Assembly (NCBI GenBank): GCA_030710605.1
Contig: CP092872.1
Location: forward strand, 11,095,691 to 11,159,690
Source of the DNA: Cordylochernes scorpioides
Taxonomy: Eukaryota; Arthropoda; Arachnida; Pseudoscorpiones; Chernetidae
Reading direction: 5' to 3'
DNA: 64,000 bases
Positions 1 to 64,000 of the stretch are shown piece after piece. How positions within the stretch are numbered: position 1 is the first letter of the stretch; each line of letters opens with the position of its first letter. The notes under the pieces are model-generated. The model was not told the origin of the DNA and did not search any database. It was given only the letters and a program-made list of their open reading frames with translations. Both the position numbers and the translations under genes were made by a program.

Positions 1-439
1 TTCCATTCTTTACATTTGAGGATCTTAATTTATTGAAGAACTTATAAGCATTACCAAATGGATTATCTGTGTAATTTTCTTCAATAACGTTTCGCCAGTT
101 GCATTGGTGTATTTGTTTCTTGCCAACTTGAATGTATTGTAACTGGTTGTTTTATGACGATAATACTAGTTTCTAATATAATGAAAATGATTTTTTATTA
201 TTTCCTGTTCATTAGTCCACCAGTCAATTCTGGAAACATGTTTATTAATGGGGGATTTAACCTTCGAAGATTTATATGCTGCTTCTCTCAATAAATTCAT
301 GAGTGCGTTCACTATCCCATCAATGTCTTCCTCATTTTTCACTCTGCTTATATCAATTCCCAGTTTTTTGTATCTTGTAATGATATGTTATTAGAAAAAT
401 TTGCCCAATTCGCATTTTTTTCAAAGTGGAAATTTGATT

Positions 440-1213
440 ATTGAATAAATGACCATTCTTTAACCTGATATCAAATTTAACAGCAAAATGGTCGGAAATA
501 TTAGTCAAATCAGAGGTATGCCAGTTGTTTATTAAACTTAGTGAGTGTTTATTCGAGATTGTGAGATCAATTATACTTACTCTCCGCGGCAGGTGGGTGT
601 TTTTTCAGGTTATGTATAAAGAGGTTACATTCGTCTATAATAGGTTGTAATCTATATCCATTAGAGTTTATAACATTTCAAACCATATAGTATGTCTTGA
701 ATTAAAATCACCGCAAAGGATTACAGGTTGATTTATATACGTTTTGAGCAGATCTCTAATGAATGTTTGATGAACAGGTTTATAAGTATTCGGATGAATG
801 TATAAATTAGAAATAATTAATTTTGCTTTAACTGTAGAAATAGATATTGTTGTACAAAAATAATTTGTGAATTTTTCCTCTTTGCTGAACTTTATATTTT
901 TATTTAAAATTATAGTTGCCGTATATTTTTCCCAAGTTTTATTCGAACATATAATTTGAGAGTCCATATCATAAATAACATTTTCATGTAAAACATATGG
1001 TTCTTGAATCAAAAGAATGTCAGGTGAAGGATATTCACATATCAAACAAAATGTTAACGCGGGATTCGATCCCGGTTCATTACTGTCTGGAAACGAGGGT
1101 GTTACCCACTCGTCCTTGTCAGGTGGGTCATCTCTAGTGCTGGCCTGTAGTTTACTTATCGCAGTAAAACTTTTTTTTACATTTTGTTGAATACATCTCA
1201 CATTTTCAATCAT
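440..1213 (-). pseudogene. LINE ORF2, endonuclease domain (frameshifted)
   Basis: The first part (668-1213) shows endonuclease/exonuclease/phosphatase-fold motifs: an N-terminal CIQQNV block, PDILLIQEPYV with the catalytic Glu, and VILCGDFNSRHTIW with the Asp/Asn pair. The reading then continues in another frame: after a stop at 668-670 the same strand encodes NSNGYRLQPII and further on SDHFAVKF, the C-terminal His motif. The enzyme nicks target DNA to prime reverse transcription. Between the first two motifs there are about 35 extra codons that look like an inserted tRNA-like sequence (see 1045-1150). One frameshift is certain, so this copy cannot make an active enzyme. Confidence 0.8.
1045..1150 (-). 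repeat. tRNA-like (SINE-type) insertion inside the LINE endonuclease
   Basis: On the minus strand this stretch ends in GGGATCGAATCCC (plus-strand 1061-1073), which resembles a tRNA T-arm/B box. It separates two endonuclease motifs that usually lie close together, and it keeps the reading frame open. The same 13-bp block with similar flanks recurs at 25438-25450. No complete cloverleaf is visible. Confidence 0.4.
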
Positions 1214-1243
1214 ATAGGATATTAATCTATTTAAGATTAAGCT

Positions 1244-1714
1244 TTAAATTGTATTTGCTACATCATTTCCCTCGTATATTTGTGAATATTGTGTCCTTTG
1301 GATAATTTTGTCTATTTGTGATTTGTAAATCGGGCATTCACTTGAATTTGATTTATGGTTTGTAGAAATGTTTTTAAATTTAGGGTGCTTAGAGAAATTG
1401 TGACAATTTGGCGCTTCAATACAGTTGTGGCTACCCTGTACACCGCATATTTTACATATTTTAATGTTTTGGCAGTCTTTTGTTTTATGGTTCGGATTAA
1501 ATTCAAAACAATTTTGGCATTGTCTTACAAATATTCTGTCTTTTGTAGAACATCGCTCAAAATCGGTGTATATCTCATTACCCATTTTTCTTAAAATTTG
1601 GTAAACTTTAGTAGTTACTTTTAATACTATATTGTGATATGCAGAGTTAAATCCCATTCGCGGTACGAGACAAGCGATGCCAAACATGTCCGCACAGTTG
1701 GCTTCAGAAGCCAT
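1244..1714 (-). pseudogene. LINE ORF1, gag-like zinc-knuckle protein (fragment)
   Basis: The 156-residue fragment carries closely spaced Cys/His clusters (CQNCFEFNPNHKTKDC, then CKICGVQGSHNC), which match the CCHC knuckles of LINE ORF1 proteins. ORF1 proteins of this type bind the element RNA to form the ribonucleoprotein used in retrotransposition. The start shown is only the first Met of the open stretch. Similarity to ORF1 probably continues upstream in another frame, because the residues before the knuckles (MGNEIYTDFERC) sit in the middle of the usual domain rather than at its N terminus. ORF2 begins just downstream on the same strand. The copy is frameshifted and truncated by the neighbouring mariner-type element. 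The zinc-knuckle identity is sure; the clade is less so. Confidence 0.75.
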
Positions 1715-1783
1715 ATATCGATTATTCTTATTTTAATTCATTTGAAAAATTCAACTATCCCTGATCATTTATTTTACTCTGGG

Positions 1784-2890
1784 ATGCCGTCACTACAGGA
1801 TAAAGTACTCTTGGTGAAATTTTATTATTGCAATTCAGAATCTTCCACTGAAGCTTTACGAGCGTTTCGTAACTTTAAAGGTATTCGAAGAGGTAAAGGA
1901 CCCATGAGTTGCTACTCTCTAAGGAGAATGATAAAATATTTTGAGAAGACTGGATCTCTGGAAGCAAAACCTCGGAGTGGAAGACCATCGACACGCAAGT
2001 CAGTGGCTGTTGCGGTTTCGCAGAATGTTGAAGCTATTGAAACGTTATCCACGTATGGAGAAGTAAGTGCTCGACAAGTTTCTCGACAAACGGGGATTTC
2101 GTATGGAACAGTTTGGAGAGCTCTAAGAATTTTTCTTAAAAAATACCCGTACAAAATTCAAAGATTTCACGAGCTAAAAGTCGGCGATTTTGAGAAGCGT
2201 CAAGAATTTGCTGCATGGGTTTTCCGGCAAATTGATATTGATGAAAACTGGCTGTCGAATGTTCTGTGGACAGATGAAGCTCACTTTTATCTAAATGGAG
2301 AAGTCAACACTCAAAACAGCCGCATTTGGGCAACAGGAAACCCTAGGATTTTTACAGAAATGCCACTTCATCATCCCAGAGTTACAGTTTGGTGTGGGTT
2401 CACTTCTTCTTTTATTATTGGGCCATTTTTCTTTGAAGAAATAAATGGAAGAACTTTTAAAACCGTTTCTGTAACTGGTGAACGTTATGTTCAACTTTTG
2501 AGAGAAAAGGGTTTCCCCATATTGCAGGACAGACAAGCACTGAGCGAAATAACATTCATGCAAGATGGAGGACCTCCTCATATCTCCCGCGGTGCCAAAC
2601 AATTGCTGAAGGATACGTTCGGTGAAGATCGTGTGATAAGTCGCCACTTTATACACCAGTGGCCTTCAAGATCACCAGACTTGACGCCTTGCGATTTTTG
2701 GCTAGGGGGGTACATTAAGTCGCGTGTTTATCGATGCCGGCCTACCACATTGGCCATGTTGAAGGCTTCTATCAGACGGCACGTTTCATCAATTTCAACA
2801 GATATGTTATTTAATGCTATCCAATCTGTCATCTATCGTCTGCAGGCGGTGTTTGAGAATGAAGGGCGCCACATTGAGCAAGGATTGTGA
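1784..2890 (+). CDS. Tc1/mariner-superfamily transposase (DDD type)
   Basis: The 368-residue protein is intact from ATG 1784 to TGA 2888-2890. It starts with a helix-turn-helix region (LQDKVLLVKFYY through KPRSGRPS), then a second one (ISYGTVWRALR), then a DDE/D catalytic domain. The likely catalytic acids are D164 in WTDEAHFYLNG, D261 in FMQDGGPPH and D304 in SPDLTPCDFW. The last two are separated by 42 residues, longer than the 34 of classical mariner, so this belongs to a long-spacing DDD branch of the superfamily. The enzyme cuts and pastes its own element by binding the terminal inverted repeats. An earlier in-frame Met exists at 1634, but that stretch overlaps LINE sequence, so I use 1784. 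An AATAAA signal lies about 115 bp after the stop. Confidence 0.9.
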   Translation: MPSLQDKVLLVKFYYCNSESSTEALRAFRNFKGIRRGKGPMSCYSLRRMIKYFEKTGSLEAKPRSGRPSTRKSVAVAVSQNVEAIETLSTYGEVSARQVSRQTGISYGTVWRALRIFLKKYPYKIQRFHELKVGDFEKRQEFAAWVFRQIDIDENWLSNVLWTDEAHFYLNGEVNTQNSRIWATGNPRIFTEMPLHHPRVTVWCGFTSSFIIGPFFFEEINGRTFKTVSVTGERYVQLLREKGFPILQDRQALSEITFMQDGGPPHISRGAKQLLKDTFGEDRVISRHFIHQWPSRSPDLTPCDFWLGGYIKSRVYRCRPTTLAMLKASIRRHVSSISTDMLFNAIQSVIYRLQAVFENEGRHIEQGL

Positions 2891-4050
2891 TCTAATACAA
2901 GAGACAAGGCCTCCAAGAGACAAGTTACCTCATGTGTTATATAAGCTGCCATGTATTATATTATCTACCAATATTTTGAAGCTCTTTGTGTTGGGTTATG
3001 GGTAAATAAATTCTGTCCTCATATCTTGTCTCTTTTTTTATTTGTGAACAGTAATTTTTGTTTGTTTGTCATTTGCTCACATCTTATATTATGTCGTGCA
3101 GACCAAAGTGTTGTAACTTCTCGAATAACACTGGTACACACAATTTTACCCCTTATGTTTAATTTGTCGCTTTTCGCTCATTAAAAGAATAAGCCTAAGG
3201 AATATTCTCTGTAACCCCCCACCTTTAGAAATTTTGGGCAAAAAAAAAATAATACAAAATAATTTACTACCACGTTTTTCAACGCAAAAGGTTGATTTAA
3301 AAATTATATTTATTTGAGGGGATACATTTTTAAAAATCGTGTACAGTATAATAAACAATGATAACATTTGACAAGCCCATAGGATATTTGGAATAAAGTA
3401 CGACAAATGTATTTTGTCACTCCCATCTATATTTCATTTGTTGGATCATGACAAATTTCCAGTTAAATAGTCGAGTGTCGCCAATTATTCAAGAAATTAC
3501 ACATTCCTTATAGCAAGAAATCCTATTAGTAGTACCATCATAATTTTTGGTACTATATTAACATTTCAAAAAATCGTGTATTGAATTCAGCTATGTTTTT
3601 CAAACATTCAATATATTTGACAAAACTCTATCAAAAATATAAATATTTTTTTGCTACATGTTTTAATTTGTATATACCTATTTTACATATCTCAGATTGT
3701 ATTTAAAAATCGTTAACCATTTCTTCTAACTTTTGGCGAAATGGTGCTTTATTAATTAACGATTTGATATTATTAGGATTCTTTCCTGGTATACAAAAAT
3801 GAAAAATACGTGTAGATCAGTTATACTTTTCAATTAATCAAACAATTTGGCCGCTGAATTTCTGATTCTGGTACAGCGCCATCTAGGGAATGAAATTGTA
3901 ACTAAAATCAATTTCGAAATTTTCAATATTTGCCATAAAAAATCCCATTGCATTCTGAACACAATGGTGTTTACCGCATTGCTCTAGCGCAAATATTCGC
4001 GGAGTTATTAATTTTTAAAGTTGTGCGGGACTTTTGGATCACCCTGTATT
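2891..4050 (+). mobile_element. 3' part of the mariner-type element, with right terminus
   Basis: Non-coding and AT-rich. It ends near 4050 with GGACTTTTGGATCACCCTGT, the sort of end typical of Tc1/mariner elements. I could not find a matching left inverted repeat before 1784, so the element may be 5'-truncated or rearranged with the LINE. A CTCF-like core, GCGCCATCTAGGG, lies near 3878. Confidence 0.55.
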
Positions 4051-4184
4051 TACAGTTCAAATCTACTTAACATTCTTATTAAATTATTTAGACTTATTTA
4101 TTATTATTTAATTTTTACAAATATATATATGTTATATTAAAATATTATTTCATTTAAAATTATATTTCATAGATTAAAATACTC

Positions 4185-4400
4185 TGCTAAATCGACCGCC
4201 AGGGGTCAAACTTCCCCTATAAAAACTCATTGTTGTTGTTTCCCGATGGCCGCCTCAAAACTTTTGTACATTATGTAAATAATCTTTTGTTTTTCCTTGT
4301 TCTACTCGCATTAAGCCAGGCAGTACTTTAATCAAATTATGTTTTTTTTTAATATATATTCCATAAGTTCAATTTTATTACTGATCAAAGTCAACACATA
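4185..4400 (+). repeat. Dispersed repeat family D, copy 1
   Basis: A block with CTGCTAAATCGACCGCC, CCCCTATAAAAACTC, a short (GTT)n run, GGCCGCCTCAAAACTTTTGT and AAGCCAGGCAGTACTT. The same order appears at 51495-51835, and inverted at 8700-8975 and 19315-19600. It has no coding potential. The internal GTT run resembles a LINE tail. Confidence 0.7.
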
Positions 4401-4454
4401 ATCTCTTCTTTTTTATATTTATAACATGTATATATATAGTATATACTTATATAT

Positions 4455-4890
4455 GTAAAACGACATTTGAAAATTATCCTGCATGTGTTTCTTTTCAATG
4501 AAAATTCAATATTTATTTCAAGGAGAAAAATAACGATTATTTCTAACCTTTTGAATGAGGTATAAAAGGGTGAATTGTGAAGAGTAATGATAAACGGAAA
4601 AATAAAAGTGTCCAGGGATGGGAATCGAACCCATAGTGTTCCGCTTACCGGGCAGATGCCATGTCCAGGGTAGCCTAGTGGACATGGCATCTGCCCGGTA
4701 AACGGAACACTGAGGGTTCGATTCCCATCCCTGGACACTTTTATTTTTCCGTTTATCATTACTCTTCACAATTCACCCTTTTATACCTCATTCAAAAGGT
4801 TAGAAATAATCGTTATTTCTCTTTGAAATAAATTTTGAATTTTCATTGAAAAGAAACACATGCGGGATAGTATTTCAAATGTCGTTTTAC
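4455..4890. repeat. Perfect-like palindrome of two head-to-head SINE1 copies
   Basis: Two copies of a tRNA-derived SINE lie in opposite orientation, joined at their tRNA heads. The arms are about 213 bp each (4455-4667 and 4679-4890) with an 11-nt loop, and differ by only a few bases. The right copy has the tRNA A-box-like TAGCCTAGTGG and a perfect B box, GGTTCGATTCC (about 4713-4723). A tRNA-like acceptor pairing (GTCCAGG with CCTGGAC) spans the loop. The body runs through CTTTTATTTTTCCGTTTATC to ACATGCGGGATA. Confidence 0.85.
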
Positions 4891-4902
4891 AATCACAAGC
4901 CG

Positions 4903-5110
4903 CATTATATTATATTTTATACTTTTATATATTTGTGTTATTTATATATATGAAATGTTAGCCACACACATAGAGTGTGTTTTGTGAATATTTTATATAC
5001 AGTCGCGTGAAGGTATCGCGTGATTAATCAAAACATTTCAAAATAAGGAGAGACCTTGACGAAGATAGGCATAAAGCCTAGTGAAATATTGGACTTTTTT
5101 GTAACCAATA
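4903..5110 (+). repeat. Family E repeat with hammerhead-like core
   Basis: Contains at 5048-5097 a pattern resembling a decayed type I hammerhead: TTGACGA, a 5-bp hairpin (TAGGC/GCCTA), GAAA, TATT, then GGAC. It resembles 9091-9136. C3 of the catalytic core is replaced, so activity is unlikely. Confidence 0.35.
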
Positions 5111-5370
5111 AAATATTTTATTTCATTTTTGATCCAAAAATATGGTGTTTAATTAATACAAGTATATATTTCATATATATTAAATATCGTATATATAGAA
5201 TTATTTAAAAATAAATTGCGTAAAAAAATCAACAAAATTCTATCATCTTTCTTCAAGAAAGAATATAGGAGAAGAAATATTTTCCTTTCTTCACTTTAGC
5301 TTATATTTAATTATAAGATTTTTATATGAATGCCAGCCAGGCGCAGCCTCTATCTTAACGATATAAGAAA

Positions 5371-5852
5371 ACTAGCCGAATGACCCGGGCAACGCCCGTG
5401 TTTTAATATGACACGTGGACCTGTTGGATCATTAACGCCCGTGTTTTACCCGATTGAATGTTTTTATTCAAATACTATTTGTTACAATTATAAATTTTCG
5501 CCTTAAATAAATGTATATATTAGTTAATAACTATAGCCTATGTGCTTTATCTGTCCATGTACTGTTGGCTTCCGTAAGCGTCTCTTACTGGGAAAAAGAA
5601 AGAGAGGATTCCATTTAGTTATTAACTAATATATGCATTTATTTAAGGAGCGACCCGCTCCAACACAATAGTTAAAAAAAACAACAAAGCGAGTGGGGGG
5701 GGCATGATGGGGGGGGGGGGGGGGGGGGGGGGGGGCAAAGGTGGCGTGATCGTAGCCAACCAATAGGAGTGCGCCATTCCAAAAAAAAAAAAAAGCAAAC
5801 GGTGACAGAGATGAAAAAGAATTGATGACGCTCGTAACTGTATATAGAATAA
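5371..5852 (-). mobile_element. Non-autonomous Helitron, copy 1
   Basis: Read on the minus strand it ends in the GC hairpin GGGCGTTGCCCGGG followed by CTAGT, the hallmark of a Helitron 3' end (plus strand begins ACTAGCCGAATGACCCGGGC at 5371). It matches the copy at 23706-24121 through to the shared edge GTAACTGTATATAGA. It has no Rep/helicase ORF. Inside are a run of more than 30 G (about 5703-5736) and a CCAAT-type block, GCCAACCAATAGG. Confidence 0.75.
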
Positions 5853-5984
5853 TTACCATAGTTAGGTCTTTGCTATCTCTATCTTTTCTATAAACCTACC
5901 TCTTCGTTTATTCCTTTTTCTACCCAGCACATGACGCGTAACGGCCGAATCTATGCTGGAGTATTTTCCCCTTTATTCCCTAGT

Positions 5985-6200
5985 GGACATGGCATCTGCC
6001 CGGTAAGCGTAACACTGTGGGTTCGATTCCCATCCCTGGACACTTTTATTTTTCCATTTATCATTACTCTTCACAATTCATCCTTTAATACTTCATCCCT
6101 AAGGTTAGAAAATAAGCGTTATTTCTTCTCAAAATAAATTTCGATTTTTCGTTCAAAAGAAACACATGCGGGATAATTTTCAAATGTCGTTCTAATTTTA
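5985..6200 (+). repeat. SINE1, tRNA-derived SINE, 5'-truncated copy
   Basis: Starts inside the tRNA head (AGTGGACATGGCATCTGCCC), keeps the B box GGTTCGATTCC and the full body to CACATGCGGGATAATTTTC. It aligns base for base with the right arm of 4455-4890. Confidence 0.8.
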
Positions 6201-6255
6201 TCTCTATTTATTTATTAAATATATATTGAGAAGTGAAACCTCTTATGTTTTAAAT

Positions 6256-6780
6256 AAACTAATAAATATTTATATACATATAAAATGAAAAGATTTAAAA
6301 GCAAGAATGTTTCTTTTATACATAATACAAACTTCTACTGCCCTTACTGCGATGAAAAAATATATTGGGAGGGCTTGGCTCATCAGTGGTGAACCCTCCC
6401 AGCGGTTTCGAAAATTTAATTCACCAGACCGCTTCTCAGAACTCTAATACTGTATTGGACGATTCTGCTTATATACGCAGCATTGAAGGGTGGAATCTCA
6501 GAAATGGGTTTCAAGAAAACTATGGACATAAGCTTATAGGACAGTAGAGTTACATTCAAATATTTGCATCGAGCAATGCTCTTCCGCAAACAATAAAGAC
6601 AAGGTCAATTAGACATATATTAACACAAAGCAATAACGCGCTATCTATACATATAAAATGAAAGGATTTAAAAGCAAGAATAGAAGTTTGTATTATATAT
6701 AAAAGAAACATTCGCGCTTTTAAATCCTTTTATTTTATATGTATAGATGGCGCGTTATTGCTTTGTGTTAATAAATATTT
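6256..6780. mobile_element. Family C palindromic element, long form, with a second partial copy
   Basis: The left part holds TTCTACTGCCCTTACTGCGA, GGAGGGCTTGGCTCATCAGT and the long internal segment also seen at 29813-30187. From about 6627 a second copy begins and folds back on itself, ending in AGATGGCGCGTTATTGCTTT. TAATAAATATTTATATA occurs at both outer ends, a likely target duplication, though part of it may be simple AT sequence. Confidence 0.65.
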
Positions 6781-7417
6781 ATATATTTAGAATTTAACTT
6801 AAATTATATTATATATATGTGAAGAAATATGGGTATAGTAAAAGTTAATCTAACCTAACCCAATATTCCTCTACCAACTACCTAACTCCAGACAAGCTTC
6901 GCCTTTTATCGTCTCAAATTATATTTATGGCCAGGAGGTCTGATCGAGGGAACAACTTTCCCGCCAATCTGGCCCCACTGAGCTTATCTATGAATAGAAA
7001 AAAAATATTTGGAAATATTACTAGCTTCTAAAACTTCCAGAAATACATTCTGCTGCAACATTAGATATATATATATATTTTTTTTTCTCTAAATATTATT
7101 TCAAAATATCGCTATGTTACTTTTTGAAGAAAACTTCAAATTTTCTAAATTAAATATTTTCCAACTTTCGTTCATAAAAAATAGAATACAATGTACCTAT
7201 TAGAGTTTTAAAATTATTTGTAATAAGTATAACAATTTTATTATATTTTTTAAAAGGGAATTGAATCGAAAGATATCATAATTAAAGTGCATAATAAAAT
7301 ATTTTATTGAAAAATGTATATTTTTAAAACTCTACTATATATATAGGTATTTATATCATATTTATCTCTAAAGAATGGTATAAGAGACATTGTGAAAAAG
7401 TAACCTCACTTGTTAAA
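6781..7417. other. No feature recognised
   Basis: AT-rich sequence without a convincing ORF, RNA gene or repeat shared with the rest of the window. Confidence 0.6.
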
Positions 7418-8170
7418 ATACACTCATGAATAAAACTTAAGGAAGTTGTACCTTTCAGCATGTATATCGGGATTCAGACAATAACTCTGAAAGATACACT
7501 CATAGACAAAACTTAAGGAAGTTGTACCTTTCAGCATGTATATCGGGATTCATACAATAACTCTGAAAGATACACTCATGAATAAAACTTAAGGAAGTTG
7601 TACCTTTCAGCATGTATATCGGGATTCAGACAATAACTCTGAAAGATACACTCATAGACAAAACTTAAGGAAGTTGTACCTTTCAGCAGGTATATTGGGA
7701 TTGAGACAATAACTCTGAAAGATACACTCATGGACAAAACTTAAGGAAGTTGTAAATTTCAGCATGTATATCGGGATTCAGACAATAACTCTGAAAGACA
7801 CAATCATAGACAAAACTTAAGGAAGTTGTACATTTCAGCATATATATCGGAATTGAGACAATTCCTCTGAAAGATACACTCACGGACAAAATTTAAGAAA
7901 GTTTTACCTTTTTAGCATGTATATCGGGATTCAGACAATAACTCTAATAGATAAACTCATGGACAAAACTTAAGGCATTTGTACCTTTTAGCATGTATAT
8001 CGGTATTGAGACAATAACTCTGAAAGATATCACAGTGACCTTTATTGAAGACACACGAGATAACCAAGTTTGAACAATATTGCCTCGGTCTCCTTAAAAA
8101 ACAGGGGACATTACTTACCAGTTTCTTTGGTTTTGTTTATGAGTATATATATACAAGCTTTTGTGAGTAG
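7418..8170 (-). repeat. 76-bp TIR satellite, array 1, with unique end segment
   Basis: Eight or so units of about 76 bp, each with ACTCATGGACAAAACTTAAG, GTTGTACCTTT, CATGTATATCGGGATT and AATAACTCTGAAAGATA. After 8035 comes a unique piece (CCTTTATTGAAGACACACGA) that also caps the arrays at 46600 and, inverted, at 49080, 11400 and 62300. See findings for how units relate to transposon ends. Confidence 0.85.
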
Positions 8171-8690
8171 GAAAGAACGCTGGACCAAATGTGTACAGAG
8201 GAGATAAATTGAATGATATATAGCTAATAGCTAGGTATTCATATATACAAAGTTTTATGGTTTGTCAAATAAAAATATTATTGATGATTGTGGCCATTAC
8301 TTATTGACCCAACCTTGTATGTATGTGTGAATAAAGTACGAAAAATAGAATAGAATAAGGTCAAATGTTGATATTAAATATTTGAAATAATAAAAAAAAA
8401 TTACTCGTGAGAGAGAGAGATTGAAACTGATTTATTTCAAAGTCCATATAAGATTATATAAGGTTAAATACAGAATAAATATAAATATGAATAAATATGA
8501 TTATATAATGATAAATGTATGAATAAATAGATAAAATATATAAAATAATTGATAAATATACATATATATAAAATATATGCAGTCTTCATTAGTGGGGCCT
8601 ACCGCGGGAAAGACTCCGCCACCGATGGACTGTGAGAGTTCTTTCCCACAGAGAGAGAGAAAGAGCGTTCAGGAAATGTTTTCTTCTGTT
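8171..8690. other. No feature recognised; AT-rich with short GA runs
   Basis: Simple AT-rich DNA, a GAGAGAGA run near 8410 and a short GC-richer patch at 8580-8640. Nothing coding. Confidence 0.55.
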
Positions 8691-8699
8691 TAACATGTA

Positions 8700-8975
8700 C
8701 GTTATAAAATAATGTCTGCTGATCATTTTGAGAATACAAAGAGTATTTTATGATATTGCAGTCGTGTCAAGAAGAATAAACAACAGTTCTGAATCACAAT
8801 TTGATTCAATTGTACAAATGAAAGAATTTAAGAAATAAATACCTGATTTGAAGGGTAAAGAGAAGAAAATAAAAGATTACATATTTACATATCTACAGAA
8901 AGAGCCGGCCAACGGAAAACAACAACAATAGGTTTATATAGGGAAAGTGGCGATATCTGGCGGTCGACTTAACAG
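8700..8975 (-). repeat. Dispersed repeat family D, copy 2 (inverted)
   Basis: Reverse complement of the family D order: GAGCCGGCCAACGG, (AAC)n, ATAGGTTTATATAGGG and ATATCTGGCGGTCGACTTAA. Confidence 0.65.
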
Positions 8976-8994
8976 AGTAGTTTGTTCTAAAAAA

Positions 8995-9170
8995 ATAATT
9001 GTGTGAAATAAAATAAATTTTATATAACATATATACTTATTAGATAGTGCTAACACTATGCGGCGCTGAGTTTGTGTATGCAAAAATGTAATGCCTCGAT
9101 AAAGGTTGGCTTTCAGCCAGCCGAAATATTGGCAAAATAAATATTTTGTTAAATCCAATATATGCCTATT
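8995..9170 (+). repeat. Family E repeat with hammerhead-like core, copy 2
   Basis: At 9091-9136: stem I TGCC/GGCA, a 7-bp stem II (GGTTGGC/GCCAGCC), GAAA and TATT. The conserved CUGAUGA is degraded to TCGATAA. The architecture matches 5048-5097. Confidence 0.35.
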
Positions 9171-9249
9171 ATTATCTAATGAATTAAGTATGGATTGCTC
9201 TATTTTCAAAACAATAAATACTTATGTGTATATATTAAAAATAAAAATG

Positions 9250-9440
9250 GCATATCTTGACCGCGTTTACATGAACGTGATGGCAAAGCGCCATCTAGTG
9301 GAACAAAAATAAACAAAACGTTTATTCAACATGTTCCGTGATATTCGGCGTTTATTATGGCGATATTAAGCGTTTTGTTTATTTTTGTTTCACTAGATGG
9401 CACTCTGCCATCTAGAAATGTGAACGCAGTCAGGATATGT
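9250..9440. repeat. Family G palindrome with CTCF-like motif
   Basis: Inverted arms around AGCGCCATCTAGTGG (9287-9301) and CACTAGATGGCACTCTGCCA, with AAATAAACAAAACG/CGTTTTGTTTATTTT inside. A half copy lies at 33530-33690. No ORF. Confidence 0.7.
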
Positions 9441-9554
9441 CTAAATGGTAATCTTTCGTGTCTATTTTATAAAACAGAAAGGTTTTTGGTATGCTAGTAT
9501 GACATAATGACTTTCGTTTAAGGTTTGATCAGAAGTAAAAGAAAGATACACGGG

Positions 9555-9930
9555 CAAGGGTTGGCAAACTTTTGAGTAGGAAGAGTCAAAAATTACAATT
9601 TACAGAAGTTTTTAAAGAGCCAGAATATTTTTCTTGCCAACAATAAAGAGTATGCACTTGAATAATGATTGCGTATGGAACTATATTGTAGGGAAGTATT
9701 TTTTATTTTATTAACAGAGTATTATTTTTTATGTTTATATTTTGATAATATTGTAAACTTCCCACATTGCTTATCTTTTGTTTATCATTAATAGTTTGTA
9801 CTTACCTTAAATAAATTGCTGTTTCATCTTGAAGTTTGTCTTTCCTTATTTTTTACGTGGCAATATAAATAGCCGCAGCTTCACGTACAAAGAGCCACAT
9901 GTGACTGCGAGCCGCAGTTTACCTGTACAT
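9555..9930. mobile_element. Non-autonomous hAT-like element
   Basis: Left end GGGTTGGCAAACTTTTGAGT and right end GAGCCACATGTGACTGCGAG then CCGCAGTTTACCTG match the well-known hAT terminal pattern (a GGGTTGGCAA end and GAGCCGC near the other end). The right end is mutated. No transposase ORF. Confidence 0.5.
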
Positions 9931-10227
9931 GGAGGATGTACTGACATAATTACCCTATGTATCGCCATTACTGCTGGCCGTAATTAAATGATCTGCGACG
10001 ATATGGAAGGAAGAATTCTGCTGAGGTTTTTTAAGAACGCCCACAGGTTCGTGAAATTCCATTGATTTCACAGGAATTCCGCTGAGTATTCCTAAATTAA
10101 AGTCCTTCAGTTCAATAGCCTTGTGTGGAAGGATAATTCCTTTTATAATTTGACCTTATATACCACTGACTTTATATATGTATATTTGCATATATCATTT
10201 TCATATATATATAGTAAATTTAAATTA
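9931..10227. other. No feature recognised
   Basis: Mixed-composition sequence. Two short imperfect repeats of GGAAGAATTCTGCTGAG/AGGAATTCCGCTGAG occur at 10007 and 10070. Confidence 0.5.
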
Positions 10228-10385
10228 TTTTAGACGCGTATGATTCTTTTTTAAAATAAAACAATTTCTACTTATCTTACTGTAATGAAAGATTAATGAG
10301 AGGGCCTGGTTCATCACTGGTGAACCCTCCCATTAATTTATAATTATAGTAAGGGAAGTAGAAAATTGTTTTATTCTAAATTTTT
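10228..10385. mobile_element. Family C palindromic element, short form
   Basis: TTTTAGACGCGTATGATTC opens a hairpin whose arms contain ACAATTTCTACTTATCTTAC and its complement. The apex is GAGGGCCTGGTTCATCACTG then GTGAACCCTCCC. Same family as 22202, 24856 and 43209. Confidence 0.75.
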
Positions 10386-11273
10386 AATCAAAAGAAACAA
10401 ACAATCGGCGATATTAAAGACTCTCCTTAATTTTGTTCATATGCCAATTATCCATCCGTGGGGAAAAAACGAAGGAAAATGATTTCCAACAGGAATATTC
10501 CTAATTCTGTTTTACCTTTCAGCATAAACGGACACTTAGGTGAGTAAATTGAATAAAATACATTCAATTTGGAATACATTTGTGGCCTAAAACGTTCCAT
10601 TTGAAACACTCTATTAGTTTCCAAAAAGAAATACCAATATAAATAGATTCAGGAATATTTGGAAGGACATAGAGTTTGTATGAAAAGGTGAAAGTTGTAT
10701 AAGCTTATGATTTTGCTTTGTTTTAAAAATTAAACGATGTTGGTTCCATATGTTTGAATTTAATATTACACCTTAGTTTTATATATATTTTATTGCTTAA
10801 AAAGGAACACAACAAAAAAAAACTACAATTACAAAATGATTTGATAACTAACAAAAGAAAAATAAAAAAATAAAAATGATGATGATAAAATTGAATATGT
10901 CTGCCAGAAAAATGCTTCTATGAATTAAAAAAAAATAAGAATAATTACAAACATAACATATTAATTTCAAACAGAGTTATTAAATTCATTTTCACCCTTA
11001 AAATATAGACAGAATTACTTCATTGAGAATCTAAATTTTTCCTAATTATCTTTAAAAAAAAATTAAATCTTTATAAGCAACCTACTTCGGGAATAATCGA
11101 TTTGTGTGAGTTCACAAATGATTTGATCTGATATAACACAACCTTAAAAATCCAGAATAAACGTGAAGTATGCGATTTAAATTTTTTTTTTCTTCATTGG
11201 AGTTTATACTGTATTATGCAAGTTAAATAGCAATATATATGCCTGTAAAATTATAACGAGTTAAATTTTATTA
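10386..11273. other. No feature recognised
   Basis: Very AT-rich, with short A and T runs. No ORF above background and no repeat I could match elsewhere. Confidence 0.6.
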
Positions 11274-11735
11274 AGTAAACTCATGGATAAAACTTAAGGA
11301 AGTAGAATGTCTTTGATATCGCCGGTCGTCTGCTTTTTTTTTTAGGAGAGAGAGGAAATTTCGTCAACCCACTTGGTTATTTCATGTTTCTTCAATAAAG
11401 ATTACTGAGTATTAAATATCTTTCAGATTTATTGTTTGAATCCTGATATACATGCTAAAAGGTACAACTTCCTTAAGTTTTGTCCATAAGTGTATCTTTC
11501 AGAGTTATTGTCTGAATCCCGATATACATGCTAAAAGGTACAACTTCCTTAAGTTTCGTTCATGGGTGTATCTTTCAGAGTTATTGTTTGAATGCCCTGA
11601 AATACATGCTAAAAGGTACACCTTCCTTAAGTTTTGTCCATGAGTGTATCTTTCAGAGTTATTGTTTGAATCCCGATATACATGCTGAAAGGTACAAATA
11701 CCTTAAGTTTTTTCCATGAGTGTATATATATATCC
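11274..11735 (+). repeat. 76-bp TIR satellite, array 2
   Basis: The left terminus AACTCATGGATAAAACTTAA (11278) is followed by the unique cap segment (TTGATATCGCCGGTCGTCTG, CTTCAATAAAGATTACTG), then about four units in the orientation opposite to array 1. Confidence 0.85.
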
Positions 11736-12860
11736 TTTAGTATTTTAATAAGGTAGTATAGAGACCATGATCAATTTTGATATTTTGGAACTATTTATAG
11801 TATATGTTCAACACCTATCTACACATGTAGTTCTATTATAGCGTGTAGTAATAACCACATATTCTCTTTCCTTAATCTATACATCCTATAACGTTAACTA
11901 CTTTCTACTTGTTTATATATGAGGTGCACTTACCTGTAAATAGCTTCAACCCGTCAAATTTATTGTGTGTGTGTTTTGTTGTGTTAACGCAATTATAGTA
12001 GAAACCTTTATATATTATATATCGTATATTTTAAACTGTCTAATAATGAAACTTTTAGTATATGTCACATATCTTCCAATTAGTTAGAGCCGATACCTTA
12101 TAAGATCCTACCTTCTATTAAAATGTACACTATTTCTATTTACGACCACCCCATATTTTGTATATAAACTATTTGTATTTAAACCCCCTATTTGTATTAA
12201 AAACTAAAAATGTTGACGTTAAAATAAAGATCCAAAGAGTGTTCGGTCAGTTGATGGCAGCTGGGGACAGAGGAGAAAAATGCCAACGCCCAGTCCAGAT
12301 GGGGGGGGGGGGGGGCCTCCCTCCAGGGATTTATATAGACGATCCCTGTAAACAGGACAGGGTTTTAGCATGGGGTCAGCAGTATGTTCTAGGGTGTGTC
12401 GATCGACAGACGGCTTCTGTCTCGGTCGGTCTCGCTCTCCATGTCTCAATAATAGGCATCCAAGTCTGTGTCATGACCTCTACCTCTGTCCCGTGGGCTG
12501 TCCCCGATCACTCTCGGTGTTAACATCTAGCCCTGCCTCTGCTTCTTGTTGTCCGCGTGTGGGAAGAACATCAACACTCCCCTCACGTACACGATTGCCA
12601 GCTTATCCATACGTCGAAAGGATAATTTGCAACAATATTACATATATGTAAACTTTAGTTTTATTAGAATATAAAAAGAACAAAAGGATTAAATGGGAAA
12701 CAAAATCAAAGCTTGTACGAACGTATTTGCATAATGATAAACAAAGTAGGCATACAATCCCATGATGCTCTTCGCGATGGGAGCAGGTCAGATGGTTGAA
12801 GCCACGTGTACATAGACCGCTACTTCAACATGTATCATGGCCTGTACTACATGTGTAGAC
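11736..12860. other. No gene recognised; contains a poly-G tract
   Basis: AT-rich to about 12230. A run of some 17 G lies at 12301-12317, followed by a GC-richer stretch to 12600. Small open frames here overlap in several frames, show no family motif, and I do not call them genes. Confidence 0.55.
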
Positions 12861-13190
12861 ATCTTTTAAAGTTGTAGTTCAAACAGTCACAACCTATCTA
12901 CATAAAAGAGGTCTATCAGAAACACCAAATTGTTCCTGCGGAGAAACTGAACAAACTGCTCTTCACCTTATCTATGACTGTCCGAACTTTACAGAAGTGA
13001 GACATCGTTTGTTCTCTGATCTAAATGATTTAACTCTTTTACATAAGCCACTTTGTCTATATAAATGTTATGAACTCTGTCGATTAATACATCTAAAGTT
13101 GTAAATATTTAATTCTAAGTTCTAATTTGTCTGTTTCCTCTGCAATAGGCGCAAATATTCCAATATCGCGCCTGGTTGATTGATAGATAA
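12860..13190 (+). pseudogene. 3' end of a Jockey-type LINE (C-terminal tail and UTR)
   Basis: From 12886 to a stop at 13102-13104 one frame encodes 72 residues containing NCSCGETEQTALHLIYDCPN, the Cys-Cys-His-Cys motif found near the C terminus of Jockey/I-type LINE ORF2 proteins. An in-frame stop lies just upstream at about 12854, so only the 3' end remains. The sequence after the stop ends in GATAGATAAATAAATA, a plausible LINE tail. Confidence 0.75.
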
Positions 13191-13195
13191 ATAAA

Positions 13196-13473
13196 TACAC
13201 CCATACCTCGCTTTGCGTCGGGGTTACGTTCAAAAAAAAAACACGACGCAAATTGAAACGACGCAAAGTGAAAATAAAATTTTGATGGCATGGCGCAATC
13301 AAAAACAAAGGTGTTGCCATATTTTAGGAAAAAAAATTAAAGACTCGAATCCAAAACAACGCAACTTCGAAAATCTAACGACGCACAGTGAAAATCAGTA
13401 AAAATTAAGCAGCGACGCAACTTCGAAAAAAAACGCAAAACGAAACGACGCAAAGCGAGGTATTGGTGTATAA
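13196..13473. mobile_element. Short TIR element H
   Basis: Ends are inverted: ACACCCATACCTCGCTTTGC at the left and GCAAAGCGAGGTATTGGTGT at the right. The interior is A-rich with repeated ACGACGCAAA and no transposase ORF. The terminus resembles that of element I (21365). Confidence 0.7.
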
Positions 13474-14755
13474 TAAAAAATGGATACTCTGGCCTTTAAA
13501 ACTTGCCCTATCCCGCATTTATGAAAAAACCCTTTACTCGGAAGGTAATTGAGCCAAGATTAGGTACCCTAAACACAGAGCACAAGATTTTTGCTCTTAA
13601 TTCCAACAGTTATTTTTTAAATCTCACACTGATAAAAGTTTGAAGAAATTGACCAATTTCTGGTATAGCAGGATCAAGAGAAGGGTGTTGGCTCCAGAAA
13701 ATATAATCCTCCGTTATTATCAAAGTTTTTTTTCACAATTTGGTTTAATTTCATGAAATTTCTTCGAAGGAAGGGAGTATCTGACAGGTATTAAGGGCAA
13801 TGTGTCCCTCAACTTGATCAAATACCACGAGGGGTATTGCCACCAATCACAGCACCCCTAGGACACTTCTCTCGTCGCAGATTGAGATCAACGATGAGTC
13901 AGCCACTACCCCCCTCCCCAGGGCAAAACGAGACGGGCGTCTAATTGGAGCTAGAGGATTTAGAACTTTTTTTTCCAGTTCCTGTTTGACTTGGGAGGTC
14001 CTCAGAGTTATTTTTACATTTCATGGCGACAGAGATTTGTGAGTGTTTGGGGGGCCCCTTCCTTTCTATGAATAATGTTATTTGAAAAACACATTTTTTG
14101 AAACATATTAAAATAATTTTACATTTTTTTTTACAAATGCGACGGTTGTAAAAATGTTTTAGGAGTTTCCATTTATCACTTGCTAAGTGGAGGATATCAG
14201 ACTTGGAATGTTTGCGGTAAAAAAATGCAAAGTTTTTATATTTAGATAGAAACTAACATCGGTATGACTTTTTTTTTTGTAAAATATATGTTTAGGAATA
14301 TATATTTATAGAAATATTTTCACTTTTTTCTGAGTATTCTGGAATGTTTTAAAGAATGGTTGTGAATATAGCAGTTCTGTCATTAAAAAGGTGAGATAGT
14401 ATGAACACAAATATGGGTAGTCATCGCCTGGAGGAGGACTCTATCGCGGTGGGGAAGAACACCTGGCTGATTGTATATAGTTAGTTCTCTTGATCTTTTT
14501 CATGTAAATATTGACTAAGAAGTCAATCAAAGTGTTCTAATTGTCAATTGTCACAAATATGGGTTTTCTTTCAATGGAGTTATAGAAAATATAATCTCCA
14601 CTTTACAAATAGTAGCTTGTTTTGATTATGTTCTGGTAGAACTTATTTGCATATTTGCACGTTGTTTCTAGTTTTTGATAGGTTAAAGCTTAGTATTGGA
14701 TGATTTTGATAATCGGCAAAGGTCATTATTTTTAGGTTTATAGTTTGTTATAAAC
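13474..14755. other. No feature recognised
   Basis: Mixed unique-looking sequence, GC-richer around 13840-13960. No ORF or repeat I can support. Confidence 0.55.
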
Positions 14756-15121
14756 ATTCATGCTATTTGAAAAATAGTACCAAATGTGAATTTGTACTTG
14801 GATCAGGTAGAGATAAATTGAGAAAAAGGGCATTTCCTGATTATGCAACTAAAAGTTGCTGATGGCTTGCGCCATCTATCGGAATAAATATCAACTAATC
14901 GTTCATTTTTTAATTATTCCAGAATTGACCAAATACCCAACAGCCCGAAACGCGTACGTGGTTAGCTTTTCTTGAATAATCAAGAAACGGTATTTGGTCA
15001 ATTCTGGAATAATTAAAAATCAAGGATTAGTTGATATTTATTCCGATAGATGGCGTAAGCCATCAGCAACTTTTAGTAGTTGCACAATCAGGAAATGCCC
15101 CTTTTTCTAATTCATGCTATT
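14756..15121 (+). mobile_element. Family B palindromic element, copy B2, with 12-bp target duplication
   Basis: ATTCATGCTATT at 14756-14767 is repeated at 15110-15121. Inside, arms of GGGCATTTCCTGATTATGCA type are inverted at both ends. A one-sided extension (14768-14820, with AAATAGTACCAAATGTGAAT) lies only on the left. The apex keeps the 3' half of a hammerhead (14940-14966: GCCC, GAAA, CGCGTA, CGTGGTTAGC); the CUGAUGA half is missing. Confidence 0.8.
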
Positions 15122-15174
15122 GTTGCTCTCACATGCTTAAATTTCATCATTTCATATCCCATCAGAATATACAC

Positions 15175-15480
15175 TAAAGCTTAGCTCCATCTATTGATCG
15201 TCGCCTCAAACTAGCGGTCTCGGGTCAACAATGAAACCACAACACCAGCTTTGTCAAACTGAGTAGTGTTCACCTAGAGACCATGGTTTCGGGCTAATGG
15301 CCTTCGTCAGCCTAAGGCGGGCATTAATTTCATAATATCCACAAGGGATCAAATGAAGCATTAATAATATGTCAAATAGATGTTTAGCTGGTATAGTTGT
15401 TAGGCCAAATCTATGGTCAAAATATAAATGGAATTTTTGCCGGGAAAATAAGGATTGATAAAAGTCGACTCTCCCATCCA
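15175..15480 (-). mobile_element. Family A element carrying hammerhead HHR-A3
   Basis: Shares with 22454-22753 and 32560-32870 the blocks CCATCTATTGATCGTCGCC, ACTAGCGGTCTCGGGTC, CACAACACCAGCTTTGTC, the hammerhead and TCCACAAGGGATC. The right part is diverged and ends near a GCCGGGA block. Confidence 0.7.
15271..15320 (-). ncRNA. Type I hammerhead ribozyme HHR-A3
   Basis: On the minus strand: CTGACGA, a stem II formed by AGGC/GCCC with loop CATTA (three pairs plus one mismatch), GAAA, palindromic CCATGG, TC (cleavage expected after this C), then TCTAGG, which pairs with CCTTAGG to close stem I (one or two G-U pairs). All core nucleotides are present. Stem III is very short, as in hammerheads of retrotransposons. 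Confidence 0.7.
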
Positions 15481-15522
15481 AAAAGATGCTATAGCCTATA
15501 CACTTACATATATAGAATATGT

Positions 15523-15618
15523 GTATAACGAATCAAAAGTTTTTACGAAGGAGTATATTTTATAGATCTTTTATAAAAGATACTCCTTCGTAAAAACTTT
15601 TGATTCGTTATACACTTA
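15523..15618. repeat. Short perfect palindrome
   Basis: TGTATAACGAATCAAAAGTT and the following TTTACGAAGGAGTAT are repeated as an exact inverted copy at 15581-15618. The arms are about 36 bp and the AT loop about 22 bp. No relation to the other families seen. Confidence 0.85.
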
Positions 15619-15654
15619 TACCAATTGTACGGAGTTTACCTGTAGAAAATATAT

Positions 15655-15800
15655 AGAATATATATGGAAAATTGCCGGGAGGAAATTGATCCATAGAAGC
15701 ATAGGGCGCTTCTATATATATTTCTTCTTTTTTTTTTACCAACAAAAAATATTTATTAAGACCTTTTAGTCTTATACAGATTCTCCAAGCAGAAATGTAG
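15655..15800. repeat. Family A end fragment and LINE 3' tail fragment
   Basis: GCCGGGAGGAAATTGATCCA at 15675 is the outer end of family A. From 15730, TATTTATTAAGACC and CTTATACAGATTC match the LINE-tail sequence at 16435 and 43825. Confidence 0.6.
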
Positions 15801-15949
15801 GATACATACAGGAAAAAAAGTAATAGTACCTTAATGGTAATATGATATTTATATACAAGATAAATTATATAAAGACAATCAAGCTAATAGATTAGTCTGG
15901 GTAAATTGGAGGAAAGGAAATTATTATATATAGATTTACAGCGATATTT

Positions 15950-16118
15950 CTTATTCGGTATTGCTACTTTGTAGAATGACATTTGAAAATTATCCCGCAT
16001 GTATTTCTTTAGAACGTAAAATTTATTTAAAGGAGAAATAACGATTATTTCTAACCAAAGGGATGAAGTATGAAAGGATGAATTGTGAAGAGTAATGATA
16101 AACGGAAAAATAAAAGTC
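15950..16118 (-). repeat. SINE1, body only (tRNA head lost)
   Basis: Reverse complement of the SINE1 body from ACATTTGAAAATTATCCCGC to GATAAACGGAAAAATAAAAG. It stops where the tRNA-like head should begin. Confidence 0.75.
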
Positions 16119-16419
16119 AAATGAAACATATTTTGAAAAATAATTTACAAAGTCATTCTACAATCATAAGCCGCATTATATTGTATTATAAATTGTTACT
16201 TTGTGTTTCATTTTTTAAATTTAATATCCAAATAGATTGTATATTCATAAATTGGATATACGTGTTGTGAGGTATTGTTCCTCAGCCCTAGATCTTGATA
16301 TATTCTTGAAATCCTTTTGGCATGTGTTCAATAGATTCGATGTTTGTTTTTAAATGTAGAGGATATTTATATATTTGAATATTGGTCTTGACTATCATAT
16401 CTGAAGCCTTCTATTGAAC

Positions 16420-16530
16420 AACAAACACACACACAAATCTTTATTAAGACTTATACAGATTCACCACAGGAAGATATAATAGATGGAGCTTCTATACTCT
16501 AGGCAGCGCAGTACCCAACAACAGCTTCCT
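16420..16530 (-). repeat. LINE 3' tail fragment
   Basis: CAAATCTTTATTAAGACTTA, ACAGATTCACCACAGGAAG and CTCTAGGCAGCGCAGTAC. Matches 43820-43910 and, inverted, 62430-62545. Confidence 0.6.
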
Positions 16531-16739
16531 GGTCCGTCATAAAATAAAAACATCATTCTTTAAAATGTGACAGAATATTTTTATAGTTCTATGAATGGCT
16601 TTCGACACACAATCATATAGGCTAATTGGAAGAATAGACTTTTAATTGAAATTTATATAAAATCTGTGAATACGCAACTGAGCGATATCATTATATACCG
16701 GAATAAACTAAACATCGATTTACTTCTCAATATTCGACA

Positions 16740-17075
16740 ATATCCTTTCTTTTATATCAAGGAACCACGTAAACGTTTCAAGCTGTTCGCCCTCGTCAAT
16801 CTGCTAGAGGCTGAACATCAACCATTAAAAAAGGTAGTGAGAAATAGAACAAAAATAAATTTGTACTTGGATCAGGTAGATAAATCAAAAAAAAGGCATT
16901 TCCTGATCGTGTAATTAAACCTATGTGGTTAGCTTTTCTTGATTAATCAAGAAACGGTATTTGGCCAATTCTGGAATAATTAAAAATCAACGATTTTTTG
17001 ATATTTATTCCGATAGATGGCGAAAGACATCAGCAAATTTTAGTTGCACGATAAGTGCCTTTTTTCTTTAAATAA
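16740..17075. mobile_element. Family B palindromic element, decayed copies
   Basis: At 16764-16806 (minus) lies a degraded HHR-B: TTGACGA instead of CTGATGA, then GGGC, GAAA and ACGTGG. It is followed by the family extension ATTTGTACTTGGATCAGGTA, the arm GGCATTTCCTGATCGTG and an inverted half with CCGATAGATGGCGAAAGACA. An 82-codon open frame across it reads through ribozyme and arm sequence, so I do not take it as a gene. Confidence 0.6.
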
Positions 17076-17934
17076 AAGTTAGTATTAGAAGTTTTCTGAT
17101 AATAAAGGGAATTTTTTCTGAATGCATATTAAAATATACGCATCACTAAATAAATCTAGATCATTTGAATCTCTTTTGGTGTCTTCATATCATAGATTAT
17201 ATAATCACCTAGAGAAAATAATAAAAAAAAAACACGAAATCGTGAGTCGAAAGACTACTTTTAAAGTTTTATTATTTCGCCGAGCTTTCGAGAATTTCTC
17301 ATGTAGAAATTACTAAACAGAAGATGAAAAAAAATGGAAGTAGGAGAGCGCTTGGTTCATCATTGATGCACCTTCCTGACAGTTTCGACAATTCGTCAAA
17401 AACCGTATTATTCTTTTTTTTGTTACAAGTTACATATTTAATGGTTTATTCTTCCCGGTGGTTTTTGATGAAACTCTAGAGACAGAATCCTGTAATTGTA
17501 GGAATTCGCCTTAAAACGCAGCTCTACAGCGTAAAACAATAACACAAGAAGCACAAATATCTGTTTAAACAATATTATTGAAAAGAACATATGTATTTGT
17601 GGGTTGATAAATGAATTATTTTTAGAAAAAGGGGGAAAAAGATATGGCAGAAAGTTCGGCAAAATAAAAAACCTTAAAAGAAACTTTTGTGTTGCGATTT
17701 CGTGCTTTTTTATCACATTTTGGCATCTTATTGATCTCTATGTGAATAACGTCTTCATAAATTGAACCTTTCTATCACAGCATTTATATATTATCATTAA
17801 TTCAAACGCGATATCCCACCAAGGGATGCTTGCGTCAAGCAACAACACTTAGAAAACTATTTTACATAAACAATTGGTGAATTATAAAGTTTGAGTAGAA
17901 TGGTACAAGGTACCAAGTTGAACCTAGGTGAGAG
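17076..17934. other. No feature recognised
   Basis: AT-rich. Near 17340 is a decayed family C motif (GAGCGCTTGGTTCATCATTG). No supported gene. Confidence 0.5.
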
Positions 17935-18440
17935 AATAGCAGTTGGTGGAAGGATGGTCTAAACCGTTGGTTTTCGACCGCTACGACCCGCGTTCGATTC
18001 CCGCATTAGGCGCTTTTTAATTACCATTTTTACTATTTAACAACTCTCCGGAAGGAGGACAGCTCATCCTAAAGGACACTTTGGCTCTGCAATTAGGTAT
18101 TGTCTTTTACAGGGAGTTTGTTCTACTGTATAATGCAGCAAAAAATTAGCTTAATAAGTTTAATAAACTATAAATCATACGACTCGGGTTCGATTCCAGC
18201 ATTGGCCTTTTTTTTCTAATTAAAATAAAATGCTCCAATGGACCCCGATTCTTGCAAACATCCAACCCCACCAGCGAGTGCATCTAACCAAACGGGGCTC
18301 TGACACATTTGTAAGTGCAAAGCCGTACTGCGTTTCACATGTGTAGACATGCGGTGCACTTACAGTAAAAACAGTTGCCTACCTCTACCCACCATGCTTA
18401 TGATGGCCTGTATCCCGTGTACTAAGGATAAGCAAAAAAA
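17935..18440 (+). repeat. SINE2, tRNA-derived SINE (head fragment plus near-full copy)
   Basis: 17945-18020 is a tRNA-like head with B box CGTTCGATTCC. A second copy starts at 18180 with GGGTTCGATTCCAGC and continues through ATGCTCCAATGGACCCCGAT, CACATGTGTAGACATG and ACTAAGGATAAGCAAAAA. Confidence 0.8.
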
Positions 18441-18990
18441 GGTGAGAGAACATGAACTGTATAGATGTATGATGCTCTCAATATGGCAACTACATACCTA
18501 GCCATCAAGATCTGTACTACTATGTTTGGCTAGGTAAAAACCCGCCCAAATATTTACCAGCATCAGTTGCACACATAGCCCGGGATATTTACATCCAATT
18601 ACCAAACATTTACATAAAAAGTATATTTACATATTTTTCCAGTGTGAAAATCTAAAGATCCGGTATATAAAAAAAAAGGAAGGATCAGCCTAATTTAAAA
18701 CCGTGCCTCCAGGCGCGTTAACAAATGTTTGCGCCTTTGTTAAATTAACTTTTTTACCGGAATGAGCCGAGGCCAAAAAAAATGTAAAGGTTTAATTCTC
18801 GAAGCTCCCCCAACATATTAGATTTTGATGAACTGGGCAATTTCTTCGCGTCAGTTATTCTAAAATAATAACTTTATTGAATGTTGTTTCAATTTTTTTT
18901 TTTAATATAAGATTATTTGTATTTGAGTTTCTAGATGAACATGTTACATTTATCACTTTTCACACTCTAAACACTATATATATGTCATAT
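18441..18990. other. No feature recognised
   Basis: AT-rich sequence. A short GC-richer part around 18700-18770 matches nothing I recognise. Confidence 0.5.
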
Positions 18991-19110
18991 TATTATCCCT
19001 AGTATACGTGGTACAGGCCATGATAATCATGGTGGGTAGAAGTTGGCGACTGCTTTTACTGTAAGTGTACTAAGTGTGTCTACACATGTGAAAAGCCGTT
19101 CGACTTTGAA
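18991..19110 (-). repeat. SINE2, 3' body fragment
   Basis: Reverse complement of the SINE2 body (CGTGGTACAGGCCATGATAA, TACACATGTGAAAAGCCG). The tRNA head is absent. Confidence 0.75.
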
Positions 19111-19314
19111 ATTACAATATATATATGTCATAATATTTCTGAATATTATGACAGACCCGGCTATTCTATCTTCCCTTTTCTCATACTCCCACAGGAGCCA
19201 TTTTATTTATATATTTCTAAATATTATAATATATATATATGTTATATAAAAATGAGATTTCTATTGTATTTTGGAATTAGATTGATATATTGAAATATTA
19301 TTATTTGTTGCTTT

Positions 19315-19600
19315 ATTTTGGTATCCATGAGTATGTTACGATATTGTTCTGCAGTCGTGGGAATAATAAAATAGGTTTGATCAGAGATTTCTTTATTTGA
19401 GCTAAGGAATATATATGAAAAAAATATATATAATTTGGTAAAAGTACTGCCTGGCTTAAAGCGTAAGAATCTAAAAAATGAAATTCTTATTTACATAATG
19501 TACAAAAGTTTGAGCCGGCCATCGGGAAACAACAACAATAGGTTATATAAAGGGAAGTCGCGACATCTGGTGGTAGATTTAAACAGAGTATTAGAATCTA
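19315..19600 (-). repeat. Dispersed repeat family D, copy 3 (inverted)
   Basis: TAAAAGTACTGCCTGGCTTA, GAGCCGGCCATCGGGAAACA, (AAC)n and GACATCTGGTGGTAGATTTA in reverse order relative to 51495-51835. Confidence 0.75.
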
Positions 19601-19719
19601 TGAAATATAATTTTAAATAAAATAATATTTTAATATATATTTATATGAACTATCAAAAGGAGAGTCAAATTTAACATCAAAATAAATAAAATATTATTGC
19701 AAACACCTAATAACCATCT

Positions 19720-19935
19720 TCACAAACTAACGGACTAGTATCGGTGACAGAGCCGCAACACCCGCTTTTACAAATTCAAAAGTCCAACCAATAGAACATG
19801 GTTCGAGCTAATGACCCTCGTCATTCCAGGGCTTACCTTTATTTCATGATATTCATTCTAGTTTCATTGAATCTTCATAATTTAACAGAGGCGTTTATCT
19901 GGCAAAGCGGCTAGGTCAAGTTCACCTCTAAATAT
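19720..19935 (-). mobile_element. Family A element, decayed, with inactive hammerhead HHR-A4
   Basis: CGGTGACAGAGCCGCAACAC and GAGCTAATGACCCTCGTCAT mark the family. The hammerhead at 19782-19836 has ATGACGA instead of CTGACGA and GAAC instead of GAAA, so it should not cleave. The right side leads directly into the 71-bp satellite. Confidence 0.65.
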
Positions 19936-19959
19936 AAATAAATAGGTTTGATTCGAGCG

Positions 19960-21310
19960 CCTTAAAGGGTGGTGGTGTATTGTCCATGGAGCAGAACAGA
20001 TCGGTCCGTGCACCCTGATCACAATACCGGGCAACTGAGGTGGTGGTGTCTTGTCCATGGAGCAGATCATATCGGTCCATGCACCCTGATCACAATACCG
20101 GCTAACTGAGGTGGTGGTGGTGTCTTGTACATGGAGCAGATCAGATCGGTCCATACATTCTGATCACAATACCAGCCAACTGAAGTGGTGGTGGTGTCTT
20201 GTCCATGGAACAGATCGGATCGGTCCATGCACCCTGATCACAATACCGGCCAACTGAGGTGGTGGTGTCTTGTCCATGGAGCAGATCAGATCGGTCCATG
20301 CACCCTAATCACAATACCAGCCAACTGAGGTGCCTTGTCCATGGAACAGATCAGATCGGTCCATGCACCCTAATCACAATACCGGCCAACTGAGGTGGTG
20401 GTGTATTGTCCATGGAGCAGAACAGATCGGTCCGTGCACCCTGATCACAATACCGGCCAACTAAGGTGGTGGTGTCTTGTCCATGGAGCAGATCGGTCCA
20501 TACATCCTGATCACAATACCAGCCAACTGAGGTGGTGGTGTCTTGTCCATGGAACAGATCAGATCGGTCCACACATCCTGATCACAATACCGGCCAACTG
20601 AGGTGGTGGTGTCTTGTCCATGGAGCAGATCAGATCGGTCCGCGCACCTTGATTACAATACCGGCCAACTGAGGTGGTGGTGTCTTGTACATGGAGCAGA
20701 ACAGATCGGTCCGTGTACCCTGATCACAATACCGGCCAACTGAGGTGGTGGTGTCTTGTCCAAGGAGCAGATCAGATCGGTCCGTGCACCCTGATCACAA
20801 TACCAGCAAACTGAAGTGGTGGTGTCTTGTACATGGAGCATATCAGATCGGTCCGTGCACCCTGATCACAATACCGGCCAACTGAGGTGGTGGTGTCTTG
20901 TCCAAAGAGCAGATAAGATCGGTCCGCGCACCCTGATCACAATACCGGCCAACTGAGGTGGTGGTGGTGTTTTGTTCATGGAGCAGATCAGATCGATCAG
21001 TGCACCTTGATCACAATACCGGCCAACTGAGGTGGTGGTGTCTTGTCCATGGAGCAGATCAGATCGGTCCATGCACCTTGATCTTAATACCGGCCAACTG
21101 AGGTGCCTTGTCCATGGAACAGATCAAATCGGTCCGTGCACCCTGATCACAATACCGGCCAACTGAGGTGGTGGTATCTTGTACACGGAACAGATCAGAT
21201 CAGTCCATGCACCCTGATCACAATACCGGCCAACTGATTTGGTGGTGTCTTGTACATGGAACAAATCAGATCGATCAGTGCACCCTGATCACAATACCGG
21301 CCAAAAAAGG
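19960..21310. repeat. 71-bp satellite array (about 19 units)
   Basis: Units run GGTGGTGGTGTCTTGTCC, ATGGAGCAGATCAGATCGG, TCCATGCACCCTGATCACA, ATACCGGCCAACTGA. The period is 71 bp (for example 20040 to 20111), with shorter variants of 56-66 bp. GCCTTAAAGGG occurs at both ends (19963, 21311). Open frames within it are repeat artefacts. Confidence 0.95.
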
Positions 21311-21364
21311 GCCTTAAAGGGTAATGACCACAATAAAACGAACACTGGTTAAGATGCGACTAAC

Positions 21365-21645
21365 AAATTACACCTATCCCCCGATTTACACGGTACCTTT
21401 TTTGCACGTTTTCGCTTTTACACGGTTTTCCAAATATTTTTTTTTGTTTTTATCGCACTATACTAAATGCTACTGTGATTGAACACATGCGCTGTGTACA
21501 CATCTCACGAGGAATCGCGAGCTTATGGGCTGACTACATATTTTAACCTGTCAATGCATTTTATTTCTGTGTACACCTATCCCCTGATTTACACGTTTTT
21601 CTCAGGAACGTATCTACCGTGTAAATCGGGGGATAGGTGTATATT
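21365..21645. mobile_element. Short TIR element I
   Basis: ACACCTATCCCCCGATTTAC at the left is exactly inverted at the right (GTAAATCGGGGGATAGGTGT, 21614-21638). A third, direct copy of the end lies at 21573. No ORF, so it looks like a non-autonomous DNA element. Confidence 0.7.
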
Positions 21646-22188
21646 ACCATATTAACATATGCAAGGCAGTATTTTATTGCATATCCACTGCCGACAACAC
21701 GCCAGTAGGTGATTAAGAGCTTTTCCTCAGCATTATGTAACAACACGCTTGCGTGTGATCTACGATACAAGATTTAATATTCTGGTGTAATCTGTTTTGC
21801 ATTTAAACAGGATTTGATGATATTTTAGGTGAAGTGAATTGTGTTAACACTAGTTGTATAAATGACTGCTTTTTGTTATCACTTATAATACGTATATAGA
21901 GTTTTTTAAACATTAAATTATGAAAAATAAACGTCCAAAGATGAGTATCCTTTTTTTAATAAACGTTTTTTGAGCTTTCGGCATAACGTCCTCCTACAGG
22001 AAAATATTTTTACTGTAAAATGGGCGTTATTCTTGTATGTTTACTTTATTTTTCTAAATTTGCTAACAAAAGATTATATTCTAAACATGAAATTAACATG
22101 ATGCATTAGAACACCATATGTTAATAGGAAATTTAGACTATATTTCACACGTAGGATACATAGATGGCACGACCTCATAATTGGGATA
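21646..22188. other. No feature recognised
   Basis: AT-rich. A TGAGCTTTCGGCATAACGTC motif at 21970 resembles repeat ends elsewhere in the window, but no element can be delimited. Confidence 0.5.
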
Positions 22189-22453
22189 ATATTAACTTTA
22201 TTATGATGCATTAAAGCGCCATCTGTTATCAAAATTCGAAACTATTATAGACGCGTATGATTCTTTTTGAAAATCAACAATTTCTACTGTCCTTACTGGA
22301 ATGGAAAATTTTGTCTGTGTATGAATCTAAAGATCCGTTATAAAAAAAGGAAGGATCGACTTAATTTGATAAATTCCCAGGCCTTCCCATTAATTTGCAG
22401 TAAGGACAGTAGAAATTGTTTATTTTCAAAAAAAAAAATCATACGCGTCTATA

Positions 22454-22753
22454 AAATAGATGGAAATCTTGCCGGGAGGACATTGATCAAAAGAGACAAA
22501 GGTCGCCTCTCCCGTCAAAATAGACGTCAAAACCAGACGTCATCTATTGACCGTCGCCGCAAACTAGCGGCCTCGGGTCGGTGACAAAGCCACAATACCA
22601 GCTTTGACAAACTAAAAAGCGTCCACCTAGAGACCATGGTTCCGAGCTAATGGCCCTCGTCAGTCTAGGGCGGACTTTATTCCATGAGATCCACACGGGA
22701 TCTAATTGACCGTCTATTTTGACGGGAGAGGCGACCTTTGTCTCTTTTGTGTG
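22454..22753 (-). mobile_element. Family A element A2 (300 bp) inserted in C1
   Basis: Flanked by TATA on both sides, from the interrupted family C arm. Inverted arms of about 37 bp carry AAAGGTCGCCTCTCCCGTCA and its complement. The one-sided extension TCTTGCCGGGAGGACATTGA lies at the left. The middle holds hammerhead HHR-A2. Confidence 0.85.
22621..22675 (-). ncRNA. Hammerhead HHR-A2, core mutated
   Basis: Same layout as 32676-32730 (stem I GTCC/GGAC and CCTAGA/TCTAGG, CTGACGA, palindromic CCATGG, TC), but the GAAA core reads GGAA. That A13-to-G change should abolish cleavage. Confidence 0.65.
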
Positions 22754-22787
22754 TATAATAGTTTCGAATTTTGAATATTAACTCTAT

Positions 22788-23163
22788 CAACTGTCCGTTA
22801 TCAGGATTCCCAAATAAATATTATAAATAGAGAGAAAAAAAACCCAATAAATTCATTATATTTAAAATTTTTGCAATTACATCGAGAGAGAAAAAAAAAA
22901 ACATTTCAAATTCTATAACAATAGAAATTAGCCCCAAGAATACAAAACAAATTACTAATTCCATCTGAATAAAAAAAAAAGAAGAATGATTTGTGGAGAA
23001 TACAAAAAGACTTAATTAAGAAACAAGAGGGAAGGAAATACCTGAAAAGCAATTTAAAATGAGTAGGTTCAACAAGGCGGTAAAAAACCAGCTTGGACAA
23101 TTAAGAGACAAATTACAAACGATTGGACGAGAATGTTAATTTTGTCGTAAAGTTGGAGACGGA
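22788..23163. other. No feature recognised
   Basis: AT-rich with several poly-A runs. Confidence 0.55.
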
Positions 23164-23690
23164 ATTCTTCACAAAGTCTTTTATTGAATCTTCTATCCTT
23201 GGTATTTACAAGTACTTGGCACAACTACGTACAGTAACAAGTTTATTTGTAACATTTTACTTCACATAAAGACAGCTTTCGACCACCGTGTCTATATCAG
23301 ATGTTTCTATAACACATACACATGAGAGGGAACACGCTTCACAAAGTGTTTTATTGAATCTTCTATCCTTGGTATTTACAAGTACTTGGCACAACTACGT
23401 ACAGTAACAAGTTTATTTGTTACATTTTACTTCACATAAAGACAGCTTTCGACCACCGTCTCTATATCAGATGTTTCTATAACACATACACATGAGAAAG
23501 AAGACGCTTCACAAAGTCTTTTATTGAATCTTCTATCCTTGGTATTTACAAGTACTTGGCACAACTACGTACAGTAACAAGTTTATTTGTTACATTTTAC
23601 TTCATATAAAGACAGCTTTCGACCACCGTCTCTATATCAGATGTTTCTATAACACATACACATGAGAGGGAAAGCGCTACGAAGCCAATA
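23164..23690. repeat. 170-bp tandem triplication
   Basis: Three nearly identical units of 170 bp (CACAAAGT at 23170, 23340 and 23510), each with GGTATTTACAAGTACTTGGC, ACAGCTTTCGACCACCGT and CACATACACATGAGA. Confidence 0.95.
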
Positions 23691-23705
23691 AGCCTTATAT
23701 ATAAC

Positions 23706-24121
23706 TAGCCGAATGACCCGGGCAACGCCCGTGTTTTACCCGATTGAATGTTTTGATTCAAATACTATTTGTTACAATTATAAATTGGCGCCTTGAATAA
23801 ATGCATATGTTAGTTAATAACTCTAGCCTATGTGCTTTATCTGTCTATGTACTGTTGGCTTCCGTAGGCGTCTCTTACTGGGAAAGAGAAAGAGAGGATT
23901 CCATTTGGTTATTAATTAATATATACATTTATTTAAGGAGCGACCCGCTCCAACACAATAGTTACAAAAACGAAAATGCTAGTGGGGGGGGGGGGGGGGT
24001 GCAAAGGTGGCGTGATCGTAGCCAACCAATAGGAGGGCGCCATTCCAAAAAAAAGCAAACGGTGACAGAGACGAAAACTGATTAAGAGATGAAGAATGAC
24101 GCTCGTAACTGTATATAGAAT
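23706..24121 (-). mobile_element. Non-autonomous Helitron, copy 2
   Basis: ACTAGCCGAATGACCCGGGC at the left is the inverted CTAGT-type 3' end with hairpin. The interior matches 5371-5852 except for indels. A run of about 15 G lies at 23985-23999, next to GCCAACCAATAGG, as in copy 1. Confidence 0.75.
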
Positions 24122-24239
24122 GGCTTGCCCACCATTTCTATATTTTTTTAGAAGAGTTCAACGACCTGAGACTGTCTTTGTAAATATTGCGGTATTTTCC
24201 GGATGGACAGTTCAATTTTTGACAATTTAAACCATTTTT

Positions 24240-24540
24240 TTTAATTAAAGATACTTCGACCAGTAAATCTTTTTTATTGTCTCGACGTTTGGACAAAAAT
24301 CTTTTGTTCTCGTCAAGAGCGAACAAAAATTAAAACATTTGGCAAAGTGTTAATAATTAATAATGAGACTAATTTTTAACGCCTTGCCAAATTTTTTAAT
24401 TTTTGTTCGCTTCTGACGAGGACAAAAGATTTTTGTCGCAACGTCCAGATAATAAAAAATATTTACTAGCCGAAGTATCTTTAATTTAAAGAACTATTTA
24501 TCCGGCCAGGCAGCCTCTATCTTTAAGATAAACCATTTTA
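24240..24540. repeat. Foldback repeat J
   Basis: Inverted arms: AAAATCTTTTGTTCTCGTCA, GAGCGAACAAAAATT and, after an AT loop, AATTTTTGTTCGCTTCTGAC then GAGGACAAAAGATTTTTGTC. The outer end AAGTATCTTTAATTTAAAGA then GGCCAGGCAGCCTCTATCTT recurs at 30480-30545 and 5330. Confidence 0.7.
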
Positions 24541-24639
24541 TTGACTTTTAATCAATTATTACAGAGAAGTATGATAAAATAAAGAGGTGATATATTAAAA
24601 AGGGGTAAATAAAATGTAGGGAAATATATACAGTTGTTC

Positions 24640-24835
24640 TATAAAAGCATAGTGCGCTTCTCCCATCAAAATAAACGTCAAAAAAAGACACCATCTATTG
24701 ACCGTCGCCGCAAACTAGCTGCTTCGAGTCGATGACAAAACCACAACACTAGCTTTGATGGCGTCTAGGTCTAACGTTCATTTTGATGGGAGAGGTGCCC
24801 TATGTTTTTATAGATCAATTTCCTCCCGGCAAAAA
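24640..24835. mobile_element. Family A element, hammerhead region deleted
   Basis: Arms with GCGCTTCTCCCATCAAAATA and its inverse, ending in TCAATTTCCTCCCGGCAAAA. The conserved CGTCGCCGCAAACTAGC and CCACAACACTAGCTTTG remain, but the hammerhead is missing. Confidence 0.75.
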
Positions 24836-24841
24836 TTCTCA

Positions 24842-25104
24842 AATATATACTGTTGTTAAAATTCTAAACTATTATAGAAGCGTATGATTCTTTTTAAAAA
24901 TTAAACAATTTCTACTGTCCTTACTGCAATATGGAAAAAATAATGGGAGGGTTCACCACTGATGAGCCAGGCCCTCCCATTGATTTTTCACATTGCAGTA
25001 AGGACAGTAGAAATTGTTTAATTTTTAATAGGAATCATACGCGTCTATAATAGTTTAGAATTTTCAGAGCAGATGGTGAGCTAATGCATCAATATATACA
25101 GTTG
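24842..25104. mobile_element. Family C palindromic element C2 with 14-bp target duplication
   Basis: AATATATACTGTTG (24842-24855) and AATATATACAGTTG (25091-25104) flank the element with one mismatch. The long hairpin arms contain ACAATTTCTACTGTCCTTAC and CATACGCGTCTATAATAG. The extension GATGGTGAGCTAATGCATC lies only on the right. Confidence 0.85.
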
Positions 25105-25724
25105 TATATGTACAAATTCTTCAGCAAGGTAGGCGTCTCCACTTTGAGAGAGTCTAGACAAGGTCTTCTTGAACACTCCTCAGTTCCACGCCGAGGAAGT
25201 ACCTATAGATTGTGGGTCTTGGTAGACGCCAGGATGGTCAGAGTGTTATCATCCAGGCCATGCCCGAAGACCCAGATTCCAGGTTAAGGGGCCGCTAGAT
25301 GATGGTGAATGCCTCCCAGATGAGAAGACAGAGACAGGACCAGTATTGGTTAGCCAGAGTCAGATAGCTGGACCCACAGGCGATGATATTATTGTCTTGA
25401 TAGATATCTATCGTCCATTCTGTTATTTACATGAACTGGGATCGAATCCCGCAATGAACAACTTCTGGACCGTGACACGGGCGGCTAGCTTCGGCAACAC
25501 CGGAGCTGACGTCACACCCGTACTTTCACTTTCTGTTTTTGTATCCTGCATAGGCGTAGCCGCGCTGACTCATATTTTCTTTCCCCATGATTACCATTTC
25601 ATCAATATATATAATCCTGTCACCTTGTTGTAGTTAATTAAAGAATAATTAACGTTAAGCGCTGTGTGTGTGTAATCAAATTGAAATACAACAACCTTAT
25701 GAAGAAAGAAAAATTACTTCAATA
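25105..25724. other. Unassigned, GC-richer stretch with a tRNA-like block
   Basis: Higher GC than its surroundings. GGGATCGAATCCC at 25438-25450 matches the insert in the LINE at 1061-1073. Open frames of 67 and 95 codons show no family motif. Confidence 0.4.
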
Positions 25725-25905
25725 GCCCTTGATTGTATCAAAGTTCCAACATCACTAGTAAGTGCAACTACTCAAACAGAGCTCTGGCTCCTTGTTAGTG
25801 TAAAATTCAAACTTCTTTCTATATGTGTAGATATATGTTGCACTAAAGTAAAATCAATCGCTAACTAACCACCATGATTATCATGGCCTAACCATGTACA
25901 CTTGG
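25725..25905 (+). repeat. SINE2, diverged body
   Basis: CTCAAACAGAGCTCTGGC, TATGTGTAGATATATG and CACCATGATTATCATGGCCT keep the SINE2 order. The tRNA head is lost. Confidence 0.65.
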
Positions 25906-26483
25906 GATTGGTAAGAAATATCTTTATGTGAGGCTTTGTATAATTATTTTAAGGAATAATTTTAGTTATATGACCAAACCAATGAAAGTGTTGTTTTTAA
26001 CCAAAGATTTTTGTTATTGAGTCTGTTATTATTCTATGAAGATACGATTGCTTTTGTTCTCTATGTAACTTGTGGCATTTATATTTTTGCTTTAGAATGT
26101 GTGACCTTTTATATAGCTTTCAACTTTTGTAAACTTTACATTCTATTATTTCAAAGTTTTTAATGTGTGAAGTGTTTGTTAACAAAATAAAAAACATTTT
26201 CGTCCAATTCCGGGACCATTGTTTCCACAATGGGTGTATCGTGCAATGTATAAAACATATAATACATAATGGAGCTGTTACCTCCATGTGAACACACGCC
26301 ATGTATAATTGATGCGCTGTGTGCTGTAAAAGGTAATTAAGGCGGTCAGCAAATGTCTTCATTTAGAACCCAGCTGAATAATGAAACAAAACCTGATGAG
26401 ACACTGTCTTGGACACAATCAACCCCAGACTACGGTAGAATATATACATCGGGGCTATAGATCACATTTCACTATATAACAAC
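25906..26483. other. No feature recognised
   Basis: AT-rich; no supported gene or repeat. Confidence 0.5.
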
Positions 26484-26775
26484 AATGGAAGTTGGTGAAA
26501 TGATGGTCTAAGCCATTGATTTTAGACCACTATCGGGTTCGATTTCCGCATTGGGCACTTTTTTTCTGATAAAAAATTGCTCCGATGGCCTCTGATTCTT
26601 TCAAATTTCCAACCAGCGAATGCAAGTAAACAAAAGGAGCTCTGGCATATTTGTAAGTGCATGTCGAACTGATTTTCACATGTGTAGACATGTGGTGTAC
26701 TTACAGTTAAAGCAGCCGCCTACTTCTCCCCACCATTATTATCATGGCCTGTACCACATGCACTAGGGAAATAAG
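26484..26775 (+). repeat. SINE2, near full length
   Basis: tRNA-like head (GTTGGTGAAATGATGGTCTA, B box GGTTCGATTTC), then TTGCTCCGATGGCCTCTGAT, CACATGTGTAGACATGTGG, ATTATCATGGCCTGTACCAC and an A-rich end. Confidence 0.85.
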
Positions 26776-26779
26776 CAAA

Positions 26780-27040
26780 AAAAAAAAACAATTAGATTTC
26801 TGAAGCAAGAAAATGATTATTCTTTGTGTGTGAAAGCTTGTAAAAAATAGGAACTTACTTTTTACCATTAATTGTTTTTTCCCTTTGTCGTCTGTTTGTT
26901 GAATCTGGTTAGAACGATGTATGTAAATTAGATGATTCTTTTGTTGCCTTAAATACGAGGTAATTAACTCTCTCTATATCTAAAAATGTTTAAAGTTTAA
27001 TTTTATAAATCTGAGAATTGTCTTCGAAAACGATCCCACG
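26780..27040 (+). repeat. Dispersed repeat K, copy 1
   Basis: AGCTTGTAAAAAATAG, TTAGAACGATGTATGTAAAT, ATACGAGGTAATTAACTC and AGTTTAATTTTATAAATCTG are found in reverse complement at 47840-48090. Confidence 0.75.
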
Positions 27041-27239
27041 ATTTCTCTATGGCAGAAAATATTTGGTAGTTTGTTTAAAATTGAAAATATTCATATGTGT
27101 AATTCTATATTGTCTTCAAATCTTATGTCTATACTTAGCCTAAAATACCATGAATAAGTTTCTACTATACACTTTCGTATATACCTTATATTTTGTATAT
27201 TCGATAGATTTGTGTGTGTGGCAATTTAAATGATTTTTT

Positions 27240-27545
27240 TTTTGCTTATCCCTAGTACACGTAGTACAGGCCATGATAATCATGGTGGGTAGAAGTAGAC
27301 GACTGCTTTTACTGTAAGTGCACCACATGTCTACACATGTGAAAGCAGTTCGAATTTTCACTTACAAATGTGCCAGAGCCCCGTTTGGTTACTTGCACTC
27401 GCTGGTGGGGTTGGACTTTTGCAAGAATCGGGGGGCCATTCGAGCATTTTTTTTTAACAGAAAAAAAAGTGTCCAATGCGGGAATCGAACCCGGGTCGTA
27501 GTGGTCGAAAACCAAACGGTTTAACCAACCTTCCATCGACCCCCC
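27240..27545 (-). repeat. SINE2, full-length copy
   Basis: Reverse complement of the whole SINE2: tail with CCCTAGTACACGTAGTACAG, and head with GGAATCGAACCC (inverted B box) and AAACCAAACGGTTTAACCAA. Confidence 0.85.
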
Positions 27546-28264
27546 AATTGAAATGATAAAAGTAATCAAATATAAACACCAACATATGCAAGGCTATCGT
27601 CAGTGTGGTATACTTCAGTAGCCAATCAGCTGGCTCTACAGGATTCTAAATAGATTGAAGGGAAGTTCACAAAGTACAGTACTATAGATACCCACATCTA
27701 TAGACAACAGCGTTGAGATAGAAAACTCAGAAAACCTAGCGAAAGTTTTATTTTAATTTCCTTTCTCACTTTTTCTCCCGCTCCGAGTAAATACAGGTGG
27801 CTCCTGTGTCAATATTTGATTGTTGAACAATATATTTGCATAACGCCCTATTTCTATCTTCTCCCTAACCTTCCTGTTTTACACACCTTGTATCACCTGT
27901 ACATATTTCATAGGTGAAAATCATGATTTATCGTAATTGATAATTGGCAGCAAATGAATTTACAAAAAATTCTATTTATGCTATGTAATGTATTGTACAC
28001 TATTGCTTCCAACACTAATCTTTGGTATAGGTTACGTATGTGGTCATAGTGAGTGTTAGAGAACGGTTTAAGTTAGAAGTTTAACTTTGTAGCAGCTGTA
28101 TGTTGGAATATTAGTGACCGGAGACCTTTGTATTTTACATTTCCATAAAGCTCTGATATTCTAACTTCTACGGATATACCCGTCTCTCCTACGTACATTC
28201 CCTATATATAGGGAAATTACCATAGATTGCCATTGTCTTAATCCTTGTTCTAATGACTACTTAG
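27546..28264. other. No feature recognised
   Basis: Mixed AT-rich sequence without support for a gene. Confidence 0.55.
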
Positions 28265-28608
28265 TATATACTATTATGAAAAAGGCATCTCCTTATCGTG
28301 CAACTGAGAGTTGCTGATGGCTTGCGCCATCTATCGGAATAAATATCAACTATTCGTTGATTTCTAATTATTCCAGAATTGACCAAATATCCATTCTTGA
28401 TTAATCAAGAAAAGCTAACCACGTACACGTTTCGGGCTGTTGGCCCTCATCAGCGTGGTGCAAGCTGTACCTCAACGACCAAAAAACTGATCATTCAGGC
28501 ATCCTGAAAAAGTTGCACGATAAGGAGATGCCTTTTTATTAATTTACGCATGTTATCCCAGTACAATATCACATTTGTACTATTTTTTTCATATTTATAT
28601 ACTATTAT
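28265..28608 (-). mobile_element. Family B element B1, complete, with 13-bp target duplication
   Basis: TATATACTATTAT at 28265-28277 is repeated exactly at 28596-28608, giving a 318-bp element. Its 26-bp inverted arms are perfect (AAAAGGCATCTCCTTATCGT and its complement). A one-sided extension (28545-28595, with ATCACATTTGTACTATTTTT) lies on the right only. The middle carries hammerhead HHR-B1 on the minus strand, and GCGCCATCTATCGGAATAAA lies in the left half. No ORF. Confidence 0.9.
28414..28465 (-). ncRNA. Type I hammerhead ribozyme HHR-B1, intact core
   Basis: On the minus strand: stem I 5' side GCTTGCACCACG, CTGATGA, stem II GGGC/GCCC with loop CAACA, GAAA, then a minimal stem III (AC-GT-GT) and GTA (cleavage expected after this A). 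The stem I 3' side CGTGGTTAGC pairs as CCACG/CGTGG and GCT/AGC around an internal loop. Every conserved core base is present. The tiny stem III is typical of retrotransposon hammerheads thought to work best as dimers. Confidence 0.8.
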
Positions 28609-29034
28609 TCGTTCTATTTATATTATTCTTTTGTATAAGAGATCTTAAACCCAAACACTAGACAATCGAAACAAAATTATAAAAAATTCATCTCCTGACG
28701 TTCGATGTTTTCACCTTAATTTTTTCTTTCAACTGAAAAAAACAAGTTCATACTTGATTGAAATATTGAGACAGCTTGGCTCTCTCATTTGCCTAACGGA
28801 TTCTATATTCTAATCTACCAAACTGTTCTACTATTGTATTAGACTGTCTTTCTAGATATCTACGGTATTTTATAGGATTCCTTGTTAAACGTATTTACAG
28901 AAACTATGGACATAAGCTTTTTGTGAAGGCAGAAAAATCAATATATATATATACATTTATCGTGCATGGCTCCTCTACAAAATTTACATATAGCCTATTC
29001 AAGCATATAAATTAAAAACATTAGACATTAGCCT
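28609..29034. other. No feature recognised
   Basis: AT-rich. ACTATGGACATAAGCTTTT near 28905 is a scrap of the long family C interior. Confidence 0.5.
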
Positions 29035-29345
29035 TTTTTGCTTATTCCTAGTACACGTGGTACAGGCCATGATGATTATGGTGGGTAGAAGTAGGCGACT
29101 ACTTTTACTGTAAGTGGACCACATGTCAACACATGTGAAAAACGGTTCGACTTTGCACTTACAAATTTGCCAAAGCCCCGTTTGGTTACTTGCACTCGCT
29201 GGTGGTGTTAGACTTTTGTAAGAATCGGGGGCCATTGGAGCATTTTTATTATCAGAAAAAAGTGCCCAATGCGGGAATCGAACTCGGGTCGTAGCGGTCG
29301 AAAATCAACGGTTTAGATCATCCTTCCACCAACCTCCATTTAATT
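29035..29345 (-). repeat. SINE2, full-length copy
   Basis: Same order as 27240-27545, with GGGAATCGAACTCGGG as inverted B box. Confidence 0.85.
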
Positions 29346-29812
29346 GTTGTTATATATTAGAAGCTATATCATAAAGTTGAGGAAGGATGATACTCATGCA
29401 CTGAATATATGAACATCTCCCATTATATTTATCCATTAGAACAATACATAACGTTAATCACTCTAGTCGAAAAACCTTATTAGTGGTGATGAAAGTATAA
29501 GCCACAACACCATTTTTGGAAAAATCAGACAAAAATCCAACCTGTATGCCTTGGTTTCAAGCTATGGATATCATCATGGATCTAAATTTGGCAAAATTAG
29601 CCGATGTGGTTAATTCTTTATCACCACAAGTTGACAAATGTCAATCTTACGGGTTATCACACAAAAAGCAATAACTAAGGCCTACAGTAAGAGTGACTTA
29701 AACACAGAAAAAGGTACACTCTTGAGTACAACACCAACAACAAAAAGGAGGTAAACAAACGAAAAAAAAACACGATTTGTTAAATAAAATAAAAACAGTA
29801 CTTTAACACAAA
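29346..29812. other. Diverged family A trace; otherwise nothing recognised
   Basis: 29490-29600 keeps AAGCCACAACACCATTTTTG and the spacing of family A. Its hammerhead position reads TGATGATATCCATAGCTTGA then AACC, too altered to call a ribozyme. Confidence 0.4.
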
Positions 29813-30187
29813 GCAATAACGCGCCATCTATACATATAAAATAAAAGGATTTAGAAGCGCGAATGTTTCTTTTATACATAAAACGAACTTCTACTGTCCT
29901 TACTGCGATGAAAAAATATATTGGGAGGGCTTGGCTCATCAGTGGTGAACCCTCCCAGCGGTTTCGCCAATTTAATCCACCAGACCGCTTCTCAGAGCTC
30001 TAATACTGTATTGGATAATTCTGCTTTTATATGCTACACTGAAGGATGGAATCTTAGAATCGTTTTCAAGCAAACTATGGACATAAGCTTATAGGACAGT
30101 AGAATTACATTCAAATATTTGCTTCGAGCAATGCTCTTCAGCAAACTATAAAGACAAGGCCAGTTAGGAATAAATTAACACAAAGCA
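29813..30187. mobile_element. Family C palindromic element, long form
   Basis: Starts with the extension AATAACGCGCCATCTATACA. Then come ACTTCTACTGTCCTTACTGC, GGCTTGGCTCATCAGTGGTG, GAACCCTCCCAGCGGTTTCG and the long interior. TTAACACAAAGCA occurs at both ends (29813-29825, 30175-30187); since it also occurs at the internal junction at 6627, it may be part of the element. Confidence 0.75.
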
Positions 30188-30545
30188 CTTATCTTTTATT
30201 TTCAGCGTTGTTAAGGAGCGGACCGGGGTTTCACAGGTATGCGAGGAGAAACACCAGACAAGCACACAGAGAACGCTTTATGCGTCGCAATTCGAACACC
30301 ACTCCACGACACTTCGCATTCCGTTTCAACCCTCTTTTATGTACAAACATGGCTACATTCGTCCAATGAGAAGGCGTGGGAGATCAGAGTTCACTTAACA
30401 AATAAACAACATACTTTCCGCATAACTGAGATTAAAACTGCTATGTTTGTCAAATAATTTGACAAAGTAAATAAAAAAGATTTACTGGCCGAAGTATATT
30501 TTATTTGAAGAACTATGAATGCCGGCCAAGCAGCCTCTATCTTTA
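30188..30545. other. Unassigned, ending in a repeat J terminus
   Basis: 30200-30430 is GC-richer and has a 72-codon frame without recognisable motif. 30480-30545 matches the end of repeat J. Confidence 0.45.
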
Positions 30546-30619
30546 TGACCACAAGTAAAGTTTCATTACTAGGTTGATAAATATAATGGATTGCTCTAAT
30601 GCATAAATAAAGGGAGTGG

Positions 30620-30805
30620 TGTCTCTTTTGGTATATATGAAACTATAGAAGCAATGGGCGCCTCTCCCTTCAAAATAAACGTCAAAAACTGACGCCATCT
30701 ATTGACCGTCGCCGCAGTTGGCGTCAGTTTTTGACGTTTATTTTGAAGGGAGAGGCGCCCATTGCTTCTATGGATTAATATCCTCCCGGCAAATTTTCCA
30801 TCCAT
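30620..30805. mobile_element. Family A element reduced to a near-perfect hairpin
   Basis: AGAAGCAATGGGCGCCTCTC, CCTTCAAAATAAACGTCAAA and CTGACGCCATCTATTGACC are followed almost at once by their exact inverse, ending in TCCTCCCGGCAAATTTTCC. Ribozyme and middle are gone. Confidence 0.85.
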
Positions 30806-30839
30806 ATGAAACTATGCATAAAAATGTTCATGTAAGCTG

Positions 30840-32078
30840 TTAGGATATACCTTTTTTTTTCTTTTAATATCAACACCTGACCTTTTTTTTTCTTTTAATT
30901 TCAACACCTGACCTTTTTTTTCTTTTAATTTCAACACCTGACCTTTTTTTTTCTTTTAATTTCAACACCTGACCTTTTTTTTTCTTTTAATTTCAACACC
31001 TGACCTTTTTTTTTCTTTTAATTTCAACACCTGACCTTTTTTTTCTTTTAATTTCAACACCTGATCTTTTTTTTTCTTTTAATTTCAACACCTGACCTTT
31101 TTTTTCTTTTAATTTCAACACCTGATCTTTTTTTTCTTTTAATTGTCAATTGTCCTGACCTTTTTTTTCTTTTAATTTCAACACCTGACCTTTTTTTTTC
31201 TTTTAATTTCAACACCTGACCTTTTTTTTTCTTTTAATTTCAACACCTGACCTTTTTTTTCTTTTAATTTCAACACCTGATCTTTTTTTTCTTTTAATTG
31301 TCAATTGTCCTGACCTTTTTTTTCTTTTAATTTCAACACCTGACCTTTTTTTTCTTTTAATTTCAACACCTGACCTTCTTTTTCTTTTAATTGTCAATTG
31401 TCCTGACCTTTTTTTTTTCTTTTAATTTCAACACCTGACCTTTTTTTTCTTTTAATTTCAACACCTGACCTTTTTTTTCTTTTAATTTCAACACCTGACC
31501 TTTTTTTTCTCTTAATTGTCAATTGTCCTGACCTTTTTTTTTCTTTTAATTGTCAATTGTCCTGACCTTTTTTTTTCTTTTAATTTCAACACCTGACCTT
31601 TTTTTTTCTTTTAATTTCAACACCTGACCTTTTTTTTCTTTTAATTTCAACACCTGACCTTTTTTTTTCTTTTAATTTCAACACCTGACCTTTTTTTTCT
31701 TTTAATTTCACCACCTGACCTTTTTTTCTTTTAATTTCAACACCTGATCTTTTTTTTCTTTTAATTGTCAATTGTCCTGACCTTTTTTTTCTTTTAATTT
31801 CAACACCTGACCTTTTTTTTCTTTTAATTTCAACACCTGACCTTCTTTTTCTTTTAATTGTCAATTGTCCTGACCTTTTTTTTTTCTTTTAATTTCAACA
31901 CCTGACCTTTTTTTTCTTTTAATTTCAACACCTGACCTTTTTTTTTCTTTTAATTTCAACACCTGACCTTTTTTTTCTTTTAATTTCAACACCTGATCTT
32001 TTTTTTTTCTTTTAATTGTCAATTGTCCTGACCTTTTTTTTTCTTTTAATTTCAACACCTGACCTTTTTTTTTTTCTT
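30840..32078. repeat. Pyrimidine-rich ~31-bp satellite with higher-order repeats
   Basis: About 38 units of CTGACC, TTTTTTTTCTTTTAATTTC, AACAC, interspersed with a variant ending AATTGTCAATTGTC. A block with the rare variant ACCTTCTTTTTC recurs 467 bp apart (31374, 31841). The array is framed by GGATATACC (30844) and ATATCAACACCTGAC (32387), pieces of one palindromic element. Lysine-rich minus-strand frames are artefacts. Confidence 0.95.
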
Positions 32079-32184
32079 ATTTTTATTATTCTTATTACAT
32101 ACACAGCGTATTTACGTAAATTTGTTCATAGATACCTATTTCTTGATTTCTAAGGAGGCCTATGGGACCGAATATTGTTTGTAG

Positions 32185-32400
32185 ATGTAAAGTCTGCACT
32201 ATGCTGACAAGAGCTAACAGCACGAAACTCGTACGTGGTTGACCTTTCTTGATTTCTCAAGAAATTAAGTTCGCCATATATCACGGAACAAATTTTTTAA
32301 AAGGTTCAGTTGAATTTTTCCATTATATGGTGTTCTGACATTTAAAATGCTATTGGGAGAGATCAGGAAATGCTTTTTTTGTTTTTAATATCAACACCTG
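32185..32400 (+). mobile_element. Family B-like fragment with degraded hammerhead
   Basis: At 32192-32242: CTGACAA (G8 lost), GAAA, then GTACGTGGTTGAC matching the stem I side of HHR-B1. It continues into GATCAGGAAATGC at 32363. Confidence 0.55.
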
Positions 32401-32559
32401 ACTTTTTTTTTTCTAAATTGTATTTGCATATAGGAAACTCTTTAACGTCATTTCTTACCAATTTGAACAACTTCCCATTGTACCTAATACTATAGTTTCT
32501 CTCACACAGATGAACTAAATTCTTTAAATAGCTTTCCTTCTCATTGAGGACAATTTCCT

Positions 32560-32870
32560 CCTGGCAATTTTTCCATCTACTAGCCATAGATTTGGCTCAG
32601 CCACCTTGCCAGCAAACACCTCTTTGGTAGATTGTGAAGATTCTATTAGATCCCGTGTGGATCTCATGGAATAAAGTCCGCCCTAGACTGACGAGGGCCA
32701 TTAGCCCGAAACCATGGTCTCTAGGTGGACGCTTCTCAATTTGCCAAAGCTGGTGTTGTGGCTTTGTCACCGACCCGAGGCCGCTAGTTTGCGGAGACGG
32801 TCAATAGAGGGCGTCAGTTTTTGACGTTTATTTTGACGGGAGAAGCGCCCTATGCTTCTATATATTAAGA
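32560..32870 (+). mobile_element. Family A element A1 with intact hammerhead
   Basis: TTCCTCCTGGCAATTTTTCC lies at the left. Then come the hammerhead, GGTGTTGTGGCTTTGTCACC, CCGCTAGTTTGCGGAGACGG, TCAATAGAGGGCGTCAG and the arm TTATTTTGACGGGAGAAGCG to 32870. The left arm is not preserved. Confidence 0.8.
32676..32730 (+). ncRNA. Type I hammerhead ribozyme HHR-A1, intact core
   Basis: Stem I 5' side GTCCGCCCTAGA (32676-32687), CTGACGA (32688-32694), stem II GGGC/GCCC with loop CATTA, GAAA (32708-32711), short palindromic stem III CCATGG, then TC with C17 at 32719. The stem I 3' side TCTAGGTGGAC (32720-32730) pairs as CCTAGA/TCTAGG (6 bp) and GTCC/GGAC (4 bp) with an internal loop. All catalytic-core positions agree with the known consensus. 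In the element this strand reads towards the family A right arm. Confidence 0.85.
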
Positions 32871-33529
32871 ATGTAATATATATTTTCTCCCCCTTTCAAT
32901 ATCATTAATATTTAAATTAATTTATATATAAAAATAGTATATATCATCATATTTATTATCGTGATACTCCTGTTGAAGGACTGACAAGTCTGAAAGCTTG
33001 AAAATAAAAAAAATGAACAAGAAACTTAACCCTGGAAGCTTTATTTATTTTATAACATTATAAATCAGGGATGAACGTTCATTTATAAATCTATTTAAAT
33101 ATTGAAATGTAAATCCCTATAAACGGCGTCAATGATAAAACCATTAATGTTTACATCAATGTATCAATGTACAAAAAGAAAAAAACTCGCCATTAAGCAT
33201 AAAAAGAAGCAATAAGCTGAGATACAAGAATATCACAAGCAAATGATGTTATTCAAATTAAGAAGGCAAGCAGGATCAGATTGGAATTGGACGGATTAGG
33301 TCTCTTCTGGCCATTAGGGAATGCCATCTGGAGAAAATAAATCTTTGGTCTTGTTGCTTTATATGTAAATAGGATGCGGCCTTGGTATGCAAATGGGTGA
33401 GGGGAGACACTGGACTGAAGTCGCCTCGTTTCTACTGGGGAATATAGAGTTGTAGTTACTTAAATTGGGGTGATAGCTTTGTGGTGTACATAGGGTGGTT
33501 CCACCATAGACGTTGGCTTTTACCTTTTG
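32871..33529. other. No feature recognised
   Basis: AT-rich. CTGTTGAAGGACTGACAAGT then CTGAAAGCTTG at 32970-33001 resembles repeat ends elsewhere (see rejected items). Confidence 0.5.
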
Positions 33530-33690
33530 GAAAATGATCGTTTATCAAGAAATTGGGTTGGCCAAATATCACGGAGCAAGCTAAATAAACGTTTAGTTTA
33601 TTTTTGTTCCACTAGATGGCGCTCTGCCATATAGAAATGCTCATGTAAGCCTGGTCAGGATATACCTTTTTTGTTTTTAATAATTATTCT
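33530..33690. repeat. Family G repeat with consensus CTCF-like site
   Basis: CCACTAGATGGCGCT at 33609-33623, followed by CTGCCATATAGAAATGCTCA and TCAGGATATACCTTTTTT. It matches one arm of 9250-9440. Confidence 0.7.
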
Positions 33691-34199
33691 GTGACAATAT
33701 CATTATATTATAAAAAATGGGTATATATTGGTTCAATATAAACATATAAAAATAAGAAAAATAAAAGTATTGTATCAACACAAACAGTTCACATAATTAA
33801 AAAAAGGCAGGAAAACATTAATAAATAAATGTTTTACACACCTCGCTAAAAAAAAAATACTTAATACAGGATAAATTTTAATAATCCATTTTTTTTTTCA
33901 CTGGCGAGCCAACCACATAATTGCCCGCTAACAATGATGAATAAACAATGGGTGCATTGTTGGATGATTGTTGGAGCCATTTTCAACAATGGAGAGAAAT
34001 AATCCAGAGTTAATCTCCAGCCCAGTCCAATATAATGACATTTTTTTGCCATCTTGTAGAGGAGCAGTTGTGTTCTACAATGAATTCGTTATACTTGGCG
34101 CTTTAATTAAAAAAGAATAGAAACAATTATGTTTTCAATAATTTAATTACTACACTCTCAAGGTATTTTAATTATACCACAAACTTTCTCTCTCAAGTT
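33691..34199. other. No feature recognised
   Basis: AT-rich; no supported feature. Confidence 0.55.
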
Positions 34200-34214
34200 G
34201 GAGATTCTATTTAG

Positions 34215-34390
34215 GGGTTTAGACCTCGGTAGCTTTTGAAAAGTACAACTCAAACTTTCTATGGCGAGCAGCTGAACGATCCTTAGTGACAAACTCAAGT
34301 TAGATATTGTATTTAGGTTTAGACTTTGGTAGCTTTAGGAAAGTACAACTCAAACTTTCTTAGGCGAGCAACTGAACGATCCTCAGTGTT
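34215..34390. repeat. 100-bp tandem duplication
   Basis: GGTAGCTTTTGAAAAGTACA, ACTCAAACTTTCTATGGCGA and CTGAACGATCCTTAGTG are repeated 100 bp later (34231 and 34331) with few changes. Confidence 0.85.
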
Positions 34391-34619
34391 ATATAGCTTG
34401 TTATTTACTAATAGAACCTCTTATGAGCGACCATATCTAAGAAAGACTTAGATTATTCATTAAAATTGAATATACTAAAAACTATACTTCTTAAATGTAC
34501 ATATAGTGGCTATAGATGGATTTATTTTTCATGGAGAATATATATATCTATAAAAGAAAAGGGGGCTTCTCATGTTTATTGATCTAATTTTCTCACTCTA
34601 TTCTTACTCTATTGATCCA

Positions 34620-37070
34620 AGAATTCAGAGCCGTTACAAACCTCAAGAAGCTTCCCAGTTGGAATGATATTTTGAATTAACTCCCCACACCCTCCAATAA
34701 CTGGCCTAGAGTACGATAGTCCCCACAGAAAGCAGTACGTGTGTACTATGAGTACAATCCAAGAGTCCAGAGCCATTAGAAACCTCGAGAAGCTTCCCAG
34801 TTGGAATGATATTTTGAATTAACTCCACACACCCTCCAATAACTGACCTAGAGTACGATAGTCCCCACAGAAAGCAGTACGTGTGTACTATGAGTACAAT
34901 CCAAGAGTCCAGAGCCATTAGAAACCTCGAGAAGCTTCCCAGTTGGAATGATATTTTGAATTAACTCCACACACCCTCCAATAACTGGCCTAGAGTACGA
35001 TAGTCCCCACAGCAAGCAATACAGTGTACTATGAGTACAATCCAAGAGTCCAGAGCCATTAGAAACCTCGAGAAGCTTCCCAGTTGGAATGATATTTTGA
35101 ATTAACTCCACACACCCTCCAATAACTGACCTAGAGTACGATAGTCCCCACAGAAAGCAGTACGTGTGTACTATGAGTACAATCCAATAGTCCAGAGCCA
35201 TTAGAAACCTCGAGATGCTGCCCAGTTGGAGTAATATTTTGAGTTAACTCCACACAGCCTCCAATAACCAGCCTAGAGTACGACAGTCACAACACCAGTA
35301 CACGTGTACTACGAGTACATTCCAAGAGTCCAGAACTGTTAGAAACCTCAAGAAGCTGCCCCAGTTGGAGTTTTATTTTGAATTAACTCCCCACACATTC
35401 CAATAACTGACCTAGAGTACGGCAGTCACAACAGAAGTACAAGTGTACTATGAGTACAATCCAAGAATCCAGAGCCGTTAGAAACCTCGAGATGCTGCCC
35501 AGTTGGAGTAATATTTTGAATTAACTCCACACAGCCTCCAATAACCAGCCTAGAGTACGACAGTCACAACACCAGTACACGTGTACTACGAGTACATTCC
35601 AAGAGTCCAGAACTGTTAGAAACCTCAAGAAGCTGCCCCAGTTGGAGTGTTATTTTGAATTAACTCCACACAGCCTCCAATAACCAGCCTAGAGTACGAC
35701 AGTCACAACACCAGTACACGTGTACTACGAGTACAATCCAAGAGTCCAGATATATTACAAACCCCGAGAAGCTGCCCCAGTTGGAGTAATATTTTGAATT
35801 AACTCCCCAGACCCTCAAATAACTGACCTAGAGTACGATGGTCCGCACAGAAGTACACGTGTACTATGAGTACAATCCAAGAGTCCAGAGCCGTTACAAA
35901 CCTCAAAAAGCTGCCCAGTTGGAGTAATATTTTGAATTAACTCCCCACACCTATAACTGGCCTAGAGTACTATAGACCCCAAAGTAGTACACGTGTACTA
36001 CGAGTACAATCAAAGAGTCCAGAACTGTTACAAACCTCAAGAAGCTGCCCAGTTGGAGTAATATTTTGAATAACTCCCCACACATTCCAATAACTGACCT
36101 AGAGTACGATAGTCCCCACAGCAATACGTGTGTACTACGAGTACAATCCAAGAGTCCAGAGCCGTTAGAAACCCCAAGAAGCTGCCCAGTTGGAGTAATA
36201 TTTTGAATTAACTCTACACAACCTCCAATAACTGGCCTAGAGTACGGCAGTCACAACAGCAGTACGTATGTACTTTGAGTACAATCCAAGAGTCCAGAGC
36301 TGTTACAAACCTCAAGAAGCTGCCCAGTTGAAGTAATATTTTGAATTAACTCCCCGCACACCCTCCAATAACTGGCCTAGAGTACAATAATCCCCACAGC
36401 AAGCAATACAGTGTACTAAGAGTACAATCCAAGAGTCCAGAGCTGTTACAAACCTCAAGAAGCTGCCCAGTTGGAATGATATTTTGAATTAACTCCACAC
36501 ACCCTCCAATAACTGACCTAGAGTACGATAGTCCCCAAAGCAGTACACGTGTACTATGAGTACAATCCAAGAGTCCAGAGCTGTTAGAAACCTCAAAAAG
36601 CTGCCCAGTTGTAGTAGTATTTTGAATTAACTCCTCACACCCTCCGAACTGACCTAGAGTACGATAGTCCCCACAGTAGTAGTACACGTGTACTACGAGT
36701 ACAATCCAAGAGTCCAGAGCCGTTACAAACCCCAAGAAGCTGCCCAGTTGGAGTAATATTTAGAATTAACTCCCCACACCTATAACTGGCCTAGAGTACG
36801 ATAGTCTCCACAGCAGTACACGTGTACTACGAGTACAATCCAAGAGTCCAGAGCCGGTACAAACCTCAAGAAGCTGCCCAGTTGGAGTAATATTTAGAAT
36901 TAACTTCCCACACCCTCCAATAACCAGCTTGGAGTACGATAGTCCTCACAGCAAGCAATACACGTGTACTATGAGTACAAAGAGTCCAGAGCCGTTACAA
37001 ACCTCAAGAAGCTGCCCAGTTGGAATGATATTTTGAATTAACTCCCCACTACTCCAATAACCTGCCTTGA
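34620..37070. repeat. 140-bp satellite array (about 17 units)
   Basis: Units contain AGAGTCCAGAGCCGTTA, CAAACCTCAAGAAGCTGCCC, AGTTGGAGTAATATTTTGAA, TTAACTCCCCACACCCTCCA, ACTGGCCTAGAGTACGATAG and AGTACACGTGTACT. The period is 140 bp (34742 to 34882). The first five units are more alike than later ones. Open frames are artefacts. Confidence 0.95.
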
Positions 37071-37489
37071 AACAAATTAAATGAGAAGATTTCTAAATTA
37101 ACATCCTCAATTAACCAGCCGTCGAAAAACTCCCTTCTATTAACTCTACTTTTTATTGTTTTTTTTTTAAATATATCTTCCTTTTACATTTTACTATATT
37201 TCTTTATTAAGGTAGAGTTTCCTTAATTACTCGCTTCACTATTTTTAGTATTGCCTTCTTTGATAACAGTTAACTTATCTAAATGTAGGTCATTCTTTTT
37301 GCAATATAGTAATGATAAGAATAGAGAGAATTTCAACTATTTTGTATAGAACATCACATGTGCTACGTGTTTTTAAACGTGTATTGTAATATAAAATACA
37401 CCTATTTCAGATTTTATTTTGCCATAATTTCAACTTTTGATTGAATAATATTGAAGCACTTTAAAAATAATGCCTGCTTCCTTTTACTA
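37071..37489. other. No feature recognised
   Basis: AT-rich unique-looking sequence. Confidence 0.55.
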
Positions 37490-37795
37490 CAGCCTGGGGG
37501 ATCGGTGGAAGGCTGGTTAAACCTTTTGGTTTTCGACCACTACGACCCGGGTTCGATTCCCGCATTGACACTTTTTCTGTTAAAAAAAATGCTCCAATGG
37601 CCCCCGATTCTTGAAAAAGTCCAATCCCACCAGCGAGTGCAAGTACCCAAAATGGGCTCTGGCACATTTGTAAGTTCAAAGTCGAACTGCTTTTCACATG
37701 TGTAGACATGTGGTGCGCTTACAGTAAAAGCAGTCGCTAAATACCCACCATGATTATCATGGTCTGTACCACGTGTACTAGGGATAAGCAAATAA
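37490..37795 (+). repeat. SINE2, best-preserved copy
   Basis: Head with TCGGTGGAAGGCTGGTTAAA (A-box region) and CCCGGGTTCGATTCCCGC, containing a perfect B box. The body has ATGCTCCAATGGCCCCCGAT, CACATGTGTAGACATGTGG and TACTAGGGATAAGCA, then A6. Such SINEs are transcribed by RNA polymerase III from the two boxes and moved by a LINE. Confidence 0.9.
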
Positions 37796-38199
37796 AAAAA
37801 CCTACAGCCCTCATCCGGGAATGCCTGCCGCCAATTACGGTAAAGAAACGGTTCTATTTTTTTAAAAGTCATTTTGAAGAAAACATTAAATTCGTCTGTC
37901 ATTAAGCTAATTTGCATATCTTTTATCGAAACTATAAAAGCGAATCCTATCTCTATAGGGTGTCCTATTGATAGAAAGGCTGAAACGTTCTAAATATCCC
38001 CATGTATTAATATTAATAACATATATAGCGAGAGAGAGAGATAGAAAAGTATTAATTTATTTTTTGAAGAAATTTACCGCCATCTTATAATTAATAGAAT
38101 CTTGACTTTTATAAAGAACATAAAAAGTTCCATAAGCGTCAATCTTTAATCATAAACAACACAAGAATAGCTAAGTTTTCAGATAAGTTTCCATAATAC
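37796..38199. other. No feature recognised
   Basis: AT-rich, with a short GAGAGAGAGA run near 38030. Confidence 0.5.
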
Positions 38200-38344
38200 A
38201 ACAACAACAACAATAAAAGCCTTTATTGAGGACCTCTCGTCCTATATAGGATTCGCCAGTTTACAGAGTAAGAGAAGAGAACTAAGAATACAGAGATATA
38301 TGTAGTAGGTATAGTATAGTATTTTCTACACTGTGACTATATAC
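38200..38344 (-). repeat. LINE 3' tail fragment with (ACA)n
   Basis: Starts with ACAACAACAACAATAAAAGC then CTTTATTGAGGACC, the reverse complement of a LINE 3' end with a (TTG)n tail. Confidence 0.65.
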
Positions 38345-38770
38345 AACAACAGCAACAAGCCTTTTACTGGAATCAAAGTCCCATACAGGATTCGTCATTC
38401 TAATCCCGACAAAGATTATTTACATATAATTATTTACATCAATTAGATTATGTATATAGCTTCCCCTTCTCTTCAGCCTTCTTCCTAAATTTGAACAACG
38501 CAAACGCTCCAGCTCTGTTTCTCACCACCTCATTCACCAGGAGTTACAAAGAGAGTCCCTCAAGGCCTATTTCACTGAGGAGCACTTCTCGTTCGTCTTT
38601 CAGCCCCATACATGAGAGTATATGGTGATGTAGCCCCGGCTCCATTCTTGTCCCGCAAATCTCGCATGTCCATCCGTCTGTTTTAAATATTCTGGGGCGA
38701 TCATCAGTAAAGAGCACCGAGAGGATTCTTAGTCCGGCAATACACCGTCAGTTTCCATAATACAAGGGTC
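38345..38770 (-). pseudogene. 3' end of a LINE ORF2 (Cys-His motif) with (TTG)n tail
   Basis: On the minus strand from about 38765 one frame encodes RCIAGLRILSVLFTDD, then WTCEICGTRMEPGLHHHILS and CMGLKDEREVLL. The CX2C...HX..C cluster is the zinc-binding motif at the C terminus of LINE reverse transcriptases. A stop follows after EIGLEGLSL, but the same frame goes on with LLVNEVVRNRAGAFALFKFR, so one stop probably interrupts the original end. The 3' UTR ends in the (ACAACAGCAACA) run at 38345. Confidence 0.75.
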
Positions 38771-40264
38771 ACTCCAAAAGTTTCGGCAATTAATATTAAA
38801 TAATTTAAATATTAAGAAATAAATTATACCATTATAAAATACAAGTATGAAGCTAAAAAGATAACATGGCACACAACAACAACACACTAGGCAGCTATTA
38901 TCTTGGCAGCTATCTCTAGACGTCTAGTTTTGACGTCTATTTTGACGGGAGAGGCGACCTTTGTCTCTTTAGCTATTATCTTGCTAAAATATATACAATT
39001 AGGTACTATGATAGTATAATTTTATGATATTGCTAATTATATTCAAAATGAACATTTTTAAACTTAATAAAAGAGTTTAAAATTTCGTTAGGGGAATTTT
39101 TTTTTATAGTAACTAAGCTGTCAAGCTGAGATTTCGGAATTATCCCTTTAAAGAACCAATGACACTGGGTAGCTATTAGCTTGTGAAAATATATTCAATT
39201 AAGTTCTCTATGAGAAATATGCAAAAATGTAAATAAATGCTAACCAGTGTCTCATGACATCTTTAAGAAGACTTCTCAAAAAGATTAGTTTGTTTGGCAC
39301 ACACATTCATGCACCTTATCCCAGTACAACATCACATTTGTACTATTTTTTCACTTTGAATATTGTTTTAAATATGTATAGTTAAGCTACCTATTTTTTT
39401 TTAAATCACGAATATAGGATTCATTTTATAAATTATATATTGCTGTGATAAATAATTTTATGTGTAATTTTACTTCAAGTAATACAAAATAAAAACTACT
39501 TGATAAATAAATAATTATCTTTTCTATTTTCACAACTGCACCATCAATTCTCTATATTTTTCAACAACAAAAAACAAAATAATCATAACATATATATATA
39601 TTTAAGAGTTTAAACATTCTGAGGAAAACTTAAATTCCTAAATTAACATAATTTTATACTATCCCTGTAAATCAAATAAATTGTATGTTACAATAAACAC
39701 AAGAAACGTCACACGCTATTTATCTATTTGGATTTGGTCTTATTACCTTGTGTTTATAATCTATAATCCAAATTGTGCCTTATCAAATGTATGTTACAAT
39801 GTTTCAACTTATATTTCACACAAGGTAATAATATTTGAAGTTAGAAACTGATACAAATTGATATTAAAACTCTCTAAAGAATTGTAGAGTACGTCGAATT
39901 GTTTAAGAAGCCCTTTCTCTCCACAATACAATGGTTGATTGATTCTGGAAACATTCCGCACCTTCAACAAAAACAGCTAAAAAACGCTCCTACAGCAAAA
40001 ATCAAATGCAGCACCTCGCACCAAAATAACGTCCCATGTCACTAGGTTTTATAGGAGTAAAGCGATCTACCTCTTTTTATGCATTTCCAACAAGGTTTTG
40101 TTGTATTGTCTTCCTAAAGATAGAAATGGTGATGTGCCAATCTGTTTTAGCTGTTGAGGTATGTGTTTGAACCTCTTTGCCGAATCTAACAAGAAAGATC
40201 TTCGATTCTTGCCTTGAAAAAGGTAAATCATAATTAAGATGAAAATAAGAAATAGAACTAATAA
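38771..40264. other. No gene recognised; small repeat scraps
   Basis: Holds a family A arm (38933-38968, TTTTGACGTCTATTTTGACG) and a family B extension scrap (39310-39350, CCCAGTACAACATCACATTT). A 67-codon minus-strand frame (40067-40270) has no motif I recognise. Confidence 0.5.
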
Positions 40265-40640
40265 ATGCAAGAATTTTTCTTTTTCGAATAAAACAGAAAT
40301 TCTTCTGTATAAACTGCGATGGGAAATAGAGGAAGGGCTTGGCTCATTAATAGGGAACCCTCTCAGCGGTTTCGTCTAGAACCTTCTATAAAATTCCAGA
40401 ACATTCCAGAAAATTCTAGAAAATTCCAAAAATGATTATGTATTGCTTATACATCACGTGTAGACAATTCTATAGATATTCATTGTAGCATATATAAGCA
40501 GAATGATCTAATATAGTATTAGAGCTCTAAGAAGCTGTCCGGTAGATTAAATTGTCGAACCGCTGAAAGGGTTCACCACTGATGATCCAAGCTCTCCCAA
40601 TATTTTTTCTTCGCAGTAAGTCACACATCACAGCATGAAG
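40265..40640. mobile_element. Family C palindromic element, long form, diverged
   Basis: GGGCTTGGCTCATTAATAGG and GAACCCTCTCAGCGGTTTCG at the left mirror CGAACCGCTGAAAGGGTTCA and CCACTGATGATCCAAGCTCT at the right. The interior has GTATTAGAGCTCTAAGAAGC. Confidence 0.7.
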
Positions 40641-40836
40641 TGTTTTATGTGTAAAATATAAATGACGCTTTATCACCCTATAATTGTTTAATCTGTTGAT
40701 TCATTAATATCACATGACATCAAAAATTTCACTTCTCACAATTGATCATGGTTCAAGAGGCTTTAAGAGACCTCCTTGAATGTATGGGAACCTCAAGACA
40801 AGACCTATATTCCAACCTCATCAAGATTGTAAATTT

Positions 40837-41330
40837 GATCCATGAATTCAGTCTCCATCACCTTGTATAACTACACAATGGGATAATAAATAGAAACGTG
40901 GTACAGGCTATGATAATAATGGTAGGTAGTTAGCAAAGCTTTCACTGTGAATACACATGTCTAAACATGCAGAAATCAGTTTGACTTTTATACTTACAAA
41001 TATGCGCCGTTTAGTTACTTGCCGTCACTGGTGGGGTTGGAATTTTCCAAGAATAAAAAATTTCAAATTGGCAAATTTGATCCATGAATTCAGTCTCCAT
41101 GACCATGTATAACTATACAATGGGATAATAAAAAGACATGTGCTATAGACTATGATAATCATGGTAGGTAGTTAGCGCGAAGCATATACTCTGAATACAC
41201 AACATGTGTAGACATGTATTGTAGAAATCAGAGTTTGACTTTTACAGTTACAAATATGCGCCGTTTGGTTACTTGTAGTCACTAATAGGGTTTAGACTTG
41301 TCCCAGAGCGCAGCTTGGAACCAATCCTCC
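40837..41330 (-). repeat. SINE2 body, tandemly duplicated
   Basis: GATCCATGAATTCAGTCTCC occurs at 40837 and 41079, a 242-bp duplication. Each half contains an inverted, diverged SINE2 body (GGCTATGATAATAATGGTAG; AATATGCGCCGTTTAGTTAC). Confidence 0.75.
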
Positions 41331-41471
41331 ATGGACAAACCTGGAACATTCGGTGGGTAAATTTGGATTCCCTATAATTCCTTGTTTCTAAATATTTCCC
41401 ATTAACTCTTGATGGAGTGTAATTATTGACTAGATTGTCAATAAAGTCTATTTTAATTGTCAATTGTCAAT

Positions 41472-41916
41472 CTATATTAATAAAATGCAAATTTCATAAG
41501 AGGACATCACTAAAAACTTTCGTTACAATGCATCAATTTCAACCAAATTTTCAACATTTATGTAAAACGAGATGGAGCAGGTTTTGCTTAACATCAAAAT
41601 ATTTTTCCCTAACATTAACATGCGTAACTTAGCTGTTATCGATTAAATACAAAAAAATCAACAGAGTTAATTTTATTTATATATAAATACAAAAAAAAAT
41701 TCAGCAATTCATTCAACTCAATCTAAAAAAATATTCAAAACAAGCAATTTTAAGATAACACCATATTTAAAACAGTCGGCCAAGAAAACAACAACGATAT
41801 TACATCTTTCTCACATATTCACACACAATCTTGATTAATAATTAAAACTAATCTTTAACATTGTTTATTATACTTCATAATATATAATATTCGTTAGGCA
41901 AACTTTCACTCGGATA
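41472..41916 (+). mobile_element. Helitron-like 5' end and remnant
   Basis: TCTATATTAATAAAATGCAA followed by CAATGCATCAATTTCAACCA resembles animal Helitron 5' ends. Near 41890, TTCGTTAGGCAAACTTTCAC then TCGG matches the sequence just before the 3' hairpin of 42711-43168. The terminal hairpin is replaced by the 31-bp array. Confidence 0.5.
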
Positions 41917-42710
41917 AATGTAATATAAAAAGCCAACAATGAAGAATGAATGTAAGATAAAAATCCAACAATGAAGAGTAAATATAATATAAAAAGCCAA
42001 CAATGAAGAATGAATGTAAGATAAAAAGCCAACAATGAAGAGTAAATATAATATAAAAAGCCAACAATGAAGAGTGAATGTAAGATAAAAATCCAACAAT
42101 GAAGAGTAAATGTAATATAAAAAGCCAACAGAGTGAATGTAAGATAAAAAGCCAACAATGAAGAGTGAATGTAATATAAAAAGCCAACAATGAAGAATGA
42201 ATGTAAGATAAAAAGCCAACAATGAAGAGTGAATGTAATATAAAAAGCCAACAATGAAGAATGAATGTAAGATAAAAAGCCAACAATGAAGAGTGAATGT
42301 AAGATAAAAAGCCAACAATGAATAGTAAATGTAATATAAAAAGCCAACAATGAAGAATGAATGTAAGATAAAAAGCCAACAATGAATAGTAAACATAATA
42401 TAAAAAGCCAACAATGAAGAATGAATGTAAGATGAAAAGCCAACAATGAAGAGTAAATATAATATAAAAAGCCAACAATGAAGAGTGAATGTAAGATAAA
42501 AAGCCAACAATGAAGAGTAAATGTAATATAAAAAGCCAACAGAGTGAATGTAAGATAAAAAGCCAACAATGAAGAGTGAATGTAATATAAAAAGCCAACA
42601 ATGAAAAATGAATGTAAGATAAAAATCCAACAATGAAGAGTGAATGTAATATAAAAAGCCAACAATGAAGAATGAATGTAAGATAAAAAGCCAACAATGA
42701 AGAGTGAATC
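41917..42710. repeat. 31-bp minisatellite between Helitron ends
   Basis: About 25 units of AATGTAAGATAAAAAGCCA, ACAATGAAGAGTG with alternating GTAATAT and GTAAGAT versions. A shortened unit (GCCAACAGAGTGAATG) recurs 411 bp apart (42121, 42532), so the array has higher-order structure. Because 31 is not a multiple of three and the unit lacks minus-strand stops, all three minus frames stay open; these are not genes. Confidence 0.95.
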
Positions 42711-43168
42711 TATCTATATATATAAAATTGAATGTCTGTCTGTCTGTTTGTCTGCACTCTATAGATTCAAAAACCATACATCCAATCGCCGTGAAATTTT
42801 GGGATATTATTAGGTATATCACCTGGAAGGTTTTTGAAAAATAATTTCCTGATATCTTGAATATCCTTAGAGTTATTTGCAGATTTGTAGATTTAACTCG
42901 CAAGCAGCGCCCCCATTGTGACGATGATAACAATATATCGAGAGATTCAAATTTACGAGTTTCAAATTATCAAAATATATCTTTTTTTTTTAAATAAGTT
43001 TTTAGAGAATTGTTTTAACAAATGTTCGCTAGACAAACCTTTACTCGGGTAAAACCCCGGGCGAAGCCGAGTACGTTTTATAAGTTTATAGAGAATTGTT
43101 TTAACAAATGTTCGTTAGACAAACATTCACTCGGGTAAAACCCAGGCGAAGCCGGGCACATCCACTAG
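42711..43168 (+). mobile_element. Non-autonomous Helitron with two tandem 3' ends
   Basis: Begins TCTATCTATATATATAAAAT, GTCTGTCTGTCTGTTTGTCT, CAATCGCCGTGAAATTTTGG, the usual start of animal Helitrons. It ends with GGCGAAGCCGGGCACATCCA then CTAGT at 43168. The 3' end is present twice, 84 bp apart (CCCCGGGCGAAGCCGAG near 43053 and again at 43140). No Rep/helicase ORF. Confidence 0.8.
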
Positions 43169-43197
43169 TTCCCCAATAAACCTCTCAAAAATAGTTT

Positions 43198-43452
43198 AAA
43201 ACAATATATCAAAATACGAAACTATTATAGACGCGTATAATTCTTTTTAAAATAAAACAATTTCTACTGCCCTTACTGCAATGGAAAAATTAATGGGAGG
43301 GCCCCTGGCTCATCAGTGGTGAACCCTCCCAGCGGTTTCGTCAGTTTAATCTACCACTTGTTTTATTTAAAAAAAAAAAGAATCATACACGTCTATAATA
43401 GTTTCGTATTTTGATAACAGATGGCGCGCTAATGCATCCTAAAAACAATATA
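43198..43452. mobile_element. Family C palindromic element C3 with 11-bp target duplication
   Basis: AAAACAATATA at 43198-43208 and 43442-43452. Arms with CGAAACTATTATAGACGCGT and its inverse. The extension GATAACAGATGGCGCGCTAA then TGCATC lies on the right only. The apex has GGCTCATCAGTGGTGAACCC. Confidence 0.85.
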
Positions 43453-43689
43453 CAATTACAATAGGAGCAATTACAGGACATCATTTATAGGAAGAGATAA
43501 AACTTAACGGCGACGAGTATTTTTATTAAAAAAGATATAAGTTTGGCAAGCTTTCGGACTTTAACATCCTTCAACAGGCTGTAATACTGATACAAGAACT
43601 AAAGGAGAGAAGTGATATACTCGTTTACGTATACAGCCTGTTGAAGTAAGTTATTTTCCGAAAGCTCGGCAAGCTGATATTCCTTTAAC

Positions 43690-43815
43690 ACATACACAGT
43701 TGATGAGCCAGGCCCTCCAATTAATTTTGCCATTGCCATAAGGACAGTATAAATTGTTTAATTTTAAAAAGAATCATACGCGTCTATTATAGTTTCGAAT
43801 TTTGATACACAGTTT
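43690..43815. repeat. Family C half element
   Basis: GTTGATGAGCCAGGCCCTCC, AGGACAGTATAAATTG and CATACGCGTCTATTATAG. Only one arm remains. Upstream (43535-43680) two inverted CAAGCTTTCGG/CCGAAAGCTCGGCAAGC blocks are present. Confidence 0.65.
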
Positions 43816-43819
43816 TATT

Positions 43820-43910
43820 AAGAGCATAGGTCTTATACAGATTCACCACAGGAAGGAAGCATAGATGGAGCTCCTATACTCCAGGTAGTACAGAACCCAA
43901 CAACCTCCGT
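43820..43910 (-). repeat. LINE 3' tail fragment
   Basis: AGGTCTTATACAGATTCACC, ACAGGAAGGAAGCATAG and CTCCAGGTAGTACAGAACCC match 16435-16515. Confidence 0.6.
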
Positions 43911-43979
43911 TATCACTTTAATAAAGAATCATGTTGTCATTAGTTTTTATTCCTCTTTATAAATATATAATACATACAG

Positions 43980-45255
43980 TTAAACCTGTCTATAGCGCCC
44001 CCTCTTGCGACTCACCAAAATAGGGTGCTATAGAGAGGGGGTGCTATAGACAGGTCACTTTTAATGTAAAATGTTTACATTTTAATGTTTAAAATCGGGC
44101 GCTATAGAGAGAAAGGCGCTATTTAGAGAGGCTGCTATAGACAGGTCCCTTTTAATGTAAAATGTTTACATTTTAATGTTTAAAATCGGGCGCTATATAG
44201 AGAGAAAGGATCTATTTAGAGGGGCTGCTATAGACAGATTACTTTTAATGTAAAATGTTTACATTTTAATGTTTAAAATCGGGCGCTATATAGAGAGAAA
44301 GGATCTATTTAGCGGGGCTGCTATAGACAGATTACTTTTAATGTAAAATGTTTACATTTTAATGTTTAAAATCGGGCGCTATATAGAGAGAAAGGATCTA
44401 TTTAGAGGGGCTGATATAGACAGATTACTTTTAATGTAAAATGTTTACATTTTAATGTTTAAAATCGGGCGCTATATAGAGAGAAAGGATCTATTTAGCG
44501 GGGCTGATATAGACAGATTACTTTTAATGTAAAATGTTTAAAATCGGGCGCTATATAGAGAGAAAGGATATATTTAGAGGGGCTGATATAGACAGATTAC
44601 TTTTAATGTAAAATGTTTACATTTTAATGTTTAAAATCGGGCGCTATATAGAGAGAAAGGATCTATTTAGAGGGGCTGCTATAGACAGATTACTTTTAAT
44701 GTAAAATGTTTACATTTTAATGTTTAAAATCGGGCGCTATATAGAGAGAAAGGATCTATTTAGAGGGGCTGATATAGACAGATTACTTTTAATGTAAAAT
44801 GTTTACATTTTAATGTTTAAAATCGGGCGCTATATAGAGAGAAAGGATCTATTTAGCGGGGCTGATATAGACAGATTACTTTTAATGTAAAATGTTTACA
44901 TTTTAATGTTTAAAATCGGGCGCTATATAGAGAGAAAGGATCTATTTAGAGGGGCTGATATAGACAGATTACTTTTAATGTAAAATGTTTACATTTTAAT
45001 GTTTAAAATCGGGCGCTATATAGAGAGAAAGGATCTATTTAGAGGGGCTGCTATAGACAGATTACTTTTAATGTAAAATGTTTACATTTTAATGTTTAAA
45101 ATCGGGCGCTATATAGAGAGAAAGGATCTATTTAGAGGGGCTGCTATAGACAGATTACTTTTAATGTAAAATGTTTACATTTTAATGTTTAAAATCGGGC
45201 GTTATAGAGAGGAAGGCGCTATTTAGAGTGAGCGCTATAGACTTCGGGCGCTATG
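43980..45255. repeat. 93-bp satellite grown from a pogo-like terminal repeat
   Basis: Starts with CAGTTAAACCTGTCTATAGC (43979), the kind of end typical of pogo/Tigger-type elements, followed by its own inverse (GGTGCTATAGAGAGGG). About 12 units of 93 bp follow, with TTTTAATGTAAAATG, TTTACATTTTAATG, AAATCGGGCGCTATATAGAG and GGCTGCTATAGACAG. It ends GCGCTATAGACTTCGGGCGC at 45250. Confidence 0.9.
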
Positions 45256-45756
45256 TACTTTCATAATTTTATAAAACCTTCCATTTCTTATTTTTCTTCC
45301 CTTACAAACCATATTGAATATTCCTTCTGTTTAGAACACCTTTTAATTAAAAAAAAAGGCGAAATCTCTTCGAACTATGTTTTCTACTTAGATTACGTTA
45401 GTGGCTATGAATTTTTAAAATATTTTCTTCAATTTATAAAAAAAAATGTCTCATTTAATTATGCTTAATTAATGAAATAAAAGGTTTGTTAATGGGGGAG
45501 GGGAGGGGAAAAAAAAACTAAATTTATTAAATTAGAAGTTAATGTAAAAGTGGTGTAGTTATTTGATTAAATTAACGCCAAACTGTGTGGTCTTTCAAGG
45601 ATTCCATACTTCTTCTTCCATATCTTTTTATACACATACCTAATCAAATAGCTGAAAGACTGTCGAACTAAAGAAATCCTATTTATGAATAAATGTTTCT
45701 GTGTTTACACATCTCTAAGTAAAATAAAACGCATTCAGATGTTATAAGATGTATGC
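45256..45756. other. No feature recognised
   Basis: AT-rich. A 71-codon frame at 45253-45468 begins inside the satellite edge and shows no motif. Confidence 0.5.
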
Positions 45757-46745
45757 ACTCATGGACAAAACTTAAGAAAGTTGCACCTTTTAGTGGGTAT
45801 ATCGGGATTCAGACAATAACTCTGAAAGATACACTCATGAACAAAATTTAAGGAAGTTGTATACCTTTTAACATGTATATCGGGATTGATACAATAACTC
45901 TGAAAGATACACTCATGAACAAAACTTAAGGAAGTTGTATCTTTTAGCATGTATATCGGGATTGAAACAATAACTCTGAAAGATACACTCATGAACAAAA
46001 CTTAAGGAAGTTGTACCTTTTAGTATGTATATATAGGTATTGAGACAATAACTCTGAAAGATACACTTATGGATAAAACTTAAGGAAGTTGTACCTTTTA
46101 GTATGTATATATAGGTATTGAGACAATAACTCTGAAAGATACACTCATGAACAAAACTTAAGGAAGTTGTATCTATTAGCATGTATATCGGGATTGAGAC
46201 AATAACTCTGAAAGATACACTCATGGACAAAACTTAAGGAAGTTGTACCTTTTAGTATGTATATCGGTATTTAGACAATAACTCTGAAAGATACACTCAT
46301 GGATAAAACTTAAGGAAGTTGTACCTTTTAGTATGTATATATAGGTATTGAGACAATAACTCTAAAAGATACACTTATGGATAAAACTTAAGGAAGTTGT
46401 ACCTTTTAGCATGTATATAGGGATTCAGACAATAACTCTGAAGGATACACTCATGGACAAAACTTAAGGAAGTTGTACCTTTTAGTATGTATATATAGGT
46501 ATTGAGACAATAACTCTAAAAGATACACTTATGGATAAAACTTAAGGAAGTTGTACCTTTTAGTATGTATATCGGGATTCAGACAATAACTCTGAAGGAT
46601 ATTACAGTGACCTTTATTGAAGTTACACGAGATTACAAAATGTGAGCAAACTTTCCTTTGTCTCCTTTAAAAGAAAACAAAACTGTCATATGAAATAATT
46701 CTCACTTTCTCAAGTTTTGTCCATGATTGTATATATGGAACACAA
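45757..46745 (-). repeat. 76-bp TIR satellite, array 3
   Basis: About eleven units, then the unique cap (GTGACCTTTATTGAAGTTAC), then the inverted terminus CTCAAGTTTTGTCCATGATT at 46712. Both inverted ends of the host element are therefore visible here. Confidence 0.9.
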
Positions 46746-46899
46746 ACATATAGAGATGGTAAGATATACTATCATTGCGGGGATAAGAAACAACAACAAG
46801 TAAAGTCAATATTGTGATCTCATGCAATCACTCGCCGGTCTATAGAAACTCGGCCACAACGGCTTCATCTACTACGACATGAAATAATGATAAAAATCA

Positions 46900-47060
46900 A
46901 CAACAACAAGCCTTTTATTGGAGACCTATGCCATACACAGAAATCGCCCAGGTACATAATTGCATATAAAAGATGAGTCAGTTATTTACAGGTGATCGTT
47001 CATTTACATATCCATTTACATACGGCTCTTTTTTTTATCAATGTTTACTCTCTTGTACAG
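46900..47060 (-). repeat. LINE 3' tail fragment
   Basis: CAACAACAACAAGCCTTTTA, TTGGAGACCTATGCCATACA and AGAAATCGCCCAGG match the start of 38345-38770. Confidence 0.65.
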
Positions 47061-47839
47061 CCCTGTAAAACTTGTACAGGACCAATGTATTGGATTTATT
47101 CTTTGTCGTCCTAGACAACAGAGCCTCCAGAGCAAGATGATTCTGTCTATATATAAATTTTAATTTTTGTTTGTATAATTGAGGTTTTATCAGGCCGTTG
47201 CTAGGTGAGGGTTGAGTTTATGTGATTTTAGATGCCCTTTGTATCGACTTCGAGTTTTACTTCCTTCCATGTTATGAGGCACAGAGATAATTTGATCCAA
47301 TTTTATACAAAATAATCAGAATTATAATAATAATCTTGAAATGTATTTAATAAGAGCTTGTAAGCTGGCATTATTTCCCATATTGATTTTGTAGTAGATG
47401 TGATTTTGTTGTTAGGAAAGCCAACGTAGAGAGGAATAGAAAGTTTTCCAAAAAGTGGAAGGAAAGCCTGCAATAATGTTATTTTGAGACGGAGTTGTAA
47501 AAAAGGCGGAGGGGGGAAAACAAAGTTTGTCAAAGTTGAGACCAGTCGCCATCCATTAGTGCGACCAGGGCATTAACACAATTACCAGAAGTAAATTAGG
47601 TCCTGCGGCAATTACAGGATTACTTGCTTACAACCTCCTGCATACTACGCCGATATTCACTACCTAGTTACATACTGACGCCGCACCAACAAATATGCAA
47701 ATTTTCATCATCACAAGATTGCAGATTTACGATAAATTACAGAAATATCATAAGAAAAGCAGCAACTATTTTCATTTTCTTGGTTTAAGAAGCTTTCGTC
47801 CAAGCTTTTCCTCATCTAAATAAAACGTTTTATGTTGAA
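47061..47839. other. No feature recognised
   Basis: Unique-looking sequence; may include more decayed LINE 3' sequence up to about 47280, but no motif is clear. Confidence 0.45.
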
Positions 47840-48090
47840 TAGTTTTGAAGACAACTCTCAGATTTATAAAATTAAACTTTAAACACATGTTTAGATATAC
47901 GTAGATAGAGTTAATTACCTCGTATTTAAGGCAAGAAAAGAATAATCTAATTTACATACATCGTTCTAACCAGATTCAACTTGTGCAAATACAGACGACA
48001 AAGAAATAAATAAACAAATTAATAATAGAGGTTAAATTTCTATTTTTTACAAGCTTTCATACTCAAAGCTCAAACTTTTCTTGCTTCATT
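47840..48090 (-). repeat. Dispersed repeat K, copy 2
   Basis: CAGATTTATAAAATTAAACT, GAGTTAATTACCTCGTATTT, ATTTACATACATCGTTCTAA and CTATTTTTTACAAGCTTTCA are the reverse complement of 26780-27040. Confidence 0.75.
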
Positions 48091-48259
48091 TTAGCAAGCT
48101 GAAGAAGGACATGCACGAAAACTACTTCAACCAAACAAATAGAAATAGTTTAAGCGTCTTAGGCCTTTTTGGAAATTGGTAACATATGCAAATATTTGTA
48201 TATTTAAAATCTTCAGTACGATTGTACCTTCTTTCCATATTGATATATTTTCTGCTAAC

Positions 48260-48610
48260 CTTACACATTTGGAGGGCCTGGCTCATCAGTACGGAACCCT
48301 ACCAGAGGTTTCGCCAGTTTGATCTACCTGAGAGCTTTAATAATGATTTGTGTTTTTTTTTTATTAATGAAATTCTTAACTGTGTATTTAAAGAATCTAT
48401 GAACATAAGCTTTAAAGCCGGTAGAAGTATATAAAGAATAGAACTATGTGGAACATGATTTTTTTACATGCCAAATAAACTTTCTGCTGTCCTTACTGCG
48501 ATGATATAGTGGAAAAGCTTGGCTCATCAGAGAATAACACTTCCAGCGGTTTTGCCAGTTTAATTATCCAGATTAAGGTATAGTTATATTTAAATATTGC
48601 ATCAAGCTTT
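48260..48610. repeat. Family C fragments (two)
   Basis: GGGCCTGGCTCATCAGTACG at 48273, and ACTTTCTGCTGTCCTTACTG then GCTTGGCTCATCAGAG at 48479-48533. Both are diverged. Confidence 0.6.
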
Positions 48611-48929
48611 ACTTTTAATCTAATATTCCACAAATAATAAAGCTCTTCGGCCTCAATAAGAGAGGCAAATAAATATAGAAAGGTTTTATGGGTATTTCAA
48701 CATTCCTATGTAAAAGGGAAGCTTTCGAGGCAGGTTTCTTCAACAGGTCTATTAGAATATTATATGGAATGGATATAATGTATTTTAAATTGTAATAAAA
48801 GATACTTTTTGCGGGTTAACTGGGTGAATTGCTAGAGATATATCTAGAAATTTGCAAGGAAACTTTCTGAATAACCTTCATCAATGTAGAAGACAATACA
48901 AAAATTGTTCAAATTCTAATAGTAGCGTT
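48611..48929. other. No feature recognised
   Basis: AT-rich. GAAGCTTTCGAGGCAGG at 48718 resembles other repeat ends. Confidence 0.45.
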
Positions 48930-51310
48930 TAAATACACTTATGGGCAAAATTTATGGAAGTGGAAAGTCTTTGATATCGCCGTTCGTTTGTTTATTTTAT
49001 TATTATTATATATATTTTTAAGGAGACAGAGGCAATTCTGTTAACACATGGTTATCTCGTGTGTTTTCAATAAAGGTCATTGTAATATCTTACAGAGTTA
49101 TTGTATGAATCCCGATATACATGCTAAAAGGTATAACTTCCTTAAGTTTTGTCCATGAGGGTATCTTTCAGAGTTATTGTCTCAATCCCGATATACATGC
49201 TAAAAGGTACAACTTCCTTAAGTTTTGTCCATGAGTGTATCTTTCAGAGTTATTGTCTCAATTCCGATATACATGCTAAAAGATACAACTTCCTTAAGTT
49301 TTGTCCATGAGTGTATCTTTCAGAGTTATTGTCTGAATCCCGATATACATGCTAAAAGATACAACTTCCTTAAGTTTTGTCCATGAGTGTATATTTCAGA
49401 GTTATTGTCTGAATCCCGACATACATGCTAAAATGTACAACTTCCTTAAGTTTTGTCCATGAGTGTATCTTTCAGAGTTATTGTCTGAATCCCGATATGC
49501 ATGCTAAAAGGTACAACTTCCTTAAGTTTTGTCCATGAGTGTATCTTTCAGAGTTATTGTCTGAATCCCGATATACATGCTAAAAGGTACAACTTCCTCA
49601 AGTTTTGTCCATGAGTGTATATTTCAGAGTTATTGTCTGAATCCCGATATACATGCTAAAAGGTACAACTTCCTTAAGTTTTGTCCATGAGTGTATCTTT
49701 CAGAGTTATTGTCTGAATCCCGATATACATGCTAAAAGGTACAACTTCCTTAAGTTTTGTCCATGAGTGTATCTTTCAGAGTTATTGTCTGAATCCCGAT
49801 ATACATGCTAAAAGGTACAACTTCCTCAAGTTTTGTCCATGAGTGTATCTTTCAGAGTTTTTGTCTGAATCCCGATATACATGCTGAAAGGTACAACTTT
49901 CTTAAGTGTTTTGTCCATGAGTGTATCTTTCAGAGTTATTGTCTCAATCCCGATATACATGCTAAAAGGTACAACTTCCTTAAGTGTTTTGTCCATGAGT
50001 GAGTGTATCTTTCAGAGTTATTGTCTCAATCCCGATATACATGCTAAAAGGTACAACTTCCTTAAGTGTTTTGTCCATGAGTGTATCTTTCAGAGTTATT
50101 GTCTGAATCCCGATATACATGCTGAAAGATACAACTTCCTTAAGTTTTGTCCATGAGTGTATCTTTCAGAGTTATTGTCTCAATCCCGATATACATGCTA
50201 AAAGGTACAACTTCCTTAAGTGTTTTGTCCATGAGTGAGTGTATCTTTCAGAGTTATTGTCTCAATCCCGATATACATGCTAAAAGGTACAACTTCCTTA
50301 AGTGTTTTGTCCATGAGTGTATCTTTCAGAGTTATTGTCTGAATCCCGATATACATGCTGAAAGATACAACTTCCTTAAGTTTTGTCCATGAGTGTATCT
50401 TTCAGAGTTATTGTCTCAATCCCGATATACATGCTAAAAGATACAACTTCCTTAAGTTTTGTCCATGAGTGTATCTTTCAGAGTTATTGTCTGAATCCCG
50501 ATATACATGCTAAAAGGTACAACTTCCTTAAGTTTTGTCCATGAGTGTATCTTTCAGAGTTATTGTCTGAATCCCGATATACATGCTAAAAGGTACAACT
50601 TCCTCAAGTTTTGTCCATGAGTGTATCTTTCAGAGTTATTGTCTGAATCCCGATATACATGCTGAAAGATACAACTTCCTTAAGTTTTGTCCATGAGTGT
50701 ATCTTTCAGAGTTATTGTCTCAATCCCGATATACATGCTAAAAGGTACAACTTCCTTAAGTGTTTTGTCCATGAGTGAGTGTATCTTTCAGAGTTATTGT
50801 CTCAATCCCGATATACATGCTAAAAGGTACAACTTCCTTAAGTGTTTTGTCCATGAGTGTATCTTTCAGAGTTATTGTCTGAATCCCGATATACATGCTG
50901 AAAGATACAACTTCCTTAAGTTTTGTCCATGAGTGTATCTTTCAGAGTTATTGTCTCAATCCCGATATACATGCTAAAAGATACAACTTCCTTAAGTTTT
51001 GTCCATGAGTGTATCTTTCAGAGTTATTGTCTGAATCCCGATATACATGCTAAAAGGTACAACTTCCTTAAGTTTTGTCCATGAGTGTATCTTTCAGAGT
51101 TATTGTCTGAATCCCGATATACATGCTAAAAGGTACAACTTCCTCAAGTTTTGTCCATGAGTGTATCTTTCAGAGTTATTGTCTGAATCCCGATATACAT
51201 GCTAAAAGGTACAACTTCCTTAAGTTTTGTCCATGAGTGTATCTTTCAGAGATATTGTCTGAAACTGATGAATATGCTGAAAGGTACAAATTCCTATCTT
51301 TTGTCTATAA
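48930..51310 (+). repeat. 76-bp TIR satellite, array 4 (largest, about 29 units)
   Basis: Opens with the terminus ATACACTTATGGGCAAAATT (48933) and the cap segment, then about 29 units. Two 540-bp blocks are repeated in register (50147-50392 and 50687-50932 are identical at the protein-shadow level), so the array has recently amplified in larger pieces. Confidence 0.95.
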
Positions 51311-51494
51311 GTGAACTTTAATATTGACACTTCTGAATTTTTTTAGCAATCTATTTCTGATACACCTTTGCATATTTTCGCATATAGAATTAAAGATCGA
51401 ATATGTTAATATGTTGAATGCAAACAAAACCTCTTTAAATATATATTTATATGTTATATTAAAATATTATTTTAATTTAAATTATAATTTCATA

Positions 51495-51835
51495 GATTCA
51501 AATACTCTGCTAAATCGACCGCCGGAGGTCACTCTTCCCCTATAAAAACTCGTTGTTGTTTTATCACATTGGCCTTCTGGAGCTCAAAAATCATTTATTT
51601 TGGTTAGCAGCCCCGTAAATAAAGATATTTTCTCTATCCCGATGGCCGGCTCAAAACTTTTGTACATTATGTAAATAAGCTTTTCATTTTTTATTATTCT
51701 CACGCCTTAAACCAGGCAGTACTTCCACCAAATTATGTATTTTATACATTCCTTAACTCAATTAAAGTAACCTCTGATCAAAACTATTTTTATTCTTTCA
51801 AGATTTTAACCACGACTGCATTAACATAGTATAAT
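51495..51835 (+). repeat. Dispersed repeat family D, copy 4 (longest)
   Basis: CTGCTAAATCGACCGCCGGA, CCCCTATAAAAACTCGTTGT, GGCCGGCTCAAAACTTTTGT and AACCAGGCAGTACTTCCACC, then AACCTCTGATCAAAACTATT and CCACGACTGCATTAAC. Confidence 0.8.
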
Positions 51836-51887
51836 CCTCAAGATAATTAAATACAAGCAGAAAATCTCTTTTATTTATATAAGATAC

Positions 51888-52400
51888 TAGATGAATGACC
51901 CGGGCAACGCCCGGGTTTACACGATTAAATGTATATTACATATGGAAGATGGACGTAGTTCTCGGAGGTCACCCCGCGAGGCTTTTTTCTGTGTCACCAA
52001 CTCTGCCCCCGCGCGCCAGGACTTCTTGATCCCTCTGATTGGTCGGTGGGAACTTGGACTGTCCAACCGGCCGGCAGCCGGACGATTACATTTTCTCGGA
52101 GGGGGGGGGGGGGGCGGGGGCAGGGAAGTCACGTGCTCGCCGGCAGCCAATGGGCGCGCGCCGCCGTCAGATCGCCCGCGTTCTAGAGGGCGCTGCTCGT
52201 GAGATAAGTAGAATTATTTGAATATATAGTTTTAATAATTTATTTATATATTTTTTTAAATAGCCTATCGTCATCCCCGTTATTTTTTTACCTAAGTATG
52301 GAAATTTTGGTTTGAATTAGTGAACTACTGCGAATTTGTATACCATGCATACAGACCAACAGACAAACATACAAACATTCATTTTATAGATATAGATATA
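51888..52400 (-). mobile_element. Non-autonomous Helitron, copy 3, with GC-rich interior
   Basis: Left: ACTAGATGAATGACCCGGGC (inverted 3' end). Right: GACCAACAGACAAACATACA and TTTTATAGATATAGA (inverted 5' end). The interior (51950-52205) is strongly GC-rich with a run of about 13 G (52102-52114), two CCAAT-type boxes (CTGATTGGTCGG, GCCAATGGGCG) and CACGTG. Open frames there are composition artefacts. Confidence 0.75.
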
Positions 52401-52989
52401 TATTCATATAATCCATACTCTTTCTATTTTTTAAAAGATATAAACACCCATTCTAAAATTACGATGCAAAGTTTTGTATTCTTAAATTTAGTTCTGTAAT
52501 ATTTTTCTGAAATATACAACGTCTATGGAACTTTTATATTATACACAAATTGATAAAACTTTGTAAATGGAGAAATAGAAAAAAAGAGAGAGAATTTATT
52601 TGAAAAGTTCACGAGAAAGCAAAATCTGTGGAAAATTTTAAATGAAGAATCAGTAGCTTGAAGCTCCCCTTTGATGGAATAGAGAAAACAAAATTGCATA
52701 AAGTCTGGAAGAAATGAGAAGTGTTTGATTCAAGTATTTCAGAGCAAGTGGGGAACTGATGCAACCGGGTCTTCCATTCACTTTAAATAAATTACTTTTT
52801 AACTTTTCTCCTATTGGATTTTTTAATTTGAATATCTTTCAATGTGGTATTTGACTTCCGTTCGTTTCATTCTATCGCATTGTTGTAATTCTGAATCTCC
52901 ATGTTGAAGGACATTTTAGCCCGACAACTAGAGAAATAAAAGAAATAAGAAACAAAACCTTCGTTTGCTTATTTATATATCAAAATCTA
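52401..52989. other. No feature recognised
   Basis: AT-rich. Near 52895, TGTTGAAGGACATTTTAGCC then CGACAACTAGAG is a very decayed hammerhead-like block. Confidence 0.45.
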
Positions 52990-53118
52990 CCGTATATAAG
53001 TTATATTGATGAAAATTTTGCCGGGAGGAAATTGATCCATAGAGGCATAGGGTGCCTCTCCCGTTAAAATAAACGTCAAAACCTGACGCCATCTATTGAC
53101 CGTCGCCGCAAACTATAC
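52990..53118. repeat. Family A half element
   Basis: TTTGCCGGGAGGAAATTGAT, CATAGGGTGCCTCTCCCG, CCTGACGCCATCTATTGACC and CGTCGCCGCAAACT, then it stops. No hammerhead. Confidence 0.75.
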
Positions 53119-53836
53119 TAAACGTTATATATACATTTATTTAAAAAAATATCACTTTAATTCATATTTTAATTTTTGAGTTATTGAAGTAAGTCATCAA
53201 TAGAATTCTTATGAATCAATTTTCTTATTTTTCATGAAATTTTCTAAAATATTTAATGTCTAATAAGGTATATAATTTATCAATATATATTATTAAAATT
53301 ATTAAATATAGAAAAACTATTAAAATTATTTGGAACCGCTATCAAAATTTCGTTTCCCATTGTCCAACAAAGGGTAAGTTGGTTGGGAATTGAGGTGGAG
53401 GCGGGTCTATTTGAGACTCTGTCCGAATTTACTTGTTTCCTCAGATATTGAGGTCTTCCTCTCCCCCGACTCTTTCCCAATATAAACCCATTGTTGTTGT
53501 TGTTTCCTGTTTGCCGGCTCTTTCTGTAGATATGTAAATATGTAATATTTTATTTCCATTATTCATTACGCCTTAATTCAGGTATTTATTACTTAATTAT
53601 GGCTATTATATAAGTATAATAAAAGTATAGAGATGTAAATACATGTAATATTTTATTTTTCTTTATTTTTAAATCGGTGTTTTCATCCTCGTTATTTTTA
53701 TAAACCCAATTAAAGCAAATTGTGATTAACGCTGTTTTATTATCATTTACGCGACTGTAATATCATAATAATAATTTATCCAAAAAGCAAGCTAATAATT
53801 TCTTATCGAAATAATATTTATTATAACATATATATA
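53119..53836. other. AT-rich, with a partial family D copy
   Basis: 53485-53600 has CCCATTGTTGTTGTTGTTTC, TGCCGGCTCTTTCTGTAG and CGCCTTAATTCAGG of family D. Nothing else recognised. Confidence 0.5.
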
Positions 53837-54614
53837 TGTGATGATTTAAGACCATGGAATTGTTGTAAATAGTCTAGATATCTCCTACCACATGTTCCAC
53901 CCCATGACTGTATATAACTCCTTATGTACTGCACATAGAAAACCTCAACTAACATCAATCTGTACCGCGTAAGGATCTAATAAAGTATTGCAACTGCACA
54001 GATAGAAGGAATGGAGAGAGACAGGAGAAAGTTAAGGTTAAAACAAATCAGGCTTAGAGGATCGTAGAAGTCAAACCTAAGAGGTAGGCCTAGAAGAGAA
54101 CATAATTATTAATAACGCCACAGTTAACCTTCTGACCCCGGACACCCTGCGAGCTAAGTTTAAACCAATATTTCCGGACAAGACAGGACGTATCTTGTGA
54201 CCAGAAGTTATAAAAGTTTGAGAGACGCCCAATTTCCGGAACAAGACCGGACGTATTCTTCCGTCAAAGAGATAAGCCAGGCCCAATCAGAAGACAATGC
54301 CTAATTAGGTCAACCAATAGCCCACTACCACGTGAAAAAGTCCCACCAATTAGGAAAGAATCACCTAAATAGGTCAGCCAATTAAAAAGCAGCAAGGTCG
54401 TGGTGTTAAATCGAGGCCCTAGAATTGCCAGTCTACGCTTGGAGCTCACCGAGGTAACACTTGCTCTTAAGATCCCTCTCTCCTCATCCCATTCCTTCTT
54501 GACGTCAGACGCTTTTAGTGGAATCTCTGTTTGTTTATTTCACCTTTGGCCCAGCTGTGTCGCCTTCCACCACGACTGCACGGTAGAGTTGACATCGAGG
54601 TTCGTCTAGCATCA
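53837..54614 (+). repeat. 5' LTR
   Basis: A TATATAA box at 53911-53917 and an AATAAA signal at 53979-53984. If these are used, U3 is only about 100 bp and R short, leaving a U5 of about 600 bp, which is unusually long. Small frames within it are identical in both LTRs and are not genes. Confidence 0.95.
53911..53917 (+). promoter_or_regulatory. Candidate LTR TATA box
   Basis: TATATAA, 74 bp from the LTR start and 62 bp before AATAAA. The same box is in the 3' LTR near 61113. Inferred from position only. Confidence 0.5.
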
Positions 54615-54622
54615 GGTAACAC

Positions 54623-54640
54623 TGGTCCCAGAGGTCCCAA
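54623..54640 (+). other. Candidate primer-binding site
   Basis: TGGTCCCAGAGGTCCCAA starts 8 bp after the LTR. A primer tRNA pairs with a sequence opening in TGG, so this fits, but the gap is larger than usual and I could not name the tRNA. Confidence 0.4.
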
Positions 54641-54730
54641 GATATCACAGACTCCCCCGTAACGAAGAGTCGACAGGATAGTGGACGCCAAGGTACAAGT
54701 AAGCAAATAGACCACTGTCTGTACAGAAAG

Positions 54731-55864
54731 ATGGAACAGGGAAGAGAGGAGAATCCCAAGGAACCAATGGAGTCCGATCCCGACTCCGAAAGTGGCGGAA
54801 GCACCACTTTTCCAAAGAAAGAAAACGAAAACACTCTCGGTAGAACGGAGGAAATCGCCCCCGGCCAGGAAGACGTCACACCCCCGCCGCCGGTGTCAGA
54901 TGTCCTGGGGAGTTTAGCCAGGACGATATATCAGCTCTCCTCGGCGACAGGACTCTCGCGAGATGTGGAGCTATCGCGTTACGATGGTTCGTACGAGGCG
55001 CAGAGCTTCTTCGACAACTACGACGCCCAAGCTGATCTGGCCCAACTACACTACACCGACAGACTGAGAAGGCTTCCCAACCTCCTACAAGGTAAGGCCC
55101 TGCACTACTTCCGCAGCCTAAAATTAGACAAATTATATTACGTTGACGCAAGGCAGGCCTTGATAGACCTCTTTCCTGAAACCACAAACGCGTCATTTGC
55201 CCAATTCTTGGCCATTAAGTTGACAGATCGCTCCTCGTTAGAGGAATATTATCAAAAAAAGACGGTGTGTGGCCTACAGCTGAACCTTCCCCACAAAATC
55301 CTTTTAGAATCCCTGACTGATGGGTTACCCGTCGCTGATCAGCGCATTGTCGCTGCCGTGCAACCGAACACCCTCCAAGCGTGGTATAGTGTAGTGTCGC
55401 GCGTAAGAGGAACCCACAGTGCGTCGCAAATGTGCCAACAGACGACCAGAACAACGCCCAACCCTTCCTTCGCACCGTCACCGAGGTACAGTGCTCCGCG
55501 ACCATGGTCAACGCGACCCAACTACTCTACCAATCCACCCCCTTCATCCTGCAGGTATTGTGGCGCCATGCACTGGCACGCCCAGTGCCCCAAACGGCCT
55601 GCACAGAGCCGTCCAAGACCTGTGTACCGAGCCACAACTTATCCGCAGCACGACAGAACTGTGTTGTCCTCTCCCGCACCCTTCCAAGTTAACAACACGC
55701 GAGCGCATGTTACCCGCTCCCCTGATCCTCTCTACACCACGAGCCCAGCGCAAGCAGTGAACCCTAGCTGTCCCATAGGTACCTCGACCACGGCACCAAA
55801 ACAGGCCTGTTCCGACGCCCAAGACAGCACAACAGTAGGTTCCTCCTCACATAACTTTCGTTGA
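54731..55864 (+). CDS. gag: Gypsy Gag polyprotein
   Basis: 377 residues from the first ATG after the leader, ending at TGA 55862-55864. The N-terminal 60 residues are acidic and proline-rich. Residues about 85-230 look like the retrotransposon Gag core (FFDNYDAQADLAQL, LPNLLQGKALHYF, SLEEYYQKKT). The Pro/Ser-rich C-terminal part holds one zinc knuckle, CRYCGAMHWHAQC, from residue 274, with spacing CX2CX3HX4C, one residue shorter than the canonical CX2CX4HX4C. Gag forms the particle that packages the element RNA. Pol follows in the +1 frame with a 26-nt overlap, so it is probably made as a Gag-Pol fusion. Confidence 0.9.
   Translation: MEQGREENPKEPMESDPDSESGGSTTFPKKENENTLGRTEEIAPGQEDVTPPPPVSDVLGSLARTIYQLSSATGLSRDVELSRYDGSYEAQSFFDNYDAQADLAQLHYTDRLRRLPNLLQGKALHYFRSLKLDKLYYVDARQALIDLFPETTNASFAQFLAIKLTDRSSLEEYYQKKTVCGLQLNLPHKILLESLTDGLPVADQRIVAAVQPNTLQAWYSVVSRVRGTHSASQMCQQTTRTTPNPSFAPSPRYSAPRPWSTRPNYSTNPPPSSCRYCGAMHWHAQCPKRPAQSRPRPVYRATTYPQHDRTVLSSPAPFQVNNTRAHVTRSPDPLYTTSPAQAVNPSCPIGTSTTAPKQACSDAQDSTTVGSSSHNFR
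55839..55864 (+). promoter_or_regulatory. Gag-Pol +1 frameshift window
   Basis: This 26-nt stretch is the only overlap of the gag and pol frames. Gag ends AAC TTT CGT TGA, and a one-base forward slip before the stop would enter pol. No known slippery heptamer is obvious. Frame relation is seen; the mechanism is inferred. Confidence 0.6.
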
Positions 55865-58800
55865 ACAATTGCTCGTTCGAGCTGAACTGCCCAATAATGT
55901 AAACCTTCCTCTACTACTTGATACAGGAGCATCTATCGATATAATTAGTCGGAATACTTTTAAAATAATAGAAACCAATTTGCAAAAGAAAATACCTGTT
56001 CACCCATTTAACTTAACTATTAATGCCATAGCTAACAATATTTTCACCATAGGTTATATCTTTTTAAACGTAAAAATAGGTAACATAACGCAGAACCTAA
56101 AATTCCATATTATAGATGCCCCCTTGCCTTTTGGCATATTATCCCTTAACTCCATAAAAAGATTTCTACTAATTATAAACTGTCCTCAGCTACTCCTGTA
56201 TCAAGATAATGTACCTCTACCAACTACCTTATACAAATTCACCTCGTGCAAGCAACAAGTGTCCCATGGACAGGTTAATACAACTGTCCCAGTTACTAAA
56301 TCTTCCCCTCCTGGAACGGGTTGCTCACACGTGGTGAACTCCAACACTCTTATTTGGCCTCAATGTAATGTTCCTGATCCTATTTTCAACGCCTCTATGT
56401 CCTCCTCTTGCATATCTTTGGACACAAGTAACCTAGGTCACTGTCCCTATAATTTACACAAGGTACTGCATCAATTTACACCCGTTTTCGCCGCCAATAA
56501 ATACGACGTCCCTAAGCTTAAAATACCTCCCGTAAAAATCAATACTACTTCGGACAAGGTAATTGCCTTACGTCCTTATCGCGTACCCCTAAATGACCAA
56601 CTTGAAATACAAACACAAATCGAACACATGCTTGAACACGGTATAATTACAACCTCAGTATCTCCCTATGCCAGTCCTATTACGCTTGTCACCAAACGTG
56701 ACAAATCAAAACGCTTTTGTGTTGACTATCGTAGGATTAATGAAATCATTGCACCAGACGTCCATCCTCTCCCCTTGATAGAGAATATACTCGACAAACT
56801 CTCACGCGCCAAATATTTCTCCTCAGCCGACATATCTTCTGCCTACTGGCAGGTCGAAATAGATCCCAGTTCCCGTCACCTTTTAGCTTTCGTGACATTA
56901 GACGGGCAATACGAATTTTGTAGGCTTCCTTTTGGGATGCGCAACTCACCACAGATTTTTGAACGTGCAATAAACCAAATATTCCAAAAATATAAGTTAA
57001 ACTTCATAGCCCACTATTTCGATGATTTTATTATCTTTTCGGATACCTTAGAAGAGCATATTCAACACGTAGAAAAATTCCTGGAGATCTGCCAACAGGA
57101 AAATATTAAACTAAACTATAAAAAATGTGAATTTTTGAAGACATCAATAGAATTTCTAGGATACACTGTTAAGAACGGAACTTACACACCGCAGACCCGT
57201 AACCTCGATATTATTAACGCTATCAAACCTCCCTTCAACCAAAAAACATTACAGTCCTTTTTAGGAGCCGTCAACGTATATAACAAGTTTATACCAAATT
57301 ATGCCCGTCTCAGAACCCCACTCAACAATTTACTTAAAAAGGACACTAAATGGCAATGGGACGACAAATGTCAACAGGCATTCACGGCTCTCAAGGAGAG
57401 CTTAACACGTAAGCCCGTATTACATCTGTATCAGGATGGCTTACCCTGCCGCTTGTACTGTGACGCCTCCACCCAGGGAATCGCAGGAATTCTCAAACAA
57501 GTACATCCGGATGGAAAAGTTCATCCCACACAGTATTACAGTAGAGCATTACGCCCTCACGAACGCAACTATACCATTTCAGAGTTAGAATGCTTAGCGA
57601 TCGTAGAAAGCATCGAAAAATTCCGCATCTATCTATCCGGTACCAAATTCACTGTCTACTCCGACCACCAAGCCCTACAATGGCTTAAAACTATTAAAAA
57701 CCCGTCAGGACGACTTTTTAGGTGGAGTTTAAGACTATCCACTTACGACTATGAAATACAGTACCTCAAGGGAACCCAGCAACACGAGGCCGATTTGCTT
57801 TCTCGCAATCCATTTTGTGGATTTATCAGTGCCCGTACTATTAAGAAACACCAACCGAATATCACAGATACCAGTGTCGCTGTAGACGTCAACGGTCTAC
57901 ACACCATACGGCGTAAAGGTGTAAATCGAATAATAATACCCGAAGCTCTTCAACACTCGCTTATGAACCAGGTTCACAGCGAATACAACCATCCCGGTAT
58001 CTCCCAAATGGCTCGCCTAATCTCTACTCAGTATTACTGGAAAGGTATGGCCAAGTCCATACAAAAATTTGTAAATTCCTGTCATACCTGCCAAATCATC
58101 AAAAGACCCAAAGGTAAGCCTTATGGCACCTTAGGACAAATTCCCCCACCACAACAGCCATTCGATTTAATATCAATAGATACAATAGCCGGATTTTCGA
58201 AATACGGACACTCCAAGACGTATCTCCATGTTATAGTGGATCACTTGACCAGATACGCTTGGGCATTCCCATCGAAATCTACAAGTACCTTAACGTACAT
58301 CCAAACCCTAAAAAAGGTACTACAACAAGGGTCTCCAAAACGTCTACTTTCGGATAGAGCGCCCGCATTCACCTCCGAAAAATTCCGCAAATTTCTGCTA
58401 TCTCGCGGGATACAACCACTGCTTACCACCAGTAACAATCCGCAAGCTAACGGATTGATAGAACGATTGAACGCCACCATCACTGGAAAACTAAGGTTAC
58501 TTTATCTCGAAAACCCGAAGACATCTTGGACCAAACTAATTAAACAAGTTGTCCAAATCTATAATCAATCCCCGCACACCGTCACGGGTTTCCCACCGAT
58601 CTTCTTGATGTTTAATAGCATCCCACCAGAACAAAAAAATCATTACAACCCGTTCCCCGACGTACAGAAGGCTAGGCAACTCGCCTCCAGCAGAACACAG
58701 CTTAAGCATGAAAGGGACAAACAAAGATATGATAAAGGTCATCAAGCCCCGCATTTCGAGATTGGTGACCTAGTCCTCGTAAAAAATTATAAACATCCCG

Positions 58801-59126
58801 ATACGGGAAAATTGGCACCATACTTCACAGGTCCGTTTACAATTATAGAAATAATACCCCCAAACGTAGTCCGAATTAACAGACCCAATCGACCCCTAAA
58901 TAAAGAAGATGATACAGTTCATGTGAACAAACTTAAATACTATACAGAAGATATCTTATTCCTCGCGCCCCAGCCTCTAATTCCAACACCTCGCGTAACA
59001 CCTGATGTCCACTTGAAAGAATTCGGCCATTTATGTCCCACAATATTTGACGCGCAGAAATCCCGTCTTATACCCCCGACTTGCTCAGCGCCTTTTCTGC
59101 ACCTTAATGCAGAGATCTTCCAATAA
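55839..59126 (+). CDS. pol: Gypsy Pol polyprotein: protease, reverse transcriptase, RNase H, integrase
   Basis: The frame opens after a stop at 55836-55838 and has no ATG near its start, so I give its full open extent. Numbering from 55869, the aspartic protease has DTGA at residue 18. The reverse transcriptase includes YASPITLVTKRD, FCVDYRRIN and the active site YFDD at 383-386. RNase H shows LYCDAS, SELECLAIVES and YSDHQALQWL. The integrase has an HHCC zinc region (HSEYNHPG, CHTCQ) and catalytic D771, D829 and E865 (DD35E). A GPF motif (YFTGPFTIIEI) follows. No chromodomain or env is seen. All catalytic residues are present and no stop interrupts it, so it may be functional. Confidence 0.93.
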   Translation, partial: VPPHITFVEQLLVRAELPNNVNLPLLLDTGASIDIISRNTFKIIETNLQKKIPVHPFNLTINAIANNIFTIGYIFLNVKIGNITQNLKFHIIDAPLPFGILSLNSIKRFLLIINCPQLLLYQDNVPLPTTLYKFTSCKQQVSHGQVNTTVPVTKSSPPGTGCSHVVNSNTLIWPQCNVPDPIFNASMSSSCISLDTSNLGHCPYNLHKVLHQFTPVFAANKYDVPKLKIPPVKINTTSDKVIALRPYRVPLNDQLEIQTQIEHMLEHGIITTSVSPYASPITLVTKRDKSKRFCVDYRRINEIIAPDVHPLPLIENILDKLSRAKYFSSADISSAYWQVEIDPSSRHLLAFVTLDGQYEFCRLPFGMRNSPQIFERAINQIFQKYKLNFIAHYFDDFIIFSDTLEEHIQHVEKFLEICQQENIKLNYKKCEFLKTSIEFLGYTVKNGTYTPQTRNLDIINAIKPPFNQKTLQSFLGAVNVYNKFIPNYARLRTPLNNLLKKDTKWQWDDKCQQAFTALKESLTRKPVLHLYQDGLPCRLYCDASTQGIAGILKQVHPDGKVHPTQYYSRALRPHERNYTISELECLAIVESIEKFRIYLSGTKFTVYSDHQALQWLKTIKNPSGRLFRWSLRLSTYDYEIQYLKGTQQHEADLLSRNPFCGFISARTIKKHQPNITDTSVAVDVNGLHTIRRKGVNRIIIPEALQHSLMNQVHSEYNHPGISQMARLISTQYYWKGMAKSIQKFVNSCHTCQIIKRPKGKPYGTLGQIPPPQQPFDLISIDTIAGFSKYGHSKTYLHVIVDHLTRYAWAFPSKSTSTLTYIQTLKKVLQQGSPKRLLSDRAPAFTSEKFRKFLLSRGIQPLLTTSNNPQANGLIERLNATITGKLRLLYLENPKTSWTKLIKQVVQIYNQSPHTVTGFPPIFLMFNSIPPEQKNHYNPFPDVQKARQLASSRTQLKHERDKQRYDKGHQAPHFEIGDLVLVKNYKHPDTGKLAPYFTGPFTIIEIIPPNVVRINRPNRPLNKEDDTVHVNKLKYYTEDILFLAPQPLIPTPRVTPDVHLKEFGHLCPTIFDAQKSRLIPPTCSAPFLHLNAEIFQ

Positions 59127-61038
59127 GTTGAAAGAAAGCAAGCAAGCCCCCTCGCTCCCCCCCTTGACCTACATCCGGAATCGCATTAAAAATAGCTTCG
59201 CTCCCCCTCGCCCCCCCGAGCAAACAAACAGCCGACATCTTGTTACATCCGTCACCACCCCGATGTCACTCTAATGGATTTTCGCTACCTATTAAATTAA
59301 ATATTAGTGCGTGCCAAAGACAACACTTTACCTACAAAAATCACACACACCCACATAAGTTTAAAAAAACGACAACATTAGGACTCAGTGAGTTTCACAG
59401 TTAGAAACAATGTGATCCACGAGTCGCACCAAACTTAAAACAAATTCGATAAGTTAGAAAAACTTAGGCCAACAAGACCAAAGATATCAATCGAGGACAA
59501 TTTAAAGCTCTTTCTACCATCCTAAAAAAACAGGAACATTCATTTGGCCTACAACTTTACATTCTTTCCCAATATATAATTTCTATTTATAATCTTACTT
59601 GCTCTTCTTTCTCGATGAACATATTTTAAAATTTTTCATTTTAATAATCTTGTATATAATCATTATATAGCTCTTATAATTGTTTTTTTTTACGTCAACC
59701 AATTAGTTTAGATCATTGTCTTTTTTTATTTTTCTTTACCAAAACTTATTTACTTTTGCTTTATGACTCTATTTTATAATCAACTTTATATTTTATCTTT
59801 CATATCATATCTAATAATCTCAAGTTTATATTTCATGTTTATATCACTAATTTGCATTTATCTTTTTATATTTTTTCTCATTTTATAAATTAGATGTTAT
59901 TTACATTGTTTCACCTTCCGCTACCATGTCAATGCTATCGAGTATATTATTGCTCATTATTTTTTTTTTCATTTAATATTTTCACTTTCTATTACCCCTT
60001 ATATACTGCTGTAGTGTGTTAATCTTTGTATCATATCATCACTATTTTTACTTTTTTTTTTAAGATTACTTTGCATTTAACTTCGCAATTCTATTTTCGA
60101 TTTTTCAAATCCTTTAACGCTATATGCAAAGCCTTAATCTCGCAATTTTATATCTCAATTATATATTATTTTATAATCAAACTAAAAATCATGACCTAAA
60201 AACAGGGCAATCTTCAATAACCTCTTAAACAGCCACTTTAAAGGTTACTTCTTAAGAATTACTAACATTCCGTTTCCGCAGGAAATTTTAACTCCTTCGC
60301 AGGCTAGACTTGACCTACTTTGATTTCGTAATTAACAATCTTGACACATCGTCCCCCAGATTTACCTTCTCCCAACTTCTGGCTTGGATACGTGCAAATT
60401 GTATTTTTTTTTATTCCAGGGCACTCTCATGCCACACGCTGGCACATTTTTTTTTTATTTTACTCTTTTTCTCGCTAAGCCCCTGACGACTCTAATTAAA
60501 ATTTTGATTTCTGGTCACTGATCTACGCCCTCATTTATCCTGCATGTGTACGTCTTAACGACTAATTACTAAAACCCATAACAATCCCCTTATCTTACTT
60601 TTCGATTGTGGTACTGTAACTTTATTCGGTCCTTAAATTTACATGTGAAACATGGCCTAGGTTTTCCGCGCCGTGCACATTAAATGGTTTGGGACTTGAG
60701 TCAAAGTGACATTGCCTCAACCAAGTAATAACTAACCCCTCAACCCTTTCTAACGCCCATCACGAAGAGATCATGATTTTCCCATCCAATCATTTATATT
60801 TTTACCAATAATCATTATATGTTCTCTATTAAATATTTTATTCATATTTTTATTTTTACTTGTATGTTTAATATTAGTTGTTTATGCTTTATTACCTCTT
60901 ATTGATATACAGAAATCAACCCCATGTTATATACCAACTCATTTCAATTAATTTTTAAAAATTACTTCCTTAATCACAGTCTTCCTATTCCGCTCTCTTA
61001 AATCCCTCCATATGAACCCTCTCACATCCGGGGCCATC
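59127..61038 (+). other. Gypsy 3' untranslated region
   Basis: 1.9 kb, T-rich in the middle and without a coding frame. The bases before the 3' LTR (CACATCCGGGGCCATC) are not a clean purine tract, so the plus-strand primer site is uncertain. Confidence 0.7.
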
Positions 61039-61816
61039 TGTGATGATTTAAGACCATGGAATTGTTGTAAATAGTCTAGATATCTCCTACCACATGTTCC
61101 ACCCCATGACTGTATATAACTCCTTATGTACTGCACATAGAAAACCTCAACTAACATCAATCTGTACCGCGTAAGGATCTAATAAAGTATTGCAACTGCA
61201 CAGATAGAAGGAATGGAGAGAGACAGGAGAAAGTTAAGGTTAAAACAAATCAGGCTTAGAGGATCGTAGAAGTCAAACCTAAGAGGTAGGCCTAGAAGAG
61301 AACATAATTATTAATAACGCCACAGTTAACCTTCTGACCCCGGACACCCTGCGAGCTAAGTTTAAACCAATATTTCCGGACAAGACAGGACGTATCTTGT
61401 GACCAGAAGTTATAAAAGTTTGAGAGACGCCCAATTTCCGGAACAAGACCGGACGTATTCTTCCGTCAAAGAGATAAGCCAGGCCCAATCAGAAGACAAT
61501 GCCTAAGTAGGTCAACCAATAGCCCACTACCACGTGAAAAAGTCCCACCAATTAGGAAAGAATCACCTAAATAGGTCAGCCAATTAAAAAGCAGCAAGGT
61601 CGTGGTGTTAAATCGAGGCCCTAGAATTGCCAGTCTACGCTTGGAGCTCACCGAGGTAACACTTGCTCTTAAGATCCCTCTCTCCTCATCCCATTCCTTC
61701 TTGACGTCAGACGCTTTTAGTGGAATCTCTGTTTGTTTATTTCACCTTTGGCCCAGCTGTGTCGCCTTCCACCACGACTGCACGGTAGAGTTGACATCGA
61801 GGTTCGTCTAGCATCA
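61039..61816 (+). repeat. 3' LTR
   Basis: 778 bp, matching the 5' LTR except apparently at 61507. The following base run GGCTCATCAGTGG belongs to a family C element. Confidence 0.95.
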
Positions 61817-62180
61817 GGCTCATCAGTGGTGAACCCTTCCAGCGGAATCGTCAATTTAATCTACCAGAACGCTTCTTTAGAGCTCTAATACTGTATTGGA
61901 CGATTCTGCTTATATATGATACACTGAAAGTTCGAATCTTGGTTATGGTATATAAACAAACTATGGATATAAGCTTTCAGGACAGTAGAATTTCATATAA
62001 ATATTTGCATCGAGTAATGCTCGATTAGATCCATTGTTACATATATAAGCAGAACCGTCCAATACAATATTAGAGCTCTAAGAAATGGTTTGGTGGATTG
62101 AATTGGCGAAACCGCTGGGAGGGTTTACCACTGATGAGCCAGGCCCTCTCAATATTGTATCATTGCAGTAAAGCCAGTAG
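61817..62180. mobile_element. Family C palindromic element, long form, cut by the gypsy element
   Basis: GGCTCATCAGTGGTGAACCC at the left edge and its inverse near 62110-62140 (GGGTTTACCACTGATGAGCC). The outer left arm is missing and is not found on the other side of the gypsy element either. Confidence 0.75.
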
Positions 62181-62184
62181 GGAT

Positions 62185-63085
62185 ATATACTCATGGACAA
62201 AACTTAAGGAATTAGAAGGTCATTGATGTCGCTAATCGTCTTTTTTTTTTTAATGAGGAGACAGAGGCAATTTGTTCACACTTGGTTATCTTGTGTTTCT
62301 TCAATAAAGGTCACTATGTATCAAATATCTTTCAGAGTAAATTCTACAATGCCGCAGTCATTGTTCGGAGGAGATTAATAGAATCGTCGAATATTGTGGT
62401 CCATTTGGAATGTGTGGCCACTGGTCATGCGTCGGACCTGTAGGCTGTTGTTAGGTGCTGCGCTGCCTGGAGTATCTGAGCTCCATTTATGCTTCCTTTC
62501 TTCCTATGATGAATCTGTATAAGACCGGTGGTCTTTAAAAAACTCTATATATATCTTTCAGAGTTATTGTCTGAATCCCGATATACATGCTAAAAGGTAC
62601 AACTTCTTTACGTTTTGTCCATGAGTGTATCTTTTAGAGTTATTGTCTAAATCCTGATATACATGCTGAAAGGTAAAACTTCATTAAGTTTTGTCCATGA
62701 GTGTATCTTTCAGAGTTATTGTCTGAATCCCAATATACATGCTGAAAGGTACAATTTACTTAATTTTTATCCATGAGTGTATCTTTTAGAGTTATTGTCT
62801 GAATCCCGATATACATGCTGAAAGGTACAACTTCCTGAAGTTTTGTCCATGAGTGTATCTTTCAGAGTTATTGTCTAAATACCGATATACATGCTGAAAG
62901 GTACAACTTCCTTAAGTTTTGTCCATGAGTGTATCTTTCAGAGTTATTGTTTGAATCCCGATATACATGCTGAAAGGTACAACATCCTTAAGTTTTGTCC
63001 ATGAGTGTATCTTTCAGAGTTATTGTCTGAATCCCGATATACATGCTGAAAGGTACAACATCCTTAAGTTTTGTCCATGAGTCTA
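62185..63085 (+). repeat. 76-bp TIR satellite, array 5, interrupted by a LINE tail
   Basis: The terminus TATACTCATGGACAAAACTT (62188) and cap segment are followed at about 62340-62545 by a LINE 3' tail scrap (GCTGCGCTGCCTGGAGTATC, ATGAATCTGTATAAGACC). Then about seven 76-bp units follow to 63085. Confidence 0.85.
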
Positions 63086-63680
63086 TTTTATTTTACAAAA
63101 TACTTAGCGACCTACGTGTAGTTTATAATTCCAAACTATGTTTGGCACGTGATGAACCAAACTACCTATTTGAAATGTAAGCTAGGGGATATATTTAAAT
63201 TAAAAGTGATGTTTAAACAGTGGATTTTGTCGAGTTTCTAATTAGATATGGAGAATTGAGTGATCCATCTCTAGAAATGTAGATCTGGGAGGAAATCCCA
63301 AGATTGATTCAGGCTTTCAATTACATACCGTGTGCCTTAGCTGGGGAGAGGATATGGAATTACAATAATTAATTTCCTAGAATATATGGGACCTTCTAGC
63401 TATATTATATGTATATATTCATCCCTAGCTCTATTATATGAATATATTCATTTATATTTCACAAAACAACAATATCTCGACGTAGAAGACCATGATTAAG
63501 ATATTTAATTTGTTATACTTCATACTACAGAGTAGGTGTGAACACGGAAAGAATATTATACACGGAAGATTGTTGGTTAGAGTGTATGAGTTATAGATAG
63601 ATGAAATTCAATATGGAATATCTTCTTCCTTCATTGTTACCGGATTCAGGGATAAAGGCAAATATTTTTTTATCCCTTTT
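63086..63680. other. No feature recognised
   Basis: AT-rich; TCTAGCTATATTATATG/CCTAGCTCTATTATATG is a local duplication near 63400. Confidence 0.5.
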
Positions 63681-63835
63681 GTAGGGGTGGAGATGGAAGG
63701 TGTAAGTGACGAGCTGAAAATGTCAAACACATCCCTCCGCAGGTGGTGGAGGTCCCCTATCTGATTCTAAATTTTCTTTTCCCTCAATCTCTGTAAGTTA
63801 CAGAGGTTTGAATAAAATTGTTGTTGTTGTTTAAA
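63680..63835 (+). repeat. LINE 3' tail with (GTT)n
   Basis: Ends GTTTGAATAAAATTGTTGTT then GTTGTTT, the pattern of a LINE 3' UTR with a trinucleotide tail. No ORF2 motif is kept. Nothing is recognised from there to 64000. Confidence 0.5.
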
Positions 63836-64000
63836 GACAAATATCTCCTGTGTCTCATGCCTATATATGTAAAAAGGTAAGGTATACAAGTTTTCTCTGA
63901 TACTCTGATCGATGAGATCCAGAATGAGAACCAATGAAGCTGAGGATTTTGTTCAAAGATGTGAAAGAATATGACTAGAAGACACTCAGTTGCTGTTAAA

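Follow-up and report, generated by a model that had tools for sequence, protein, structure and literature searches.

The window, a stretch of 64,000 nucleotides of the Cordylochernes scorpioides genome (contig C10, 11095691-11159690), contains at positions 28278-28595 a short insertion, B1, composed of two inverted pieces of one 338-bp repeat unit. Numbering of this unit starts at the predicted hammerhead cut, and S and L denote two sites in it at which copies end. The features of the locus are as follows.

28265-28277: left target-site duplication, 13 bp, TATATACTATTAT, exact direct repeat
28278-28595: B1 element, head-to-head retrozyme insertion, 318 bp, GC 38%
28278-28510, minus strand: first arm of B1, unit 251-338 then 1 to about 153 (alignment to the 338-bp unit)
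28279-28305, plus strand: left inverted arm, 27 bp, perfect (self-comparison of B1)
28418-28459, minus strand: minimal type I hammerhead of B1 (core bases, family, covariation, sub-threshold HH9)
28511-28595, plus strand: second arm of B1, inverted, unit 121 to about 200 (alignment to the 338-bp unit)
28511-28537, minus strand: right inverted arm, 27 bp, perfect (self-comparison of B1)
28544-28595, plus strand: tail of B1, the S-to-L segment (unit alignment, tail test)
28596-28608: right target-site duplication, 13 bp, TATATACTATTAT, identical to the left copy

The original prediction had described a 318-bp element between exact 13-bp direct repeats, with a one-sided extension, a minus-strand type I hammerhead with every core base in place and no ORF. 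Sequence comparison bears out each of these points, the extension being the tail at 28544-28595. The longest ATG ORF of B1 has 18 codons, and B1 thus does not contain the RT/GIY-YIG ORF of an autonomous Penelope-like element (PLE). The inverted arms are indeed perfect, but they are 27 bp long and not 26; identity is 94% across the 33 nt that are common to both pieces of B1. These arms are no transposon termini or ends of a defined element, and represent the overlap of two head-to-head copies with their 3' ends outward. Each outer end of B1 is a 3' end, the left one at site S without the tail and the right one at site L. The overlapping copies are a long one, probably started at S, and a short one, probably started at L.

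Retrozyme families and Penelope-like elements in the genome

B1 belongs to a repeat family, family A, with about 30,000 copies. In the 2.62-Gb assembly (24 contigs), a 30-nt core pattern with at most three mismatches gives 29,720 matches (14,821 + 14,899), and the reversed control gives 0. Alignment of B1 to the genome returns at least 119 matching pieces, from the 40 scored of 4,641 first-look candidates. A genome search with a piece of a typical unit gives 0 candidates; very common words are passed over in this search. The 338-bp monomer is found as single copies, in direct arrays and in head-to-head inverted pairs. At C1:5.965 Mb an array of exact 338-bp units is found with TA repeats on both flanks; among five complete units listed for it, three have the same sequence and the other two differ by a single change each. 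The unit is non-coding, with GC 41% and a longest ATG ORF of 44 codons in three joined units. Identity is 99.5% within arrays (7 pairs), 98.6% between arms of one locus (3 pairs) and 97.6% between loci (35 pairs), and the excess within the few arrays sampled is suggestive of array homogeneity. Arm-to-arm identity is just modestly higher within a locus (97.2%, 11 loci) than between loci (94.5%), which speaks against the preferred reading below; the arms of L017 share 87.6%. Further pieces of family A, and pieces of two other families, are present in the window.

14756-15121: second family-A head-to-head copy, tail on the left, none on the right
14756-14767 and 15110-15121: 12-bp duplication of this copy, ATTCATGCTATT
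16842-17064: older family-A head-to-head copy, tail on the left, none on the right
16763-16832: diverged hammerhead-region piece beside the older copy
39305-39358, plus strand: bare tail piece of family A, unit 152-205 only
32682-32725, plus strand: family C hammerhead region (pattern scan)
15157-15416, 22497-22709, 24640-24757, 30644-30778, 53039-53115 and 38928-38978: family C pieces
32105-32263: family B piece

Family C is a second retrozyme family with its own hammerhead, for which 19,223 matches are found (9,579 + 9,644; control 0). Its same-strand neighbours are spaced at 319-320 bp in 6 of 7 cases, and its copy at 30644-30778 is flanked by an exact duplication of 12 bp, ATATGAAACTAT. 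Family B, the third, is about 75% like family A at two sampled loci and 71% in the window, and its stem II is GCGC/GCGC versus GGGC/GCCC in family A. It is also seen in L051 (2367-2408, minus strand) and L066 (2477-2518, plus strand).

PLEs are present in the same genome. A GIY-YIG profile search gives at least 146 matches, from the 150 scored of 17,015 first-look candidates, and two kinds of element are observed among the few examined closely. In the first kind (L039, L044 and L069), GIY-YIG lies near the start of the frame and ahead of the RT part, a permuted domain order that we take to be that of the Naiad group. In the second kind (L070 and L072), RVT_1 is followed by GIY-YIG in one frame, and a minimal hammerhead is found downstream of the ORF, whose pattern is matched 9,391 times across the genome (control 0). 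The arms of L070 are 2,402 bp at 100% identity with a 12-bp duplication, and those of L072 are 588 bp at 100%. A PLE protein of this genome matches one Cordylochernes scorpioides record with 97% identity across 63% of its length and another with 77% across 72%. A PDB sequence search with the PLE protein returned two weak, irrelevant rows. No hammerhead is found in the flanks of L069, which together with L086 and L087 (C1:8983600-8995400) represents a PLE copy in a palindrome with arms of more than 5 kb at 99.5-99.7% identity.

The minimal hammerhead

The hammerhead of B1 has the full core ACCACG-CUGAUGA-GGGC(CAACA)GCCC-GAA-ACGUGU-A^CGUGGU, and from this sequence cleavage is expected between 28424 and 28423. 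The cut-site triplet is GUA in B1 versus GUC in most family-A copies of the sampled loci. GUA should be an acceptable triplet for hammerhead cleavage. The stem III segment of B1, ACGUGU, is self-complementary with two G-U pairs and departs from the common family sequence; this segment is ACGCGU in family A and in four of five family B copies, and ACCAUGGU in all four family C copies. With self-complementary segments in families A, B and C, cleavage as a dimer would fit. Two family-A copies are predicted to fold as a double hammerhead at -35.1 kcal/mol, and a single copy to fold as a hammerhead at -13.7 kcal/mol with its own optimum at -14.9. The double hammerhead of B1 is weaker, at -29.8 kcal/mol, which is 2.8 kcal/mol above the dimer optimum. 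PLE hammerheads with hardly any stem III, and their cleavage as dimers, have reportedly been proposed by Cervera and de la Pena in 2014 and by Lunse et al. in 2017, both cited in passages of PMC7761336. Such minimal hammerheads, where mapped in PLEs, are said to sit in the pseudo-LTRs of ORF-bearing elements, whereas the 338-bp unit has no ORF.

Folded as a single strand, the B1 hammerhead is no better than its shuffles (z -1.0; 35 of 200 as good). The bare core pattern is seen three times in the 64-kb window with 1.44 expected, and as many are found in 19 of 100 shuffles, which is not significant. Since the bare motif is near chance level in the window, the case for the hammerhead rests on its family. 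Across 18 copies from families A, B and C, helix cells are paired in 99.5% of cases, a percentage that is inflated, with decayed copies under-represented, because 16 of the 18 rows come from a scan that requires the stems (the other two were taken by likeness to family C). Double changes are found in 24 cells, versus at most 2 in slid controls with the partner moved by 1-3 columns. None of 500 shuffles reaches the observed pairing, the double-changed cells or the covariation score, with the tool's warning that the sequences are related. Sequence changes lie in helices I and II, whose stems covary, and helix III varies very little. Two further measures are unexceptional: pairs changed on both sides (5 versus 3.7; 101 of 500 shuffles as high) and further pair types (13 versus 10.8; 40 of 500 as high). 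Judged by the genome-wide family and the covariation of its helices, the hammerhead motif of B1 is real.

The lack of a covariance-model hit had been named beforehand as evidence against the prediction, and at the gathering score Rfam gives no hammerhead in the window. With E up to 1, the only hammerhead match for B1 is HH9 with 22.4 bits (cut-off 52; E 0.5) at 28404-28469 on the minus strand. The same model matches below threshold with 26.5 bits in array units and 28.0 bits in one family B copy (cut-off 52), and it recurs at all five complete units of one 338-bp array. A search of five loci with E up to 5 gives no match at the hammerheads of family C or the PLEs. Because HH9 recurs at the array units and the helices covary, we read the miss as a limit of the model for hammerheads with very short stem III. 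On their minus strands, L005 (from 2760) and L006 (from 2738) may carry a fourth type of hammerhead, in which GAA is followed by ACCAUGG.

Ends, tails and target-site duplications

At the sampled loci, the outer ends of family A are found at S (unit 147-159) or L (unit 192-209), about 50 nt apart. In all 30 scored head-to-head insertions, a 3' end is found on either outer side and the S-to-L tail on exactly one side; these are 17 of 17 in family A, 3 of 3 in family C and 10 of 10 in the PLEs. No S/S or L/L pair is found among the 30. The 17 family-A rows are 15 loci, including B1 (L001), and the two further window copies. Loci L001-L008 were picked by likeness to B1 and form a biased sample; when the B1-like rows L001-L005 and L008 are removed, the count is 24 of 24. 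For family C, the rows are three copies of the window whose head-to-head arrangement is plain to see. The PLE rows are all of the RVT_1-GIY-YIG kind and were chosen for a close opposite-strand hammerhead pair or visible arms, and two of their ends are ragged (L078 right and L080 left) and were scored by script. Left out of the tally are L006 and L007 (the insertions of L005 and L004), L022 and L023 (flanks of L021, inverted), L016, L036 and L038 (which repeat loci already counted), all direct copies, and L069, whose palindrome extends beyond the sequence analysed. Also left out are L081-L084, inverted duplicates of each other, which by eye represent one more S/L insertion.

The head-to-head orientation is also observed among close opposite-strand neighbours, in 31 of 32 pairs among the first 100 exact matches listed of each of the three patterns (8 of 9 for family A, 12 of 12 for the PLEs and 11 of 11 for family C). 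Four of the PLE pairs, with a spacing of 2,429-2,432, are probably duplicates of one insertion. In family A, predicted hairpins lie immediately 5' of S and L (z -2.35). Folding does not reach significance in family C (z -0.69), in the PLE (z -1.32) or in the tail of B1 (z -1.64), and an RT-start hairpin as a general rule was dropped for this reason.

The direct copies, 11 in number (L009, L012, L013, L014, L015, L018, L025, two in L026, L028 and L032), each have a single 3' end, located at S or L; their 5' ends are scattered, and in none of the 11 does the 5' end come within 3 nt of the cut site. In addition, 88 complete hammerheads in the sampled loci read through the cut site, with overlapping loci counted repeatedly. 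The read-through and the position of the 5' ends argue against a linear ribozyme-cut monomer as template and point to a circular, re-ligated or uncut multimeric RNA as the probable one.

Inverted 5' parts and variable duplications also result from twin priming, so that a LINE could be thought to spread the element. With twin priming, a single outer end would be a 3' end and the upstream part would be inverted. The copies have instead two outer 3' ends at two fixed internal sites, with arms that often overlap, as in PLEs, and no common poly(A) or simple-repeat 3' end is found among the aligned family-A copies. We consider spread by a LINE very unlikely.

In 28 rows of family A, the longest direct repeat shared by the two ends has a median of 12 bp, versus 5 bp in 756 mismatched left-right pairs. 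Repeats of at least 11 bp are found in 17 of 28 rows versus 4.8% of the mismatched pairs, and of at least 9 bp in 21 of 28 versus 13%. The matched ends range from 3 to 19 bp, three rows having only 3-4 bp. Five rows are weak, with 3-7 bp (L003, L009, L012, L015 and L028), and in L028 the duplication was missed because the left boundary had been placed too far inward by one partial unit. The 28 rows represent 25 independent insertions, with the duplicate pairs L004/L007, L005/L006 and L021/L022 kept. For the PLEs and family C together (13 rows), the median is 12 bp versus 7 in 156 mismatched pairs, and repeats of at least 9 bp are found in 10 of 13 versus 17%; L078, L079 and the family C copy at 22440 have matches of only 5-7 bp.

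Two other origins can be weighed with these data. A cut-and-paste MITE with terminal inverted repeats would have inverted arms and flanking duplications like those of B1. The original prediction had set this origin aside and had named constant duplications of 2-9 bp as evidence against its own reading, and on both points the data agree with it: the duplications vary in length around the median of 12 bp, and the arms are not fixed termini. They are internal to the 338-bp unit, their extent varies from copy to copy, and the sequence of B1 also forms direct arrays, all of which makes a MITE extremely improbable. Satellite DNA shuffled by recombination, with an incidental hammerhead, would account for the tandem arrays. 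However, the sampled copies are mostly short and dispersed with repeated target sequence at their ends, the ends are restricted to two sites, and the hammerhead helices covary between families. We give this explanation hardly any credence.

Proposed insertion by PLE-type machinery

The insertion plan, with inverted copies, a one-sided tail and a variable duplication, is common to the retrozyme and the PLEs. We therefore regard B1 as a metazoan retrozyme of the non-autonomous kind whose insertion from a circular or multimeric RNA is due to PLE-type machinery and probably involved two coupled priming events (probability about 0.8). A non-autonomous, Penelope-derived and retrozyme-like unit was what the original prediction had proposed, and the 338-bp tandem monomers, the hammerhead, the variable duplications and the PLE-like plan support it.

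The full-length Penelope with the arms of B1 that it had led one to look for is not found among the GIY-YIG loci examined. No full-length PLE carrying the 338-bp unit is recognised among 34 such loci, some of which were read to the 3' end, and the S-L sequence of the retrozyme matches none of the PLE 3' ends examined, so the helper is identified by anatomy and not by homology. Unit-like matches are present in five of the 34 loci (L042, L050, L051, L066 and L070), which we tentatively read as neighbouring insertions. These observations bear on the view that B1 is a solo pseudo-LTR or an inverted pair from an autonomous PLE with the 338-bp sequence around its ORF, and family A the debris of such elements. 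The shared insertion plan would suit this view, as would the tailed pseudo-LTRs and inverted copies described for PLEs in passages of PMC3846280. On the other side, successive 338-bp units of the direct arrays have no ORF between them, few GIY-YIG loci have unit-like matches at all, and the PLE loci with a visible hammerhead mostly carry one unlike that of family A. An origin as PLE debris is thus unlikely, though less so than the other alternatives above.

For the preferred reading, a retrozyme inserted by PLE-type machinery, we propose the following cycle. Tandem retrozyme copies would be transcribed, and the minimal hammerhead would cut the transcripts, as a dimer through its self-complementary stem III. 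The cut RNA may then be ligated to circles, or the RNA may stay multimeric. A PLE protein acting in trans, with RT and GIY-YIG endonuclease, would cut the two strands of an AT-rich target about 12 nt apart, a stagger suggested by the duplication lengths. The 3' ends of the target would prime cDNA inside the retrozyme RNA, one of them using site S and the other using L, which lies about 50 nt further downstream. The end positions S and L are observed, and priming at them is the presumed cause. The two cDNAs would finally join head to head and the gaps be filled in, and the inverted pair with one tail and a flanking duplication is the structure present in the genome.

A hairpin made from a single cDNA would have the identical site at both ends, and no such insertion is found among the 30. 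Independent starts would also give S/S and L/L pairs; these are absent among the 30, and coupled starts are therefore proposed. Somewhat more tentatively, and with slightly less than an even chance in our estimate, insertion may be obligately two-site in retrozymes and PLEs: the two strands would prime the same RNA particle at S and L and never at the same site. In that case, the tail would mark the action of a dimeric PLE RT on a single RNA, circular or multimeric, and PLEs would be identified by it as the elements that drive animal retrozymes. In the passages of PMC11167929 on PAc in vitro, the start site is alike on both strands, and with no strand difference one S and one L every time is not predicted by PAc alone.

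Passages of PMC7229834 describe metazoan non-LTR retrozymes as non-coding tandem repeats of 150-450 bp with GC below 50%, a type I hammerhead, duplications of more than 4 bp and co-resident PLEs, and state that the weak stem III in axolotl calls for dimers. Family A resembles them in its 338-bp arrays and copies from single to multimer, its non-coding sequence with GC 41%, its duplications with a median of 12 bp, and a type I hammerhead in the unit, recognised by sequence and covariation, with a stem III shorter than canonical. It differs in that this self-complementary stem III has only 2 bp around a 2-nt gap, and in the one-tail head-to-head copies, which those passages of PMC7229834 do not mention. 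Plant LTR retrozymes, as described in passages of PMC7229834 and PMC11722881, are likewise non-autonomous and hammerhead-bearing with a circular RNA intermediate, which is supposed for family A; they differ in the type III hammerhead, LTRs, PBS, PPT and 4-bp duplications.

With regard to autonomous PLEs, the Anolis PAc protein cuts and extends both target strands, two adjacent sites within the RNA serve as starts for its cDNA, and the genomic tail corresponds to the stretch from one of these sites to the other (passages of PMC11167929). Adineta Penelope families have inverted pseudo-LTRs, a 31-bp tail on one of them and short duplications (passages of PMC3846280). The inverted pseudo-LTRs, the 30-40 bp tail at one end and the two RT starts match our elements, and AT-rich targets, duplications of 8-10 bp and a head-to-head bias are also described in these two sources. 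Autonomous PLEs encode RT and endonuclease, whereas family A is non-coding, and the tail is optional in these accounts of Anolis and Adineta, whereas it is present in 30 of 30 head-to-head insertions here.

Animal retrozymes, minimal PLE hammerheads and PLE tails are already known separately. In a search of open-licence papers, no text linking retrozymes to PLE-type head-to-head ends was found; in passages of PMC7229834, PMC7761336 and PMC11722881 the link to PLEs either goes no further than a likely candidate or is reached by exclusion. With one-tail ends common to both, a PLE protein inserting retrozyme RNA is the simplest account, and this signature would provide genomic evidence for PLEs as drivers that can be counted in other genomes. 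The pattern also constrains the mechanism of PLE insertion, about which "relatively little" is known according to a passage of PMC11167929. With more than 58,000 hammerhead matches to three patterns (29,720 + 9,391 + 19,223), this genome is a rich test system for the retrozyme driver and for PLE insertion.

Several other features are observed in the window. An open frame of 421 codons at 1625-2890 (plus strand) looks by eye like a mariner/Tc-type transposase, and two long frames at 54620-59126 (plus strand) look by eye like the gag and pol of a gypsy-type LTR retrotransposon. Within 4633-4738, a tRNA-Thr (GGT) at 4663-4738 apparently overlaps its own inverted partial copy, with a hairpin-like Rfam match at 4633-4713 on the minus strand. 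Long near-perfect hairpins at 15521-15615, 22255-22439 and 24889-25034, with sub-threshold microRNA matches, are apparently small palindromic repeats.
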